Shown: in pieces, positions 1-53,207 of the stretch | How positions within the stretch are numbered: the stretch's first letter is position 1 | How the letters are laid out: every line of letters starts with the position of its first letter | Assembly: GCA_020724545.1 (NCBI GenBank) | Contig: DYGR01000004.1 | Coordinates: 1-53,207, forward strand | Length of the DNA stretch: 53,207 bases | Direction: 5' to 3' | Source of the DNA: Candidatus Methanoperedens nitratireducens | Lineage (GTDB): Archaea > Halobacteriota > Methanosarcinia > Methanosarcinales > Methanoperedenaceae | Position numbers and translations under genes: made by a program | The notes under the pieces: generated by a model | What the model was told of the DNA's origin: nothing | Seen by the model: the letters and a program-made list of their open reading frames with translations, nothing else | Databases searched by the model: none

Positions 1-61
1 AGGACAACTTCTCCAGGACAACTTCTCCAGGAACTCAGGATCGCTCCAGGAACTCAGGATC
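1..61. repeat. Short direct tandem repeats at the window edge
   Basis: A 14-bp unit beginning AGGACAACTT occurs twice back to back (1-14, 15-28), followed by two copies of a unit beginning AGGAACTCAGGATC (29-47, 48-61). Each copy starts with AGGA and the 3' parts are CTCC-rich. The repeat may continue left of the window. No function is apparent. Confidence 0.7.
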
Positions 62-473
62 TAACATTCTTAAAAATGCGGTCCTAACTTTCTAAGTTTC
101 TCAGCTCTAACTGTTAAAATTTCATGTCTTGCGATAGCATCTTATATATTTTCTAAGGGAGTTGATACGTATGGGTGGGTTGGGACAGATATATATTTAT
201 TCTAAGAATCTATATATAATTCTGTCTCTTAGAGTTATCATCTTAAACCGCTTTTAAACTGCGCTGTCGCAACGACCCCGGGTAACGTCATCGTATCAGC
301 TTGATACACTGATCATCCTGGAAAATCCCCCAGGCGCTCTCCATCAGCGATACTAAGAGCCTAGCGGAGCGCAAGGAAGAGGTATCCAGGGAAGAAGGAG
401 CCGAACCTGCTGCAAACATGGAGAGAGAAAAGAGAAGGAATGAGACTTTAAAAGAGTATATCCGTGGTGCTAT
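62..473. other. No recognisable intact gene; possible short C-terminal ORF remnant
   Basis: I see no intact gene here. One plus-strand frame is open from about 313 to a stop at 519 and encodes a charged, helical-looking tail containing SLAERKEEV and EREKRRNETLKEYIRG, with no good start except ATG 418. It could be the end of a decayed gene. An opposite-strand frame over the same interval shows no family signature. Confidence 0.3.
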
Positions 474-603
474 CGCCGCCCTGCTGCAAGCTAGACTTGT
501 ACGGCTGAGGGAATAAAGGTTTGTCGCCGCAGCGATGCGAAGCACCCCAACGGGGCAAACCTTTATCCCTCAGACGTACTTGATTTGTAGCAGGGCGGGC
601 AGC
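474..603. repeat. Long imperfect inverted repeat
   Basis: The left arm (about 480-523, centred on CTGAGGGAATAAAGGTTTG) and the right arm (about 559-598, CAAACCTTTATCCCTCAG) are near-perfect reverse complements. Weaker pairing extends outward through CCCTGCTGCAAG and its partner TTTGTAGCAGGG. The loop is about 35 nt and GC-rich. This could be a structured RNA, a MITE-like element or a bidirectional terminator; no open frame explains it. Confidence 0.6.
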
Positions 604-724
604 ATGGATATACCTTTTGGTCGTAATGACAAAGTAGGCATGGACGTAACAGCTTAAACCCGATGGCCTTATGAGAAGAAAAATAAAGAATATTGGGATA
701 GGGTATCAAAGAAAAAAGAAAAAG

Positions 725-937
725 TTAATTAATCTGCCAGGGGTCTTTGAAAGTATCTGATCTGACAAACGGGAGTTGCTTTACTTTTTCTCTGATCGTT
801 GCTAATTCTGTTACGGCTGCTCTCTCAATAATGGTTTTTACATCATTATTTGATAGGCTTGCGTATTTTTCAACGAATCTATAGGCTTTTTCTGGTATTT
901 CGATTTCTACCTTTACGGTTTTTTCTTGTGTTTCCAT
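725..937 (-). CDS. Small hypothetical protein, possible antitoxin-like
   Basis: This 70-residue protein starts at an ATG preceded by a good AGGAG ribosome-binding site. The N-terminal part has an alternating beta-like pattern (KTVKVEIEIPEKAYRFVEKY) followed by helices, recalling small ribbon-helix-helix antitoxin-type proteins, but I do not recognise the family. No toxin gene lies next to it. It is divergent from the AbrB-like gene at 1033 and shares with it an intergenic region rich in AGTCT/AGACT repeats. Confidence 0.6.
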   Translation of the reverse strand: METQEKTVKVEIEIPEKAYRFVEKYASLSNNDVKTIIERAAVTELATIREKVKQLPFVRSDTFKDPWQIN

Positions 938-1032
938 GTTAATTCTCCTTTAATAGTCTTATTTCACATATAAGACTTAAAAGACTTATTAGACTCAATA
1001 CCTATATATACCTTTTTGAACTATTTAGTCTT
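938..1032. promoter_or_regulatory. Divergent promoter with AGTCTTA/TAAGACT repeats
   Basis: The 95-bp region between two divergent small genes holds an inverted repeat AGTCTTAT (955-962) / ATAAGACT (970-977), further AAGACT (981-986) and TAGACT (990-995) copies, a TATA-like TATATATA at about 1003-1012, and another AGTCTTATG that overlaps the start codon at 1033. This arrangement looks like an operator array, plausibly for autoregulation by the AbrB-like protein. That role is inference. Confidence 0.5.
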
Positions 1033-1179
1033 ATGAAAATTATAGGAACTACTACGGTTACGGATTCGAATAAGATTGTTTTGATATCAAAAGTGGCTCA
1101 GAAGTTTGAAGTCAAAAAGGGCGATATCATCGTATTTTATGAAGCCGATAATGGCGATATCATTATTAAAAAAGGCTGA
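1033..1179 (+). CDS. Mini AbrB-like (SpoVT-AbrB) DNA-binding protein
   Basis: A 48-residue protein beginning MKIIGTTTVTDSNKIVLISK and ending NGDIIIKKG. The pattern (short strand, KI.LISKVAQKF, V.KGD.I.FYE, GDIIIKKG) is that of a swapped-hairpin AbrB domain, found in archaeal regulators and antitoxins. It consists of this domain alone, with no C-terminal toxin-binding tail. The start codon sits inside an AGTCTTATG repeat shared with the upstream operator-like array. It is convergent with the sensor-regulator whose stop lies only 6 bp away. Confidence 0.75.
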   Translation: MKIIGTTTVTDSNKIVLISKVAQKFEVKKGDIIVFYEADNGDIIIKKG

Positions 1180-1185
1180 TTATGG

Positions 1186-2844
1186 TTATAAAGGTTTGAA
1201 TTTCATACCTTCCCCAGAAATAAATAATAGACTATCTCCAATATTCTTTGAAGGAAAATATACTGTGGTATATCCATTGCTCTTCTCTTTTGTGATTATT
1301 CCATTTTTTACTAAAACATCGAGATGATGTCTGACGGTCTTATAATCCATATTCAGGGCATCTGCTAATTGATTTGCATTATGAGGTTTGTCGATAAGAT
1401 GTTTCAGGATCAATGCACGGGTGTTTCCTCCGCGCGTTCCTACGATCAGATACCACAGGAGCTTAAGTTGTTTATTGGATTCCTTTAATTCCTGTTTCAA
1501 TCTCTTATTCTCAGTTACATCCCTCCCTGTGCCGTGGATTCCTGTTATCCTGTCGCCTTCTTTGATAAGCCGTATGGTAAACTCAACCCATTTGCGCTCT
1601 CCATTTTTACAGATCATTTCAATCATTGTTGGTTTTGTTATGACCTCGCCTGATAATGATCTTGTTAGAATTTCCTGACTTTTTTTAAGGCTATCTGGAG
1701 CGATCCATTTGGAGAAATGAGATCCTGTTACTTCATCTATTGTACAGCCAATTATCTTGAGCCAGGCATTGTTCATTGTCAGTATGCGCCCTTCAAGATC
1801 CTGGGTAAATATAGCATCAATGGCGTTCTCAAAAAGTTCTCTGTGTCTTGCCTCGGATTCTTTTATATTTATCTCAAGTTTCTTTTTTTCCGATATATCC
1901 AGAATACTGGCTATAACTTTCTTCTTTCCTCTGATCTCTGTCAGTGAGGTAGATACATGTAGACATCTTATTTCACCAGATCCGGTCTTTATTTTAACCT
2001 CATTAAGTCCTCCAGGATCATTTAGATTTTGAATACTTTGCCAGTGTCCCAGTATTAATTCCTTCGTATCTTCAGGGATTACTTTCATGAAATACTGGCC
2101 AATTAACTCATCTCTTGTCCAGCCGATAATATTAAAAAAGGAATCGTTCCCAAACTCAAATATGCCCCGGTCATTCACAACAGCTATACCATCGAGGGAT
2201 GAATCGATTACCGCCCTGAGATACCTCTCAGAATCAAATAATTCTTTATGTGCCTCATGTATTTTCTCCTCAAGATGCTCTTTATACTCTTTAAGTTTCT
2301 GGATATTATTCTTCAGCCTGCAGCATATCCTGGCGTTCTGAACCACTGAGGTTGCCTGGGATGCGGCAATAGTTACAAAATCAATTTCTTCTTCTGTGAA
2401 CTGCTGCACCTGCGCCATGTAAACATTTAACAATCCTATGACTTTCGACCCTATTTTCATAGGAGTGAATATCTGAGATGAGAATCCAAGTTCAACTGCT
2501 AAATGCAGCCATGGCTTATCCTTTGGTTCTTCATTTACATTTGGAACGAGATAATACCCACCTGTCTCTAACACAGTACCTGATGGGCTTGATGATATTG
2601 GTACACCTGTCTTTTTGGCTGCTTCATATACTCTCTCAATATAATTATTCGGCAGCCCGTATGATGCTACCATCCTGAGGTCATTACCACACCCATCAAC
2701 AAGCATAATGGTTCCAGAATGTGCATCTATCGTTTTACATGTAATCTCCAGGATATTTTGTAGTATTTTATCAAATTCAAGAGTAATATCTATCGATGCG
2801 ATATCCGATAATGCCCTGAGTTTTGATCTTTCACTCGTATGCAT
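1186..2844 (-). CDS. GAF-PAS-PAS sensor with C-terminal winged helix
   Basis: A 552-residue cytoplasmic sensor protein. Residues about 15-175 form a GAF domain, 180-210 a coiled coil, 205-325 a PAS domain with a PAC-like end (VIASILDISEKKK), 330-450 a second PAS domain (FTQDLEGRILTMNNAWLKIIG) with PAC, and about 455-552 an ArsR-like winged helix (ALILKHLIDKPHNANQLADAL, then YKTVRHHLDVLVKNGII). No histidine-kinase core is present, so signal and output sit in one chain: a one-component regulator, a type common in Methanosarcinales. The ligand is unknown. It is transcribed away from the YkgJ-like gene and convergent with the mini AbrB gene. Confidence 0.88.
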   Translation of the reverse strand: MHTSERSKLRALSDIASIDITLEFDKILQNILEITCKTIDAHSGTIMLVDGCGNDLRMVASYGLPNNYIERVYEAAKKTGVPISSSPSGTVLETGGYYLVPNVNEEPKDKPWLHLAVELGFSSQIFTPMKIGSKVIGLLNVYMAQVQQFTEEEIDFVTIAASQATSVVQNARICCRLKNNIQKLKEYKEHLEEKIHEAHKELFDSERYLRAVIDSSLDGIAVVNDRGIFEFGNDSFFNIIGWTRDELIGQYFMKVIPEDTKELILGHWQSIQNLNDPGGLNEVKIKTGSGEIRCLHVSTSLTEIRGKKKVIASILDISEKKKLEINIKESEARHRELFENAIDAIFTQDLEGRILTMNNAWLKIIGCTIDEVTGSHFSKWIAPDSLKKSQEILTRSLSGEVITKPTMIEMICKNGERKWVEFTIRLIKEGDRITGIHGTGRDVTENKRLKQELKESNKQLKLLWYLIVGTRGGNTRALILKHLIDKPHNANQLADALNMDYKTVRHHLDVLVKNGIITKEKSNGYTTVYFPSKNIGDSLLFISGEGMKFKPL

Positions 2845-2998
2845 CTTAAACCCCTACCTTAAAGTACTGAATAATAGACATTTTTCAAAGCGAAAACTCA
2901 CTATCCTAATATAAAACCATTCATTTTACAATCTCTCGATATTTATAGTAAGCAGCCTGAAAGGAATGCTTAAATTATATTAAAACCAATTACTGTAT

Positions 2999-3472
2999 AT
3001 GATTCATATCCTGGAAGATATCGATAGGTGGACGTGTGAATATAAAGAGTGCAAAGCAAAATGCTGCACTCCTGGTATACCGCTTACAATCGCTGATATA
3101 AAAAGGATAACAGCGCTTGGATATTCACTGGATGATTTCTTAGAATCAGATGAAATAAATCAGGTATTCAGGATAAAAGCAAGAGAAGACAGATGTTTTT
3201 TCCTGGGTAATGAGCTTGAATGTACGATACGTGAAAACGAGCCTCTTGTCTGCCGTCTATTGCCTTTTAAGATTGCGGATGTCTCATATTCAGATGAGCC
3301 CATACTGAGGCTAAAACCTGTAGTGGACTGCCCGGGTGAAGGCCGAGGAAAAAAAATCGATAATAGAAGGATCGAAACCGATGCAATCTTGTTCCTTCAT
3401 GAAAATCAAAAACTTATAAGGGATATCAAGAAAAAAGGCACAAAGGGCCTGCTTGAGGAGTTTTCAGGTTAA
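2999..3472 (+). CDS. YkgJ-family cysteine cluster protein
   Basis: A 157-residue protein with the family's CX4CX3CC pattern near the N-terminus (C13, C18, C22, C23) and further cysteines at C65, C74, C84 and C110, which together would bind an Fe-S cluster or zinc (PF03692). The family is widespread and biochemically poorly known. Its last 4 bp overlap the end of the convergent polX gene. It is divergent from the GAF-PAS regulator, with a roughly 150-bp A/T-rich promoter region between them. Confidence 0.85.
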   Translation: MIHILEDIDRWTCEYKECKAKCCTPGIPLTIADIKRITALGYSLDDFLESDEINQVFRIKAREDRCFFLGNELECTIRENEPLVCRLLPFKIADVSYSDEPILRLKPVVDCPGEGRGKKIDNRRIETDAILFLHENQKLIRDIKKKGTKGLLEEFSG

Positions 3473-5178
3473 TCCTTAAACCTCACATCCTTAACAGCCC
3501 TTGTATTCACCAGGTCCTCTTTCTCAATCCAGGCGCGCCTTGCCATATTAACCCCAAACTCCATAAATCTGAGCTGCTCTGTGCTGTGGGAATCTGTGTC
3601 TATCGTTAGCCTTACTCCTTTGCTCTTTGCCTTCCTTGCGTTAACATCGCTCAGATCCAGCCTGCTTGGATAAGCGTTGATCTCAAGAACTGTATCTGTA
3701 TTAGCTGCTGTGGTTAGCAGTGCATCCATGTCCACGTCGTAACCCTCCCGCTCACCAATAATTCTTCCTGTGGGATGTGCTATTATATCCACATGCTCAT
3801 TTTCCATGGCAGCTATCAGTCTTCCTGTGATCTCTCTTCTTGTCTGCCTCTGTCCAACATGCAGCGCTGCTACAACAACATCACACTGCTTGAGAATACT
3901 GTCTGAGAAATCAATGCTTGCATCAGCTTTTATATCCACTTCAGTGCCAGAAAAGATATGAAAGTCCTCAAGCTTATCATTTAATCTCTCTATCTCCTCC
4001 ATTTGCTTTAGTAATCTCTCCTCGCTCAGGCCATGGGCAACACCCAGGGATCTGGAGTGATCTGTTATTGCAACATACTCATATCCAAGCTGTTTTGCCG
4101 CCAGGGCCATCTCCTCAAGCGTATTTGTACCTTCGCTCCAGTTTGTGTGGGTGTGAAAATCACCTTTTATTTCCCCGGGTTCAACCAGCCCTGGAAGCTT
4201 TCCCTTAAGTGCAGCCTCTATCTCGCCTGTATCCTCTCTTATCTCAGCAGGAATCGGAGGAAGTCCAAGCTTGATATATACCTCATCATCACTGCTGCAG
4301 TATATCTTCTTACCTGTCAAGACCTCTTCCAGATTATACTCTGAGAGCTTCAGTCCCTTCTGCCTTGCCAGATCTCGCAGTTTTATATTATGTTCTTTTG
4401 AGCCCGTGAAGTATTGAAGTGATGTACCGAAGGATCTATCCTCCACTATTCTCAGGTCGATCTGTATTGCATCTCTTGTAACAATAGTGGCCTTTGTTGA
4501 GCCCTTTCCGAGTATGGTCTTCACTACAGGTAAATGCACAAAGGCCTCGATAGCAGTCAGAGGATCTTTTGAAGTTGCCTGCAGATCGATATCACCCACA
4601 GTCTCCTTCTTCCTGCGCAGGCTGCCTGCAGGTTCTATCCTGTCTATAACACCGTATTTTTTCAATGCCTCTATTATCCCTCTGGCAAGGGGAAGTGCTG
4701 TACCTAAAGGAATCCTGGTGCTCCTCTGCCTGTATCTCTCAATCGCTCTTATTATATTCTCTTCCTTTTTTGCTCCGAATCCTTCAAGTCTTCTCACCCT
4801 GTGCTGCCTTGCAGCCTTTTCAAGTTCATCTATGCTTTTTACCCCGAGTTTTTTATAAAGCACCTGCGCAGTTTTAGGCCCTATGCCAGGGACCCTCAGC
4901 AGATCATGAAGTTGCGCCGGTACCTGATTCAACAGGTCCCCATAAAGCTCGATTTTGCCAGTGGTAAGGTACTCCTCGATCTTTTCTGCAATGGATGCTC
5001 CTACTCCAGGGATTTCCTTCAACTTTTTCTGGGAGGTCATCTCTTCTATATCCCCGGTCATACCTTCAATCGCCCTTGCAGCCTTTGCATATGCCCTTAC
5101 TTTAAATGGATTCTCCCCTTTTAGTTCCAGAAGTTCACTGATGCTGTATAAAAGTGCAGCTACCTCAGAATTTCTCAT
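3469..5178 (-). CDS. polX: Family X DNA polymerase/exonuclease PolX
   Basis: 569 residues, the usual PolX length. An N-terminal helix-hairpin-helix region (GENPFKVRAYAKAARAIE; PGIGPKTAQVLYKKLG) is followed by the Pol X palm with the metal-binding GDIDLQ motif and the GTSLQYFTGSKEHN motif, then a C-terminal PHP domain with the metal site HTHTNWSEG, AITDHS and IAHPTGR. The family does gap-filling synthesis and 3'-5' exonuclease or AP-site processing in base-excision repair. All signature residues I can check are present. The gene begins at the left border of the unusual repeat region at 5.2 kb. Confidence 0.95.
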   Translation of the reverse strand: MRNSEVAALLYSISELLELKGENPFKVRAYAKAARAIEGMTGDIEEMTSQKKLKEIPGVGASIAEKIEEYLTTGKIELYGDLLNQVPAQLHDLLRVPGIGPKTAQVLYKKLGVKSIDELEKAARQHRVRRLEGFGAKKEENIIRAIERYRQRSTRIPLGTALPLARGIIEALKKYGVIDRIEPAGSLRRKKETVGDIDLQATSKDPLTAIEAFVHLPVVKTILGKGSTKATIVTRDAIQIDLRIVEDRSFGTSLQYFTGSKEHNIKLRDLARQKGLKLSEYNLEEVLTGKKIYCSSDDEVYIKLGLPPIPAEIREDTGEIEAALKGKLPGLVEPGEIKGDFHTHTNWSEGTNTLEEMALAAKQLGYEYVAITDHSRSLGVAHGLSEERLLKQMEEIERLNDKLEDFHIFSGTEVDIKADASIDFSDSILKQCDVVVAALHVGQRQTRREITGRLIAAMENEHVDIIAHPTGRIIGEREGYDVDMDALLTTAANTDTVLEINAYPSRLDLSDVNARKAKSKGVRLTIDTDSHSTEQLRFMEFGVNMARRAWIEKEDLVNTRAVKDVRFKD

Positions 5179-5230
5179 TAGTTTATAATTGGGGCAGGGA
5201 ATTAAAAGATTTTGCAGCTAATATGGATAT

Positions 5231-5265
5231 CCGTTACGGTAATTATCTGTATGATACCGTAACGG
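5231..5265. repeat. Paired CCGTNACGG element, left site 1
   Basis: CCGTTACGGTA (5231-5241) and its exact reverse complement TACCGTAACGG (5255-5265) are separated by 13 nt. Each half is itself a near-dyad (CCGT-N-ACGG), with centres 26 bp apart. The same architecture recurs at 5422-5457 and, with a different central base, at 10751-10794. Confidence 0.85.
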
Positions 5266-5302
5266 TAAACTTATATTAGTCCCATAACAATTCATAGAAA
5301 TT

Positions 5303-5374
5303 AACCGCAGATGAACGCTGATAAACGCAGATACGATGCAGCAAATCCGCGTTCATCTGCGTTTATCTGCGGTT
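5303..5374. repeat. Large inverted repeat (hairpin) between the CCGTNACGG sites
   Basis: Arms 5303-5332 and 5345-5374 (30 bp each, starting AACCGCAGATGAACGC and ending TTATCTGCGGTT) are nearly perfect reverse complements around a 12-nt loop. The arm contains internal direct repetition (GCAGATGAACGC, GATAAACGCAGAT). Similar CGCAGAT-rich palindromes occur dispersed in many prokaryotic genomes. Here the hairpin sits exactly between two CCGTNACGG pairs, beside the recombinase gene. Confidence 0.85.
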
Positions 5375-5421
5375 CTATATATTTTATGGAAAATTTTCCA
5401 GTTTACTATAGCCCAATAATA

Positions 5422-5457
5422 CCGTTACGGTAAATTGTTACTCAGATACCGTAACGG
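5422..5457. repeat. Paired CCGTNACGG element, left site 2
   Basis: CCGTTACGGTA (5422-5432) and TACCGTAACGG (5447-5457) are separated by 14 nt, duplicating site 1 at 5231. It lies about 50 bp beyond the stop codon of the recombinase gene. Candidate roles are a recombination (dif/att-like) site or a double operator. With the hairpin it accounts for most of the 331-bp gap between polX and the recombinase. Confidence 0.85.
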
Positions 5458-5509
5458 AAATACGACACTCAGCCCCAAAGAAGTGTATTTTCTAGTATGA
5501 TAACTTAAT

Positions 5510-6340
5510 CTACAGCGTATCCAGCGGGCTCTTTATCTTCTTTATCTCCTCAGAGGAGACCTGTGTATATATCTGGGTGGTCTGCAGATTAGAATGTCCA
5601 AGAAGCTTCTGTATCTTTCTTATATCCACGCCATTTTCAAGCAGATGCGTGGCGAAAGAATGCCTCAGGGTATGCACATGCACGTCTTTCTCTATGCCTG
5701 CGCGCTCTGCTGAGATTTTTATAGCGTGCTGGATGCCGCGCGGCGACATTTTTCTACCGTTTACTGAGAATATATTTTCTTTTCCATTGCAGTTGTTCTT
5801 TTCTTTGTATTCCAGTAGGTCCTTTTTAAACATCTCCGAAATAATAAAAATCCTGTCCTTAGAACCCTTCCCCATCCGCACCCAGCCTATGCCTTCGTTT
5901 AGATCAAGATCTGAGTATTTTAGATTAATGCATTCAGAAAGTCGCAAGCCCGTAGAATAAAGAAGTTCAATAATGAGCTTATGTTTGATGTTTTCTGTTT
6001 TATCTAATAGGCTCTTTATCTCGTTACGAGTAAGGATAATAGGAAGTTTTTTTGATCTTCTTGGGGTTTTTATTTGTGATATATTTTTTCCAAGTATCTC
6101 AGTATAAAAGAACTTCAGAGCAGCTTTTATGAGTGCGATTGAAGCATTTGAGAGTGATTTATCTGAAAATTTATAAGCTAGAAAATCCTTTATGTCATCT
6201 TCAGTAATATCTTCTGGTTTCTTTTTTGTATAATCGAGCAATTTCTGATTGTAAAATAAATACATTTTTGCAGTATGGGGTGAGAAGCCTCTTAATTTTA
6301 TCTCGGTGGAAAGTTTTTTGAGATGCTCATTGATCATCAT
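5510..6340 (-). CDS. XerA-like tyrosine recombinase
   Basis: 276 residues with a SAM-like N-terminal core-binding domain (1-95) and a C-terminal catalytic domain carrying the full tyrosine-recombinase set: R133 (STGLRLSE), K158, H223 and R226 (HTLRH), H249 (LLGHSNLQTT) and nucleophile Y258. Length and architecture match archaeal XerA (chromosome dimer resolution) as well as integrases of small archaeal elements. Next to it lie two palindromic CCGTNACGG pairs, which are plausible binding sites. Whether this is the housekeeping Xer or an island integrase cannot be settled here; the mobile-looking surroundings favour the latter or a hotspot at the Xer locus. Confidence 0.9.
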   Translation of the reverse strand: MMINEHLKKLSTEIKLRGFSPHTAKMYLFYNQKLLDYTKKKPEDITEDDIKDFLAYKFSDKSLSNASIALIKAALKFFYTEILGKNISQIKTPRRSKKLPIILTRNEIKSLLDKTENIKHKLIIELLYSTGLRLSECINLKYSDLDLNEGIGWVRMGKGSKDRIFIISEMFKKDLLEYKEKNNCNGKENIFSVNGRKMSPRGIQHAIKISAERAGIEKDVHVHTLRHSFATHLLENGVDIRKIQKLLGHSNLQTTQIYTQVSSEEIKKIKSPLDTL

Positions 6341-6468
6341 AAAATCAACTTGTATTCACTATTTTTATTAAAAGCATATAAAACTACTTATAATTATAAC
6401 CTGCAAAGAAATAATAAATATTTTCGTCAATAAATTAAACATAGGTTTATTATGTTCACTGTATTGTG

Positions 6469-6843
6469 TTAGTTTTGTTGGATTTGATTTTTATCCATTA
6501 GTTCTTTTAATATTTGTTTTCGAAATTCTCGATGATGAATCATAGCATGGTGATTGGGACATAGACCAACCATATTATTCTCAGAATTATTGTTGTGATT
6601 TTCATCGATATGGTGAAGTTCAACTATAAAATCAAAACCACATATGCAGCATTTTTCAGTTATTTTCTTGTATAAATCATATGGTATATTGTGAGAGGTT
6701 TCAGCATTATGTTTTTTAATTTGCTCAATTCGATTTACGGACATATAACATCCGCTACATAATCCATGTGCATGATGAAGCCTTCTTCTTCCACATCGAC
6801 TGCACGTTATGTAATTCTTTCTTATGTATTTTTTATTGTTCAT
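6469..6843 (-). CDS. HNH endonuclease-like protein with N-terminal zinc knuckle
   Basis: 124 residues. An N-terminal zinc-binding region (C14xxC17, C29xxC32) precedes an HNH core: C65xxC68, the ELHHID motif (H77, H78), NNNSENNMVGLCPNHH (C95, H98, H99) and a final HH at 103-104. HNH nucleases of this size occur in phages, group I introns, restriction systems and as stand-alone homing or defence nucleases. It lies 128 bp upstream of the recombinase gene on the same strand and has A/T-rich codon use like the rest of the island. Confidence 0.8.
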   Translation of the reverse strand: MNNKKYIRKNYITCSRCGRRRLHHAHGLCSGCYMSVNRIEQIKKHNAETSHNIPYDLYKKITEKCCICGFDFIVELHHIDENHNNNSENNMVGLCPNHHAMIHHREFRKQILKELMDKNQIQQN

Positions 6844-7057
6844 GTTTGTTAAAATAGAGATTGAATAGTATATAGATTATGATATAATGTGATACAAAAC
6901 TGTATATAATATTTGTTATACGCAGTTTTCTTGCTTGTTTTAACACGTTGTAATGCTGTTTAGAGGATAGAAGAGTAGGGGCAGGTATAGAAGTCATGCT
7001 ATAAATTAAAATAAGAGCTTTGAATAAAAGCAACTCCGCATCTTTAAGAACCTATCT
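6844..7057. other. A/T-rich intergenic region, no gene recognised
   Basis: Between the HNH gene and the transposase scrap. A minus-strand frame of 66 codons (6833-7033) contains SSKQHYNVLKQARKLR, which resembles no family I can name and overlaps the HNH start, so I do not call it. The region probably includes the HNH promoter. Confidence 0.4.
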
Positions 7058-7198
7058 ATGAGCACAGACGGGTTCTATGGAGCAAAAAAGAATTTTGCAA
7101 AAAAACTTTTGGGAAAGGGTATAGATATCGTGAGCCGCCTCAGGATAGATGCTATATACGAACCACCAGCAGAATTCAAACACTTCGAACTCGCTTAG
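7058..7198 (+). pseudogene. Fragment of a DDE-type transposase
   Basis: A 46-codon open piece reading STDGFYGAKKNFAKKLL, then GIDIVSRLRIDAIYEP, ending in TAG. The 'D..F.GAK.F...L...G..IVSRLR.DA' pattern is typical of the middle of DDE insertion-sequence transposases of the IS4/IS701 type. The frame stays open upstream only to about 7028, and no further transposase sequence or terminal repeat is visible. It is therefore a relic, marking past transposition inside the island. Confidence 0.6.
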
Positions 7199-7301
7199 AA
7201 ATATAATTTATGACTTCATTCGGAACTACATGGAATCGGAAGTACTGTTATCGTAGACAGATTTAATATATTGGTAACTCAAATACTGTAAAGAGATATG
7301 G

Positions 7302-8366
7302 ATGAAAGTTAAGTATAATAAAAAGGAAGGAAAAATTGAAATTAAATTAAAAGAGGAGCCGATTTTATATTTCGATGAGTGCCAACAGTTTCGATTTTTA
7401 AGACCAATGAGAGTATATTATTCGGAAAAAGGGGAACCTGCCGAGATTATAATATACCAAGCAATAGATGAAAAAACATCAGAGAGAGAAGAAGAAATCG
7501 CAATACCAGATAGTTTGCCTTGGAGAAAATATATCTTTACTTATGGCGATAAAAGGTATCAAGGGTGCATAGATCGTTATACAGATATTTGGGATTCTGA
7601 TGATCGTTTTATTTGGTCAGGGTTTCTGACAATTCAGCGGAGAGATGGAAGGGAGATGGAAAAGAATGAAATTAAGGAAATTAGAGAAAATTTCTTCGAA
7701 GATATCTATGAATATCTGCCTCATCTTCTTGATGAGGACTCTGTAGTTAGCTTATATAAAAATAAGACACTCTATTTTTGGACCACTAAACCAAGAATGA
7801 GTTACCCATTCTCTAAAGAAGAATTTTTAGCATTTCTTCAAAATACTTTTGAATGGATATTGGATTACTCATTCGTAAAGCTGATAGAAAGAAACATAGG
7901 TTTTGATCTTATTTATCGTCGTGATTCAGAACTTGCATTGATTTGTCTTTGTGATGATGTCTTTTGGAAAAAATATGATACGAGGAGGGTTATAAAAAAA
8001 GAGGAATTGATCGATATATGCAAAAACACAAAAAAATATGAGAATAGAAGAATTATTTTGTTGAGTACGGAACTCTCAGAAACTGCTATTGATTATGCAA
8101 AAAGTCAGAATATTAAGGTTCAGAACATCAGCGACGTTATTAGAGAGAAGGATATGAAGGAATCAGAATTCAACGATGAAAATGCTGACAATATGGATCT
8201 TCAAAATATATTCGAAGACCATGAAGCCACTCCACCCGACAATAAAATGACAACCGATAATAATAGAAAGGAAAATCATAAAAAATCGATAGAGTATCAA
8301 GAACCAGCTGACGGTTCTTTTATAATAAAAGATTCCAGACCATTCGCACGACCAAAGAACCCGTAA
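7302..8366 (+). CDS. Unknown protein with degenerate Mrr/PD-(D/E)XK-like region
   Basis: 354 residues, no signal peptide or membrane segment, family not recognised. Residues 1-190 are strand-rich and aromatic (FRFLRPMRVYYSEKGEPAEI; FIWSGFLTIQRRDG). Residues about 195-283 follow the order of an Mrr-type restriction-endonuclease fold: GFDLIYRRDSELALICLC, a helix (IKKEELIDICKNTKKY), the strand RRIILLSTELSETAIDYAKS and IKVQNISDVI. However, the usual D...(Q/E)xK catalytic triplet is not intact (ALICLC where VQCK is expected), so it may bind rather than cut. Residues 284-354 are a polar, probably disordered tail. It precedes the 724-residue gene by 86 bp on the same strand, so the two are probably one operon. 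Codon use is A/T-rich. Confidence 0.75.
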   Translation: MKVKYNKKEGKIEIKLKEEPILYFDECQQFRFLRPMRVYYSEKGEPAEIIIYQAIDEKTSEREEEIAIPDSLPWRKYIFTYGDKRYQGCIDRYTDIWDSDDRFIWSGFLTIQRRDGREMEKNEIKEIRENFFEDIYEYLPHLLDEDSVVSLYKNKTLYFWTTKPRMSYPFSKEEFLAFLQNTFEWILDYSFVKLIERNIGFDLIYRRDSELALICLCDDVFWKKYDTRRVIKKEELIDICKNTKKYENRRIILLSTELSETAIDYAKSQNIKVQNISDVIREKDMKESEFNDENADNMDLQNIFEDHEATPPDNKMTTDNNRKENHKKSIEYQEPADGSFIIKDSRPFARPKNP

Positions 8367-8452
8367 ATAGTAATAAAAAAGCGAGCTTAAAACAATGTTC
8401 AAAGGATTGTAGTTGTTCTTTAACAAAGTTAAAAGAATGGAGGTGCTGTCTT

Positions 8453-10627
8453 ATGCAAAAAATAAAATTGAAGACGGAAGGAAAAATAAAGGGTAGCAGA
8501 GAAAAAGAAGAACAAAAAGCGGAGGAGCATAAGAAAGAGGAAGCAGAAAAGCCTATAGAAAGGATAAAAAATCCTGAAAACATAACTAAAGAGTCCTGTG
8601 AACCAAAGATCGAAGTAGCAGAAAAAAAGGAAGAAAGAATAGAAGAAATACTCAAAGAGATTGAATATAAAAAGAAAAGCGGAATTGATTCTCATTACTA
8701 TCCTGATAGACGATTTTATTCTGATTACGAAGCCCATCTTAATAAACTGGAAAAATTAGGGCATCCTCATGTGGAAGGTTTAAGAAAAGAGTTAATAGAG
8801 AAGGTGGAAAAGAACATAAAAAAGGATAAAGAGAAGTATTTGAAAGTGAGAGACCTAATCAGAAAGTATTGGAAGGAAAATAATTCAACGAAGCTCTATT
8901 GCTTGTGGATGTGGTTATGCCACCTAAAAAGCGATGATGTCATTAAGAACTTAAAAGTCAAGTTTGATAAAAAAGATGAAGAAGCGGAAAAGATTTATGA
9001 GGATTTTTTAACAGACTTGGATAACTGTGGAATCAAAGATACAGGCACATTTGTTTATACAGGCAGCGCTATTCATGTAAATGCATATGAGCTTACACTT
9101 GCTGATGAAGCGATAGAGAAGCTATTAAAAGAAGAGGGTGTTTTTGGCTCCTTTGTGAAAAATTGTGACGAGTATATCAAAGATTCATCAGAGTCTGTAA
9201 AAAAGGCTATTTATTTCCTTTCACAATGTGTAATTTTCTCTTACTTAAGAGGGTACGGTGGGTCCACTAAACTAAGATTTGAGGAAATACTCAAAAAGTT
9301 TTCTGGTTCTGAAGAAGATGTCGAGAAAGAATTGATTAGGTCAGGTATTATTCTTAAGAAGATAGATCGAGATTTAAATGTTCAAGCAGAAATTCCCTCC
9401 TATTCACTGTCTGTTTTTAAAAGAATAAAAGAGGATCCATATTCATTTGGAATAACGAAGGAAATCGAGGAAGAAGTCAAAGAAGAGATTAAAAGGAGAG
9501 AGACAAAAGAAGGAGAAAAACTTGTTGAACCTGCAGAAGATAAAAAACCAGAAGAATTAGAAATACCAAATTTCTTTGAACTTCTATTAGGAAAAGGATT
9601 TGGGGGAATTTCACATGAAAAACCTGTCTGTATTATTGTGGAGAAAACGAAGGAGAAACTTGAGGAACTTATAGCAGTGCTTTGTAGGGACATTTATAGA
9701 GAGAAAGTAGGAGGAAAACCAATACCCATATATCGTAACACAATAGAAGACTTAAGAAGAGATTGGAACTCCTTGGTAGAGCGCAAGATAATCATAATCA
9801 AAAATGCAGATGTAGAGAAAAGCAGGGAAGAGCTTTTTAAAATGATTAAAGGCTTTTTCTCTCAAGATATGGGTTTTTTGGTCTTGGTGACATCAGAACC
9901 TCTTAAGCTGGAAGATGAGATTAGAAATGAGGAGCCTTCAAAAAAAATAGTTACAGTTGAGGAGTTGCCGTCTGAAATTGAAAAGATAAAGGAAGAGATT
10001 TTAAGAACTATCCAAGGTAAGAAATCTGTTGCTCTGACTATGAGCTTCGATGCCACAGGTTCGATGAGTATAGAAGAGACACGAGGATTTGGCGATGAAT
10101 TTAAAACATCTGCGGAGAATTTTGATGATGAATTGATGAAATATCTTGATTATGAAAAAGCACCTTGGGAGTTAAAGCAAAATCGAGATAAATTGATGGC
10201 GTGCTCTCCTGCTGATTACGAGAAGAATGCGAGTAATGAGCATTCAGCTATGAAAGCCTTTGTCTGGCTATATGAATGGATGAGGCATGATAAAAGAAAA
10301 ATTCCGGATTTAGAAACTGATAATAAGGGGACGGATGTAAGAGTTGACAGTAATAATTATGAAATAGAGACTCTCTTCGGTATTGGTGATGTAGCGAGCA
10401 AATTAACAGAAAAAATGAAGAAATATAACAAAAATGAGAAAGTTTATTTTGTGTTGCGAAATTTGGATATTCTGAGACATTTATCCAAACTTTCGACTTT
10501 CAGAACAAATTGGAGAAAAGCAGGGTACGAAGTTGAGTTCTTTGGCTTGGATCTGGATAAAGAAGAACTTGTTCCCGTAGATGAGTTTGTGAAACTCGAA
10601 GAAAGAGTACTCAAGACGCTCTGCTAA
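8453..10627 (+). CDS. Large unknown protein: charged N-term, degenerate ATPase-like middle, putative nuclease C-term
   Basis: 724 residues starting behind a strong GGAGGTG site. Residues 1-130 are highly charged and coiled (KEEQKAEEHKKEE). About 250-335 looks like winged-helix or helical DNA-binding sequence. About 370-515 alternates strand and helix like a P-loop domain, with a Walker-B-like strand (ERKIIIIKNADVEKSREE) and FLVLVTSEP, but the first strand (VCIIVEKTKEK) lacks a Walker A. The C-terminal part (about 590-710) has NEHSAMKAFVWLYEW (E596), KGTDVRV (D628) and YEIETLFGIGD (E637, E639), followed by KVYFVLRNLDIL. This resembles a PD-(D/E)XK-like nuclease with an archaeal E(V/I)ET variant in place of ExK. 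I cannot name the family; the nuclease role is inference. Confidence 0.75.
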   Translation: MQKIKLKTEGKIKGSREKEEQKAEEHKKEEAEKPIERIKNPENITKESCEPKIEVAEKKEERIEEILKEIEYKKKSGIDSHYYPDRRFYSDYEAHLNKLEKLGHPHVEGLRKELIEKVEKNIKKDKEKYLKVRDLIRKYWKENNSTKLYCLWMWLCHLKSDDVIKNLKVKFDKKDEEAEKIYEDFLTDLDNCGIKDTGTFVYTGSAIHVNAYELTLADEAIEKLLKEEGVFGSFVKNCDEYIKDSSESVKKAIYFLSQCVIFSYLRGYGGSTKLRFEEILKKFSGSEEDVEKELIRSGIILKKIDRDLNVQAEIPSYSLSVFKRIKEDPYSFGITKEIEEEVKEEIKRRETKEGEKLVEPAEDKKPEELEIPNFFELLLGKGFGGISHEKPVCIIVEKTKEKLEELIAVLCRDIYREKVGGKPIPIYRNTIEDLRRDWNSLVERKIIIIKNADVEKSREELFKMIKGFFSQDMGFLVLVTSEPLKLEDEIRNEEPSKKIVTVEELPSEIEKIKEEILRTIQGKKSVALTMSFDATGSMSIEETRGFGDEFKTSAENFDDELMKYLDYEKAPWELKQNRDKLMACSPADYEKNASNEHSAMKAFVWLYEWMRHDKRKIPDLETDNKGTDVRVDSNNYEIETLFGIGDVASKLTEKMKKYNKNEKVYFVLRNLDILRHLSKLSTFRTNWRKAGYEVEFFGLDLDKEELVPVDEFVKLEERVLKTLC

Positions 10628-10953
10628 AAAACTCTCTTTAAAATAAATATATTAAATATAATATAAATCTAATTCACAAATTATTTGTAAATTAAGAGCT
10701 ATCAAACGCCTATAGAAAAGGTATGGATGTGGCTTGTGAATTCGTTAGTTAATCCCGTCACGGATTTCATTAATTAAAATTCCGTGACGGGATTATTTGT
10801 TATAAATTTGCTATAATCCCGTAACGCAAATCAGCATTATTCTCAGTGCTCTAAAAAAATCTCCTTTCAAACAGTCATCCGCTGCTGAAAAACTGTAATC
10901 ATCCTTTTATTACCGATATTTTCATATCCAACATCTGCTTTTATTACTCAAAA
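10628..10953. other. Right border of the A/T-rich island
   Basis: No gene is visible. The stretch contains AATTCACAA (10671-10679) with an inverted copy TTGTGAATT (10734-10742), the third CCGTNACGG pair, an imperfect half-site CCCGTAACG at about 10818-10826, and a probable promoter for the gene at 10954. Base composition becomes less A/T-rich to the right of it. Confidence 0.5.
10751..10794. repeat. Paired CCGTNACGG element, right site
   Basis: A perfect 14-bp inverted repeat, AATCCCGTCACGGA (10751-10764) and TCCGTGACGGGATT (10781-10794), with a 16-nt A/T-rich spacer. Its cores CCGTCACGG and CCGTGACGG have the same dyad form as the two pairs at 5.2-5.5 kb, and the dyad centres are 28 bp apart. 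A lone imperfect half-site follows about 25 bp downstream. Together with the left sites it brackets the recombinase, HNH and two-gene unit. Confidence 0.85.
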
Positions 10954-11442
10954 ATGACAACACGTTCGATTGATATTGCACTCACGCAGGCCGAGGCTGA
11001 CGACGGCATAGAGGCGGTTTATGATAATATGTGTACATTATCAACAGAACCTGAGCTATGTTTTAATTATGCGACAACGGCTGATCTGAGGAAATGGGGG
11101 TTCTCCGAAGGATGTTTTAGCTGTTTTTTGCAGGATAAAAGAGATGTAATAATACAGGCAATTACAATATACGAGAATAGAGAAGGTGCAAATCGTGCAT
11201 ACCATGCGGATATAGATTATCTAAAAAAGAACAATTATGGAAGGCCAATGGAAGCAAAAAAATTAGGCGAATCATCTATTCTATTTAAGAAAAAACAGAG
11301 TGATGGGGTTACCTATAATCTGCTATTTTTAAAATACACCGTTTTTGCTACAATTAGCGCCAAATACAAAAAAGATAGACCCGACAATGTACATCATATT
11401 ATTGGACTTGCTGAAAAAATAGAGAAGAAGATCACAAGATAG
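10954..11442 (+). CDS. Hypothetical soluble protein
   Basis: 162 residues, no signal peptide or membrane segment. Distinctive stretches are CFNYATTADLRKWGFSEGC and a FSCFLQDKRD segment with paired cysteines, then a strand-rich second half (ESSILFKKKQSDG; NLLFLKYTVFATISAKYKK) ending in an amphipathic helix. I do not recognise the family. It stands alone just right of the island border, with promoter-like A/T-rich sequence upstream and no partner gene. Confidence 0.6.
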   Translation: MTTRSIDIALTQAEADDGIEAVYDNMCTLSTEPELCFNYATTADLRKWGFSEGCFSCFLQDKRDVIIQAITIYENREGANRAYHADIDYLKKNNYGRPMEAKKLGESSILFKKKQSDGVTYNLLFLKYTVFATISAKYKKDRPDNVHHIIGLAEKIEKKITR

Positions 11443-11511
11443 TTTAGTCCGTCTCATTTCTTTAGACTTATGGATGATGACCTCACAGTGCGTGTGGGGC
11501 TGTATGTGGGA

Positions 11512-11692
11512 TTATCTCTTGAGTGGGCGTAGATTAAGCCCCATGAGAACGCGCTCAGTGTTTGAGAGACTCCCTATAATCTTTCTCAAAGGCTTCCAGT
11601 GATCTCGGTGTCTGTCCTGCAACATACAATCGCAGTTCCCATACTTCCGTTTCTGTGGGTTCTTGTCGTGTTGATTCTGTTATATTTTTCAT
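11512..11692 (-). pseudogene. kaiB: kaiB remnant with central deletion and frameshift
   Basis: Reading leftward from ATG 11692, the first 45 codons contain WELRLYVAGQTPRSLEAFEK, the first strand and helix of KaiB-like proteins, and stop at TGA (11555-11557). In the next frame ERVLMGLNLRPLKR follows immediately and ends at TAA (11512-11514), matching the KaiB C-terminus. About 45 central codons, including the fold-switch region, are missing. KaiB partners KaiC in the circadian-type oscillator and occurs beside KaiC-like ATPases in archaea. No kaiC is visible in this window. The gene is clearly non-functional. Confidence 0.85.
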
Positions 11693-11797
11693 TTAAGATT
11701 CCCCCCCTTAGTTACACCTAAAGATATTTTTGAAGCAATGCTAAAGTCATAATGCATGTTCCATTAAGACAAATATGTACTTAAAAGCTTCTTAAAA

Positions 11798-12856
11798 CTA
11801 TGATTCCTCCCAGTACTGCTTAAAAGTTACCCATAACTCAGGCAGGTGCTCCTGCAATAGCTCATTTGAGGTATAACAGGTATCCAGTCTTTTCCTTTTC
11901 TCAAACGCTCTTTCCAGCGGCCCTCCGAGCAGCCTGTTAACCCCGGTCTCATATTGCGCAAGTATTGTTAGATCATCGTTTTCGAGGGCTTTTACTACCG
12001 TATTCCCTGCGATCTCCCCGGCAAGCATTGCATTATTGATGCCTGCGCCCGTGATTGGATCAGCCATACCGGCGCTGTCACCGGCAAGCAGGATATTGCC
12101 ATAACACAGTTTCTCCCTGAGACCGCCTATCGGCAGGGCGCCGGTTATATACTCTGTTTTTATGCCAGCAAGCCGTCCTGCGATACGGGAATTACTGATA
12201 AATTCATCCAGGTATGCGCGCGGGGATTTTGAGCCTGGGCCTTCAGTGATCCCGAGACCCACTCTGGCGCAATCCTCTCCAGTCGGGTAGATCCATACGT
12301 ATCCTCCAGGTGCGTGATCTGAATCAAAAAAAATCTCACATGTTCCTGCAAGGGGTTTGATCCCTTTGAGGTGGTACTGGGCACAGACTGCAAATCTCTG
12401 CTGCTGCAGTCCCAGAAGTGACGCAGTCTTTGAAAAAACACCATCTGCGCCAACGATTATTTTCCCATATGCTTTCCCATATGCCTCTCCATCCCGAAAT
12501 TCAACCCCACCGAATATAAGCTCTGTCAGTGGCGAATTCCATCTGATCTCTGCGCCAGCTTCCTTCGCTCTCTCAGCAAGTGCCGTATCAAACAGCGGTC
12601 TATCTACCACAAGACCGTTCAGTTCAAAATCATGAAAAGATAGATCAGGAAGATACGTACGCATTTTTGTTATTTTTGACTGGATAACAGAATCATCAGG
12701 TAATTCCATATTAATCGTACGGCTGATGTATCCTGCACACGGCGATCGGCATGATGCATATCTCTCCAGTACCAGCACACGATATCCTGCCCGGGCTGCG
12801 GTTGCTGCAGTAATAGACCCGGCAGGTCCCGCACCGATCACAATAACATCATACAT
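11798..12856 (-). CDS. Geranylgeranyl reductase-family FAD protein
   Basis: About 352 residues from the ATG at 12856, chosen because it overlaps the lipoate-ligase stop as TGATG; a GTG 15 bp upstream is possible. It has an N-terminal Rossmann FAD motif (VIVIGAGPAGSITAATAARAG), a C-A-G-Y segment near residue 41, IIVGADGVFSKTA, and the second FAD motif GDSAGMADPITGAGINNAM. The family saturates isoprenoid chains of archaeal lipids or quinones, but paralogues of unknown substrate are common. A tandem AYGKAYGK duplication is present at about residue 120. It is the last gene of an operon with lplB and lplA, so a lipoate- or membrane-linked electron role is possible. Confidence 0.85.
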   Translation of the reverse strand: MYDVIVIGAGPAGSITAATAARAGYRVLVLERYASCRSPCAGYISRTINMELPDDSVIQSKITKMRTYLPDLSFHDFELNGLVVDRPLFDTALAERAKEAGAEIRWNSPLTELIFGGVEFRDGEAYGKAYGKIIVGADGVFSKTASLLGLQQQRFAVCAQYHLKGIKPLAGTCEIFFDSDHAPGGYVWIYPTGEDCARVGLGITEGPGSKSPRAYLDEFISNSRIAGRLAGIKTEYITGALPIGGLREKLCYGNILLAGDSAGMADPITGAGINNAMLAGEIAGNTVVKALENDDLTILAQYETGVNRLLGGPLERAFEKRKRLDTCYTSNELLQEHLPELWVTFKQYWEES

Positions 12857-13599
12857 CAGCGGTATACCCACTCATGAGAGTAGTATTTTGGCAGAAGATT
12901 GTTTTTGAGATCCCTCTCTTCTCTGGTAAGTGCTGAGGTTTTTAATCTTATGTGGAAGCGTTCTTCGAATTTTTTCTTCATGATATCCTTTACTTCTTCC
13001 ATATCACGCTGTTCTCCAAGCTCGCGGTCAAGCCATGTAAGCCCTTCCCTGATAGATGCTATCTTTTTATCAAGGAACTTCTCCTTTGGTATATTTGATA
13101 TCCTGAGCATCTCCTCAATATCAAAATCAAGCAACAGTGTCCCGTTCTGAAGCAGTTTTCCCTCCCATCGTGTCTGGGCATTGCCTGATATTTTTTTGTT
13201 ATCCACCACAACATCGTTAATCGGGCGGAAAGCAGCATTTAAGCCGTAATGAACAAGCGTATCTATCAGGACGCCGCATATCTGTTTATAGGATTCGATG
13301 ATATCAAGCGGGAATAATTCGTTATCTATCGTCCCCACAACTCCGTAGTTTATCTGCCTGCACCTCTCATCTGAGAACGCTATCCCGCCTCCGCTTATCC
13401 GTCGGGTGATAGTATAGTCCCTGCACTGGGTTAGGTCTAATTCGACATCCGCCTTCTGGAAAAATCCAAGTATTATGGATTTTTTTGGTGTCCAGAAGAA
13501 GAAGGTATTCCCTCCATCTCCTCTTAATATGGCCTCGTCCATTGCCATCATGTCGCGTATATCCACCAGTCCAAAATCTATGAAGCGCCATTCTTCCAT
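12856..13599 (-). CDS. lplA: Lipoate-protein ligase A, catalytic subunit
   Basis: 247 residues of the biotin/lipoate ligase fold: ILGFFQKADVELDL, the lipoyl-AMP loop RRISGGGIAFSD and the lysine-containing KKISGNAQTRWEGKLLQNGTLLLDFD. It activates lipoate with ATP and transfers it to lipoyl-domain lysines. It lacks the C-terminal domain of bacterial LplA; that part is encoded just upstream, giving a two-subunit ligase as described in Thermoplasma. The ribosome-binding site GGAGG lies in the end of lplB, and the stop overlaps the next gene's ATG. Confidence 0.88.
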   Translation of the reverse strand: MEEWRFIDFGLVDIRDMMAMDEAILRGDGGNTFFFWTPKKSIILGFFQKADVELDLTQCRDYTITRRISGGGIAFSDERCRQINYGVVGTIDNELFPLDIIESYKQICGVLIDTLVHYGLNAAFRPINDVVVDNKKISGNAQTRWEGKLLQNGTLLLDFDIEEMLRISNIPKEKFLDKKIASIREGLTWLDRELGEQRDMEEVKDIMKKKFEERFHIRLKTSALTREERDLKNNLLPKYYSHEWVYR

Positions 13600-13600
13600 G

Positions 13601-13891
13601 TTATACCTCCAGTGCTTTCATTATTGATTCAGTGAAATCGGAAGGCGATGTCCCGGGTGACTGGATGCCCTCTTTCTGATAGACCGCCTCTATATTTTTC
13701 TGGATCTCTTCACGATTTGCAGGGGTTCCTTTTAACTGTTCGAGGATTTTGAAGATCGCCTCCTCCGGGAACATAAAGAAATCTCCTGATATTGTTATTT
13801 CTTTTATCATTCCATCTTCTATTGATAAGAATGATCTTATAAGCCCGCCTTTTGATTTATATATACCTTGCTTTGTTTCTGATATGTCCAT
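13601..13891 (-). CDS. lplB: Lipoate-protein ligase accessory subunit (C-terminal domain)
   Basis: 96 residues from the ATG at 13891, preceded by GGAG at a proper distance; an open extension upstream has no ribosome-binding site. The sequence KGGLIRSFLSIEDGMIKEITISGDFFMFPEEAI is the hallmark of the detached lipoate-ligase C-terminal domain, which is needed for lipoate adenylation in split archaeal enzymes. It ends 1 bp before the lplA start, so the two are translationally linked. Confidence 0.85.
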   Translation of the reverse strand: MDISETKQGIYKSKGGLIRSFLSIEDGMIKEITISGDFFMFPEEAIFKILEQLKGTPANREEIQKNIEAVYQKEGIQSPGTSPSDFTESIMKALEV

Positions 13892-14147
13892 TATAGTTGC
13901 TCCTGCACTCCAAAAGGGCATGAAAATATAAAAAATACACTCTAACCTGTTGCCTGTCTGATAGAACTGCATGCTTTTTAAACTGCCTGTACCGTTACTT
14001 TTAAATATAATGCTGTTATATTAGGAGTTGATGGGCAGGTAAACTTCTTTTTTAATACACTAACCCCCACTCCCCAACCTGCCCGTCTTAAATTATTCAT
14101 AAATCGATACCTTTATCTGAATCTATGTACTATGCAGTACATTCTTT

Positions 14148-14219
14148 GGGCCGGTAGCTCAGGGGTAGATCGCTCCCTTGGCATGGGAGAGGCCTCGGGT
14201 TCAAATCCCGACCGGTCCA
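14148..14219 (+). tRNA. tRNA-Ala (GGC)
   Basis: The acceptor stem GGGCCGG pairs with CCGGTCC and includes the G3-U70 pair that identifies alanine tRNAs. The D arm AGCTCAGGGGTAGATCGC, the anticodon stem CTCCC/GGGAG with loop TTGGCAT (anticodon GGC), the T arm with GGTTCAAATCC and discriminator A73 are all present. There is no encoded CCA and no intron. The 3' end overlaps by 19 bp the stop region of the antisense dehydrogenase remnant. Confidence 0.95.
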
Positions 14220-14797
14220 TCTTTATCCTGGTAGGAGATCCTGTATATCTTTCCCGCATTATCATCGCTCACAAACAGCGAGCCGTCCTCAGCAACGATT
14301 ATATCAACAGGTCTTCCAAGAACATTACTGTCCTGAAGCCAGCCTGTTGCAAAATCCCTCACTGTAAGATCATTCATATCAATACTTATAATCTTATAGC
14401 CTGTCGGTTCCCTGCGGTTCCATGAGCCGTGGAGGGCAACGAACAGATCGCCTCTGTATTCCTGTGGAAAGTTATCGCCATAGTAGAAAGCAAGCCCAAG
14501 AGGGGCTGAGTGTGCCTGAATATCTATAAGGCTTGGCATCTTAAGCGGTTCCATGCACGGGTTTTGGACATAAACATTTTTATCAAAATCAGTATCATGG
14601 ATATTTTTGCCAAAGCATATCGGCCAGCCGTAATCTTTACCTTCTTCAACCAGATTTATCTCATCTGGCGGCAGGTTTATCTCATCGATAGAATCGAATT
14701 TCAACGCTGGCCTCAAACCCAGCAGCGTATACATAGAAGCTATGATCGCTATTACAAACAATACGACCAGCACAATTTTAATTCTTCTATTACTCAT
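14201..14797 (-). pseudogene. PQQ-type sugar dehydrogenase-like gene with in-frame central deletion
   Basis: From ATG 14797 (GGGGAG site) it encodes 198 residues: a membrane anchor (MSNRRIKIVLVVLFV), the family's N-terminal segment FDSIDEINLPP, then directly the C-terminal propeller part DEINLVEEGKDYGWPICFGKN, HSAPLGLAFYYG, ALHGSWNRREPTGYK and GRPVDIIVAEDGSLFVSDD. In sorbosone/PQQ glucose dehydrogenase-like proteins some 150-200 residues of beta-propeller normally separate INLPP from DEINL. A direct repeat TTTATCTCATC (14655-14665, 14676-14686) marks the junction. The frame is intact, but a complete propeller cannot form. The end runs 19 bp into the tRNA-Ala gene. Confidence 0.75.
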
Positions 14798-14805
14798 ATT
14801 CTCCC

Positions 14806-15195
14806 CTACAGCGGCAGATAATAGGCAATGACCGCTACCGCAGCTCCTATGATCACCGAATATATAATAATCTGCCATGCCTTTCTGCGATCCCTGGCCC
14901 GGAACTCTGCCTCTTCAACAGTGCTGATCCTGTCAGCATCAGGGCTAAAGTTAAATACCCCACGCATACCGAAATAAGCGCAAAAATGCATATACGCCTG
15001 TAAGAAACCAATCGCTGCCATAGTTGCAGGGAAAAAGAGTATAAGCCGCCAGATAGGTGGCATGCCAAAATATACAAGCAAACCGAACAGAATAATAGTA
15101 ATGTAAAGCCCAATCCAGCCGCCCTGCTTTCTCTTTCGGATCTCGGCTCTCCCGATATTACATACCCCCGGAATATACTGGTTCTGCGACTGCAT
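14806..15195 (-). CDS. Conserved membrane protein
   Basis: About 129 residues if it starts at the ATG at 15195 (MQSQNQYIPGVCNIGRAEI); the frame is open further upstream to 15309 without better evidence. YIPGVCNIGRAEIRKRKQGG is a conserved opening, then two membrane spans (IGLYITIILFGLLVYFG; LILFFPATMAAIGFLQ), a YMHFCAYFGMRGVFNF loop and a final span (YSVIIGAAVAVIAYY). I recall similar proteins in varied bacteria and archaea next to PQQ-type dehydrogenases. The stop lies 8 bp before the dehydrogenase remnant start, so they were one operon. Confidence 0.7.
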   Translation of the reverse strand: MQSQNQYIPGVCNIGRAEIRKRKQGGWIGLYITIILFGLLVYFGMPPIWRLILFFPATMAAIGFLQAYMHFCAYFGMRGVFNFSPDADRISTVEEAEFRARDRRKAWQIIIYSVIIGAAVAVIAYYLPL

Positions 15196-15390
15196 AGTAT
15201 CATTTACAACAGATGGCAGTCCATAATTCATTGCTTTAAGAAAAATGCTCACTTCCGAACCTCCATAAACAATAGTATATGCTGCATGAGTTATAAATGC
15301 AATTCTCATATTGATCTGGTGGCCAGACTATTGATAAAAAATACATATTCATGGAAACCCTTACGTTTTTCGCAGTGCTGTATACCCATC

Positions 15391-16197
15391 ATGTCCATTG
15401 AGCATAAGATGCAGCGTATTATGAATGCCCTGATAGAGAAAGACAGTGTCCTTATTGCATACTCTGGAGGTGTAGATAGCTCTGTCCTCGCAGCGCTTGC
15501 ATACAGGGCGCTGGGAGATAATGCTATTGCGGTTACTGCTGATTCATCCACTTTAGCACCAGATGAACTTGATTGCGCAAAAAAAGTTGCAGAGGAGATA
15601 GGGATCAGACATATTGTAGTATCCTATGATGAACTCGATGAGCCTGAGTTTGTCAAAAACCCGGTTGAGCGATGCTATTACTGCAAAAAAGGTTTAATCA
15701 GGGAGTTAAAAAAACTGGCAGTTCAGCATGGTATGAATACCATTATGGAGGGGACAAATATCTCGGATCTCTTAAACCACAGACCAGGCTACAGAGCAGT
15801 AATAGAAGAGGGGGTATACAACCCGTTCATTGAATTCAACGTGACCAAGGAAGAGATCCGTGAGATGGCGCGTGAGCTAAATCTATCAGTTGCAGATAAG
15901 CCTTCTATGGCATGCCTTTCCTCACGTTTCCCGTACGGGCAGACAATAACCAGGGAGGCGCTCAAGCGCGTTGGAGATGCTGAGGCTTACCTCAGGAGCA
16001 CGGGATTTAAGATTGTACGTGTGCGCGACCATGGCGGCATAGCGCGTATTGAGCTCATGCCCTATGATATGACACGTTTTTTAGCGATGCGTGAATCTGT
16101 GGCATCTGAATTTAAAAGACTTGGTTTCTCCTATGTTACCCTTGATATTATGGGCTTCAGAAGCGGGAGCATGGATGAAGTGTTATCAAGATCATAA
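15391..16197 (+). CDS. larE: ATP-dependent sacrificial sulfur transferase LarE
   Basis: 268 residues from ATG 15391 (the frame extends upstream to 15286 over sequence unlike the family). The PP-loop SGGVDS (25-30) binds ATP, RCYYCKKGL (C95, C98) follows, and C175 in SMACLSSRFPYG corresponds to the sacrificial Cys176 of Lactobacillus LarE. LarE supplies sulfur for the nickel-pincer cofactor of lactate racemase-like (LarA) enzymes. No larA, larB or larC is in this window. The conserved cysteine argues for the single-use sulfur-donor type rather than the Fe-S type. Confidence 0.9.
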   Translation: MSIEHKMQRIMNALIEKDSVLIAYSGGVDSSVLAALAYRALGDNAIAVTADSSTLAPDELDCAKKVAEEIGIRHIVVSYDELDEPEFVKNPVERCYYCKKGLIRELKKLAVQHGMNTIMEGTNISDLLNHRPGYRAVIEEGVYNPFIEFNVTKEEIREMARELNLSVADKPSMACLSSRFPYGQTITREALKRVGDAEAYLRSTGFKIVRVRDHGGIARIELMPYDMTRFLAMRESVASEFKRLGFSYVTLDIMGFRSGSMDEVLSRS

Positions 16198-16262
16198 CTG
16201 ATGCAGTACCAGGCTTCATATCCAAAAGAATATAAAGAATTAGCCTCTATTTTAAATGGGGA

Positions 16263-17126
16263 GTGTATATGAACATCGTTATAGGTGACATCTTAAACTT
16301 TATCTGGATATTTTTCTTGATCATGTTATTCGTTCCTCTTTTGCAAAAACGCCTGATGGCAGGCAGGCGGATTTCAATTATACAGAACATAGAAAAGGAT
16401 CGCCAATCCCGGGTGATCACCATGATCCACCGCCAGGAGACCATGAGCCTGCTTGGTATCCCCATCGCCCGTTACATTGATATTGAGGATTCGGAGGCTG
16501 TGCTGCGAGCCATTCGCATGACACCGCCTGAGATGCCGATCGACCTTGTATTACATACCCCGGGCGGGCTGGTTCTGGCATCTGAGCAGATTGCGTGTGC
16601 CCTGAAGCGTCACACGGGCAAGGTCACAGTATTTGTGCCCCACTACGCCATGTCTGGCGGCACCCTTGTAGCAATGGCAGCAGATGAGATTGTTATGGAT
16701 CCCAATGCCGTCTTAGGTCCGGTTGATCCGCAGTTAGGCGGCCAGCAGGGTTATTATCCTGCCGCTTCGATCCTCAAGGCACTGGAGCATCCAAACCCTA
16801 ACCGGGATGATCAGTATCTGATCATGGGTGATGTGGCCAGGAAGGCTATAGATCAGGTACATAAGACCGTTTACAACCTGCTTCTTGAGCATCATGAGTC
16901 TGAGAAGGCAAACGAGATTGCAAAGATGCTCAGTGAGGGGCAATGGACGCATGATTATCCAATTGATTTTGATCAGGCCAGGGAAATGGGCCTGCCAATG
17001 AACGACCAGGTGCCAAAAGAGATATACGCCCTGATGGAACTTTATCCACAGTCCGGTCAGAGACGGCCCTCGGTAGAGTTCATTCCCACACCATATCGAC
17101 CACCTGTGCCCAGAAAACGGGCATAG
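16263..17126 (+). CDS. Membrane-anchored ClpP-fold serine protease (SDH family)
   Basis: 287 residues: one N-terminal membrane span (ILNFIWIFFLIMLFVPLL), then a ClpP/crotonase-fold protease domain of PF01972. LVLHTPGGLVLASEQIA forms the oxyanion loop, the nucleophile is S131 in YAMSGGTLVAMAADEIVMDP, and VLGPVDPQLG follows. The C-terminus is proline-rich (PTPYRPPVPRKRA). Such proteins degrade or trim membrane proteins. The gene ends 10 bp before a rhomboid protease gene, so the two are probably co-transcribed. Confidence 0.88.
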   Translation: MYMNIVIGDILNFIWIFFLIMLFVPLLQKRLMAGRRISIIQNIEKDRQSRVITMIHRQETMSLLGIPIARYIDIEDSEAVLRAIRMTPPEMPIDLVLHTPGGLVLASEQIACALKRHTGKVTVFVPHYAMSGGTLVAMAADEIVMDPNAVLGPVDPQLGGQQGYYPAASILKALEHPNPNRDDQYLIMGDVARKAIDQVHKTVYNLLLEHHESEKANEIAKMLSEGQWTHDYPIDFDQAREMGLPMNDQVPKEIYALMELYPQSGQRRPSVEFIPTPYRPPVPRKRA

Positions 17127-17136
17127 AGGTGAGAGC

Positions 17137-17820
17137 ATGTTCGTACCAGTAGGCACAGAAGAGCCCACACCGCGCCGGCGGTTCCCTGTTATGACCGCGG
17201 CTATCGTAATGCTCAATATCCTGGTCTTCATCTACGAGGTGTCCCTCATAATCACGACCAATGAGGGAGCCCTGAATAACTTCATCACGGCCTATGGCGT
17301 AATACCTGCTGCGGTAATCAGTGGTCAGAGCATCCAGATCCCTTTCTACCTCACCCTGTTCACCTCGATGTTCGTACATGCAGGCCTGGCTCATTTAGGT
17401 TTCAACATGGTCTTCCTCATGGCCTTTGGCGACAATGTAGAGGATAGACTTGGACCCTGGAACTACCTGATTTTTTACTTACTATCCGGTCTGGCTGCAA
17501 CCTTTGCCCATATCGCCGTCAATCCCACCTCGCAGATTCCCAGCGTGGGGGCAAGTGGGGCTATTGCCGGTGTCCTGTCCGGCTACATCCTGTTCTTCCC
17601 CAAGGGTATCGTGCGCATGCTCTTATTCATTGGCCCGTTTATCACCATCACCAGGATACCAGCCATGATATTCATAGGCTTCTGGTTTATCATTCAGCTT
17701 ATAATAGGCATTGCCTCTCTGGGAGCAGAGACGGCGCAGACAGGGGGTGTGGCCTACTGGGCGCACATAGGTGGCTTTGCGGCAGGTTTTGTACTGGCAC
17801 TGCTCTACAAAAATCGCTGA
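17137..17820 (+). CDS. Rhomboid-family intramembrane serine protease
   Basis: 227 residues, with a GAGGTGAG ribosome-binding site in the short gap after the SDH protease. Six membrane spans carry the rhomboid signatures: FVHAGLAHLGFNMVFLMAFG (H81, H86, N90), nucleophile S140 in VGASGAIAGVLSGYI and the partner H210 in AHIGGFAAGF. It cuts substrates inside the membrane. Pairing with a ClpP-like membrane protease suggests a two-step membrane-protein processing unit. Confidence 0.92.
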   Translation: MFVPVGTEEPTPRRRFPVMTAAIVMLNILVFIYEVSLIITTNEGALNNFITAYGVIPAAVISGQSIQIPFYLTLFTSMFVHAGLAHLGFNMVFLMAFGDNVEDRLGPWNYLIFYLLSGLAATFAHIAVNPTSQIPSVGASGAIAGVLSGYILFFPKGIVRMLLFIGPFITITRIPAMIFIGFWFIIQLIIGIASLGAETAQTGGVAYWAHIGGFAAGFVLALLYKNR

Positions 17821-17905
17821 ATTATAGACCCTAAAAAAGCAAAACTATAGTATTTATCATGAGTTAACCAAGATTAATATAAGAGATTTATCAGGAGGTT
17901 AGATC

Positions 17906-18349
17906 ATGGAATTTAATATTCCCAAATCGTTGAAACTGGAGCATGAAGAGCTTCATGCTGAACTTGTAAAGGCTACCAAGGCGGGTGGTAAGATAGGGGA
18001 TTCTGCAAAAGCTGTTGCGAATATCCTGCATCCGCATTTTATTAAGGAGGAAGAATACGCGTTACCCCCACTTGGGCTATTGTCTCATCTGGCAGAGGGT
18101 AAAGTCACACAGGAGATGAGAGACGTCTTAGATCTGACAGACAAAATGAAAGCTGAGCTCTATCAGATGCTTAATGAGCACAGAGCAATCGTTGTAGCAC
18201 TTGAGAATCTAATCGATATAGCAAAGAAAGAGAATAGAATGGAGTACGTGCGCTTTGCAGAGAAACTGATCTTGCACGCACAGAACGAAGAGGAAATTTT
18301 GTACCCTGCTACTATATTGATCGGTGAGTATCTGAGACTCAGGATGTAA
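17906..18349 (+). CDS. Hemerythrin/HHE-domain protein
   Basis: 147 residues, AGGAGG site 9 bp upstream. A four-helix bundle with LEHEELHAEL, LHPHFIKEEEYALPPLG, LNEHRAIVVALE and LHAQNEEEILYPATI gives the His/Glu set expected for a di-iron HHE centre. Likely roles are oxygen or nitric-oxide sensing, scavenging or iron handling. It heads a run of small redox genes (monooxygenase-like, ferredoxin), which fits oxidative-stress handling in an anaerobe. That role is inference. Confidence 0.85.
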   Translation: MEFNIPKSLKLEHEELHAELVKATKAGGKIGDSAKAVANILHPHFIKEEEYALPPLGLLSHLAEGKVTQEMRDVLDLTDKMKAELYQMLNEHRAIVVALENLIDIAKKENRMEYVRFAEKLILHAQNEEEILYPATILIGEYLRLRM

Positions 18350-18408
18350 GTGATGAATCTGGTTTACTGGCATCACGCCAATCCAGTAATAACTCAAGGG
18401 GTGAAATC

Positions 18409-18732
18409 ATGTTTATAAATATAGTTGAATATCCACCTATCAGGATGGGAAAAGATGAGGAATTCAGGAGATGGTTTGAATGGTCTAACACTTTATATGA
18501 GGGATTTGATGGATTCATATCAAGGCGGCTGCTTAAACCTGTAAAAGGGAGGGAACACTACGTTGAAATCATAGAGCATGAGAGTGAGATAACTTTTATG
18601 GCAATGCACCTGAGCGATGAACGAAAAAGAGCATGGGCAAAAGTGAATATCCTGCTTGAAGGATCACCTACACTGGGTTTTTACGAGGTAATAATCGCCT
18701 CAGAGAAGAAATACAGGCATGAGCATCACTAA
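18409..18732 (+). CDS. ABM-fold monooxygenase-like protein
   Basis: 107 residues with the dimeric alpha-beta barrel pattern of antibiotic-biosynthesis-monooxygenase or heme-degrading proteins: FINIVEYPPIRMGKDEEFRRWFEWSN, GFDGFISRRLLKP, YVEIIEHESEITFMAMH and GFYEVIIASEKK. The substrate is unknown; no clear heme ligand can be assigned, although a short HEHH tail is present. It follows the hemerythrin gene with a GGGGTGA site. Confidence 0.7.
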   Translation: MFINIVEYPPIRMGKDEEFRRWFEWSNTLYEGFDGFISRRLLKPVKGREHYVEIIEHESEITFMAMHLSDERKRAWAKVNILLEGSPTLGFYEVIIASEKKYRHEHH

Positions 18733-18799
18733 AGAGAAGTTTGTAGATAGATAAGTACAAATGTGCTGTATAGATATATGATAATGGGAGGTATGCTGT

Positions 18800-19033
18800 A
18801 TGACAGATAAGCTCAAGGTAAGTATAGACCGTGATGGCTGTATTAGTTGTGGAAACTGCTGGACTACCTGTCCTGAGTTCTTTGAGCAGAATCCTGATGA
18901 TGCTCGCAGCCAGGTAATCGAGAAGTACAGGGTTGAGGGAAACATAGGCGAAGGGGAGGCGCCTGAGAATCTTGAGGACCTGGTGAGAAGAGCTGCGGAT
19001 CTATGCCCGGTCCAGGTGATCCATGTGAAGTAG
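18800..19033 (+). CDS. Single-cluster [4Fe-4S] ferredoxin
   Basis: 77 residues with CISCGNCWTTCPEFF near the N-terminus and the partner cysteine in ADLCPVQVIHV at the C-terminus, which is the pattern of monocluster [4Fe-4S] or [3Fe-4S]-type ferredoxins (four cysteines). The insert between them is acidic. It is preceded by GGGAGG. It probably donates electrons to a nearby or unlinked oxidoreductase. Confidence 0.88.
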   Translation: MTDKLKVSIDRDGCISCGNCWTTCPEFFEQNPDDARSQVIEKYRVEGNIGEGEAPENLEDLVRRAADLCPVQVIHVK

Positions 19034-19094
19034 TGTTAAGCCCAAAGGGTTAAGTCTGATAACATACAAGTAGGCAGTCCATTAGAGGTAAACT

Positions 19095-19247
19095 ATGGCA
19101 AGATTCCCAGAAGCGGAAAAAGTATTACTACATATGAAGATTTGTATGAAATGCAATGCACGCAACTCTGTACGTGCAACCAGATGCAGAAAATGCGGAT
19201 ATACAGGTCTTAGATCTAAATCAAAGGAAATAAAGGGCAAAGGATAG
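19095..19247 (+). CDS. rpl40e: Ribosomal protein L40e
   Basis: A 50-residue protein: [20 protein letters not shown], then [19 protein letters not shown] and a basic tail. The two CxxC pairs (CMKC, CRKC) bind zinc. The sequence matches archaeal L40e, a component of the large ribosomal subunit. It is tightly linked to the lipid prenyltransferase gene 18 bp downstream. Confidence 0.93.
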
Positions 19248-19265
19248 ACTGTAATTGATGGGTAA

Positions 19266-20102
19266 ATGCACCCATATATAGACATAGGCAGGCCCCTGAC
19301 CTCTGTGATGATCGGGCTGGCCGTGTTAACGTCTGCATTAATAGGGGCTGGAGGTGATGCAGACGAATATACCCTTCCTATTTTTCTCGGCTTTACTATC
19401 GCATTTCTATTTGGAATAGCAGGTAATGCAATAAATGATTATCTTGATCGGGAGAATGATAAAATAAATCACCCGGACAGGCCCATCCCATCCGGGAAGC
19501 TAAAACCAGGCCAGGCCCTGAATTTTGCTATAATTTTTTTTATTATTTCTCTGGTGCTCTCTCTGCTCTTAAGTCTAATGGTGGGATATGCTGCACTTCT
19601 GGTGGTCATAGCTGCGCTCGTATTCCAGATCGCCTATGAGCTGAGGTTCAAACATGAGAAAATCATAGGAAACATGATAATAGGCTCTCAGACCGCACTT
19701 GCGTTTGTATTTGGTGGCGTTGTTGTAGGCAGGTCTTTGATAACAGGAATAATCGCAATTGCAGTGTTTTTATCTATTTCAGGACGGGAGATAGTGAAAG
19801 ATATCGAGGATGTAAAAGGAGATAAAGATAGAAAGACCCTGCCGATAATGATCGGGGTAAAGAGAGCTGGCATTGTTGCAGCGCTGCTTATCTTGCTTGC
19901 GGTTTTAATAAGTCCAATACCTTATTATCCTCTTTATCAATTTGGATGGGAATATCTATCGGTCGTTCTAATAGCCGATATACTATTTATTGGCTCAATA
20001 CCTGTAATTTTTAAAAATGCTAAACTGGCAAGAAAGATGCTTAAATTTGCAATGCTGATAGCTATACTGGCTTTTATAACAGGGGCTATTTTTAAGGCTT
20101 AG
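19266..20102 (+). CDS. Digeranylgeranylglyceryl phosphate synthase-like UbiA prenyltransferase
   Basis: 278 residues with about eight membrane spans and both aspartate motifs of the UbiA family: NAINDYLDRENDKINHPDRP and DIEDVKGDKDRKTLP. Length and motif spacing match the archaeal enzyme that adds the second geranylgeranyl chain to make the ether-lipid core. The HPDRPIPSGKL stretch is typical. A second, more distant UbiA paralogue lies at 28542-29417 and more likely serves quinone synthesis. Confidence 0.88.
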   Translation: MHPYIDIGRPLTSVMIGLAVLTSALIGAGGDADEYTLPIFLGFTIAFLFGIAGNAINDYLDRENDKINHPDRPIPSGKLKPGQALNFAIIFFIISLVLSLLLSLMVGYAALLVVIAALVFQIAYELRFKHEKIIGNMIIGSQTALAFVFGGVVVGRSLITGIIAIAVFLSISGREIVKDIEDVKGDKDRKTLPIMIGVKRAGIVAALLILLAVLISPIPYYPLYQFGWEYLSVVLIADILFIGSIPVIFKNAKLARKMLKFAMLIAILAFITGAIFKA

Positions 20103-20170
20103 ACCACCAACAACCAAATTAAAACTATAACACAACCCATTCCCCGTAATGTTTTTCTGTTTTCAAAGTG

Positions 20171-20178
20171 TTTATATA
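20171..20178 (+). promoter_or_regulatory. TATA box of the EF-2 gene
   Basis: TTTATATA lies 51 bp upstream of the EF-2 start codon, in the 126-bp gap after the prenyltransferase gene. An initiation site about 25 bp downstream would give a short leader carrying the GAGGT ribosome-binding site. Confidence 0.5.
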
Positions 20179-20228
20179 GGATAGAATAATAAAGAAGCTG
20201 AAATTTGCAATAAAAGAGGTAATTTATA

Positions 20229-22418
20229 ATGGGCAGAAGAAAGAAAATGGTTGAACGTGTGACAACACTGATGGATAAACCAGAATTTATCCGCAACATA
20301 GGTATAGTTGCGCATATCGACCATGGTAAGACAACATTATCTGATAATCTACTTGCCGGAGCAGGCATGATCTCAAAAGAACTGGCCGGCGAGCAATTAT
20401 TCATGGACTTTGATGAAGAGGAACAGAAACGGGGGATCACTATTGATTCAGCCAACGTCTCAATGGTGCACGAGTATGGGGGCAAGGAGTACCTTATTAA
20501 CCTTATCGATACCCCTGGTCACGTAGATTTCGGTGGTGATGTTACACGTGCCATGAGGGCAGTGGATGGCGCTGTTGTGGTAGTAGATGCTGTCGAAGGG
20601 GCGATGCCGCAGACCGAGACCGTATTGCGCCAGGCATTACGTGAGAATGTAGTACCTATACTCTTCATTAACAAGGTTGACAGACTTATAATGGAATTAA
20701 AGCTCACACCGCAGGATATGCAGATACGCCTGGGAGCAGTTATTGATAAGATCAATAAATTGATTAAAGGTATGAAACCTGATAGCTATGATGAGTTAAG
20801 ACTGGATGCTGCTGTGGGGAAAGTAGCTTTCGGTTCAGCACTCAACAACTGGGCCATAAGCGTTCCTTTTATGAAAAAGACAGGTATCGGTTTTAAGGAA
20901 GTAATCGAATACTGCATGGAGGATAAACAGCAGGGACTTGCAGAGAGATGCCCTCTTCATGCTGTTGTGAATGATATGGTTATACGATTCCTGCCAAATC
21001 CGGTTCAGGCTCAGAAAGAACGAATCAAGGTTATCTGGCATGGTGACAAGGGCAGCGAGATCGGAAAATCAATGGCAAATGTGGATCCCAACGGAAAAGT
21101 AGCCCTCATGATAACCGATATCAGTACGGACCCGCATGCAGGAGAAGTGGCTACAGGCAGGCTTTTCTCAGGCACACTTGAGCGGGGTAAAGAGGTTTAT
21201 ATCTCAGGAATGCCGAATTCAAACAGGATTCAGCAGGTAGGGCTTTTCATGGGCCCCGAGCGTATTGAGGTCGAGAGGATCACAGCAGGGAATATTGTTG
21301 CAGTAACTGGTCTGGCTGATGCTATTGTGGGCTCTACCGCATCCACGGATAAGGGCATGGTGCCGTTTGAGAGTATCAGGCATGTCAGTGAGCCTGTAGT
21401 GACAGTGGCAGTAGAAGCAAAACATATGAAGGATCTCCCCAAGCTCGTTGAGGTCCTGAGGCAGGTCGCAAAGGAAGACCCGACACTTAAAGTAACAATC
21501 AACCAGGAAACAGGAGAGCATCTTCTGGCAGGAATGGGTGAGCTGCATCTTGAGATCGTTGCCCATAGAATCCAGCGTGATAAACATGTAGAGATCACTA
21601 CTTCAAAACCGCTTGTTGTTTACAGGGAGACGGTCTCGGCCCGTGCCGGGCCTGTGGAAGGGAAGTCACCCAACCGTCATAACAGGTTCTATATCGAGAT
21701 TGAGCCGCTACAGCCGGCCGTATTGGAACTCGTAAGAAATGGTGAGATCTCTATGAAGCAGCAGGAGGTAGAGCGCAGGGATATTCTTATGAAGGCTGGT
21801 ATGAGCAAGGAAGAGGCTAAAGGAATTGCCCATATCTCTGAGAATAATATATTCATAGATATGACAAAGGGTATCCAGTACCTGAATGAGACAATGGAGC
21901 TAGTACTTGAGGGCTTTGAAGAGGTCATTAAGGGAGGGCCGCTATCAAGGGAACCTGTCATGGGCTTGAAGGTAAAATTAATGGATGCCAAGCTTCATGA
22001 AGACTCAATCCACAGAGGACCTGCACAGGTCATCCCCGCATCAAGACAGGCTATCCAGGCTGCTATGCTCATGGCAGGAGCAACGCTTCTTGAGCCTTTC
22101 CAGAAGGTATTCATCCATGTGCCCCAGGAGCAGATGGGGGGCGCAATGCGTGAGATCCAGGGCAGGCGCGGCGCTATACTTGATATGAGAACAGAGGGTG
22201 ACACGACAGTCATAGAGGCAAAGGCACCTGTTGCACAGTTGTTCGGGTTTGCAGGCGACATACGCTCAGCCACTGAGGGCAGGGCGATGTGGAGTACCGA
22301 GTTCCTCGGGTTTGAACCCATACCTGCGAATATGCTTGCTGAAACCGTAATGGGTATACGGCAGAGAAAGGGTCTTAAACTTGAGATGCCAAAACCGAGC
22401 GACTTTATAAGTCCCTGA
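20229..22418 (+). CDS. fusA: Archaeal translation elongation factor 2
   Basis: 729 residues, standard aEF-2 length. GTPase motifs are complete: G1 AHIDHGKT, switch I with RGITI, G3 [10 protein letters not shown] and G4 NKVDRL. Domain IV carries the loop [12 protein letters not shown] whose histidine is the diphthamide site. It drives GTP-dependent ribosomal translocation. The start [15 protein letters not shown] has the archaeal N-terminal form. It is a single gene with its own promoter, not in a str operon here. Confidence 0.97.
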
Positions 22419-22424
22419 TTATAT

Positions 22425-23531
22425 TCAAATCTTCCATCGGCACGGAAACCTCATACCCGAGAGTTCCGTGCATTTAGCCCCTTTTTTCTGTATCAGGACT
22501 TTGAAGGTCTCACCCATCTCCATCATAAGGGTTTTTATCTGAAGCATTTTCTTCAGGTAGTTCGTATAATCACTTTCCTGTAATCTTCTCAGGTAGTCTT
22601 CGATCCCGAGTCCAAGTAAGAAATGCGCCTGATCCGTAAGACCACATGGTTCTAATCCTTTTTTCCCACCCCACCTGACCAGTGCAGAGAAGTTTACATG
22701 GGATGTGATATCCTGCTCTCCGATGCGCTCGCAGGGATTATCGGTTGCGGTATGCTTATAATAGCACATAAGCGTCCCTCTGTTCCTGTAGTTCTGGTAT
22801 AGCTCAGAAGAGGGGTAGCCGTAATCTATAGTGATGACAAATCCTCTTTTGAGGCAAGAGCCGATAGCCTGGATCCATTCTATTGCATCAAGGTTGATCT
22901 CTGTTCTGTATTCAGGAGGCAGAGCAACTCCCAGATCGGCGAGGTAATCTTTTAACTCACATGATGCGGACTTAAGTACCTCAAAAAAACCCTCCTTATT
23001 GCTATAATCAATAAAAACCTCCATGAGTTCCTCTTCCATTACGACCTGGTGGACAGGGAATGCATCGACCAGCTCATTGGAGAATACGCAGCCTGTCATT
23101 CCGCAAAGCTCTTTGATAGAATCGTGCCAGCTTATTTTTTCTTCTTCACCCAGAAGCTTACTCTGCTCTTTACGCATCGCCGGGCTTTTCTCAATAATAC
23201 AGTAATCAAGGTTATCATACAACTCTTGATTTTTTTTAAGATAGGCGAGGACATCCTGAGAGAGCAAGCCTGTGCCGGCTCCCATCTCCACAACCGTGAA
23301 CTTTTTTTCACCCAGGATCTGCCGCATCTCCTCAAGCTGTCTGCCGATCATCTCACCGAAGACAGGAGTTATATCTGGACTCGTATAGTAATCCCCTCTT
23401 TTCCCGATCTTATCTCCTTCTGAAGTATAGTATCCAAGCCCGGGGTAATACAGGGCCATTTCCATAAAATCACGAAAGGAGATCGGGCCGTTCTTCTGGA
23501 TCTTCCGGATTATTATTTCTGATAGTGACAT
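22425..23531 (-). CDS. MidA/NDUFAF7-like SAM-dependent methyltransferase
   Basis: 368 residues of the PF02636 family. GYYTSEGDKIGKRGDYYTSP and DITPVFGEMIG are family hallmarks, and FTVVEMGAGTGLLSQDVL is the SAM-binding motif I. FSNELVDAFPVHQV and FVITIDYGYPSSELY follow. Eukaryotic NDUFAF7 methylates an arginine of the complex I 49-kDa subunit; an archaeal homologue could act on an Fpo/Fqo-type complex. That target is inference. It is convergent with EF-2 (6 bp apart) and its start is 12 bp from the tRNA-Tyr 3' end. Confidence 0.88.
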   Translation of the reverse strand: MSLSEIIIRKIQKNGPISFRDFMEMALYYPGLGYYTSEGDKIGKRGDYYTSPDITPVFGEMIGRQLEEMRQILGEKKFTVVEMGAGTGLLSQDVLAYLKKNQELYDNLDYCIIEKSPAMRKEQSKLLGEEEKISWHDSIKELCGMTGCVFSNELVDAFPVHQVVMEEELMEVFIDYSNKEGFFEVLKSASCELKDYLADLGVALPPEYRTEINLDAIEWIQAIGSCLKRGFVITIDYGYPSSELYQNYRNRGTLMCYYKHTATDNPCERIGEQDITSHVNFSALVRWGGKKGLEPCGLTDQAHFLLGLGIEDYLRRLQESDYTNYLKKMLQIKTLMMEMGETFKVLIQKKGAKCTELSGMRFPCRWKI

Positions 23532-23543
23532 ATAATAAAAATA

Positions 23544-23656
23544 TCCCGCCTCCCAGATTCGAACCGGGGACTTCGCGGTGCCTGCGCGCTAATGTGTGCA
23601 ATAAATGCACATGAACAAACTACAGCCGCGCACTCTAGCCACTGAGTTAAGGCGGG
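23544..23656 (-). tRNA. tRNA-Tyr (GTA) with a 40-nt intron after position 37
   Basis: Read on the minus strand, the acceptor stem CCCGCCT pairs fully with AGGCGGG, giving the C1-G72 pair typical of archaeal tRNA-Tyr, with discriminator A73. Anticodon stem CGCGG / CCGCG encloses loop CTGTAG(A), anticodon GTA. The loop is interrupted by an intron at 23580-23619, in the canonical 37/38 position, which can form a hairpin around GTGTGCAATAAATGCACAT. The T arm has GGTTCGAATC. Removal would need the splicing endonuclease. Confidence 0.93.
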
Positions 23657-23730
23657 AACGTACGTGAATATGCTCGATCATACTTAATCTTTTTCTTTAT
23701 TTAAGACATGCTATTGGGAGATCTATAAAA

Positions 23731-24210
23731 ATGAAATATATTGCAGATGCTTCCCTGTTCATTATAAGAAAAAGGCTTGAAGGAGATATCATAACAGTTC
23801 CCTCTGTAGTTGAAGAACTCAGAGAAGAAACCGCAAGGACAATGATGGAACTGATGAATGTAAGAGTCGAGCCCCCGCTTAAGAGTTTCAGGGAGAAGGT
23901 CAGGTTAAAGGCAGGGATTACAAGGGACAGTGAGGAACTTTCAGGTACAGATATAGATATTCTGGCAAAGGCACTGGAATATTCAGGACGGGAAGAGACT
24001 GTATTAGTTACAGATGATTTTGCGATCCAGAACACCGCCATCCAGTTGGGGATCAGGGTGATGCCTGCAGGTCAGAGAAAAATAAAAGATATCCTCCTGT
24101 GGGAGAAGCAATGTACAGGATGCAAGCGGAGATTTCCAGAAGGGGATATATGTCCAGTATGCGGCTCTCCTCTTAAAAAAGTAAGAAAGAGAAAAATAAG
24201 AACAGGATGA
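23731..24210 (+). CDS. nob1: Nob1-like PIN-domain endonuclease
   Basis: 159 residues: a PIN domain (KYIADASLFI with D6; VPSVVEELREE; GTDIDILAKALEY; VLVTDDFAIQNTA, holding the acidic metal ligands) followed by a zinc ribbon CTGCKRRFPEGDICPVCG. This architecture is that of archaeal Nob1, which trims the 3' end of 16S rRNA. The C-terminal basic tail KKVRKRKIRTG suits RNA binding. It is a stand-alone gene divergent from tRNA-Tyr. Confidence 0.9.
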   Translation: MKYIADASLFIIRKRLEGDIITVPSVVEELREETARTMMELMNVRVEPPLKSFREKVRLKAGITRDSEELSGTDIDILAKALEYSGREETVLVTDDFAIQNTAIQLGIRVMPAGQRKIKDILLWEKQCTGCKRRFPEGDICPVCGSPLKKVRKRKIRTG

Positions 24211-25103
24211 TTCAGTACCGAATCTATGCCATTAATAGTACGTATATGTTTGTAATTAACCGTTGAGGTACAGAAAACGATTAAATGTAATTATTTAACG
24301 TTATATTTACGCTAATGTAAAATAAATATCAAAGATAGATTAAAAAACTAAATTAAACTATATTAAATCCTAAAAACTCAAAAAAAACTGGAGAATCACC
24401 GATAAATTTATATCGATGTTGGTTATTTGGTCTTGCTTGATATCAATGAAGCATCTAATGTTGGAACTATTGCTTATAGTGATACGCTGGTATTCTCTAT
24501 CAGTGTCTCTTTCATTGATTCAGTCACACATAGTGACTGCTTATTACTTTAAGACAGCTATACCACCCAGAATAATCACCTGGTATAACAGAAAAACGAT
24601 TGATAACGTCCAGCTTCTGCTGATGGACACCAGTGAAGCTGTTACATTCACCGCCATTGTCAGAAAAACCATAAATTGCCTGGGCTGGTTCCTGGATGAT
24701 ATTAAGCAGAGTAGCAACTATGATGGCTTAAGTACCTTCAGTACCCCATGCGGGACTCTCATGACCGAATTTTGGGATATAAATGCTGTAAATTTTTATG
24801 GTAGAACGTGCAAAGGGACACGTCCTATAGATTATATATAGCAGACTCAGCAGTTTTACTGAGTATGTATCTTTGTAAAAGAGTTTTGAGTAGCACTGGC
24901 TAAGAGATAACACTGGATAGGAAATAGCACGGGCTACACAAGTGTAAGCTCTTGCAGTATTTATTAAATTAATAAATACTTCAGGATACATTATAATTAT
25001 ATATAATTTATTTAATAAAATATGGACGATGAATACAGAAAAATGAGATACAGAGAAGTGAAAAAACACAGGAAAAACAAGTTAGAACGAGGGATATATA
25101 AAA
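24211..25103. pseudogene. Gene-poor stretch, possibly a decayed surface-protein gene
   Basis: Almost 900 bp without a convincing gene. In one plus-strand frame from about 24411, LVLLDINEASNVGTIAYSDT and SISVSFIDSVTHSD recall the SDxVT-type repeats of archaeal surface proteins. The similarity then shifts to another frame (SEAVTFTAIVRKTI; TLMTEFWDINAVNFYGRT) up to about 24840, as expected for a frameshifted, decayed gene. The rest is A/T-rich and includes the promoter of the LVIVD gene (TATA-like run near 25005-25025). Confidence 0.35.
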
Positions 25104-27827
25104 ATGAAATATGTTGATATAAATCACGAAAAAATATTTAGATATGTTAGAAATATAATAACCAGTAGCTACAAGCCAATACTGTTTGGGCTATTGCTTA
25201 TGTTCTTTATAATGCCTCAGATGAGCATTGGCTCTGCTGGTGTCCAAAAAATCGGGCATATGGGAAATGGAAATTCATTTGATTTAGTGGAGGCGAATGG
25301 TTACCTATACGTCGGTCAGGGTACAGAGATCAGGGTATATGATGCCTCATCTGATAGTAAAATATCACAACTGAGCTGGAAAAATTATAAATTTAAAACT
25401 GATACGGGTTCTCTGGTGAGAGGATTAGATCTCAAATCCAACTATCTCTATGTAGCAAGTACAAAGAGATTTACAATTCTTGATATCTCAAACCCGGCTA
25501 CACCAGCCGTTGTATCTTACATTGAACCATCTATAGTTAAAGGAGCAGAGATCCGCGATGTCAAGGTTAAAGATAATTACGCTTTCCTGGCAGCTTCAGG
25601 TGCTGGGATACTGGTAATTGATATCTCTAATAAGAAAAAGCCCGCTCTTGTAGCTACACTTAAACTGGGCGGCTATAACAGACCCTGGCGACTCACAGTG
25701 TCCGGGAATTACCTGTATACTGCAGTTGGAAGCGATAACAGGTTATACGTTATAGATATTACAAACCCGGCAAACCCGTCGATCAAAGGGAGTTGGTCTG
25801 CAAATGCTGGAACTAACACCTTTTCTGGAGTTGCTGTAAAAGGTAAATATGCATATGTCACTGAATACCACAACGGCGTGCATGTTGTAGATATATCAAA
25901 TCCGGCAAAGCCTGCTGGTGTCGCAAAACTAATGGGCATGGATGCCAATGATATCAAAATACTTGGTAACTATGCCTATGTATCAGTAAGGTATCAGGGG
26001 TTCAATATAATAGATATCTCCAATCCCACCAGTATAAAGATTGTTGGCAAGGGAGCAGATATACCAGGATATATTGAAGGAATATTCCCAACATCCAAAT
26101 ACACGTTCCTTGCGGCTGAATCCAAGGGTTTCGGCATATACAGCACATCAGATATAACAAAGCCGAAATTGGCAGCACAGATACCAGTGGTCGGCGGCTC
26201 ACATTCAATAGCAGTAAAGGGCAATTATATGTATATAGGTGCCCACAATGATGGAGTCTGGGTTATAGATATAAGCAACCCTGCAAATCCTGTAGAAGTT
26301 GCGTATGTCAAGTACGCAGGTAGAAGCGAGGATATAGATATCCAGGGTAATTATCTGTTCACTGCAGCGGATTGGGGAGGACTTAATATAATTGATATAA
26401 GCAGTCCAACAAATCCTGTGCTTCTGGTGAAAGACTACGGAGACCATATTGATGGTGTTATAGCAGATGGGAATTATGTATACACCTCTGTTTATTACCC
26501 TCAGAAATCTCTGGGAGCTGTCAGTATAACTAACCCATCAAAGCCTGCGTATGTATCAAAAACTGAGATTGGTATTTCGTTATCCAAGTTTGCGAAGTAT
26601 GGTCAAAAATATCTATTAGTTGCCTCTCCAGGTGGATCTTCTAAAGGATTACATATCTTCGATGTAAGCAACAAAGCAAAGCCTGTACGTGTCAGCACAT
26701 TTGGCTCTGGAACAGCTTACAGGGATGTTGCAGTAAATGGAAATACTGCAGTTGCCGTTACCGGTAATGATGTAGTTACGATTGATCTAAGTAATGCAGC
26801 GAACCCGAAGCTGATTGGTAAAGTAAGTTATTCTGGTGCATGGTCTGGTCGCTCAGTTGATGCCTACAATAACATTGCTTATGCGGCCGGGGGTCCTAAT
26901 GGACATGTAAGAGTACTCGATATCAAAAACCCATCAAGCATAAAACTGCTAGGTACCTTTGATCTGCCGGATTACGCCGGAGATATAGTCTACTCTAACG
27001 GAAAGATATTTGCTGCTGCTGATAAAGCAGGGGTATACATCCTCTCATATAATGGAGGCTATACACCAACTCCAGCGCCAACGCCAAAACCAACACCAGC
27101 ACCAACTCCAGAACCGGCTCCGGAACCAACTCCGGAGCTAACCCCACAACCAACTCCAACACCCGCACCTATTGATACTCCAGAGCCAACCCCAGAACCA
27201 ACTCCAACACCCACACCTATTGATACTCCAGAGCCAACTCCAATACCCACACCTATTGATACTCCAGAGCCAACTCCAACACCCACACCTATTGATACTC
27301 CTATGCCTGCACCCATGCCCACACCAGCACCCACGCCTCCTGGAACGATCTACCACTTCAGTGCAGAATCAGGAAAAGCTGGATGGAGGGCCTCAGGCCT
27401 GTGGCATATTTCAAGTAACAGATACACCAGTGGCAATTACAGCATCTGGTATGGCAGTAAGAGCACAAAGACCTATGATATAGGAATAGCACATTCAGGG
27501 AATATGATCTCTCCTGAGATAGATCTTAAGGGCAGCAGACAGCCGAAGCTCTCTTTCTGGAGCTGGTACCAAACAGAGCCAAATATTAACTATGATAAGA
27601 AGCTGCTACAGATATCTGTAAACAATGGCGCATGGAGAACCTTAAAACAGTTAAACCACACCAAGGAAAACTGGGTTAAAGAATCTATAGATCTCTCTGG
27701 TTATGCAGGGAATAAGATTAGAATAAGGTTCGTATTTAACACTGTCGATGCCAACTACAACAAATATGAGGGCTGGTATGTGGATGATATAATGATTGTA
27801 GATGATACAATAGTAAAAAAGGGATAA
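25104..27827 (+). CDS. Secreted LVIVD-repeat beta-propeller protein with Pro/Thr linker
   Basis: 907 residues. A signal segment (about 20-45, [20 protein letters not shown]) is followed by roughly 14 LVIVD repeats (45-650), each with a variant of NYLYVA....[11 protein letters not shown]. Residues about 652-745 form a proline/threonine-rich linker of [14 protein letters not shown] units. The C-terminal domain (about 750-907: [52 protein letters not shown]) is a jelly-roll of the MAM/carbohydrate-binding type. No sorting signal or C-terminal anchor is visible, so it is probably released or held by its hydrophobic N-terminus. Likely extracellular adhesion or matrix role. Confidence 0.88.
27060..27345 (+). 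repeat. Coding tandem repeat (PT-rich linker)
   Basis: Inside the LVIVD gene, a near-perfect 48-bp unit coding [12 protein letters not shown] plus flanking residues is repeated about four times (roughly 27166-27303), flanked by more diverged CCAACTCCAGA(A/G) hexamer-like repeats. The length is likely to vary between strains through slippage or recombination. Confidence 0.85.
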
Positions 27828-27858
27828 ACTAATCGTTAAATCCCTCTATCTTTTCTTT

Positions 27859-28275
27859 TTAAAGATCCCTTATATTTAAAACTCTAATCTCCTCAATAGT
27901 TTCCAATCGTCTATCATTGGTAATAAAGGCATCCCCGTTTTTAGATATAACAGATGCCAGTTGTATTGCATCAGGTGTTTTTATTCCGTATTTTGCTCTT
28001 AGTTCTGCCGCTTTTAAAGATACCGACTCGTCCAGCGAAACCATCTCAAGTTGACTCGTAAGTATTTTTTTATACTGGTCAACAAGATCAGATCTTTTTT
28101 CCTTGATAGGTTTTACAAGCAACTCAAGAAGCGTCACATATGATGTTATTCCGATAACCCTACCATCAGCTATCCAATCAATCAGAGGCTCAACTTTTTC
28201 AAGAAAAACAGGGTGCTCCTCGATATAATAAATCAGCACATTAGTATCAAGCCCGATTCTTCTATAATTTACCAA
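27859..28275 (-). CDS. vapC: VapC-family PIN toxin
   Basis: 138 residues of a PIN-domain ribonuclease: D10 in GLDTNVLIYYIEE, SYVTLLELLVKP (E51), TPDAIQLASV (D100) and AFITNDRRLE (D119) form the acidic metal site. It overlaps the antitoxin gene by 7 bp, the usual order for VapBC. Targets are probably tRNA or rRNA. Confidence 0.9.
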   Translation of the reverse strand: MVNYRRIGLDTNVLIYYIEEHPVFLEKVEPLIDWIADGRVIGITSYVTLLELLVKPIKEKRSDLVDQYKKILTSQLEMVSLDESVSLKAAELRAKYGIKTPDAIQLASVISKNGDAFITNDRRLETIEEIRVLNIRDL

Positions 28276-28508
28276 CTCTCCCGCTCCTTCTTAATATACT
28301 CCTCAACATCGATATCTCTCCATATCTCCTTACCAAGTCCCTTTAAATTTTTAAGTGATAAAGGCTTTTTTATTTCAAGTTTTTTCATCACGATCTCATT
28401 ATCTCTCTCGTAGACCTGCAACGTATCTCCTTTTGAAATACCAAGGATTTCTCGTACATCTTTCGGGATTACAACCTGAAACTTATGACTGACTTTTGTT
28501 AAGGGCAT
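28269..28508 (-). CDS. vapB: AbrB-family antitoxin VapB
   Basis: 79 residues: a swapped-hairpin AbrB domain (KVSHKFQVVIPKDVREILGI, KGDTLQVYERDNEIVMKKL) and a C-terminal helix (GKEIWRDIDVEEYIKKERESW) that would wrap VapC. It is upstream of and overlaps the toxin. It is expected to repress its own promoter, just upstream of 28508. Confidence 0.9.
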   Translation of the reverse strand: MPLTKVSHKFQVVIPKDVREILGISKGDTLQVYERDNEIVMKKLEIKKPLSLKNLKGLGKEIWRDIDVEEYIKKERESW

Positions 28509-28541
28509 AGTTGTACCTTATGGTTGTACTGATATTTTAAT

Positions 28542-29417
28542 TTAACCAGAAAGCACATCCATAACCGTAAAAACAAGCATGCTCAAACTCACAGCCGCAT
28601 TAACATTAAAGAACGCCACAGGGATACTGGTAAAATTACCCGGCTTAACCAGTGTATGCTCATACCAGATCAGTAATGCAATAATCACCAGCCCTGCCGT
28701 GAATATGCTTCCGAGCTTTAGCATATACATCAGGCCAGCAAGAAGCAAAAGCATAAGAATATGCGACACGAACGATAAACCGAGTGCGATCTTTACACCG
28801 AATACGGACGGTATGGAATAAAGCCCGTTTTTCTTATCAAAATCAAGGTCTTGCAGCGAGTATATCATATCAAATCCCGCGACCCAGAAGGTGACAGCAA
28901 ACAGCAAGAGAAGCATCGCAAGCTCGGATTGGCCGAACGGATTAAAAGCACCTGTTACAGCAAGCCAGCCACCCACGGGCGCATAGCCCAGGTTGAGCCC
29001 GAGAACGAAATGCGATACAGGAGAGAACCGCTTAAGATAGGGATATATGATTGACGTTAGCGGGATAATGGGCGCAAGCAAGAGACACAGCGGGTTTAAT
29101 TTATAGGCAGAGTAGAACAGCAGGGAATACGATACCAGTATAATTCCCCATACCTCGTATATTCCTATCCTCCCTGATGGCAGCTCACGGGTAGCAGTCC
29201 TCGGGTTTTTTACATCTATATCCTTATCGATAAGATTATTAAGCGCCATTGCCCCGCTCCTTGCCCCCAGGAACGCAAGCCCTACCCAGAATAATATCCC
29301 AGGCTCCGGGATTCCATTGCTTGCAAGAAATGAACCAAGATAAGCAAATGGAATAGCAAACAGGGTGTGCTTTATTACTACAAAATCCATATACAGTTTA
29401 AGTCTGGCAAACATCAC
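28542..29417 (-). CDS. UbiA-family prenyltransferase, probably for menaquinone
   Basis: 291 residues, about eight spans. The motifs NNLIDKDIDVKNPRTATRELP and DMIYSLQDLDFDKKNGLYSIP are those of 4-hydroxybenzoate polyprenyltransferase/MqnP-type enzymes rather than the ether-lipid or MenA types. With the UbiD decarboxylase at 30503-31945 it would provide two consecutive steps of futalosine-route menaquinone synthesis (prenylation and decarboxylation). It is divergent from the GPN GTPase gene, with only 39 bp between the starts, so promoters must overlap. Confidence 0.8.
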   Translation of the reverse strand: MMFARLKLYMDFVVIKHTLFAIPFAYLGSFLASNGIPEPGILFWVGLAFLGARSGAMALNNLIDKDIDVKNPRTATRELPSGRIGIYEVWGIILVSYSLLFYSAYKLNPLCLLLAPIIPLTSIIYPYLKRFSPVSHFVLGLNLGYAPVGGWLAVTGAFNPFGQSELAMLLLLFAVTFWVAGFDMIYSLQDLDFDKKNGLYSIPSVFGVKIALGLSFVSHILMLLLLAGLMYMLKLGSIFTAGLVIIALLIWYEHTLVKPGNFTSIPVAFFNVNAAVSLSMLVFTVMDVLSG

Positions 29418-29456
29418 AACTCTTTTCTCATATAACCGATATTATCCCTGATAGAA

Positions 29457-30242
29457 ATGATTAATCTTTACTTTATCGGCTCAGCAGGAAGCGGCAAATC
29501 TACACTTACAGGCGCATTTGCCGGATGGATGCAGCACCAGAGATACAATGCAATAACAGTAAACCTTGATCCTGGTATTGAGAACGCGCCTTATACTCCT
29601 GACGTGGATATCCGGGACTGGATTGAATTAGGTGATATTATGGAAGATTACGGTGTCGGGCCAAACGGGGCGCAGATTATAGCTGCTGACATGCTTGCCA
29701 TGAACATCGACGAAATGAAAGAGGAAATTGAGAGTTATGATGCAGAATACGTTATTATTGACACGCCGGGTCAGATGGAGCTGTTTATCCTGAGGCAGTC
29801 CGGAAAATTCTTAATCGATTCCCTGGGTGCAGATAAATCGATAATCAGCTTTCTCTATGATCCTGTTATCTCAAAAACCCCATCAGGTTTTATCACACTG
29901 ATGCTGCAGGCAGCTTCTGTGCAGGTCAGGTTCAATGTTCCTTTTATCAGTACTCTCACCAAGTCAGATATATTGACAGATGATGAGCGCAAGAAAATTC
30001 TGGGATGGAGCAGGGATTTAATTGAGCTTGATGAAGCAATCCATAATGAAATTCCCACTATGCGCACGCAATTGAGCATAGAGTTTTTATCAGTCCTCAG
30101 ATCATTCGGAGCCGGCCAGATATTGTTTCCAGTATCATCCATGTATGGCTCTGGCATGGAAGATATCTATAACGCTGCCCAGCAGATCTATTATGGCGGA
30201 GAAGACCTGAGCAGGGATGATGAATCGTACCTCTTGCGTTAA
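29457..30242 (+). CDS. GPN-loop GTPase
   Basis: 261 residues with the P-loop GSAGSGKST (8-16), the GPN insertion YGVGPNGAQ that names the family, DTPGQMELF as G3 and TLTKSDIL as G4. The archaeal member is a homodimer, and the eukaryotic relatives assist RNA polymerase assembly. The start at 29457 is 39 bp from the divergent UbiA gene, and no SD sequence is obvious. Confidence 0.92.
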   Translation: MINLYFIGSAGSGKSTLTGAFAGWMQHQRYNAITVNLDPGIENAPYTPDVDIRDWIELGDIMEDYGVGPNGAQIIAADMLAMNIDEMKEEIESYDAEYVIIDTPGQMELFILRQSGKFLIDSLGADKSIISFLYDPVISKTPSGFITLMLQAASVQVRFNVPFISTLTKSDILTDDERKKILGWSRDLIELDEAIHNEIPTMRTQLSIEFLSVLRSFGAGQILFPVSSMYGSGMEDIYNAAQQIYYGGEDLSRDDESYLLR

Positions 30243-30249
30243 ATATATA

Positions 30250-30507
30250 TGTTTTCATGACAATTTCCGCTCCAGTGTGTTTACCTACAGGCAAAGAAGG
30301 TCTTGACAAACCTGTCGTTCTCTGCTTGGAATCATGTAAAGCCGAACTGAGATGGGAACGAGACATAGTAGGCACGGAACGGGTTAAGCCTAACTGGGGT
30401 TGCCCAGCCAACGAGGACTTAACATCAGCCGAATTAACGCTTGCTGAGACTCCAGTAGGTAGTCGTTGAAGCAAGAAGCCATCCGACAAGTTGGATGGTA
30501 GTTCACA
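30250..30507 (+). mobile_element. Right-end remnant of an IS200/IS605-like element (possible omega-RNA region)
   Basis: The segment ends with GAAGCAAGAAGCCATCC, a hairpin CCATCC (30479-30484)/GGATGG (30493-30498) and then TAGTTCAC, the classic right end of archaeal IS605/IS1341 elements, which also encodes the TnpB guide RNA scaffold. A 70-codon frame upstream (30257-30469) may be the worn tnpB 3' end. No tnpA or intact tnpB remains. The final TTCAC supplies the TGA stop (30503-30505) of the antisense ubiD gene. Confidence 0.6.
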
Positions 30508-31945
30508 GACCAAGCTCCTTCCATATCCGATCTACCCGTGCTTTAATCTCACTATCCATCTCTAGAGCATCAGGCCATTCCCGGTTGAAACCTTCATCAG
30601 GCCCTTTCCGTGTGGCATCGATCCCCATCTTTGAGCCAAGGTTTGGATGAGGCGAAGCATGATCAAGGGTATCTGTCGGCGCTCTGTCGATTATAACGAC
30701 ATCTCTTGCAGGGTCCATTCGTGTAGTGGTCGCCCACAGCACTTCCCCCATGTCCTGTACATTCACGTCATAATCAAGCACGATCACTGTTTTTGCAAAC
30801 ATCATCTGACCCATACCCCAGAGTGCGAACATCACCTTCTTAGCATGCCCGGGATACCGTTTTTTAATGGATACGATACAGAGGTTGTGGAAGACGGCTT
30901 CAACAGGCAGATTAATATCAGCGATCTCAGGAAGCTGCATCTTCATAAGGGGAAGGAAGATCCTCTCCGTGGCTTTGCCAAGATACGCGTCCTCCATCGG
31001 AGGCTTTCCAACAACAGTGGCATGGTATATCGGGTCTCTGCGGTGGGTAATGCAGGTTATATGGAATACAGGGAACTCGTCTTCCAGCGAGTAATACCCT
31101 GTATGATCCCCAAAAGGTCCCTCAACACGCCGCTCTGATGATGCCACATATCCTTCAAGTATGATCTCGGCATGTACGGGAACATACAGATCAACAGTTT
31201 CACATTTAACAAGCTCAACGTTCTTTCTCCTGAGGAACCCGGCGAACATCATCTCATCGATGTTATCAGGTAATGGTGCGGTCGCTGAATAAACAACCGC
31301 AGGATCAGCACCGATAGCGACTGCGACTTCTATTTTTCCATCTTTACCTGCATCAGCATAATCCCTTGCCCCGTGCTTATGGATGTGCCAGTGCATACCT
31401 GTTGTCCTGCCATCATACACCTGCATTCTGTACATCCCCACGTTCTGTTTTCCCGTCTTCGGGTTTTTAGTAAACACAAGCGGGAGGGTGATAAAGCGGC
31501 CGCCGTCCCCTGGCCAGCACTTGAGTACAGGGAATTTTTCAAGTGAAAAATCCTCTTTGAGTATGACTTCCTTGCAAGGTCCTGATTTTACGTACTTCGG
31601 GGCAAACGATGCAAGCTCCCCAAGCCGGGGGAGCATCTTGATCCCGTTCCAGATGCTGGATGGAGCTTCAAGTTCCAGAAGTTTCTGGATTCTCTCACCT
31701 ATCTCGTTCATATCATTCACACCCAGCGCAAGGTTAATGCGCTCCATTGTCCCGAAAGCGTTGGCAAATACCGGTATCTTATAGCCCTCAACGTTTTCAA
31801 ATAATAACGCATGACCACTGCTTTTTACTGCCCTGTCCAGGATTTCGGTTATCTCAAGCTCTGCACTGACCTGGGTTTTTATCCGCCGAAGCAAGCCTTT
31901 TTTTTCAAGAAGTTCTATGAACTCACGTAGATCTCTATATGCCAC
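30503..31945 (-). CDS. UbiD-family decarboxylase (menaquinone-type)
   Basis: 480 residues. It starts at GTG 31945, overlapping the upstream TAG by 1 bp (TAGTG). The N-terminal domain YRDLREFIELLEKKGLLRRI, GMYRMQVYDGRTTGMHWHIH, EGPFGDHTGYYSLEDEFPVF and ATRKGPDEGFNREWP are all UbiD signatures; the family decarboxylates aromatic acids using prenylated FMN. With the UbiA protein nearby, a 1,4-naphthoate decarboxylase of the futalosine pathway (MqnL-type) is the best guess. The C-terminus ...WKELGL ends inside an IS605-like right end, so its last residues may have been replaced. Confidence 0.85.
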   Translation of the reverse strand: MAYRDLREFIELLEKKGLLRRIKTQVSAELEITEILDRAVKSSGHALLFENVEGYKIPVFANAFGTMERINLALGVNDMNEIGERIQKLLELEAPSSIWNGIKMLPRLGELASFAPKYVKSGPCKEVILKEDFSLEKFPVLKCWPGDGGRFITLPLVFTKNPKTGKQNVGMYRMQVYDGRTTGMHWHIHKHGARDYADAGKDGKIEVAVAIGADPAVVYSATAPLPDNIDEMMFAGFLRRKNVELVKCETVDLYVPVHAEIILEGYVASSERRVEGPFGDHTGYYSLEDEFPVFHITCITHRRDPIYHATVVGKPPMEDAYLGKATERIFLPLMKMQLPEIADINLPVEAVFHNLCIVSIKKRYPGHAKKVMFALWGMGQMMFAKTVIVLDYDVNVQDMGEVLWATTTRMDPARDVVIIDRAPTDTLDHASPHPNLGSKMGIDATRKGPDEGFNREWPDALEMDSEIKARVDRIWKELGL

Positions 31946-32184
31946 TACATAACCTCTGAAGCACTGCTGTTATATCTGGTCTTTACCATAGAGCCAGCCT
32001 TATTCAGGCATGCCCTGTGAATATATCCAAGCTGCCTCTTTTTCCAGTTCTTTGAATCATTGCTCATCCCTTCCACCGGCTCATAGATAATAAGCATGTT
32101 CTTTGCATCCTCAGGGAACATCAATTTTACAAAATCATCACAGATCAGGCATTTTTTCCATCGAAGATATTTTCGCTCAGTCAT
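31945..32184 (-). CDS. Small zinc-finger-like hypothetical protein
   Basis: 79 residues, AGAGGAAA site upstream. KKCLICDDFVKLMFPED and YIHRACLNKAG supply a CxxC plus H and C, a possible zinc site. The family is not recognised. Its stop overlaps the GTG start of ubiD (TAGTG), so translation is coupled and it may serve the same pathway. Confidence 0.65.
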   Translation of the reverse strand: MTERKYLRWKKCLICDDFVKLMFPEDAKNMLIIYEPVEGMSNDSKNWKKRQLGYIHRACLNKAGSMVKTRYNSSASEVM

Positions 32185-32250
32185 ATTTTCCTCTTATTAG
32201 TAACCGAAAGTATTTTTGCCTTCTGCAACCAACAGACATATGGTGGTTAG

Positions 32251-32559
32251 ATGAAACCAATTATTACGGCAGAACTTGAGATAATCCCGCTGGGAACGGG
32301 AAATACCAGCATGAGCCCGTATATCTCTGCTGCCGTTAAAGCTATTGAAAAATCAGGCGTAAAATACCAGTTAACTCCCATGGGCACGGTGATGGAGGTA
32401 TCTTCCATTGACGAGGCCTTAGACGCGGTAAAAGCCGCCCATGAGGCACTGATTAATAGAGGTGTTAAAAGGGTGGTCACACATATCACAATTGATGATC
32501 GAAGAGATTCTCCAAAAAAGATGGAGGAGAGGATAGAGTCTGTAAGAAGTAAACTTTAA
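32251..32559 (+). CDS. MTH1187/YkoF-type thiamine-binding-like protein
   Basis: 102 residues: ITAELEIIPLGTGNTSMSPY, VKYQLTPMGTVMEVSSIDEAL and RVVTHITIDDRRD define the DUF77/MTH1187 family of ferredoxin-fold proteins that form tetramers and bind thiamine-like ligands in some members. The role in cells is not established. It is a single gene convergent with the MBL remnant. Confidence 0.88.
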   Translation: MKPIITAELEIIPLGTGNTSMSPYISAAVKAIEKSGVKYQLTPMGTVMEVSSIDEALDAVKAAHEALINRGVKRVVTHITIDDRRDSPKKMEERIESVRSKL

Positions 32560-32566
32560 TCAAATA

Positions 32567-32744
32567 TTATTCAAAATCTATACTCAGGCCGTCATGCGCA
32601 GCTATAACTTCCACCCCTGTTCTCGCTGAGATGCTCCTTGATGTTCACATCATCCAGTTTAAGCCAGAAACCCCCGCTGCGGCGCAACTGGCTCAGGACA
32701 ATCCTTCTGCCGCCTCCAGTTCCAAGGAAGATTACACCTGACAT
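32567..32744 (-). pseudogene. MBL-fold hydrolase remnant, N- and C-ends joined
   Basis: From ATG 32744 the sequence MSGVIFLGTGGGRRIVLSQL, RRSGGFWLKLDDVNI is the start of an archaeal metallo-beta-lactamase-fold hydrolase. In the next frame ARTGVEVIAAHDGLSIDFE, its C-terminus, ends at TAA (32567-32569). Some 200 central residues, including the HxHxDH metal site, are absent, and the frames do not match. It is a non-functional deletion derivative. Confidence 0.75.
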
Positions 32745-32881
32745 ATTACACCTGATATCACCTCTAAAATGCACAGGTCATACAAAAAATTTCTTAATCT
32801 AATAACCTATTTATGTGAGTAAGTGCTTTTTATCATTGGGAGATAATGGGTTTTAATCCCGAGAAGATATAAGGAGTAGAT

Positions 32882-33388
32882 ATGTTATACCCAGTTGACG
32901 ATAGAAGACCATCTATATCTGAGGATGTTTTTATAGCAGAAACTGCATGTGTTGTCGGAGATGTATCGATAGGAGAAAGATCAAGCGTCTGGTATAACTC
33001 GGTTATCCGCGGTGACAGGAGAAAAGTACGCATAGGCCGGGGCTGTAATATCCAGGATAATGCTGTTATCCATGCGGATGAGACTGATATCGAGATCGGT
33101 GATGATGTCACTGTTGGACACGGAAGTGTTGTTCACGGCAGCCTGATAAAAAACAATGTGCTTGTTGGTATCAACTCTGTAATACTGCATGGCGCTGAGA
33201 TCGGTGAGTACTCCATTATCGGCGCAGGCGCGCTGGTGCTGCCGGGGCAGAAGATCCCGGCTAACAGTGTAGTACTCGATATACCCAGCAGACATATAAG
33301 GACATTAACAGAGAATGATCTGAGACTCATGGAAGATACCCTGAAGTATTATGAGGGACTGATTGAGAGGTACCTGAGGGGTAAATAA
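32882..33388 (+). CDS. Gamma-class carbonic anhydrase-like protein
   Basis: 168 residues: a left-handed beta-helix of hexapeptide repeats (IGERSSVWYNSVIRGDRRKV, IGRGCNIQDNAVIH, IGDDVTVGHGSVVHG) and a C-terminal helix. Three histidines (AVIH, VGHG, VVHG) are placed as zinc or iron ligands. It lacks the acidic loop of Cam, so it is of the CamH type. It may convert CO2 and bicarbonate, or be a related acetyltransferase-fold protein. The MAT gene follows after 9 bp. Confidence 0.88.
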   Translation: MLYPVDDRRPSISEDVFIAETACVVGDVSIGERSSVWYNSVIRGDRRKVRIGRGCNIQDNAVIHADETDIEIGDDVTVGHGSVVHGSLIKNNVLVGINSVILHGAEIGEYSIIGAGALVLPGQKIPANSVVLDIPSRHIRTLTENDLRLMEDTLKYYEGLIERYLRGK

Positions 33389-33397
33389 GGTGATCAC

Positions 33398-34597
33398 TTG
33401 CGAAATATCGAGATAGAAGAGCTGAGCGCCACTCCGATAGCTGAGAGAAAAGTAGAGGTGGTAGAGAGAAAAGGCATAGGACATCCTGATTATATATGCG
33501 ATTCAATAATGAACCAGGTCTCAGTCGAACTCTCAAAGGAATATATTAAAAGATTCGGCTCTGTCATGCACCATAATATCGATAAGGGGATGCTGGTGGC
33601 AGGGGAAGTGAAGACAAAGTTCGGCGGAGGCGTCATCTTAAAGCCTATGCGCCTCATCTTCGGAGACAGGGCTACTTTTGAAGTCGATGGTGAGTTCATC
33701 GATGTCGGTAGTATCGCAATAGATACGGCAAAACAATGGTTAAAGGATAATCTCAGGTTTGTTAATCCTGAATCTATCGAGTACCAGGTTGAGATAGCTC
33801 ATGGTTCAGCAGAACTCACTGATATTTTTAAAAGAAAAGATGCTATACTCGGGGCAAACGATACCTCGGCTGCGGTTGGATACGCCCCGATGACGGCTAC
33901 TGAGAGTATAGTGCTTGAGATTGAGAGGTATATGAATTCTCCTGATTTTAAAGAGAGATTTCCTGTCTCAGGCGAGGATATCAAGGTTATGGGACTCAGG
34001 GCTGGAGCTGATCTTTATCTAACAATAGCGGATTCGCTTATAGATACGTTCATCGAATCTGAGGAAGACTATTTCAGAAAAAAGGACGAGCTTCTTGAAG
34101 ATATAAAGACCTATGTATCAGAGAGAACTGAACTTAGACCTTCTGTTTTTTTAAATACGCTTGATAGAGAAGGACGGGGCATGGGAGGGATATATGTTAC
34201 TGTAACAGGCACATCTGCCGAGGATGCTGATTCAGGCCAGGTCGGGCGCGGGAACAGGGTTAACGGCATCATTCCGCTGAACCGGCCCGTGAGCAGTGAA
34301 GCCGCAGCAGGAAAAAACCCGGTGAGCCATGTTGGGAAGATATACAACGTGCTCAGCCACAGGATCGCCAATGAGGTCTATCTGAACGTCCCTGACATCA
34401 AGGAAGTATATGTGTGGTTATTAAGCCAGATCGGCGAACCCATAGACCAGCCCAAGATAGCCGCAGCGCAGGTAATCATGGAAGAGGGCTCACTTGAGAG
34501 CGTAAAGAAAGAGATAGATGAGGTTATTGATAAGGAGCTTGCGAATATACAGGAGTTCTGTATGGAGCTTGCGTACGGGAAGGTTCCGCTATACTGA
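33398..34597 (+). CDS. mat: Archaeal S-adenosylmethionine synthetase
   Basis: 399 residues of the archaeal MAT family (PF01941): RKGIGHPDYICDSIMNQVS, MLVAGEVKTKFGGG, GMGGIYVTVTGTSAEDADSG and KNPVSHVGKIYNVLSHRIA. It makes S-adenosylmethionine from methionine and ATP. The start is TTG, preceded by AAGGTGA 4 bp away; an ATG in the right place is lacking. It is probably co-transcribed with the carbonic anhydrase gene. Confidence 0.95.
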   Translation: MRNIEIEELSATPIAERKVEVVERKGIGHPDYICDSIMNQVSVELSKEYIKRFGSVMHHNIDKGMLVAGEVKTKFGGGVILKPMRLIFGDRATFEVDGEFIDVGSIAIDTAKQWLKDNLRFVNPESIEYQVEIAHGSAELTDIFKRKDAILGANDTSAAVGYAPMTATESIVLEIERYMNSPDFKERFPVSGEDIKVMGLRAGADLYLTIADSLIDTFIESEEDYFRKKDELLEDIKTYVSERTELRPSVFLNTLDREGRGMGGIYVTVTGTSAEDADSGQVGRGNRVNGIIPLNRPVSSEAAAGKNPVSHVGKIYNVLSHRIANEVYLNVPDIKEVYVWLLSQIGEPIDQPKIAAAQVIMEEGSLESVKKEIDEVIDKELANIQEFCMELAYGKVPLY

Positions 34598-34607
34598 TGC
34601 CTGTTCA

Positions 34608-34770
34608 GAATAAGCTGGTTTTTGATTGATTCCAGAAAAATCACCTTATTCTCTTCCTCAATTATCTCAAAAACAAGAACAAAAGACTTATCTATATGAA
34701 CTCTCCGTAAACCATACATTTCATGCTGCAGAGGCTTGTAATGATGAGGATTGCTTAAGATCTCGCTCAC
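34608..34770 (-). pseudogene. RelE-type toxin remnant
   Basis: The minus-strand frame reads SEILSNPHHYKPLQHEMYGL, RRVHIDKSFVLVFEIIEEEN, KVIFLE, the core of a RelE/ParE toxin. The first 30 or so residues are missing: the antitoxin-like reading frame runs directly into it. The usual C-terminal DYDHHDxIY is also gone, and the frame continues as noise into the mat gene. It is non-functional. Confidence 0.7.
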
Positions 34771-34969
34771 TTACACCAAACTTCTTTTCAAATTCAGCGC
34801 TAGAAACAGTTCCTTCTTTTTTAATAGTTTCAAGTTTTTTCATATACTCAGGTTTAACATGATGTAGATCAATGTTAATGTCTTCAATATTTTCTTCAAT
34901 TTCAGCGACCTTTTTCTTTAAAAAATCAAGATCGGATATGATTCTCTCTAACAATTCTGCTTCAGGCAT
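34721..34969 (-). CDS. Antitoxin-like coiled-coil protein (fused to toxin scar)
   Basis: 82 residues: a coiled coil (ERIISDLDFLKKKVAEIEENIEDI), then PEYMKKLETIKKEGTVSSAEFEKKFG, the form of the antitoxins that pair with the RelE proteins of methanogens. The last part (VSERDLKQSSSLQASAA) reads the toxin DNA out of frame, because the deletion that removed the toxin's start also took the antitoxin stop. The antitoxin fold may survive; its toxin does not. Confidence 0.6.
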   Translation of the reverse strand: MPEAELLERIISDLDFLKKKVAEIEENIEDINIDLHHVKPEYMKKLETIKKEGTVSSAEFEKKFGVSERDLKQSSSLQASAA

Positions 34970-35007
34970 AATACTCTATCTATCTGTAAGAGTATTTATA
35001 TCTTGTA

Positions 35008-35316
35008 TTACTCAAATTCTTTCGCCTTCTCAGGTAACCTATTCTCTATTACTTCAATCAGAGCATCAAAATCCCCTTCTGCTAACGAGCGCACATCCTC
35101 CTCACCGCGTAAAATCAAATCCACAAGATAGGTAAGCTCTTCATCTGTCAATCTGGTAAACCTGGCCGCAAAATCCTCAGGAGATTCGGATACCCTGTGG
35201 GATACAGGGACCAGAACAAATTTAAAATCATGACCTGGAGCAGGACCTGTTGCGCCTTCAAGCTCAGGCGCCAGTTTTGCAAGTATTCTCTTATCCAGGT
35301 CTGTGAGCTGTCTCAT
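35008..35316 (-). CDS. Hypothetical acidic protein
   Basis: 102 residues, largely helical: MRQLTDLDKRILAKLAPELE, TRLTDEELTYLVDLILRG and FDALIEVIENRLPEKAK. The family is not recognised. Its start overlaps by 4 bp the stop of the LEA-like lipoprotein gene, so the two are translated together and may act together. Confidence 0.7.
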   Translation of the reverse strand: MRQLTDLDKRILAKLAPELEGATGPAPGHDFKFVLVPVSHRVSESPEDFAARFTRLTDEELTYLVDLILRGEEDVRSLAEGDFDALIEVIENRLPEKAKEFE

Positions 35317-35789
35317 GTTCTCAGGGTCTCAGGTGTAATCTCTCTTGTAATCTCAAATGGGATCTCAAATTCGGTTACTCCCAGGTCAAGAAACGCAGAG
35401 CCATCTATTCTTATTGTAACAGCGCCCTCCCTTGCAATCTCTGATACAGCCTGAATAGCCTGTGTATTATTAACCGCTACAGGTACTGTTACTGGTGTTT
35501 GTCCCTCACTCCTGATCTCTACATCGTATTTTTCTCCGTGCCCCAGAAAGTTAGACTCACTGTCCTGTAGATAGTATATATCAAAGGCAATCCTTGCAAG
35601 GTTTGCGCCAACAGGATTTGGATTATCGACTACAACATGAACATCCAGATTCAAGACTTCCTGGGTGACATTTACGACATCGACATCTCTTACAGTGACT
35701 GTTGGTTTCTGTAGCTCGACTCTCTCTTCGATACAGCCACTTACTATGATTGCCGCCATGACCAAAAGCAAGGCAAATTTATGTTTCAT
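35313..35789 (-). CDS. LEA14-like (WHy-domain) lipoprotein
   Basis: 158 residues. The signal peptide ends in a lipobox-like VSGC (C19). The mature part LDVHVVVDNPNPVGANLARI, FDIYYLQDSESNFLGHGE and PVTVPVAVNN is the LEA type 2/WHy fold, seen in stress proteins and archaeal surface lipoproteins. It is probably anchored on the outer face of the membrane. Confidence 0.82.
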   Translation of the reverse strand: MKHKFALLLVMAAIIVSGCIEERVELQKPTVTVRDVDVVNVTQEVLNLDVHVVVDNPNPVGANLARIAFDIYYLQDSESNFLGHGEKYDVEIRSEGQTPVTVPVAVNNTQAIQAVSEIAREGAVTIRIDGSAFLDLGVTEFEIPFEITREITPETLRT

Positions 35790-35855
35790 AAATTTTATTT
35801 AACCTGCATACCTAAAAAATGTATCGGCTTGAACAATTTTAGCCAGATACGTCTA

Positions 35856-36578
35856 TTAATTTCCAGACTTTTCTATTTTTGGGATTATGATCGGCCTGTT
35901 AGCACCGATTTTACATGAGTCAGTACACTTAAAACAGGCAAAACAGTCAGGATGTTCTATTGTCCTGCTTTTTCCTGTATAATCCTTACAGATATCCATG
36001 TGGCATGCCGTATGGCATTTTTTGCAATTTTTGCAGTCCTCTATTGATATATGAAGGATCTTGTTCTTTGACAGGATGGACTGCGCATAACCAACAGGAC
36101 AGAAGCTGCACCATGTCCTTGGCATGTATATAATGCCAAGAGGTATCGATATCAAAAGCGTGGTGGCTATGCATATGAATACAATAAATCCACCTATGGA
36201 TGCAAGTTTATCCTGGGATATCAGAAGCGGATTTTTCCCCAGAAGGACAATAATGAACATGGTCGCCATTATCGATGCGATAAACAATTTAAACCCTGTA
36301 GTCCTCAGTCTTTTGGGAATACTGGATCTATATGATACTTTCCCAAGGACATATTCAAGGAACGTCCCGCGTGGGCACAGCCATCCACACCAGAATCTTC
36401 CCAGAACAGACGCCAGCAGGATTCCCCCTGCCAGTACAGCCCCTATCAGGAGAAGCCCGATCTCAAAGTACTTATCATTATGCGTTGCTATCCCATACAG
36501 TGCAATCACAAAGATTACCGAGCTTACCATTAAAGATGTAAGCTGAACTGTTTTTCTTATTTTTGAGAATTTATACAT
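35856..36578 (-). CDS. NapH/YccM-like membrane polyferredoxin
   Basis: 240 residues from ATG 36578 (GGAG site); the open upstream extension is not family-like. Four or five membrane spans carry two cytoplasmic CxxxCP motifs, RFWCGWLCPRGTFLEY and TWCSFCPVGYAQS. The C-terminus has two [4Fe-4S] sites (CKNCKKCHTACHMDIC; CFACFKCTDSCKIG). Such proteins pass electrons between quinols and periplasmic or cytoplasmic redox partners. Its partner is not next to it. It is divergent from purH. Confidence 0.87.
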   Translation of the reverse strand: MYKFSKIRKTVQLTSLMVSSVIFVIALYGIATHNDKYFEIGLLLIGAVLAGGILLASVLGRFWCGWLCPRGTFLEYVLGKVSYRSSIPKRLRTTGFKLFIASIMATMFIIVLLGKNPLLISQDKLASIGGFIVFICIATTLLISIPLGIIYMPRTWCSFCPVGYAQSILSKNKILHISIEDCKNCKKCHTACHMDICKDYTGKSRTIEHPDCFACFKCTDSCKIGANRPIIIPKIEKSGN

Positions 36579-36743
36579 ATGCAATACTCCTATCTTAAAG
36601 CCCAGAGAGTTGCAGCGGCAACTCCATGCCATAAGACTTGTTCTGTTCATTATAGTACTTAAAGGTTTTGTCAAAACCATACACAACCATTGGTTCAGAA
36701 AAGCTTATAACGTTCATTTTCTATTCATATAAGGTGATGCATT

Positions 36744-38351
36744 CTGCCAAAAAAAGCTCTAATCAGTGTCTCTGATAAGACCGGCATAATTGATTTTGCA
36801 GCCGCGCTTAACAGGCTTGGTTTTGATATCATCTCAACAGGTGGAACGTCCAGAGTTCTAAGAGATGCGGGTATAGCTGTAATAGATGTATCCGCCCTGA
36901 CAGGTTTTCCTGAGATGATGGAGGGAAGAGTAAAGACACTTCACCCCATGATACACGGTGCTGTTCTTGCTGCGCGGGACAATCCACTTCATATAAAAGA
37001 AGCAAGTCGGGAAGGTATTGATCTCATTGATATAGTCGCTATGAATCTCTATCCTTTTGAAGAGGTTGCAGCACGGGAAAATGCTACTCTGGATGAGGCT
37101 ATTGAGAATATCGATATTGGTGGACCTGCTCTTGTAAGGGCTGCTGCAAAGAATTACAGGCATGTTGCTGTAATAACCGATCCCCTGGATTATCGTGCTA
37201 TTCTAAAAGAACTTGAAGATGGGGATATCAGCCTTCACACAAAAGAGCGGCTGGCTGTAAAGGCCTTTCGCAGAATAGCAGATTATGATTGCGCTATTGA
37301 TAGATACTTAAGCCGCAAGCTGATCAACGAGGATATTCTCAGGCTGAAATTCGTCGAAGGTCGAACGCTCAGGTATGGAGAAAACTGGCATCAAAGTGCC
37401 TGGTTCTATAAAGAGCCAGGTGTGACTGAACCCTCTCTTGCAAACGCAAAACAACTCCACGGAAAAGCGCTGTCGTATAATAACTATGTAGATGCTGAGG
37501 GCGCATTGAACGTGGTGCTTGAGCTCAAGAATAGCAATGCTGTAGCAGTAGTGAAGCACAACAACCCGTGTGGATTTGCAACAGGTAAAACACTCTCTGA
37601 GGCTTTATCCAAGGCATGGGACGGAGATCCTGTATCATCGTTTGGCAGTATTATTTGCATGTCGCAGAAGCCTGATCTTGAGACCCTGGAATTCCTGAGG
37701 GGCAAGTTTGTGGAGCTGATAATCGCGCCAGGCTATGATGATGATGCGCTTGTGTTCCTCAGGAACAAGAGCAAAGATCTGAGAATCCTGGAGCTCCCTA
37801 TGGATAATGGAATTCAGCTTGAGAATACATATCGTTATATCGTGGGCGGGCTGCTTATGCAATCAAGGAACAGGGGATTGTATAAGAGATGGGATGTCGT
37901 CAGCGAGCATCCTTTTCCTGATGACAAAAGAGGGCTTGCCGAGTTCGCATTGACCGCCTGCAAATACACAAAATCCAATGCTGTTGTCATAGCACGCGAG
38001 TACAAAAAGGGGTTTTACCATGTACTTGCAATGGGCGCAGGCCAGCCAAACAGAGTAGATTCTATCCGAAAGCTTGCTGCAACAAAAGCAGTCGATAACC
38101 TGAAACTGCTGTACGAACAAGAGAAACCTGATATAAGCGAGGATGAATTCATTAAACGTGTTCTGAATGAGTGCGTTCTTGCAAGTGATGCCTTCTTCCC
38201 ATTTGATGACAGCATCATCTATTCGGCAGAAAACCACATCAGATATATTGTATCTCCAGGCGGTTCGATAAGGGATAAAGAAGTGATAGCAACTGCAAAC
38301 AGGCTCGGTATTTCACTTGTTTTCACTGGAATGAGGCATTTCCTGCATTGA
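36744..38351 (+). CDS. purH: Bifunctional AICAR transformylase/IMP cyclohydrolase PurH
   Basis: About 535 residues. The family's N-terminus (LPKKALISVSDKTGIIDFAA, IISTGGTSRVLRDAG) lies upstream of the first in-frame ATG (36915), so the start must be CTG 36744 or ATT 36741; TGA is in frame just before, and AAGGTGAT is correctly placed. The MGS-like cyclohydrolase domain (1-145) has LTGFPEMMEGRVKTLHP; the transformylase domain has KHNNPCG and SSFGSIICM. It performs the last two steps of IMP synthesis. Many archaea use PurP and PurO instead. Confidence 0.93.
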   Translation: MPKKALISVSDKTGIIDFAAALNRLGFDIISTGGTSRVLRDAGIAVIDVSALTGFPEMMEGRVKTLHPMIHGAVLAARDNPLHIKEASREGIDLIDIVAMNLYPFEEVAARENATLDEAIENIDIGGPALVRAAAKNYRHVAVITDPLDYRAILKELEDGDISLHTKERLAVKAFRRIADYDCAIDRYLSRKLINEDILRLKFVEGRTLRYGENWHQSAWFYKEPGVTEPSLANAKQLHGKALSYNNYVDAEGALNVVLELKNSNAVAVVKHNNPCGFATGKTLSEALSKAWDGDPVSSFGSIICMSQKPDLETLEFLRGKFVELIIAPGYDDDALVFLRNKSKDLRILELPMDNGIQLENTYRYIVGGLLMQSRNRGLYKRWDVVSEHPFPDDKRGLAEFALTACKYTKSNAVVIAREYKKGFYHVLAMGAGQPNRVDSIRKLAATKAVDNLKLLYEQEKPDISEDEFIKRVLNECVLASDAFFPFDDSIIYSAENHIRYIVSPGGSIRDKEVIATANRLGISLVFTGMRHFLH

Positions 38352-38360
38352 GAAATTAAA

Positions 38361-38433
38361 TTTATACCTGTATAATTTCTAGTTAAGTTTATGTAGCATC
38401 ATTGTAATTCATTATATAACAATCGATAGGAGG
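38361..38433 (+). promoter_or_regulatory. Promoter and ribosome-binding site of the alba gene
   Basis: A TATA-like TTTATACC (38361-38368) lies 10 bp beyond the purH stop. AGGAGG (38428-38433) sits 4 bp before the alba ATG and is the strongest ribosome-binding site seen in this stretch, as expected for an abundant chromatin protein. Confidence 0.5.
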
Positions 38434-38437
38434 CACA

Positions 38438-38713
38438 ATGACTGAGAATAACACGGTATATATCGGAAACAAGCCAGTGATGAACTATGTTCTCGCTGTG
38501 GTCAAGGAATTTAGCAACGGTGCAAAAGAGGTTACTATCAAAGCAAGAGGAAAAGCAATATCAAGAGCAGTGGATGCTGTAGAGGTCTCAAGGAACAGGT
38601 TCATAACAGATGTTAAAATAAACGATATCAAGATCGGTACTGAAAAAATTGCCTCAGAAAATGGAGTGTCCAATGTCTCCATTATTGAGATTGTGATAAC
38701 CAAACAACTTTAA
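38438..38713 (+). CDS. albA: Chromatin protein Alba
   Basis: 91 residues: [40 protein letters not shown] and the C-terminal strands. The GxKPxMNYV and [10 protein letters not shown] motifs are diagnostic. Alba coats DNA and RNA, and its binding is controlled by acetylation of the lysine near the IGNKP motif in Sulfolobus. It is a monocistronic gene with its own promoter and terminator. Confidence 0.96.
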
Positions 38714-38714
38714 A

Positions 38715-38760
38715 TTTTTTTTCTACAATTATGAGTAAGGAGCCGCCAGTGAAGGCGGCT
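38715..38760. terminator. T-run plus hairpin between convergent genes
   Basis: Directly after the alba stop lies a run of eight T (38715-38722), an archaeal-type terminator. It is followed by a perfect 7-bp stem AGCCGCC (38741-38747)/GGCGGCT (38754-38760), which could end transcription arriving from the convergent GYD gene. Confidence 0.6.
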
Positions 38761-38770
38761 GGATGCCTGC

Positions 38771-39055
38771 TCATTTAAGTGATTCAATGAACTGGTTAAC
38801 AGGTATTACCCTGTAGGTTCTTGTTTTGATGCTGCCGCGGGACAAAAGTTCAACAATTGCCTTGAAGATCATATTCTCACTCTCGCATTCTACGATGGTC
38901 AGGAAGTCAAAGTCTCCCAGGACAATGTACTGATCAAGTACGTTTATACCCATACCTTTAAGCTCGGTATTAACTTCTTTTACTCTATCAGGATTCTTCT
39001 TAAGGGTCTTAGCACCTTCATCTGTCAGATCGGACATTATAACATATCTCGCCAT
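38771..39055 (-). CDS. GYD-domain protein
   Basis: 94 residues of the GYD family (PF08734): RYVIMSDLTDEGAKTLKKNP, DQYIVLGDFDFLTIVECES and a C-terminal IKTRTYRVIPVNQF. It is a ferredoxin-like fold of unknown function, common in archaea and bacteria. It stands alone between alba and an MFS transporter. Confidence 0.85.
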   Translation of the reverse strand: MARYVIMSDLTDEGAKTLKKNPDRVKEVNTELKGMGINVLDQYIVLGDFDFLTIVECESENMIFKAIVELLSRGSIKTRTYRVIPVNQFIESLK

Positions 39056-39154
39056 AATCTATACCTCCAATTCCCAAATAATGATAGGGCTTTTCTTGTA
39101 TATATATTTGACACTCTCCAATAGCTTAAATACCTTATCACATATTAAAAAGTC

Positions 39155-40369
39155 ATGGATACCATGACTAAAAAAACAGGCTACCGGGAGATATACCTTC
39201 TTGGCATTTTGACGTTCATACTGATGTTCAGCGTTACCCTCATCTATCCTGTACAGAAGGAATTTGTCATGGAGAGGTTCAATATCGTATCTTTGAAAGA
39301 GACAAGCCTCTTTGTCTCAGTAAACCTTGCAGCCTATGTAATATTCTCACTTATCTGGGGCAGCATATCTGATAGAATGGGGAAGAGAAAAATTTTCATC
39401 CTGGCAGGCTTTCTGGGAAACGCTGTCCTCATGTTCAGCCTCACCCTGGCGCCCACCATGGCGGTATTGCTGGTGCTGCGCTTTATTGAAGGAATCTTCA
39501 CGGTCATGGCATTTTCTCTTCTCATGGCCTCGGTACTGGACATAGTAAAACAGACACACTATGGTAGGGGAATGGGGATACTTGGCATGGGTATGGCATT
39601 TGGCAATGCCATGGGCGCACCTTTTGGTGGAAAGATCGGCGCAGTAGATCCCCTGTATCCCCTCTACGTTGGCTCATTCATGCTGCTTATCGGGGCATCG
39701 ATTACGGCAATAGCTCTCAAAGAGCGCAAACTTGAGTCAAGATCAGCCTCATTGAGAGACGCACTGCTGTTACTTAAGGAAGAGAAGAGGATATTTATAC
39801 CGTATGCCTTTTCCTTTGTAGAGCGGTTCACAGTAGGGTTTTTTGTTGTGATATTCCCGCTTATGCTTGCCATTAAATACGGTATTGGTTCAGGGAGTAT
39901 CGGGATGTACATGACAGCGTTTTTAATACCTTTTGCCTTCCTTCAGTATCCCCTCGGCGCTATATCTGATAGGATAGGAAGAGTGCCCCCATTGATTGTC
40001 GGTTCCCTGCTATACGGTATCGCAGTGGTGAGCGTGGGCATTGTTGCGCCGCCAATGCTGGTCGTGGTTATGGTACTGGGTGGTGTGGTTGGGGCCCTCA
40101 TGTATCCACCATCGGCTGCACTGGCAGGCGATCTGGCAAATCTGGCAAAGCGGGGCACTGCTATGGGCGGGTTCAACCTGTTCGGCTCTCTTGGCTTCGC
40201 AGCAGGTCCCTTTATAGGCGGGGTGGTTGCGGATCGGTACGGCTTCCAGGCAAGCTTCGCTGTAGCTGGATTAGCGGTAATTATTATAGCTCTTATATTC
40301 TTTTCATCCCTTATTGAGATCAATAAAAAAGTAAGTCTTCATGATAAATTATTGAAAAATAACAGATAG
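39155..40369 (+). CDS. Major facilitator superfamily transporter
   Basis: 404 residues, about 12 spans. The MFS loop 2-3 signature GSISDRMGKRKIFILAG and its repeat GAISDRIGRVPPLIVG are clear. Substrate is unknown; the overall form resembles drug-efflux and sugar-phosphate types. Its 3' end overlaps the convergent exchanger gene by 31 bp. Confidence 0.88.
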   Translation: MDTMTKKTGYREIYLLGILTFILMFSVTLIYPVQKEFVMERFNIVSLKETSLFVSVNLAAYVIFSLIWGSISDRMGKRKIFILAGFLGNAVLMFSLTLAPTMAVLLVLRFIEGIFTVMAFSLLMASVLDIVKQTHYGRGMGILGMGMAFGNAMGAPFGGKIGAVDPLYPLYVGSFMLLIGASITAIALKERKLESRSASLRDALLLLKEEKRIFIPYAFSFVERFTVGFFVVIFPLMLAIKYGIGSGSIGMYMTAFLIPFAFLQYPLGAISDRIGRVPPLIVGSLLYGIAVVSVGIVAPPMLVVVMVLGGVVGALMYPPSAALAGDLANLAKRGTAMGGFNLFGSLGFAAGPFIGGVVADRYGFQASFAVAGLAVIIIALIFFSSLIEINKKVSLHDKLLKNNR

Positions 40370-41283
40370 GTGATATAGCCAAGGTATATCGCGAGGTAGA
40401 GTATTCCATCACTGCGTGATACCCTTGTTTTCACCAGATGATATGCTAATAGAAAGGTTACCGCAAATAGGAACACGCTGTCCCATTTTATCATGTCAAA
40501 ATTCATGTAGATCGGACTCAGTGAGGCTGCGAATCCCAGAACCCACATGATATTGAATATGTTTGAACCAACGATATTGCCAACAGACATGCCAAAGAAC
40601 CCTTTTTTCGCTGCAGTTATGCTTACTACCAGTTCAGGTAATGATGTGCCTGCTGCTATTATAGTTGCGCCGATCAGCCATTCTGTTACTCCCAGTCCCT
40701 TTGCAACCTGAACTGCAGAGTCAACTGCAAACCTTCCGCTTATTATTACCACAAGTAAACAGGCAATGACAATACCAATTTCCCTGGGCTTTGACACTGT
40801 TTCGTCTTTTATCAACTGGTTGGAGGCTCTATCATGCCTGAGCAGGTAGTATGTATAGCCAGCCAGTAATAGAATCATAATAAAGCCTGCTGTGCGGCTT
40901 ATACCTCCAAAAAAGAAAATAAGGGCTACCAGCAAAAGAGTAGTAACCACCATTATGTAATTATCCCGTCCCGTCATATGCGCCTCTTTCACCGTGAATG
41001 ACCTGATATAAGCAGCCAGCCCGAAGACTAAAGCAACATTGAATATGTTGGACCCTATAACATTCGAGACTGAAAGCTGGGGATGATCAGAGACAGAGGA
41101 GATGGAGGAAACGGCAAGCTCAGGAAGGGATGTGCCGTACGCAAGCAGTGTAAGACCTATTACCGCTTCTGTAATACCGAATGCCTTTGCCAGCTTTGCC
41201 GAAGAATCGATTAGTTTATCAGCAAAAACTATCAGGGCTGCAAGGGATAGAATAAGTATGCTGAATTGGATTAGTAATTCCAT
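40339..41283 (-). CDS. Calcium/sodium (CaCA) exchanger
   Basis: 314 residues with the inverted alpha repeats of the CaCA family: GLTLLAYGTSLPELAVS with VSNVIGSNIFNVALV, and GATIIAAGTSLPELVVS with VGNIVGSNIFNIMWV. About ten spans. It would exchange Ca2+ for Na+ (or H+) and fits the Na+-based bioenergetics suggested by the Mrp operon. Confidence 0.93.
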   Translation of the reverse strand: MELLIQFSILILSLAALIVFADKLIDSSAKLAKAFGITEAVIGLTLLAYGTSLPELAVSSISSVSDHPQLSVSNVIGSNIFNVALVFGLAAYIRSFTVKEAHMTGRDNYIMVVTTLLLVALIFFFGGISRTAGFIMILLLAGYTYYLLRHDRASNQLIKDETVSKPREIGIVIACLLVVIISGRFAVDSAVQVAKGLGVTEWLIGATIIAAGTSLPELVVSITAAKKGFFGMSVGNIVGSNIFNIMWVLGFAASLSPIYMNFDMIKWDSVFLFAVTFLLAYHLVKTRVSRSDGILYLAIYLGYITYLLFFNNLS

Positions 41284-41296
41284 GATGGATAGACTC

Positions 41297-41881
41297 TTAG
41301 TGTGTAATTATGTAAATAACTTTTGGTGCCACCTCTGCCCCTTTATCTGCCTCAAAGAACGACCTGGCACTGAAACCGTACATACTGGCTACGATTGATG
41401 CTGGCATCTGCTTAATCCTGGTATTGTAGTCCCTTACCTTTTCATTGTAGCGCATCCGCTCCACTGCAACCCGGTTCTCAGTGCCTTCAAGCTGAGACTG
41501 CAGGGCAAGGAAATTCTCATTCGACTTAAGCTGTGGATAGTTCTCCACGACCACAAGCAGCCTTGCAAGAGCGGAATCCATGCCTCTTGCAGCCTCCATC
41601 TTCTCTTCCTGAGTTGAGGCCGCACTCCATTGACTGCGGAGTCTTGTCACGTTTTCCAGGATATCCTTCTCCTGTGCTGCAAAGCCCTTCACTGTCTCAA
41701 CAAGGTTTGGAATAAGATCAGCACGGCGCTGGTACTGGCTCTCCACCTGGGCCCACTGGGCATCAACGCTCTCCTGTGCTGCTACAATACCGTTATATGT
41801 GAAAAGGAACCAGCCGCCAAACAGGAGCGCAATAACTACTATTGCGCCTAAGACTGCAAGTAATGCGTTTTTCGAATTCAT
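41297..41881 (-). CDS. lemA: LemA-family protein
   Basis: 194 residues: one N-terminal span (LLAVLGAIVVIALLFGGW) and the LemA helical domain YNGIVAAQESVDAQWAQVES, QYQRRADLIPNLVETVKGF and YNTRIKQMPASIVASMYGFS. Function is unknown but it is regularly encoded with TPM proteins, as here. Its ATG overlaps the upstream stop (ATGA). Confidence 0.93.
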   Translation of the reverse strand: MNSKNALLAVLGAIVVIALLFGGWFLFTYNGIVAAQESVDAQWAQVESQYQRRADLIPNLVETVKGFAAQEKDILENVTRLRSQWSAASTQEEKMEAARGMDSALARLLVVVENYPQLKSNENFLALQSQLEGTENRVAVERMRYNEKVRDYNTRIKQMPASIVASMYGFSARSFFEADKGAEVAPKVIYIITH

Positions 41882-42513
41882 CCCGTCACCTCAAATTCAT
41901 CAATAATCTTTCCTATATCGTGAAGTATCCTGATTAGATCCTTTATATATAATTCCTTGTCTTTCTTAAATTTAGTTTTACCATGCTTTATATCATAGAT
42001 CTCTTTTAAGACCTGCATATCTATACCGTATTCATCTGAAACGGTCCTGAGCATATCCTGTGCATCCTCATAATGCAGATCCTTCAGGTACATAAGCCCG
42101 CCTATTATGGGTGCAAGTGTAGGGAGCGCGGAAATTATTAGATCCTCAACGTCCTTACCCTTGAATTGAAGGTACTCTTCACGAAGGTGGATCAGCTTTG
42201 AGCGGAACTCAAACTCAAGCTGGTGGCGCAGGTGCTTTTTAGATATCACTATATCCTTCAGGAAATCCTCACCAGAGAGTATTTTATGATGCTGCTTGAT
42301 GTTCAGGAATTCAATCGGAAACACATCCACGCCGCCAGTGAGCTCTTCCTTTGTAAGGACAAGGGGTATTTCCTTTAATTGCTTGAACCTGCGTAAAGTA
42401 TCAAAATCAAGATTACTGCATACCGCAAGGATGTTCTTCTCATCACCTGTGTAATACTCCATAAGTGCCACCAGGTTCTCTCCAAGTATTTCCTTAATTT
42501 TTTCTGTAGCCAT
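41878..42513 (-). CDS. Nucleotidyltransferase-like hypothetical protein
   Basis: 211 residues. The N-terminal part (VALMEYYTGDEKNILAVCSN; KEIPLVLTKEELTGGVDVFP; IEFLNIKQHHKILSGEDFL) has the layout of a minimal nucleotidyltransferase fold, but with the active-site GSRARG replaced, so it is probably inactive. The C-terminal half is helical. It sits between TPM and LemA genes, overlapping lemA by 4 bp, and likely belongs to that membrane system. Confidence 0.6.
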   Translation of the reverse strand: MATEKIKEILGENLVALMEYYTGDEKNILAVCSNLDFDTLRRFKQLKEIPLVLTKEELTGGVDVFPIEFLNIKQHHKILSGEDFLKDIVISKKHLRHQLEFEFRSKLIHLREEYLQFKGKDVEDLIISALPTLAPIIGGLMYLKDLHYEDAQDMLRTVSDEYGIDMQVLKEIYDIKHGKTKFKKDKELYIKDLIRILHDIGKIIDEFEVTG

Positions 42514-42543
42514 TATATCACCAGTTAATTATCACCATCTTTA

Positions 42544-43296
42544 TCACCATCTGCCTCCAAATCCTCCTCCGCCTGATCTTCCACCGCCGAATCCTCCAAA
42601 GCCACCTCCAAATCCCCCACCACGTCCACCGCCTCCAAAGCCGCCTCTTGGATATCCGCTATAACCGCCATAACCGCCATAATATCCTCTGCCTCTATGT
42701 CTTTGCTCTGACATAGTACTCAAGATAATAATTAATATTACAAAGCCAAAGATTGGAAGAAATAACCAGCCAGGTATCTCTGAGCGATCAGTTTGATTAG
42801 TACCGTATTCTGATATGACCTCTTCATTGCCTCCGATGAGTCCCTCGATTACCAGCATTGCCTCATAGATACCTTTGCCGTATTCGCCATTTTTGAAATT
42901 TGGTACGATTATCCTATCCCCGATGTTAACCTTCATGCTGTCGGTAATAATACCTTCAAGCCCGTAACCCACCTCAAACCTGTATTCCCGCTCCTGTTTT
43001 GCTACAAAAATCAAAAGACCGTTATCCTTATCTTTCTTACCTATGCCGGCTCTCTCAAAGAGCCCTGTAGCATACATCTCCTTTGATTCCCCTTCTAAGG
43101 ATTCTATGGTCACGACCGCGATCTCCACAGTAGTCTCTTTTTCTATCTTCTGTGCAAGCTGTGTTATCTTTGCCTCATATGCCGGGTCTATCATATCGGC
43201 ATTATCGGTAACAAAACCTGCAAGTTGCGGGTAACTGACCGCACTCGCCAGGGGGAGTAACAGTATTAGGAAAACTAATGATATCCATTTTTTCAT
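42544..43296 (-). CDS. TPM-domain membrane protein with glycine-rich tail
   Basis: 250 residues from ATG 43296 (AGGAGC site). A signal peptide (WISLVFLILLLPLASA) precedes a TPM domain (FVTDNADMIDPAYEAKITQL; VEIAVVTIESLEG; NGLLIFVAKQEREYRFEVGY; GLEG), then a span (LFLPIFGFVILIIIL) and a glycine-rich tail ending GGRSGGGGFGGRW. TPM domains occur in phosphatases and photosystem II repair factors. It is the first gene of the TPM/LemA operon. Confidence 0.9.
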   Translation of the reverse strand: MKKWISLVFLILLLPLASAVSYPQLAGFVTDNADMIDPAYEAKITQLAQKIEKETTVEIAVVTIESLEGESKEMYATGLFERAGIGKKDKDNGLLIFVAKQEREYRFEVGYGLEGIITDSMKVNIGDRIIVPNFKNGEYGKGIYEAMLVIEGLIGGNEEVISEYGTNQTDRSEIPGWLFLPIFGFVILIIILSTMSEQRHRGRGYYGGYGGYSGYPRGGFGGGGRGGGFGGGFGGFGGGRSGGGGFGGRW

Positions 43297-43480
43297 TTTT
43301 AGCTCCTGATCGTGCCCAGCATAAGAACTAATAAAGTATCCTCTCAATACTGAAGCCACATCTTTTCGCCTTTTCTCTGCCATATTGGATGTTTAGTTTA
43401 AATATATTGCTATTATTAATAATATAAATGAGGAGGGTTGCGTAAAAGTAACGATAATCTTAAAAAACCACAGAGAACTA

Positions 43481-44554
43481 TTACAACTCTGTGCGCTCTG
43501 CGTAATGAATAAGATTCTTAGCGCTGCGCTCCGTTTTTTTGCTTGACAGCCTTTCGATGATCTGCGTCTTCGGGGATTTGGGGTTCTCAACCATGAACCC
43601 GCCTCTTAGCGCCCCATAATAGATCGATCTTCCAATCTCGCTCCTTATTATCACGGTAGTCCAGCCTGCGGGCGACCCGGCGCTTCCTACGGAGATGTCG
43701 GCATACTTTGAAGTAAAATCAGTACAGATGCGGCAGTTGGGCCTGATGAATCTCTTTATTTCGGCATGTTCGATTAGGATCTTACTTCCGTCAGTAAAGC
43801 TTATGATGAGACCGTTTCTGGTCATCCTGAACTTCTTAGCATTTTGCATGTCCATCTTTTTTTTGAGGTACTCTGTAAGTTTACTATCGAACTGTTCCAT
43901 ACAGAAAAGCCCGATAGTGAATTCAATACAATCAGACGGTTCAAGTACTGCTCCCTCCAGATCAGGCATCTGCATATTTCTGAGGGCAAGTACCTGGCAT
44001 GGTGTACCCACGAGCCCCAACCTTGTTAGGTGGTTGCGCATATTGCCGTTTCTGGAATCGGAAAGAAGCGCCTGGTAGGTAGGTGATGGGGAATACCGCA
44101 CGCCAGCTGAAGAAATAAGCTCATCATAAGTTGTTGCGATCATAGGGACGGGTTTCAGGTCTTTCACGCCAGATACCACAGCGCCGTTGATCAGACCTTT
44201 ATTCAGCACATACCACAGAATGCTGGTCGTTACTCCACCGTCCTGGCACACATTCAGTATACCTTCATCTGTACTTCTGGCTGAGCGGATAAGAGCATGT
44301 CTGTTGAGGATGTCCCATTCCTTTTGAAGCTTTGAAGATATCTCCCCTGCCCTGGGACACACAATATTACATAACTGGCAGCTTGCACATTCCTGTCTCA
44401 TGACAGGGTGTCCATCAAAAGCTATGTTCTCAAGGCGGCACATCACAGTACATATGCTGCAACCTGTACAGAGTTCCTTATCAAGTATATCTGATTTTAA
44501 TTTTCCAAATCCAGTAGCAGGGTCATCATCCAATATATTCCTATCCATATCCAT
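43481..44554 (-). CDS. FrhB/FpoF-family F420-dependent iron-sulfur flavoprotein
   Basis: 357 residues from ATG 44554 (GGAGG 7 bp upstream). Two [4Fe-4S] motifs open it (CTGCSICTVMC; CASCQLCNIVCP), followed by the FrhB N-terminal domain (VCQDGGVTTSILWYVLNKGL) and C-terminal domain (GLVGTPCQVLALRNM, NCRICTDFTSKYADISVGSAG). The family oxidises or reduces coenzyme F420 through FAD and Fe-S. As an orphan gene without hydrogenase or Fpo subunits, its partner is unknown; sulfite reductase, glutamate synthase and HdrA-type partners are known for relatives. Confidence 0.9.
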   Translation of the reverse strand: MDMDRNILDDDPATGFGKLKSDILDKELCTGCSICTVMCRLENIAFDGHPVMRQECASCQLCNIVCPRAGEISSKLQKEWDILNRHALIRSARSTDEGILNVCQDGGVTTSILWYVLNKGLINGAVVSGVKDLKPVPMIATTYDELISSAGVRYSPSPTYQALLSDSRNGNMRNHLTRLGLVGTPCQVLALRNMQMPDLEGAVLEPSDCIEFTIGLFCMEQFDSKLTEYLKKKMDMQNAKKFRMTRNGLIISFTDGSKILIEHAEIKRFIRPNCRICTDFTSKYADISVGSAGSPAGWTTVIIRSEIGRSIYYGALRGGFMVENPKSPKTQIIERLSSKKTERSAKNLIHYAERTEL

Positions 44555-44650
44555 ATCATTTCCTCCATGTCTCAAAATTAATGTTTAAACATTATATTTT
44601 ATTAGAACATATGATAGGTTATTTATACCTTGCGTAATACCGGTGATAAG

Positions 44651-44779
44651 ATGATGCTTAACTCAGTGGTGTTTGACTGCTCGATAGGAGATGGCTGCTT
44701 TGTTTCGCACAGGGTACTTATAGTGGGGACTAATATCATGCTTGCTGGATCATATCGACACAGAACTGCGGATAGCTGA
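44651..44779 (+). pseudogene. Possible Cam-type carbonic anhydrase C-terminal fragment
   Basis: A 42-codon frame reading NSVVFDCSIGDGCFVSHRVL and IVGTNI matches the late turns of gamma carbonic anhydrase beta-helices (hexapeptide I-G-D-G spacing). The usual beginning and metal-binding turns are absent. It is best seen as a relic. The surrounding 372-bp gap between FrhB and the winged-helix gene otherwise holds only promoters and the mini AbrB frame. Confidence 0.4.
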
Positions 44780-44840
44780 GGTTAGTGATTATTACAGAAT
44801 ATGATAAATTATTTAAGCGTATAGAGTATAGAAGCTCTCT

Positions 44841-44927
44841 ATGAGACTAATAGGAAAAGGCAAGGCAAAAGACATCTACCTTGATGATAATGGCGATATT
44901 ATAATCGAATTACAAAAGATTAAATAA
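44841..44927 (+). pseudogene. Mini AbrB-like frame with probable central deletion
   Basis: 28 codons: MRLIGKGKAKDIYLDDNGDI, ending IIELQKIK. The two ends match AbrB-type proteins (compare the intact 48-residue one at 1033-1179, ending NGDIIIKKG), but the middle hairpin is missing. Its TAA shares an A with the ATG of the winged-helix gene (TAATG), so it is either a degenerate leader peptide or a relic that still couples translation. Confidence 0.45.
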
Positions 44928-45226
44928 TGAATATGTATATTTTTGCAATGATGGAGATAGACGAACTTACAAAATGGATTTTAACAGTAGACCGGAGGTT
45001 ACTGGTAATGAGAACAATCCATGAGCATGGACTGATAAAGGCATCAGAGATTGCAGAGAAGACAGGAAGGTCATTGCAGAATATCAGCCGTGCACTGCGG
45101 GAGCTGGAGGAACATGAGCTGATTGAGTGCCTTACCCCCAGGAAGCATACATGGAAGAGATTTATTCTGACCGAAAAAGGTGGGCTGGTATTTGAGAAGC
45201 TCAGGAAAAACCATCTGATTGATTAG
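44927..45226 (+). CDS. MarR/ArsR-type winged-helix regulator
   Basis: 99 residues. The winged helix runs from LTVDRRLLVMRTIHEHGLIK through ASEIAEKTGRSLQNISRALR (recognition helix) to HELIECLTPRKHTWKRFILT (wing). It has no ligand domain. It is the last gene before the Mrp operon, separated by about 100 bp, and could regulate it; that is inference from position only. Internal ATGs (44948, 44951) are possible starts. Confidence 0.82.
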   Translation: MNMYIFAMMEIDELTKWILTVDRRLLVMRTIHEHGLIKASEIAEKTGRSLQNISRALRELEEHELIECLTPRKHTWKRFILTEKGGLVFEKLRKNHLID

Positions 45227-45330
45227 AGATAAAAAAGCCTGAAAAGAAAAACGAAAGGAAAATGAAAAGATTAATATTAAAGATGTACCCTCATGATGCA
45301 GATGACCACAACAGGCACAGGAGATAAGCG

Positions 45331-45843
45331 TTGAAAAGTAAAATCTTTAGTTTCATAGCTACCTTTGTGGTGATGTATCTTTTCTGGCTCCTCAATTCAG
45401 GAGCGTTTGAGATATTCTATCTATCACTGGGTGCTGTCAGTGCCCTTTTCGTCTCCTATGCATTCCACAGCCACTTTATGCTGATAAAGGAATGGCGTTC
45501 TGCCATCGTTTCATTTATCCGCTTTGTGGGATATTTACCCTGGATAGTCTGGCAGATCGCGCTTGCAAACTGGGATGTGGTCAAGAGGGTGTTGAGCCCG
45601 GATATGCCAATCGATCCCCGCATCATATCATTTCAATCCGGATTGAAAAGCGATCTTTCGATGACAACCCTGGCAAATTCCATAACCCTGACCCCTGGCA
45701 CCATAACCATTGATGTGGACAGGGACGGTACATTCTATGTTCACTCAATAGCTCAGGAGCCTGCTGATAATCTTCTCACCACGCCCTGTGAAATGGCTAC
45801 AAGAGTCGGTTATATATTCATAGAATCCGGGAAGTGGAAGTAA
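45331..45843 (+). CDS. mrpE: Mrp antiporter subunit E
   Basis: 170 residues, TTG start behind AGGAG. Two or three spans (FSFIATFVVMYLFWLL; IFYLSLGAVSALFVSYAF; FIRFVGYLPWIVWQIA), then NWDVVKRVLSPDMPIDPRII and LTPGTITIDVDRDGTFYVHS, all MnhE/MrpE signatures. It is the first gene of the antiporter operon, whose membrane complex exchanges Na+ for H+. Confidence 0.93.
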   Translation: MKSKIFSFIATFVVMYLFWLLNSGAFEIFYLSLGAVSALFVSYAFHSHFMLIKEWRSAIVSFIRFVGYLPWIVWQIALANWDVVKRVLSPDMPIDPRIISFQSGLKSDLSMTTLANSITLTPGTITIDVDRDGTFYVHSIAQEPADNLLTTPCEMATRVGYIFIESGKWK

Positions 45844-46106
45844 TGGTCTATTTTGAAGCGTTTATCTGGGTACTGCTTTTAACAACTTCCATTGTTCTGT
45901 ATCGTATAATTAAGGGTCCATCTCCATATGACCGCATGCTCGGTGTGAATGTTATCGGGACAAAGACCATCGTTATCCTGGTACTTATTGGCTATGTGTT
46001 CAATAGGCCTCATTTTTTTGACATAGCCCTGCTCTATGCTATCCTTAATTTCATAGCCACGGTCGTTATCGCAAAGTATATTGAGAGCGGGAGGATATGC
46101 GAATGA
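45843..46106 (+). CDS. mrpF: Mrp antiporter subunit F
   Basis: 87 residues from ATG 45843, which overlaps the mrpE stop (TAATG); a GTG 9 bp upstream is possible. Three spans and the motif IIKGPSPYDRMLGVNVIGTK are typical of MnhF. Small membrane subunit. Confidence 0.93.
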   Translation: MVYFEAFIWVLLLTTSIVLYRIIKGPSPYDRMLGVNVIGTKTIVILVLIGYVFNRPHFFDIALLYAILNFIATVVIAKYIESGRICE

Positions 46107-46453
46107 GTGAGATAACTGAGATATTGAAGTTAGCAATTGTAACCGCTTTCCTGATAGTCGGGGCGTTTCTTATGCTCACAGCCGCAATAGGTCTTGTGCG
46201 GTTTCCTGATGTATATTCCAGAATGCATGCCACAGGCAAGTGCGATACTCTCGGTGTAAGTTTGATGCTCATGGGTCTTGTGATATTTCAGGGCCCTGAT
46301 CTTGTGAGCGTGAAGCTGCTTTTTATAATATTCTTTGTGCTGTTCACAGGTCCTGTTGCAGTCCATGCGCTCTTCAGGGCCGCAATCATCCGCGGCTATA
46401 AGATGTGGACAAGGGAAGGATGGAAGCTCTGGAGAAAGGAGGGGCATGAATGA
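46103..46453 (+). CDS. mrpG: Mrp antiporter subunit G
   Basis: About 116 residues from ATG 46103 (ATGA overlap with mrpF; ATG 46097 also possible). FLMLTAAIGLVRFPDVYSRM, HATGKCDTLGVSLMLMGL and a GPVAVHALFRAA end are MnhG signatures. Three spans. Confidence 0.93.
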   Translation: MSEITEILKLAIVTAFLIVGAFLMLTAAIGLVRFPDVYSRMHATGKCDTLGVSLMLMGLVIFQGPDLVSVKLLFIIFFVLFTGPVAVHALFRAAIIRGYKMWTREGWKLWRKEGHE

Positions 46454-46698
46454 TACTCTCTGTTGATCTAGTGCTGCTTTTGCTTATCCTTGTCCTGGCT
46501 GTGGCGTCTATTATGGTTAAGGACCTCCTCGAGTCTACTGTGCTTTTTGCATGTTTCAGCTTTCTGATGGCTGTTATATGGGTTGAGATGAACTCTGTGG
46601 ATGTTGCCTTTACCGAGGCTGCTGTGGGCGCCGGTGTATCCACCATACTTCTTGTGGCTGCCATAGCCTGCACAGGAAGGTATGAGGAGGAGAGGTAA
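46450..46698 (+). CDS. DUF4040/MbhD-type antiporter subunit
   Basis: 82 residues, three spans: LLLLILVLAVASIMVKDLLE, TVLFACFSFLMAVIWVEM and NSVDVAFTEAAVGAGVSTIL. This is the MbhD domain, equivalent to part of the C-terminal extension of bacterial MrpA. Here it is a separate protein, overlapping mrpG by 4 bp. Confidence 0.88.
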   Translation: MILSVDLVLLLLILVLAVASIMVKDLLESTVLFACFSFLMAVIWVEMNSVDVAFTEAAVGAGVSTILLVAAIACTGRYEEER

Positions 46699-46973
46699 TG
46701 AGGCGTTACCTGGCTATTTTGAGCTGTGCTCTTTTCTTTGCAATTCTTGCTTATGGTGTGCCCGATCTTCCAGATCTTGGCGACCCTGATGCTCCTGCCA
46801 ATAAACATGTAGCGCAGCGGTATATTGAGGGGTCGTATACAGAATCAGGAGTTCCCAATATTGTTACTGCTGTGCTGGCAAACTACAGGGGATACGATAC
46901 TCTGGGTGAGACAGTGGTGATATTCACGGCAGGGACTGCAGTTATGCTTTTGATAAGGAGGAAATGGAATTGA
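46698..46973 (+). CDS. MbhE-type antiporter subunit
   Basis: 91 residues. After a span (YLAILSCALFFAILAYGV) come PDLPDLGDPDAPANKHVAQR, YIEGSYTESGVPNIVTAVLA and YRGYDTLGETVVIFTAGTAV, the MbhE signature corresponding to the end of fused MrpA. It overlaps the preceding gene by 1 bp and the next by 10 bp. Confidence 0.88.
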   Translation: MRRYLAILSCALFFAILAYGVPDLPDLGDPDAPANKHVAQRYIEGSYTESGVPNIVTAVLANYRGYDTLGETVVIFTAGTAVMLLIRRKWN

Positions 46974-47443
46974 AGGCCATATCTGTAACTGAACCCGTGG
47001 TGACAACCAGATCCGTAACAGGATCCATAATATGCAGGACAAGCGCCAGTATCATGGTCCCATTTATACTGCTGTGGGGATTGTATGTGCTCATCCACGG
47101 TGCTTTAGGACCGGGTGGCGGATTCCAGGCAGGCGTTATCCTGGCGGCTGGTTTTATTCTTCATACCGCTGCCTTTGGCCTTAAGGAGACAAAGAAGATA
47201 CTGCCTGTGAAACTGGTCATGGTAATGGCCAGCACTGGACCTCTTATATATGTAGGTGTGGGAATACTTGCCATAATCTTTGGAGGCAACTTTCTTGAAT
47301 ATGGAGTGATCCCGATCGGGCATTCACCTGCTGAAGCGAGCAAATACGGAATAGAGATCGTAGAAGTGGGTATAGGACTTACAGTAATGGCGATAATGGT
47401 CTCCATATTCTATGATATTGCCCTTAGAAAGAAGGTGGAATAG
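46964..47443 (+). CDS. mrpB: Mrp antiporter subunit B
   Basis: 159 residues, four spans. VPFILLWGLYVLIHGALGPG, GGFQAGVILAAGFILH and the GIEIVEVGIGLTVMAIM end are MnhB signatures. The start overlaps mbhE-like by 10 bp. Confidence 0.92.
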   Translation: MELKAISVTEPVVTTRSVTGSIICRTSASIMVPFILLWGLYVLIHGALGPGGGFQAGVILAAGFILHTAAFGLKETKKILPVKLVMVMASTGPLIYVGVGILAIIFGGNFLEYGVIPIGHSPAEASKYGIEIVEVGIGLTVMAIMVSIFYDIALRKKVE

Positions 47444-47800
47444 ATGGTACTGGACATAATTTTTGCAAAATATAACTATATCATATACATCGTACTCATG
47501 ACCATCGGGTTTTACGGCATGATAGGCAAGAGAAACCTCATAAAGAAGCTCATAGGCATGAGTATATTCCAGTATTCCATATTCTTATTCTATGTATCAG
47601 CGGCTGATGTAAGCGGCGGCACGGCACCTATTCTCTTAAAGGAGCCTGCAGTTTATGTAAATCCACTCCCGCATGTACTGATACTTACAGCAATAGTCGT
47701 AGCAGTAAGCACCCTGGCTGTGGGTCTTTCTCTTGTTATACGGATATACAAAGAATTCGGGACACTTGATGAAGATAAGATCATAGAGTTGAGCAGATGA
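47444..47800 (+). CDS. mrpC: Mrp antiporter subunit C (NuoK-like)
   Basis: 118 residues, three spans. GFYGMIGKRNLIKKLIGMSI and the PLPHVLILTAIVVAVSTLAV segment are typical of MnhC/NuoK. It begins at the base after the mrpB stop and overlaps the next gene by 4 bp. Confidence 0.92.
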   Translation: MVLDIIFAKYNYIIYIVLMTIGFYGMIGKRNLIKKLIGMSIFQYSIFLFYVSAADVSGGTAPILLKEPAVYVNPLPHVLILTAIVVAVSTLAVGLSLVIRIYKEFGTLDEDKIIELSR

Positions 47801-49263
47801 TAACCGACCACCTTTCAGTATTAATTATTGCAGTCGGCCTTTTGGGGGCATTCTTCACACCCATCATAGGGTTGATTAGAAAAGAGATGTGCAGTCTCTG
47901 GGCATCCTTTATAACCCTGCTCCAGTTCCTTATAAGTATCTTTCTCCTCTACCAGGTGATAACAGCAGGAAACATAAGCTACTGGCTGGGGGGCTGGGAG
48001 CCTCCATGGGGCATAGAGTATGCGGTTGACCTTCTGAACGCCTTTGTGCTTGTTATTGTGGCAGGTATCTGCTTCTCAGTTTCTATATATGGAAGAAAAA
48101 GCCTTGGGTTTGAGGTCCCGGATAAAGAGCTGCCGCTGTATACGCTGTATATACTTCTCACCACAGGCATGCTGGGCATTGTGGTGACAGGGGATATCTT
48201 CAACCTGTATGTGTTCCTGGAGATAGGCTCTCTGGCAGCCTATGCCATGATCGCTATGGGAGGCAGGCATTCTCTCACAGCAAGCTTCAACTACATGATA
48301 ATGGGTACGGTTTCAGCTTCTTTTATTCTTTTAGGCATAGGCTACCTGTATGTGATGACAGGCACCCTCAACATGGCAGATATCTCAACACTCCTTCCTG
48401 AACTCTACGGAAGGCCGGTCATCCTTGTAGCGATTGCGCTGCTTGTTGTGGGATTGAGCATCAAGACAGCACTGTTCCCGCTCCACACATGGCTTCCTGA
48501 TGCCTATACGCATGCCCCGTCTGCCGTGAGCGCCATGCTCTCAGGTACCTTTACCAAGGTGGGGATATATGCCCTTATCAGGGTGATGTTCACGGTTATA
48601 TCCCCCTCCTATGTGATAGAGACAGTACCTGTGATGAGCATTCTTTCCTGGGTTGCGGCTATCGGCATACTTGCAGGGTCTGTGCTGGCAATAGCCCAGT
48701 ACGATATAAAGCGTATGCTTGCCTATTCAAGTGTAAGCCAGATAGGTTATATATTCCTGGGAATCGGCATGGCAAACAAGCTTGCCATGACAGGGGGAAT
48801 TCTCCATATCCTGAGCCACAGCCTGATGAAAGTCGGGCTTTTCATGGTTGCAGGGGCGATCATCTACCGCACAGGTATCAGGAACATCCACCAGCTAAAA
48901 GGTATGGGTAAAAAGATGCCCTACACAATGGCTGCTTTCGTGATCGGGGCGCTCTCCATGATAGGGATACCTCCCACAATAGGCTTTGCAAGCAAGTTCT
49001 ATCTTGCATGGGGGGCACTGGGAGCAGGAGAATGGGTATTTGTTATAGTTATCCTTTTAAGCAGTCTGCTCACTGCGGTTTACTTCTGGAGGATCTTTGA
49101 GAATGCGTTCTTTGGCGTACACGAGGACATAAAGAAGGATGAAGCGCCCATGAGTATGCTTCTACCCATCCTGGCATTTGCAGCCATAACGGTATTGCTT
49201 GGTCTTTTAGCATCCCTTCCCATAGGGGTAATAGAACAATGGGTAATCGGAGTATTGCCATAG
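47797..49263 (+). CDS. mrpD: Mrp antiporter subunit D (NuoN/M-like), first copy
   Basis: 488 residues, about 14 spans. The proton-antiporter motif HTWLPDAYTHAPSAVSAMLS with FTKVGIYALIRV (conserved lysine) and LAYSSVSQIGYIFLGIG, HILSHSLMKVGLFMVAGAI are diagnostic. It forms one ion-translocating half channel. Confidence 0.93.
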   Translation: MITDHLSVLIIAVGLLGAFFTPIIGLIRKEMCSLWASFITLLQFLISIFLLYQVITAGNISYWLGGWEPPWGIEYAVDLLNAFVLVIVAGICFSVSIYGRKSLGFEVPDKELPLYTLYILLTTGMLGIVVTGDIFNLYVFLEIGSLAAYAMIAMGGRHSLTASFNYMIMGTVSASFILLGIGYLYVMTGTLNMADISTLLPELYGRPVILVAIALLVVGLSIKTALFPLHTWLPDAYTHAPSAVSAMLSGTFTKVGIYALIRVMFTVISPSYVIETVPVMSILSWVAAIGILAGSVLAIAQYDIKRMLAYSSVSQIGYIFLGIGMANKLAMTGGILHILSHSLMKVGLFMVAGAIIYRTGIRNIHQLKGMGKKMPYTMAAFVIGALSMIGIPPTIGFASKFYLAWGALGAGEWVFVIVILLSSLLTAVYFWRIFENAFFGVHEDIKKDEAPMSMLLPILAFAAITVLLGLLASLPIGVIEQWVIGVLP

Positions 49264-49272
49264 GAGAAATAC

Positions 49273-50748
49273 ATGGAAACAGTTACATCGTTTGGCCCGG
49301 GTCTTGCAGTGCTTGTCTCTCTTATCGGAGCAGTCATGATACTCGTGTCTGGCAGGCACCCCAACATCAGGGAGAGTATCTCAGTTATAGCCGGGATCAT
49401 CAAATTCGGGATCGTGGCTTCCATGATCCCTGCTGTCATGGACGGTAAGATCATCGAACTCAAACTGTGGGAGGTATTGCCAAACCTGCCCATAATGTTC
49501 AGAGTGGATGCCTTCGGTCTACTCTTCGGGTTAACCGCATCATTCCTGTGGATATTTACAACTTTCTACTCAATCGGCTACATGCGGACATTGAAGGAGC
49601 ATGCCCAGACAAGATTTTTTTTCTGCTTTGCAGTAGCGCTATCCTCTGTAATAGGCATAGCTTTCTCTGCAAACCTATTCACCCTTTTCATTTTTTATGA
49701 GATACTCACGATCTCAACCTATCCACTGGTCATACATATTGAGACCCGTGATGCCATGGGCGCGGGGAGAAAATACCTCTTATACCTGCTGACTGCCGGT
49801 ATCTTTCTCCTGTTCTCTATCTTGGCCGTGTACCACTACACAGGCACCACGGACTTTGCCCCGGGCGGGATTCTTGCAGATAATGGAATCCCTGTGAACA
49901 TGCTCTACCTGCTGTTTATAACCTTCATGATAGGCTCTGCCAAGGCAGCCTTCATGCCCCTCCACTCCTGGCTCCCAACAGCCATGATAGCCCCAACGCC
50001 GGTAAGTGCATTACTGCATGCCGTGGCAGTTGTAAAGGCAGGGGTATTCACAGCAACAAGGATCATCCTGTATGTCTTTGGCATTGATCTCATGAAGGAA
50101 ACAGGGATCGCCCTTGCAATGGCATATTTTGTAGCATTCACGATCCTGGTTGCATCGCTGTTCGCCCTCACACACGACAACCTGAAGAAAAGACTGGCAT
50201 ACTCCACCATAAGCCAGCTCTCCTATGTTATCCTAGGTGTGGCCATGCTCACACCTGCTGGCATCACAGGGGGAATGCTGCATATTCTAAACCATGCCTT
50301 CATGAAGATCACCCTCTTTTTCTGTGCAGGGGCGATTATCGTGGCATCAGGCAAAGAGAAGATCAGCGAGATGAACGGGATTGCAAGACAGATGCCCCTG
50401 ACGATGATGGCATTTACCATGGGGGCGATCGGTATGGCAGGTACGCCGCCTATGGCAGGTTTCATAAGCAAGTGGTATATGCTGATTAGCTCAGTAGAGA
50501 TAGAGCAGATCCCCCTGCTGTTCGTACTCCTTATAAGTACGCTTCTAAACGTCGCATACTTTGCTCCCATAATCATAAATGCTTTTTTTAAAGAACCTGA
50601 TAAGGAACTATCTTACAAAGAAGCCCCATTATTCATGCTCGTACCGCTGGTACTGACCGGGATAATCTCGCTTGTGATCGGGATCTGGCCTGATGAACTT
50701 CTGGCCATAGTCAGGATTGCGGTACAGAACCTGACAGGAGGTATATAG
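49273..50748 (+). CDS. NuoL/MrpA-like antiporter subunit, second copy
   Basis: 491 residues, about 14 spans. HSWLPTAMIAPTPVSALLHA with VAVVKAGVFTATRI is closer to the NuoL/MrpA N-terminal domain than the first copy. LAYSTISQLSYVILGVAMLT and LNHAFMKITLFFCAGAI follow. It probably takes the MrpA role, with the MbhD- and MbhE-like proteins supplying the parts that are fused in bacterial MrpA. Confidence 0.9.
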   Translation: METVTSFGPGLAVLVSLIGAVMILVSGRHPNIRESISVIAGIIKFGIVASMIPAVMDGKIIELKLWEVLPNLPIMFRVDAFGLLFGLTASFLWIFTTFYSIGYMRTLKEHAQTRFFFCFAVALSSVIGIAFSANLFTLFIFYEILTISTYPLVIHIETRDAMGAGRKYLLYLLTAGIFLLFSILAVYHYTGTTDFAPGGILADNGIPVNMLYLLFITFMIGSAKAAFMPLHSWLPTAMIAPTPVSALLHAVAVVKAGVFTATRIILYVFGIDLMKETGIALAMAYFVAFTILVASLFALTHDNLKKRLAYSTISQLSYVILGVAMLTPAGITGGMLHILNHAFMKITLFFCAGAIIVASGKEKISEMNGIARQMPLTMMAFTMGAIGMAGTPPMAGFISKWYMLISSVEIEQIPLLFVLLISTLLNVAYFAPIIINAFFKEPDKELSYKEAPLFMLVPLVLTGIISLVIGIWPDELLAIVRIAVQNLTGGI

Positions 50749-50991
50749 ATGGGATATGTTGAATACCTGGATAATCCTGATAACATAAAGACCCTCAAGC
50801 GCATATTCTATGCAAGCCTTGCTATCGTTGTGCTGGCTGATTTCTTCATAGACAGGGAAATAGAGTTCTTCTGGGACGCTATACCTGGATTCAATGCCCT
50901 GTACGGCTTCGTATCCTGTGTCCTGATAATCATAGTATCTAAAACCATAGGACATAAATGGCTTATGAAAAAGGAGGACTACTATGATTGA
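50749..50991 (+). CDS. Small membrane protein of the antiporter operon
   Basis: 80 residues, two spans (RIFYASLAIVVLADFFI; ALYGFVSCVLIIIVSKTI) with PGFNALYGF between. It starts at the base after the previous stop and overlaps the next gene by 8 bp. I recall such proteins between NuoL/M-like genes in archaeal and some bacterial Mrp-like operons; it is an accessory subunit of unknown role. Confidence 0.8.
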   Translation: MGYVEYLDNPDNIKTLKRIFYASLAIVVLADFFIDREIEFFWDAIPGFNALYGFVSCVLIIIVSKTIGHKWLMKKEDYYD

Positions 50992-52777
50992 GTGGGTACC
51001 CCCAGGGGCCATAATCCTCGTGGGAGCTTTTCTCATACCCCTGCTTAAAGGAAAGGTAAAGCAGGCCTATCTGCTCCTGCTTCCACTCATTGCCTTTATC
51101 AACCTGCTGTATATGGGCGAGGGTACGGGCTGGGTGATACCATTCTTGGAGTACAGCCTGGTATTCGGCCAGGTCGATAAATTGAGCATGGCATTTGGAT
51201 ATGTGTTTGTTATAATGGCATTCATCGGGATGCTGTATGCCCTGCATGTCAGGGAAGACGGCCAGCATTTTGCCGCTTTCATGTACGTGGGCAGCGCACT
51301 TGGCGTTGTCTTTGCAGGGGATTTCCTCTCGCTCTTTGTCTTCTGGGAGATAATGGCATTCTCATCTGTCTTCCTGATATGGTACGGCAGAGAAAAAGCA
51401 TCCAGAGAAGCGGGTCTGCGGTATCTTCTTGTGCACGTCGCAGGCGGGCTCTCTTTACTTGCTGGCATAATAATACGTCTTGTGAACACAGGCTCTATCG
51501 AGTTTGGTCCAATGGACTTTGGCTCACTTGATTCCTATCTAATACTGTTCGGCTTCATGCTGAACGCTGCAGTCCCCCCGCTGCATGCATGGCTCTCTGA
51601 TGCCTATCCTGAGGCCACGGTCACAGGCGCGGTATTCCTGAGCGCATTTACCACAAAGACCGCAGTATATGTGCTGCTCCGTGCTTTCTCAGGAGTTGAG
51701 ATCCTGATATGGTTTGGTGCAGCAATGGCAATCTTTGGTGTGGTGTATGCCGTGCTTGAGAACGATATACGCAGGCTTCTTGCATACCATATTATCAGCC
51801 AGGTGGGTTACATGGTTGCGGGTGTCGGGATAGGCACCGCACTTGCAGTAAATGGTTCGGTATCCCATGCTTTTTCTCACATACTCTACAAGGGTCTGCT
51901 CTTCATGGGCGCGGGCGCTGTGATACATATGACAGGGAGAAGAAAACTTACAGAACTGGGCGGACTGTACAGGACGATGCCTTTAACATTGAGCTTATAC
52001 ATGGTAGGCGGCTTTGCTATCTCGGCATTCCCTCTGTTCAGCGGTTTTGTGAGCAAGTCCATGGTTGTCTCAGCAGCAGCTCATGAGAATTACGCATTGA
52101 TATGGCTGATGCTGACCCTTGCCTCAGCAGGCACTTTTCTCCACACAGGCCTCAAACTTCCCTATTTTACATTCTTTGCCAGGGATGCTGGAATAAAAGC
52201 AAAAGAGCCTCCCATCAATATGCTTCTTGCTATGGGCATTGCAGCATTTTTGAACATTCTCATCGGTGTATATCCTGCTGTACTCTATGGTATCCTCCCC
52301 AATCCTGTTAATTATATTCCCTACACAGGGGAGCACGTAGTATGGACATTGCAGATACTGCTGTTCACAGCACTTGGATTTTTCCTGCTGCTGGGTAAGC
52401 TTGGCGGAGAACCTACTGTAAGCCTTGATACCGACTGGTTCTACAGAAAAGGGAGCAGGGGTTTCATGTGGTTTGTCAACAATCCACTTGCTGCCGCTTC
52501 CCAGTGGCCTGTTGATATCCTCATGCGCCTTAAGGATTATCTTATATGGCTTGGAAAGAACCCCACACAGGCCATACTTCTGTACGCAGGTACGATCGTA
52601 TTTAAAATCCTTGGCAGGTTCCCTGGAATGCCGTCCCATGCTTCTGAGAGGATCCTCTCAGAAGCATGGAGGAATTATCCCGGTGAGCCGGTCAGGAAAT
52701 CGCCTGTAGGAGATAGCGTCATTCTGGTGCTGATATTCATGACAGCCTATGCGATCTATTACTACCTTGTCTCATGA
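50984..52777 (+). CDS. NuoL/M-like antiporter subunit, third copy
   Basis: 597 residues, longer than the other two because of a C-terminal region (from about 440) with a further span and soluble segments. HAWLSDAYPEATVTGAVFLS, FTTKTAVYVLLRAF, LAYHIISQVGYMVAGVGIG and HAFSHILYKGLLFMGAGAV are the antiporter signatures, with the key lysine retained. It completes an eleven-gene operon. Confidence 0.9.
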   Translation: MIEWVPPGAIILVGAFLIPLLKGKVKQAYLLLLPLIAFINLLYMGEGTGWVIPFLEYSLVFGQVDKLSMAFGYVFVIMAFIGMLYALHVREDGQHFAAFMYVGSALGVVFAGDFLSLFVFWEIMAFSSVFLIWYGREKASREAGLRYLLVHVAGGLSLLAGIIIRLVNTGSIEFGPMDFGSLDSYLILFGFMLNAAVPPLHAWLSDAYPEATVTGAVFLSAFTTKTAVYVLLRAFSGVEILIWFGAAMAIFGVVYAVLENDIRRLLAYHIISQVGYMVAGVGIGTALAVNGSVSHAFSHILYKGLLFMGAGAVIHMTGRRKLTELGGLYRTMPLTLSLYMVGGFAISAFPLFSGFVSKSMVVSAAAHENYALIWLMLTLASAGTFLHTGLKLPYFTFFARDAGIKAKEPPINMLLAMGIAAFLNILIGVYPAVLYGILPNPVNYIPYTGEHVVWTLQILLFTALGFFLLLGKLGGEPTVSLDTDWFYRKGSRGFMWFVNNPLAAASQWPVDILMRLKDYLIWLGKNPTQAILLYAGTIVFKILGRFPGMPSHASERILSEAWRNYPGEPVRKSPVGDSVILVLIFMTAYAIYYYLVS

Positions 52778-52817
52778 ATTGCGGGGCATCGGCGCGGGTG
52801 CTTCTCTCTCGAATAAT

Positions 52818-52925
52818 ATGATGGATAGAGAGGATGGAATGAGAAAGATGATAGAGAAAGATGATAGAATGAGATAGATAAAGAGGATGGAATGAGATAG
52901 ATAATTGAATGAGAATATAGAAAGA
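52818..52925. repeat. Purine-rich degenerate tandem repeats
   Basis: Units such as GATGGAATGAGA, GATGATAGA and GAATGAGATAGATA repeat with drift across about 110 bp immediately after the antiporter operon. One strand is almost free of C. No gene is seen in the 209 bp between the operon and the edge gene. Confidence 0.7.
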
Positions 52926-52986
52926 GATTAAGGAAATTTGAAGCCACAATCACTGCAAAACTTGGCATCCTTATCGTTCATGTCTT

Positions 52987-53207
52987 CTAGCGTTTCTGTC
53001 GTTCGGCGCAATGCTCTTCGCTTATTGTCGCCCTACACTTTACGCGGGTTTCGGACATCCCCGTGGTTCGTGCTGCCGCACATACTTCACCCCAATTTAT
53101 GAAATACTCATCGTAGTACCGTATAGGATAACGCCCGTTACGTTCAAGCTCTTCTCGTGATGGAAGATGCCCCAGGAGCCCTGCAACTCGCTTCACTTCG
53201 AGTTGCA
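52987..53207 (-). CDS. Homing-endonuclease-associated repeat protein, partial
   Basis: The minus-strand frame is open to the window edge, so the N-terminus is missing; GTG 53196 is only the first possible start inside. LLGHLPSREELERNGRYPIR, YYDEYFINWGEVCAAA matches the 'homing endonuclease associated repeat' (a helix-turn unit, L.R.PT..E....G.Y....Y...F.SW). It is a putative DNA-binding repeat. The tail (SEEHCAERQKR) is basic. Confidence 0.6.
   Translation of the reverse strand, partial: QLEVKRVAGLLGHLPSREELERNGRYPIRYYDEYFINWGEVCAAARTTGMSETRVKCRATISEEHCAERQKR

Follow-up and report, generated by a model that had tools for sequence, protein, structure and literature searches.

The two open reading frames considered here, gene A and gene B, lie in a stretch of 53,207 nucleotides from Candidatus Methanoperedens nitratireducens (contig DYGR01000004.1), hereafter the window. 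An earlier note on this DNA had given coordinates, lengths, strand and spacing for both, all of which we confirm: the genes are co-directional and separated by 86 bp (8453-8366-1), and the sequence just 5' of B, ...aatGGAGGTGctgtcttATG, resembles a ribosome-binding site by eye. Both fall in an AT-rich stretch, with a GC content of 29-36% across ~5.5-11.5 kb versus 36-47% leftward and 40-52% rightward, that also holds a recombinase and a gene weakly matching HNH. In an Rfam search a tRNA was the sole match, and scans for sigma-70 promoters and terminators, with models ill-suited to archaea, stayed at chance level.

Features of the A and B locus, in window coordinates
Feature	Position	Strand	Basis or description
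XerA-type tyrosine recombinase, same AT-rich stretch as A and B	5510..6340	-	NF040815, 269 bits, cut-off 220
Gene A, 354 aa	7302..8366	+	ORF; unknown-fold N-terminal domain, degenerate C-terminal Mrr-like region (weak match), charged tail
Gene B, 724 aa	8453..10627	+	ORF; member of an undescribed archaeal family
B residues ~182-304, most of the 112-118 residues filled by the window protein only	8996..9364	+	Alignments
B residues 314-325, IPSYSLSVFKRI, single IPxLxLxxF-type short motif	9392..9427	+	Pattern search
B residues ~372-500, alpha/beta domain with P-loop-NTPase-like strands, no Walker A	9566..9952	+	Alignments; fold inferred
B C-terminal nuclease-like domain	10190..10624	+	Alignment of 20 members

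B belongs to an undescribed, unnamed archaeal family that is patchily distributed. Matches at E <= 0.01 occur in 16 of the 392 genomes of the phylum, two of the 16 being judged spurious, and in one of the 185 genomes of the order, that of the window itself. These two weak matches, G408 (L036) and G434 (L035), were left out before counting because one overlaps another gene and one covers residues 97-158 only and is interrupted by a stop; the B counts also leave out G513 (L111), which has several stops, and ten loci duplicating another record were counted once. By record titles and labels, the 20 members that we aligned come from three archaeal phyla. Scans with a few peptide patterns each revealed no relative of B or of A in viral contigs; no relative was found in phages, and plasmids yielded one distant relative, with none in further plasmid scans. 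With an uninterrupted frame of 724 codons and conservation in other genomes, B is clearly more than a chance reading frame.

The assignment of both proteins to unknown families holds up: neither clears a curated threshold of Pfam or NCBIfam, neither could be placed in a housekeeping family, and neither found anything in PADLOC up to E 5 or a PHROG better than E 0.0072. Weak matches to Ras_bdg_2 (0.011), TASOR_alpha-beta (0.048), VMAP-M1 (0.063) and SlrR (0.039) were taken as chance.

The earlier note had further treated A and B as a two-gene unit, a claim that does not survive comparison with other genomes. A matches at E <= 0.01 in eight other genomes, some of the matches weak or partial, and all eight lie outside the set of 16 B-positive genomes. 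Six tabulated A loci (the table being without G470 and the second place in G401) have no B, and the 27 B loci other than the window have no A. Since no examined A relative adjoins a B, A–B is not a conserved unit, and a pairing of active and inactive nucleases would be particular to this genome.

The neighbor that does recur beside B belongs to a second family, P. Of 28 B loci, 22 have a P-family gene upstream of B and on its strand (L030 is tallied as P-less, although a short, stop-containing P fragment occurs there); the gap is -35 to +20 bp in 18 of these and 85, 183, 309 and 788 bp in the remaining four. P has two forms, A1 and A2, which are homologous (hhalign probability 96.5, E 7.6e-10), and A1, A2 and B stand in a row at L094 and L095. 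A search of PADLOC-DB 2.0.0 with seven B proteins, six P ORFs from four loci and three A-family proteins gave no credible model match; the sole match, of P to a type II REase model (REase_II) at E 0.012, was taken as chance.

P–B is a conserved unit, and the window is an exception to it, with no P, extra N-terminal residues in B, and A upstream. P is missing at this locus and, searched with both P-form profiles, from the whole genome, and a search of non-coding DNA surrounding A, B and the recombinase revealed no remnant of it. Candidates for a disguised P were rejected: comparison with A or with the N-terminal part of B gave an hhalign P-value of 0.095 or worse, and the best hmmsearch --max match, obtained with a test set of three sequences at E 0.017, was not significant. 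In the tree, the window B clusters with three A1-partnered Bs at 100/100, and loss of P is therefore most simply derived.

This absence would fit a window copy that is a decaying orphan, in which B lost P within a stretch rich in AT and carrying an integrase, and in which A is simply an unrelated neighbor that shares no function with B. The adjacency of A and B, not found at the other loci tabulated, points the same way, as do the B copies that are broken or cut up in other loci (L025, L030, L033 and L034). However, B is open throughout and keeps every invariant residue of its family, A is likewise open over 354 codons and lies co-directionally at short distance upstream, and a sequence like a ribosome-binding site precedes B. 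We consider decay the less likely course, though one to be taken seriously.

The extra residues of the window B lie in its N-terminal part. The stretch before the core counts 370 residues versus 179-333 in 16 others, and 112-118 of its residues face gaps in every aligned relative; these include 96 residues at 182-277 in a 10-row alignment, and the pieces 182-186, 210-235 and 245-304 in a 15-row alignment. The extra residues bear no similarity to family P. An IPxLxLxxF-type motif occurs in four copies in L023, two in L041 and one in the window B. It was rejected as a family-wide N-terminal feature: 17 members hold 7 matches versus 1.0 expected by shuffling, and because all 7 are confined to 3 members the motif, written in this way, is not a general one.

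In the alignments, the central part of B has hydrophobic strands and lacks a Walker A, with R416, G420 and P423 conserved, in keeping with the ATPase-like reading proposed before; judged by its sequence, the domain ahead of the C-terminus looks like an ATPase that lacks Walker A. The passages of PMC12839542 on inactive STAND modules of the BrxB/BrxF type suggest a likeness, a Walker-less alpha/beta domain tied to an effector, but direct comparison of the B middle with BrxB gave an hhalign P-value of 0.096, no evidence of homology, with two near-identical sequences making up the BrxB side.

In the C-terminal domain, none of the 20 aligned members, 19 of which are 23-60% identical to the window B, deviates at H597, K601, E621, D628, E637 or E639, and S594 and T640 are nearly invariant. 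The resulting order is H-x3-K...E...(P)D...E-x-E, read in the window as S594-N-E-H597...K601, D628 and E637-I-E-T640. From the block singled out in the earlier note, D628, the E637-E639 pair and, nearly, T640 are thus borne out, whereas E596 is not conserved. The distant L115 protein shows the same pattern by eye, and at L096, where P is kept, a 206-aa gene encodes just the C-terminal domain.

By motif order alone, this C-terminus appears nuclease-like, of the PD-(D/E)XK kind. CoiA-type and BamHI-type PD-(D/E)XK nucleases have H-x3-K on a helix and a site reading D...ExQ or D...ExE, and B resembles them in the order of these motifs but not in any profile match. With the C-terminal alignment, a PDB profile search returned 0 matches at E <= 10; with the whole B alignment, matches were at chance level (best E 0.27); and Pfam gave nothing under 0.02 among 15 B members. 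An assignment to Mrr is unsupported (hhalign P-value 0.23), as is one to CoiA, the CoiA_nuc model matching nothing in the genome of the window, B included.

The place of the canonical lysine in the PD-(D/E)XK site is a glutamate in B (E-x-E-T, not E-x-K), which could mean that the domain is catalytically dead and that P–B is a regulator, or a nucleotide or DNA sensor, serving other defence machinery, BREX for example. The P forms might end in a winged helix, and inactive REase domains paired with NTPases often serve as sensors according to portions of PMC12839542. Nevertheless, six residues invariant over 20 members and three archaeal phyla suggest catalysis, and the L096 arrangement, where P accompanies the C-terminal domain by itself, also speaks against this reading, which we hold to be improbable.

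Gene A was said to contain a region laid out like an Mrr endonuclease with no intact site, and the comparison agrees, weakly. Residues 171-273, in the C-terminal third, align with the Mrr_cat profile (PF04471, a type IV restriction endonuclease domain) over 93 columns in hhalign (P = 0.0013, probability only 18%); the B and P profiles gave hhalign P-values of 0.23-0.64 against the same Mrr alignment. The L056 relative of A matches Mrr_cat just below the cut-off (E = 8.7e-4, 20.3 bits, cut-off 21), whereas the window A itself finds no Mrr match in Pfam, even with E as high as 5. The D...(Q/E)xK site is broken in the hhalign alignment, both the Q/E and K positions being C and the D position F, with a D one residue further on. 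We regard this region as putatively Mrr-like and degenerate.

In three haloarchaea, P–B lies inside a locus of BREX, a known defence against viruses, between BrxC and PglX: L028 (BrxC, PglX and PglZ by model), L044 (BrxB and BrxC by model, PglX by ORF likeness) and L112 (BREX genes by ORF likeness to L028). This BREX, perhaps of type 5, has the composition BrxB-BrxC-PglX-PglZ and embeds P–B, but B and P match no BREX model, and neither BrxC, PglX, PglZ nor another BREX gene is among the ten window genes scanned between 1.2 and 14.9 kb (Pfam or NCBIfam; three also PADLOC). Sister copies in Natrialba and G518 show no BREX gene by eye. Five more loci have defence-type neighbors, namely SIR2 (L095), a DUF4011 helicase (L043), PLD (L114), AAA (L115) and HSDR with an OLD-like gene (L041), in a raw tally of chosen neighbors; many B loci adjoin ordinary-looking genes. 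The notion of an undescribed defence system retains the surroundings of some B relatives in its favor, but loses A–B as its conserved pair.

These surroundings also bear on the reading in which an integrated element, with the XerA-type gene as its integrase, carries A and B as cargo or for its own maintenance, B aiding replication, segregation or recombination. The recombinase, the weak-HNH gene, A and B do share one AT-rich stretch, L113 has an integrase nearby (by model) and transposase-like genes (by eye), and the L114 member is a plasmid gene. Against this, the attachment-site repeats around the stretch are short and none is convincing, three B relatives sit inside BREX loci, and XerA-type enzymes also act in a chromosomal role. 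We consider this reading improbable.

We give about even weight to the prediction that B is an accessory archaeal nuclease effector with P as its dedicated partner, and that the window holds a rewired copy. P, in one or two homologous forms, would bind the low-complexity N-terminal arm of B and hold or direct it, with the Walker-A-less alpha/beta domain acting as a sensor or switch. Once foreign DNA or a defence signal is recognized, the PD-(D/E)XK-like C-terminus would cut nucleic acid. P–B might stand alone or dock into a larger system, such as haloarchaeal BREX between BrxC and PglX, or next to SIR2. The window B, which lacks P, is extended at its N-terminus and stands behind A, may have had the part of P taken over by A, whose dead Mrr-like region may bind DNA or a nucleotide.

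A broader reading, on which we are somewhat more hesitant, makes P–B an undescribed anti-invader system of three archaeal phyla, standalone or a second BREX effector, with a swappable sensing part; in the window, a dead Mrr-like protein, together with added N-terminal sequence in B, would have taken the place of P. If right, this would bring an archaeal effector module into a field in which bacterial systems predominate, give haloarchaeal BREX an embedded component outside all models searched here, and offer a natural example of sensor exchange on a single effector core. Concrete loci for it exist in the three-gene form (L095) and in the BREX form, the latter in culturable haloarchaea.

Relatives of gene B carry upstream not gene A, with which the earlier note had paired it, but a member of family A1 (~300-480 aa; alignment A7) or A2 (~180-290 aa; alignment A6), and B is present at none of the six gene A loci tabulated; the proposed conserved A-B pair is therefore abandoned. 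Since A1 and A2 are homologous by hhalign (probability 96.5, E 7.6e-10, ~120 columns), both count here as forms of a single partner family, P. In a scripted count over the 28 B loci fetched, duplicates removed, P lies upstream on B's strand in 22, and in 18 of these the gap is -35 to +20 bp; wider gaps are seen in L096 (85 bp), L025 (183 bp), L021 (309 bp) and L042 (788 bp). Six loci lack P: the window; L024, where the contig ends within B; L030 and L034, whose B copies are broken, L030 with a short P piece; L114, a B fusion; and L115, a distant B relative. A1, A2 and B stand in a row in L094 and L095, and in L096 P is followed by the C-terminal domain of B alone (206 aa).

Alignments reveal a variable, low-complexity N-terminal arm in B, followed by an alpha/beta domain in which R416, G420 and P423 are conserved and Walker A is absent. 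In the C-terminal domain, H597, K601, E621, D628, E637 and E639 are invariant in all 20 aligned members, S594 and T640 are nearly so, and a proline precedes D628 in several (RPDV, VPDI). In sequence order these residues give a helix with H-x3-K and then, on what are presumably strands, E, (P)D and E-x-E-T; we take this order to resemble that of PD-(D/E)XK nucleases whose lysine is displaced. Profile comparison left this likeness unconfirmed: searches of the PDB gave no match at E <= 10 with the C-terminal profile and a best E of 0.27 with the whole B profile, and hhalign of B against Mrr gave a P value of 0.23. We consider it rather likely that the C-terminal domain adopts a nuclease fold.

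Within the order, B occurs in one of 185 genomes, the window's own. Matches were found in 16 of 392 genomes of a phylum sample (E <= 0.01) and in 7 of 194 of a haloarchaeal sample (E <= 0.001), while GTDB contigs, queried with a six-member B alignment, gave 14 loci, including one MAG each from Thaumarchaeota and Lokiarchaeota, as well as haloarchaea. Two of the phylum-sample matches (G408, G434) were judged spurious. No B relative was found in the viral contigs and phages searched; the plasmids searched held one, the L114 fusion of Halorussus pelagicus, and the residues ahead of its B core gave no Pfam match.

Three loci place P and B inside BREX. In Haloarcula argentinensis (L028), models identify BrxC on one side of them and PglX-PglZ on the other; in Halorubrum persicum (L044) they follow BrxB and BrxC (by model), and the next ORF starts like the PglX of L028; ORF comparison shows this layout repeated in L112 (genome G596). 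We guess these BREX loci to be type 5. In a tree of B (21 rows, one very long, midpoint root for drawing only), the three BREX-located Bs form one clade (100/99) with the Bs of Natrialba and G518 as sisters, near which no BREX gene was noticed. On this tree, the P-B module probably entered BREX once. Between BrxC and P, both L112 (11239-12968) and L028 (10214-11955) carry two further genes that L044 lacks there: one is of winged-helix type, the other encodes a DUF6036 nucleotidyltransferase, identified by model in L112 and by its likeness in L028. In L028, P (9449-10128) falls into two overlapping frames; it is intact in L112 (10473-11153), whose B is very close to that of L028.

With the three BREX loci included, a named defence-type neighbour is present at 8 of the 28 B loci, a count over chosen neighbours scanned and without a background rate. 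A SIR2 gene directly follows B in L095; a PDC-S37/DUF4011 helicase-nuclease lies ~2 kb from B in L043, with an ADP-ribosylglycohydrolase also near; HSDR and OLD-like genes lie 5-7 kb off in L041; a gene of the PLD family, which has a ZacB-like match, adjoins the L114 fusion; and an IetA/TRIP13-like AAA gene adjoins B in L115. Besides these eight, a DNA-methylase piece was noted in L038 and a ParE-type toxin gene in L023, and by eye several other loci have ordinary-looking genes beside B. The A1-A2-B-SIR2 row of L095 (483-5486) is possibly a four-gene defence operon.

On the most likely account, B is an accessory nuclease effector with P as its dedicated partner, acting against invading DNA, and the module would work either free-standing or docked into BREX. 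Nuclease-based multigene defence modules are a known kind; the B family and its docking in BREX appear new. In Pfam and NCBIfam, A and B both stay below every curated cut-off; neither matches PADLOC up to E 5, and their best PHROG match has E 0.0072. Of the B, P and A-family members scanned, none scored above a cut-off in any library used, the member set differing per library. Judged by title and by how the abstract opens, none of the papers listed clearly describes the B family, and the words haloarchaea, Haloarcula, Halorubrum and SIR2 are all absent from the main text of PMC12839542.

In the window's genome, P was found with neither the A1 nor the A2 profile, and the non-coding DNA searched near A, B and the recombinase gave none. 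The window's B groups with three A1-partnered Bs (100/100), in a group sister to L021 (97/97); with A1-partnered Bs as its closest tree neighbours, the simplest reading is that the window's lineage has lost P. A serious rival is that the window's B is now a decaying orphan next to an unrelated gene. The window's B has 370 residues ahead of its core vs 179-333 in 16 others, and 112-118 of its residues, mostly within 182-304, stand where no other aligned member is filled. On our main reading, the effector core of B is kept with P gone, and this extra N-terminal sequence, possibly with A, would have taken over from P, a step based on position, orientation and an open reading frame only.

Coordinates of window genes and of the plasmid-borne B fusion
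Feature	Position	Strand	Length	Remarks
XerA-type recombinase	5510-6340	-		NF040815, 269 bits (cut-off 220)
CxxC-bearing gene	6469-6843	-		weak HNH_2 match, Pfam E 0.035
gene A	7302-8366	+	354 aa	86 bp before B
gene B	8453-10627	+	724 aa
162-aa gene	10954-11442	+	162 aa	PHROG at E 0.08 only
L114 B fusion	L114 2463-11289 (plasmid NZ_CP035121.1), stretch with the fusion and its PLD-family neighbour		1403 aa	B core behind ~950 residues

A, B, the recombinase and the HNH_2-like gene share a stretch of 29-36% GC; as the flanks have 36-47% on the left and 40-52% on the right, the contrast is sharp on the right only. The 162-aa gene has no match in Pfam, NCBIfam or PADLOC. Just upstream of A, a short open stretch (7058-7198; STDGFYGAKKNFAKKLLGKGIDIVSRLRIDAIYEPPAEFK) resembles part of a transposase and may be such a piece.

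A profile search of the 392 genomes found A matches in eight others, some partial or weak. By hhalign, the A-family C-terminus compared with the Mrr_cat (type IV restriction endonuclease domain) profile gave a P value of 0.0013, yet a probability of only 18%; the B and P profiles gave P values of 0.23-0.64 against the same Mrr alignment. One A relative reaches the Pfam Mrr_cat model just below cut-off, and in the window's A the Q/E and K positions of the site are C and C. In L056, the neighbours of the A gene are an HmaA-like helicase, a DUF499 ATPase and a DUF1156 methylase, the last with HmaB-like matches. These neighbours resemble genes of BREX-related systems, the term used in PMC12839542. 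Over 9765-19901 of L056, beside the A-family gene, the DUF499 and DUF1156-methylase genes are broken up into several frames, and a helicase of SNF2 type is present.
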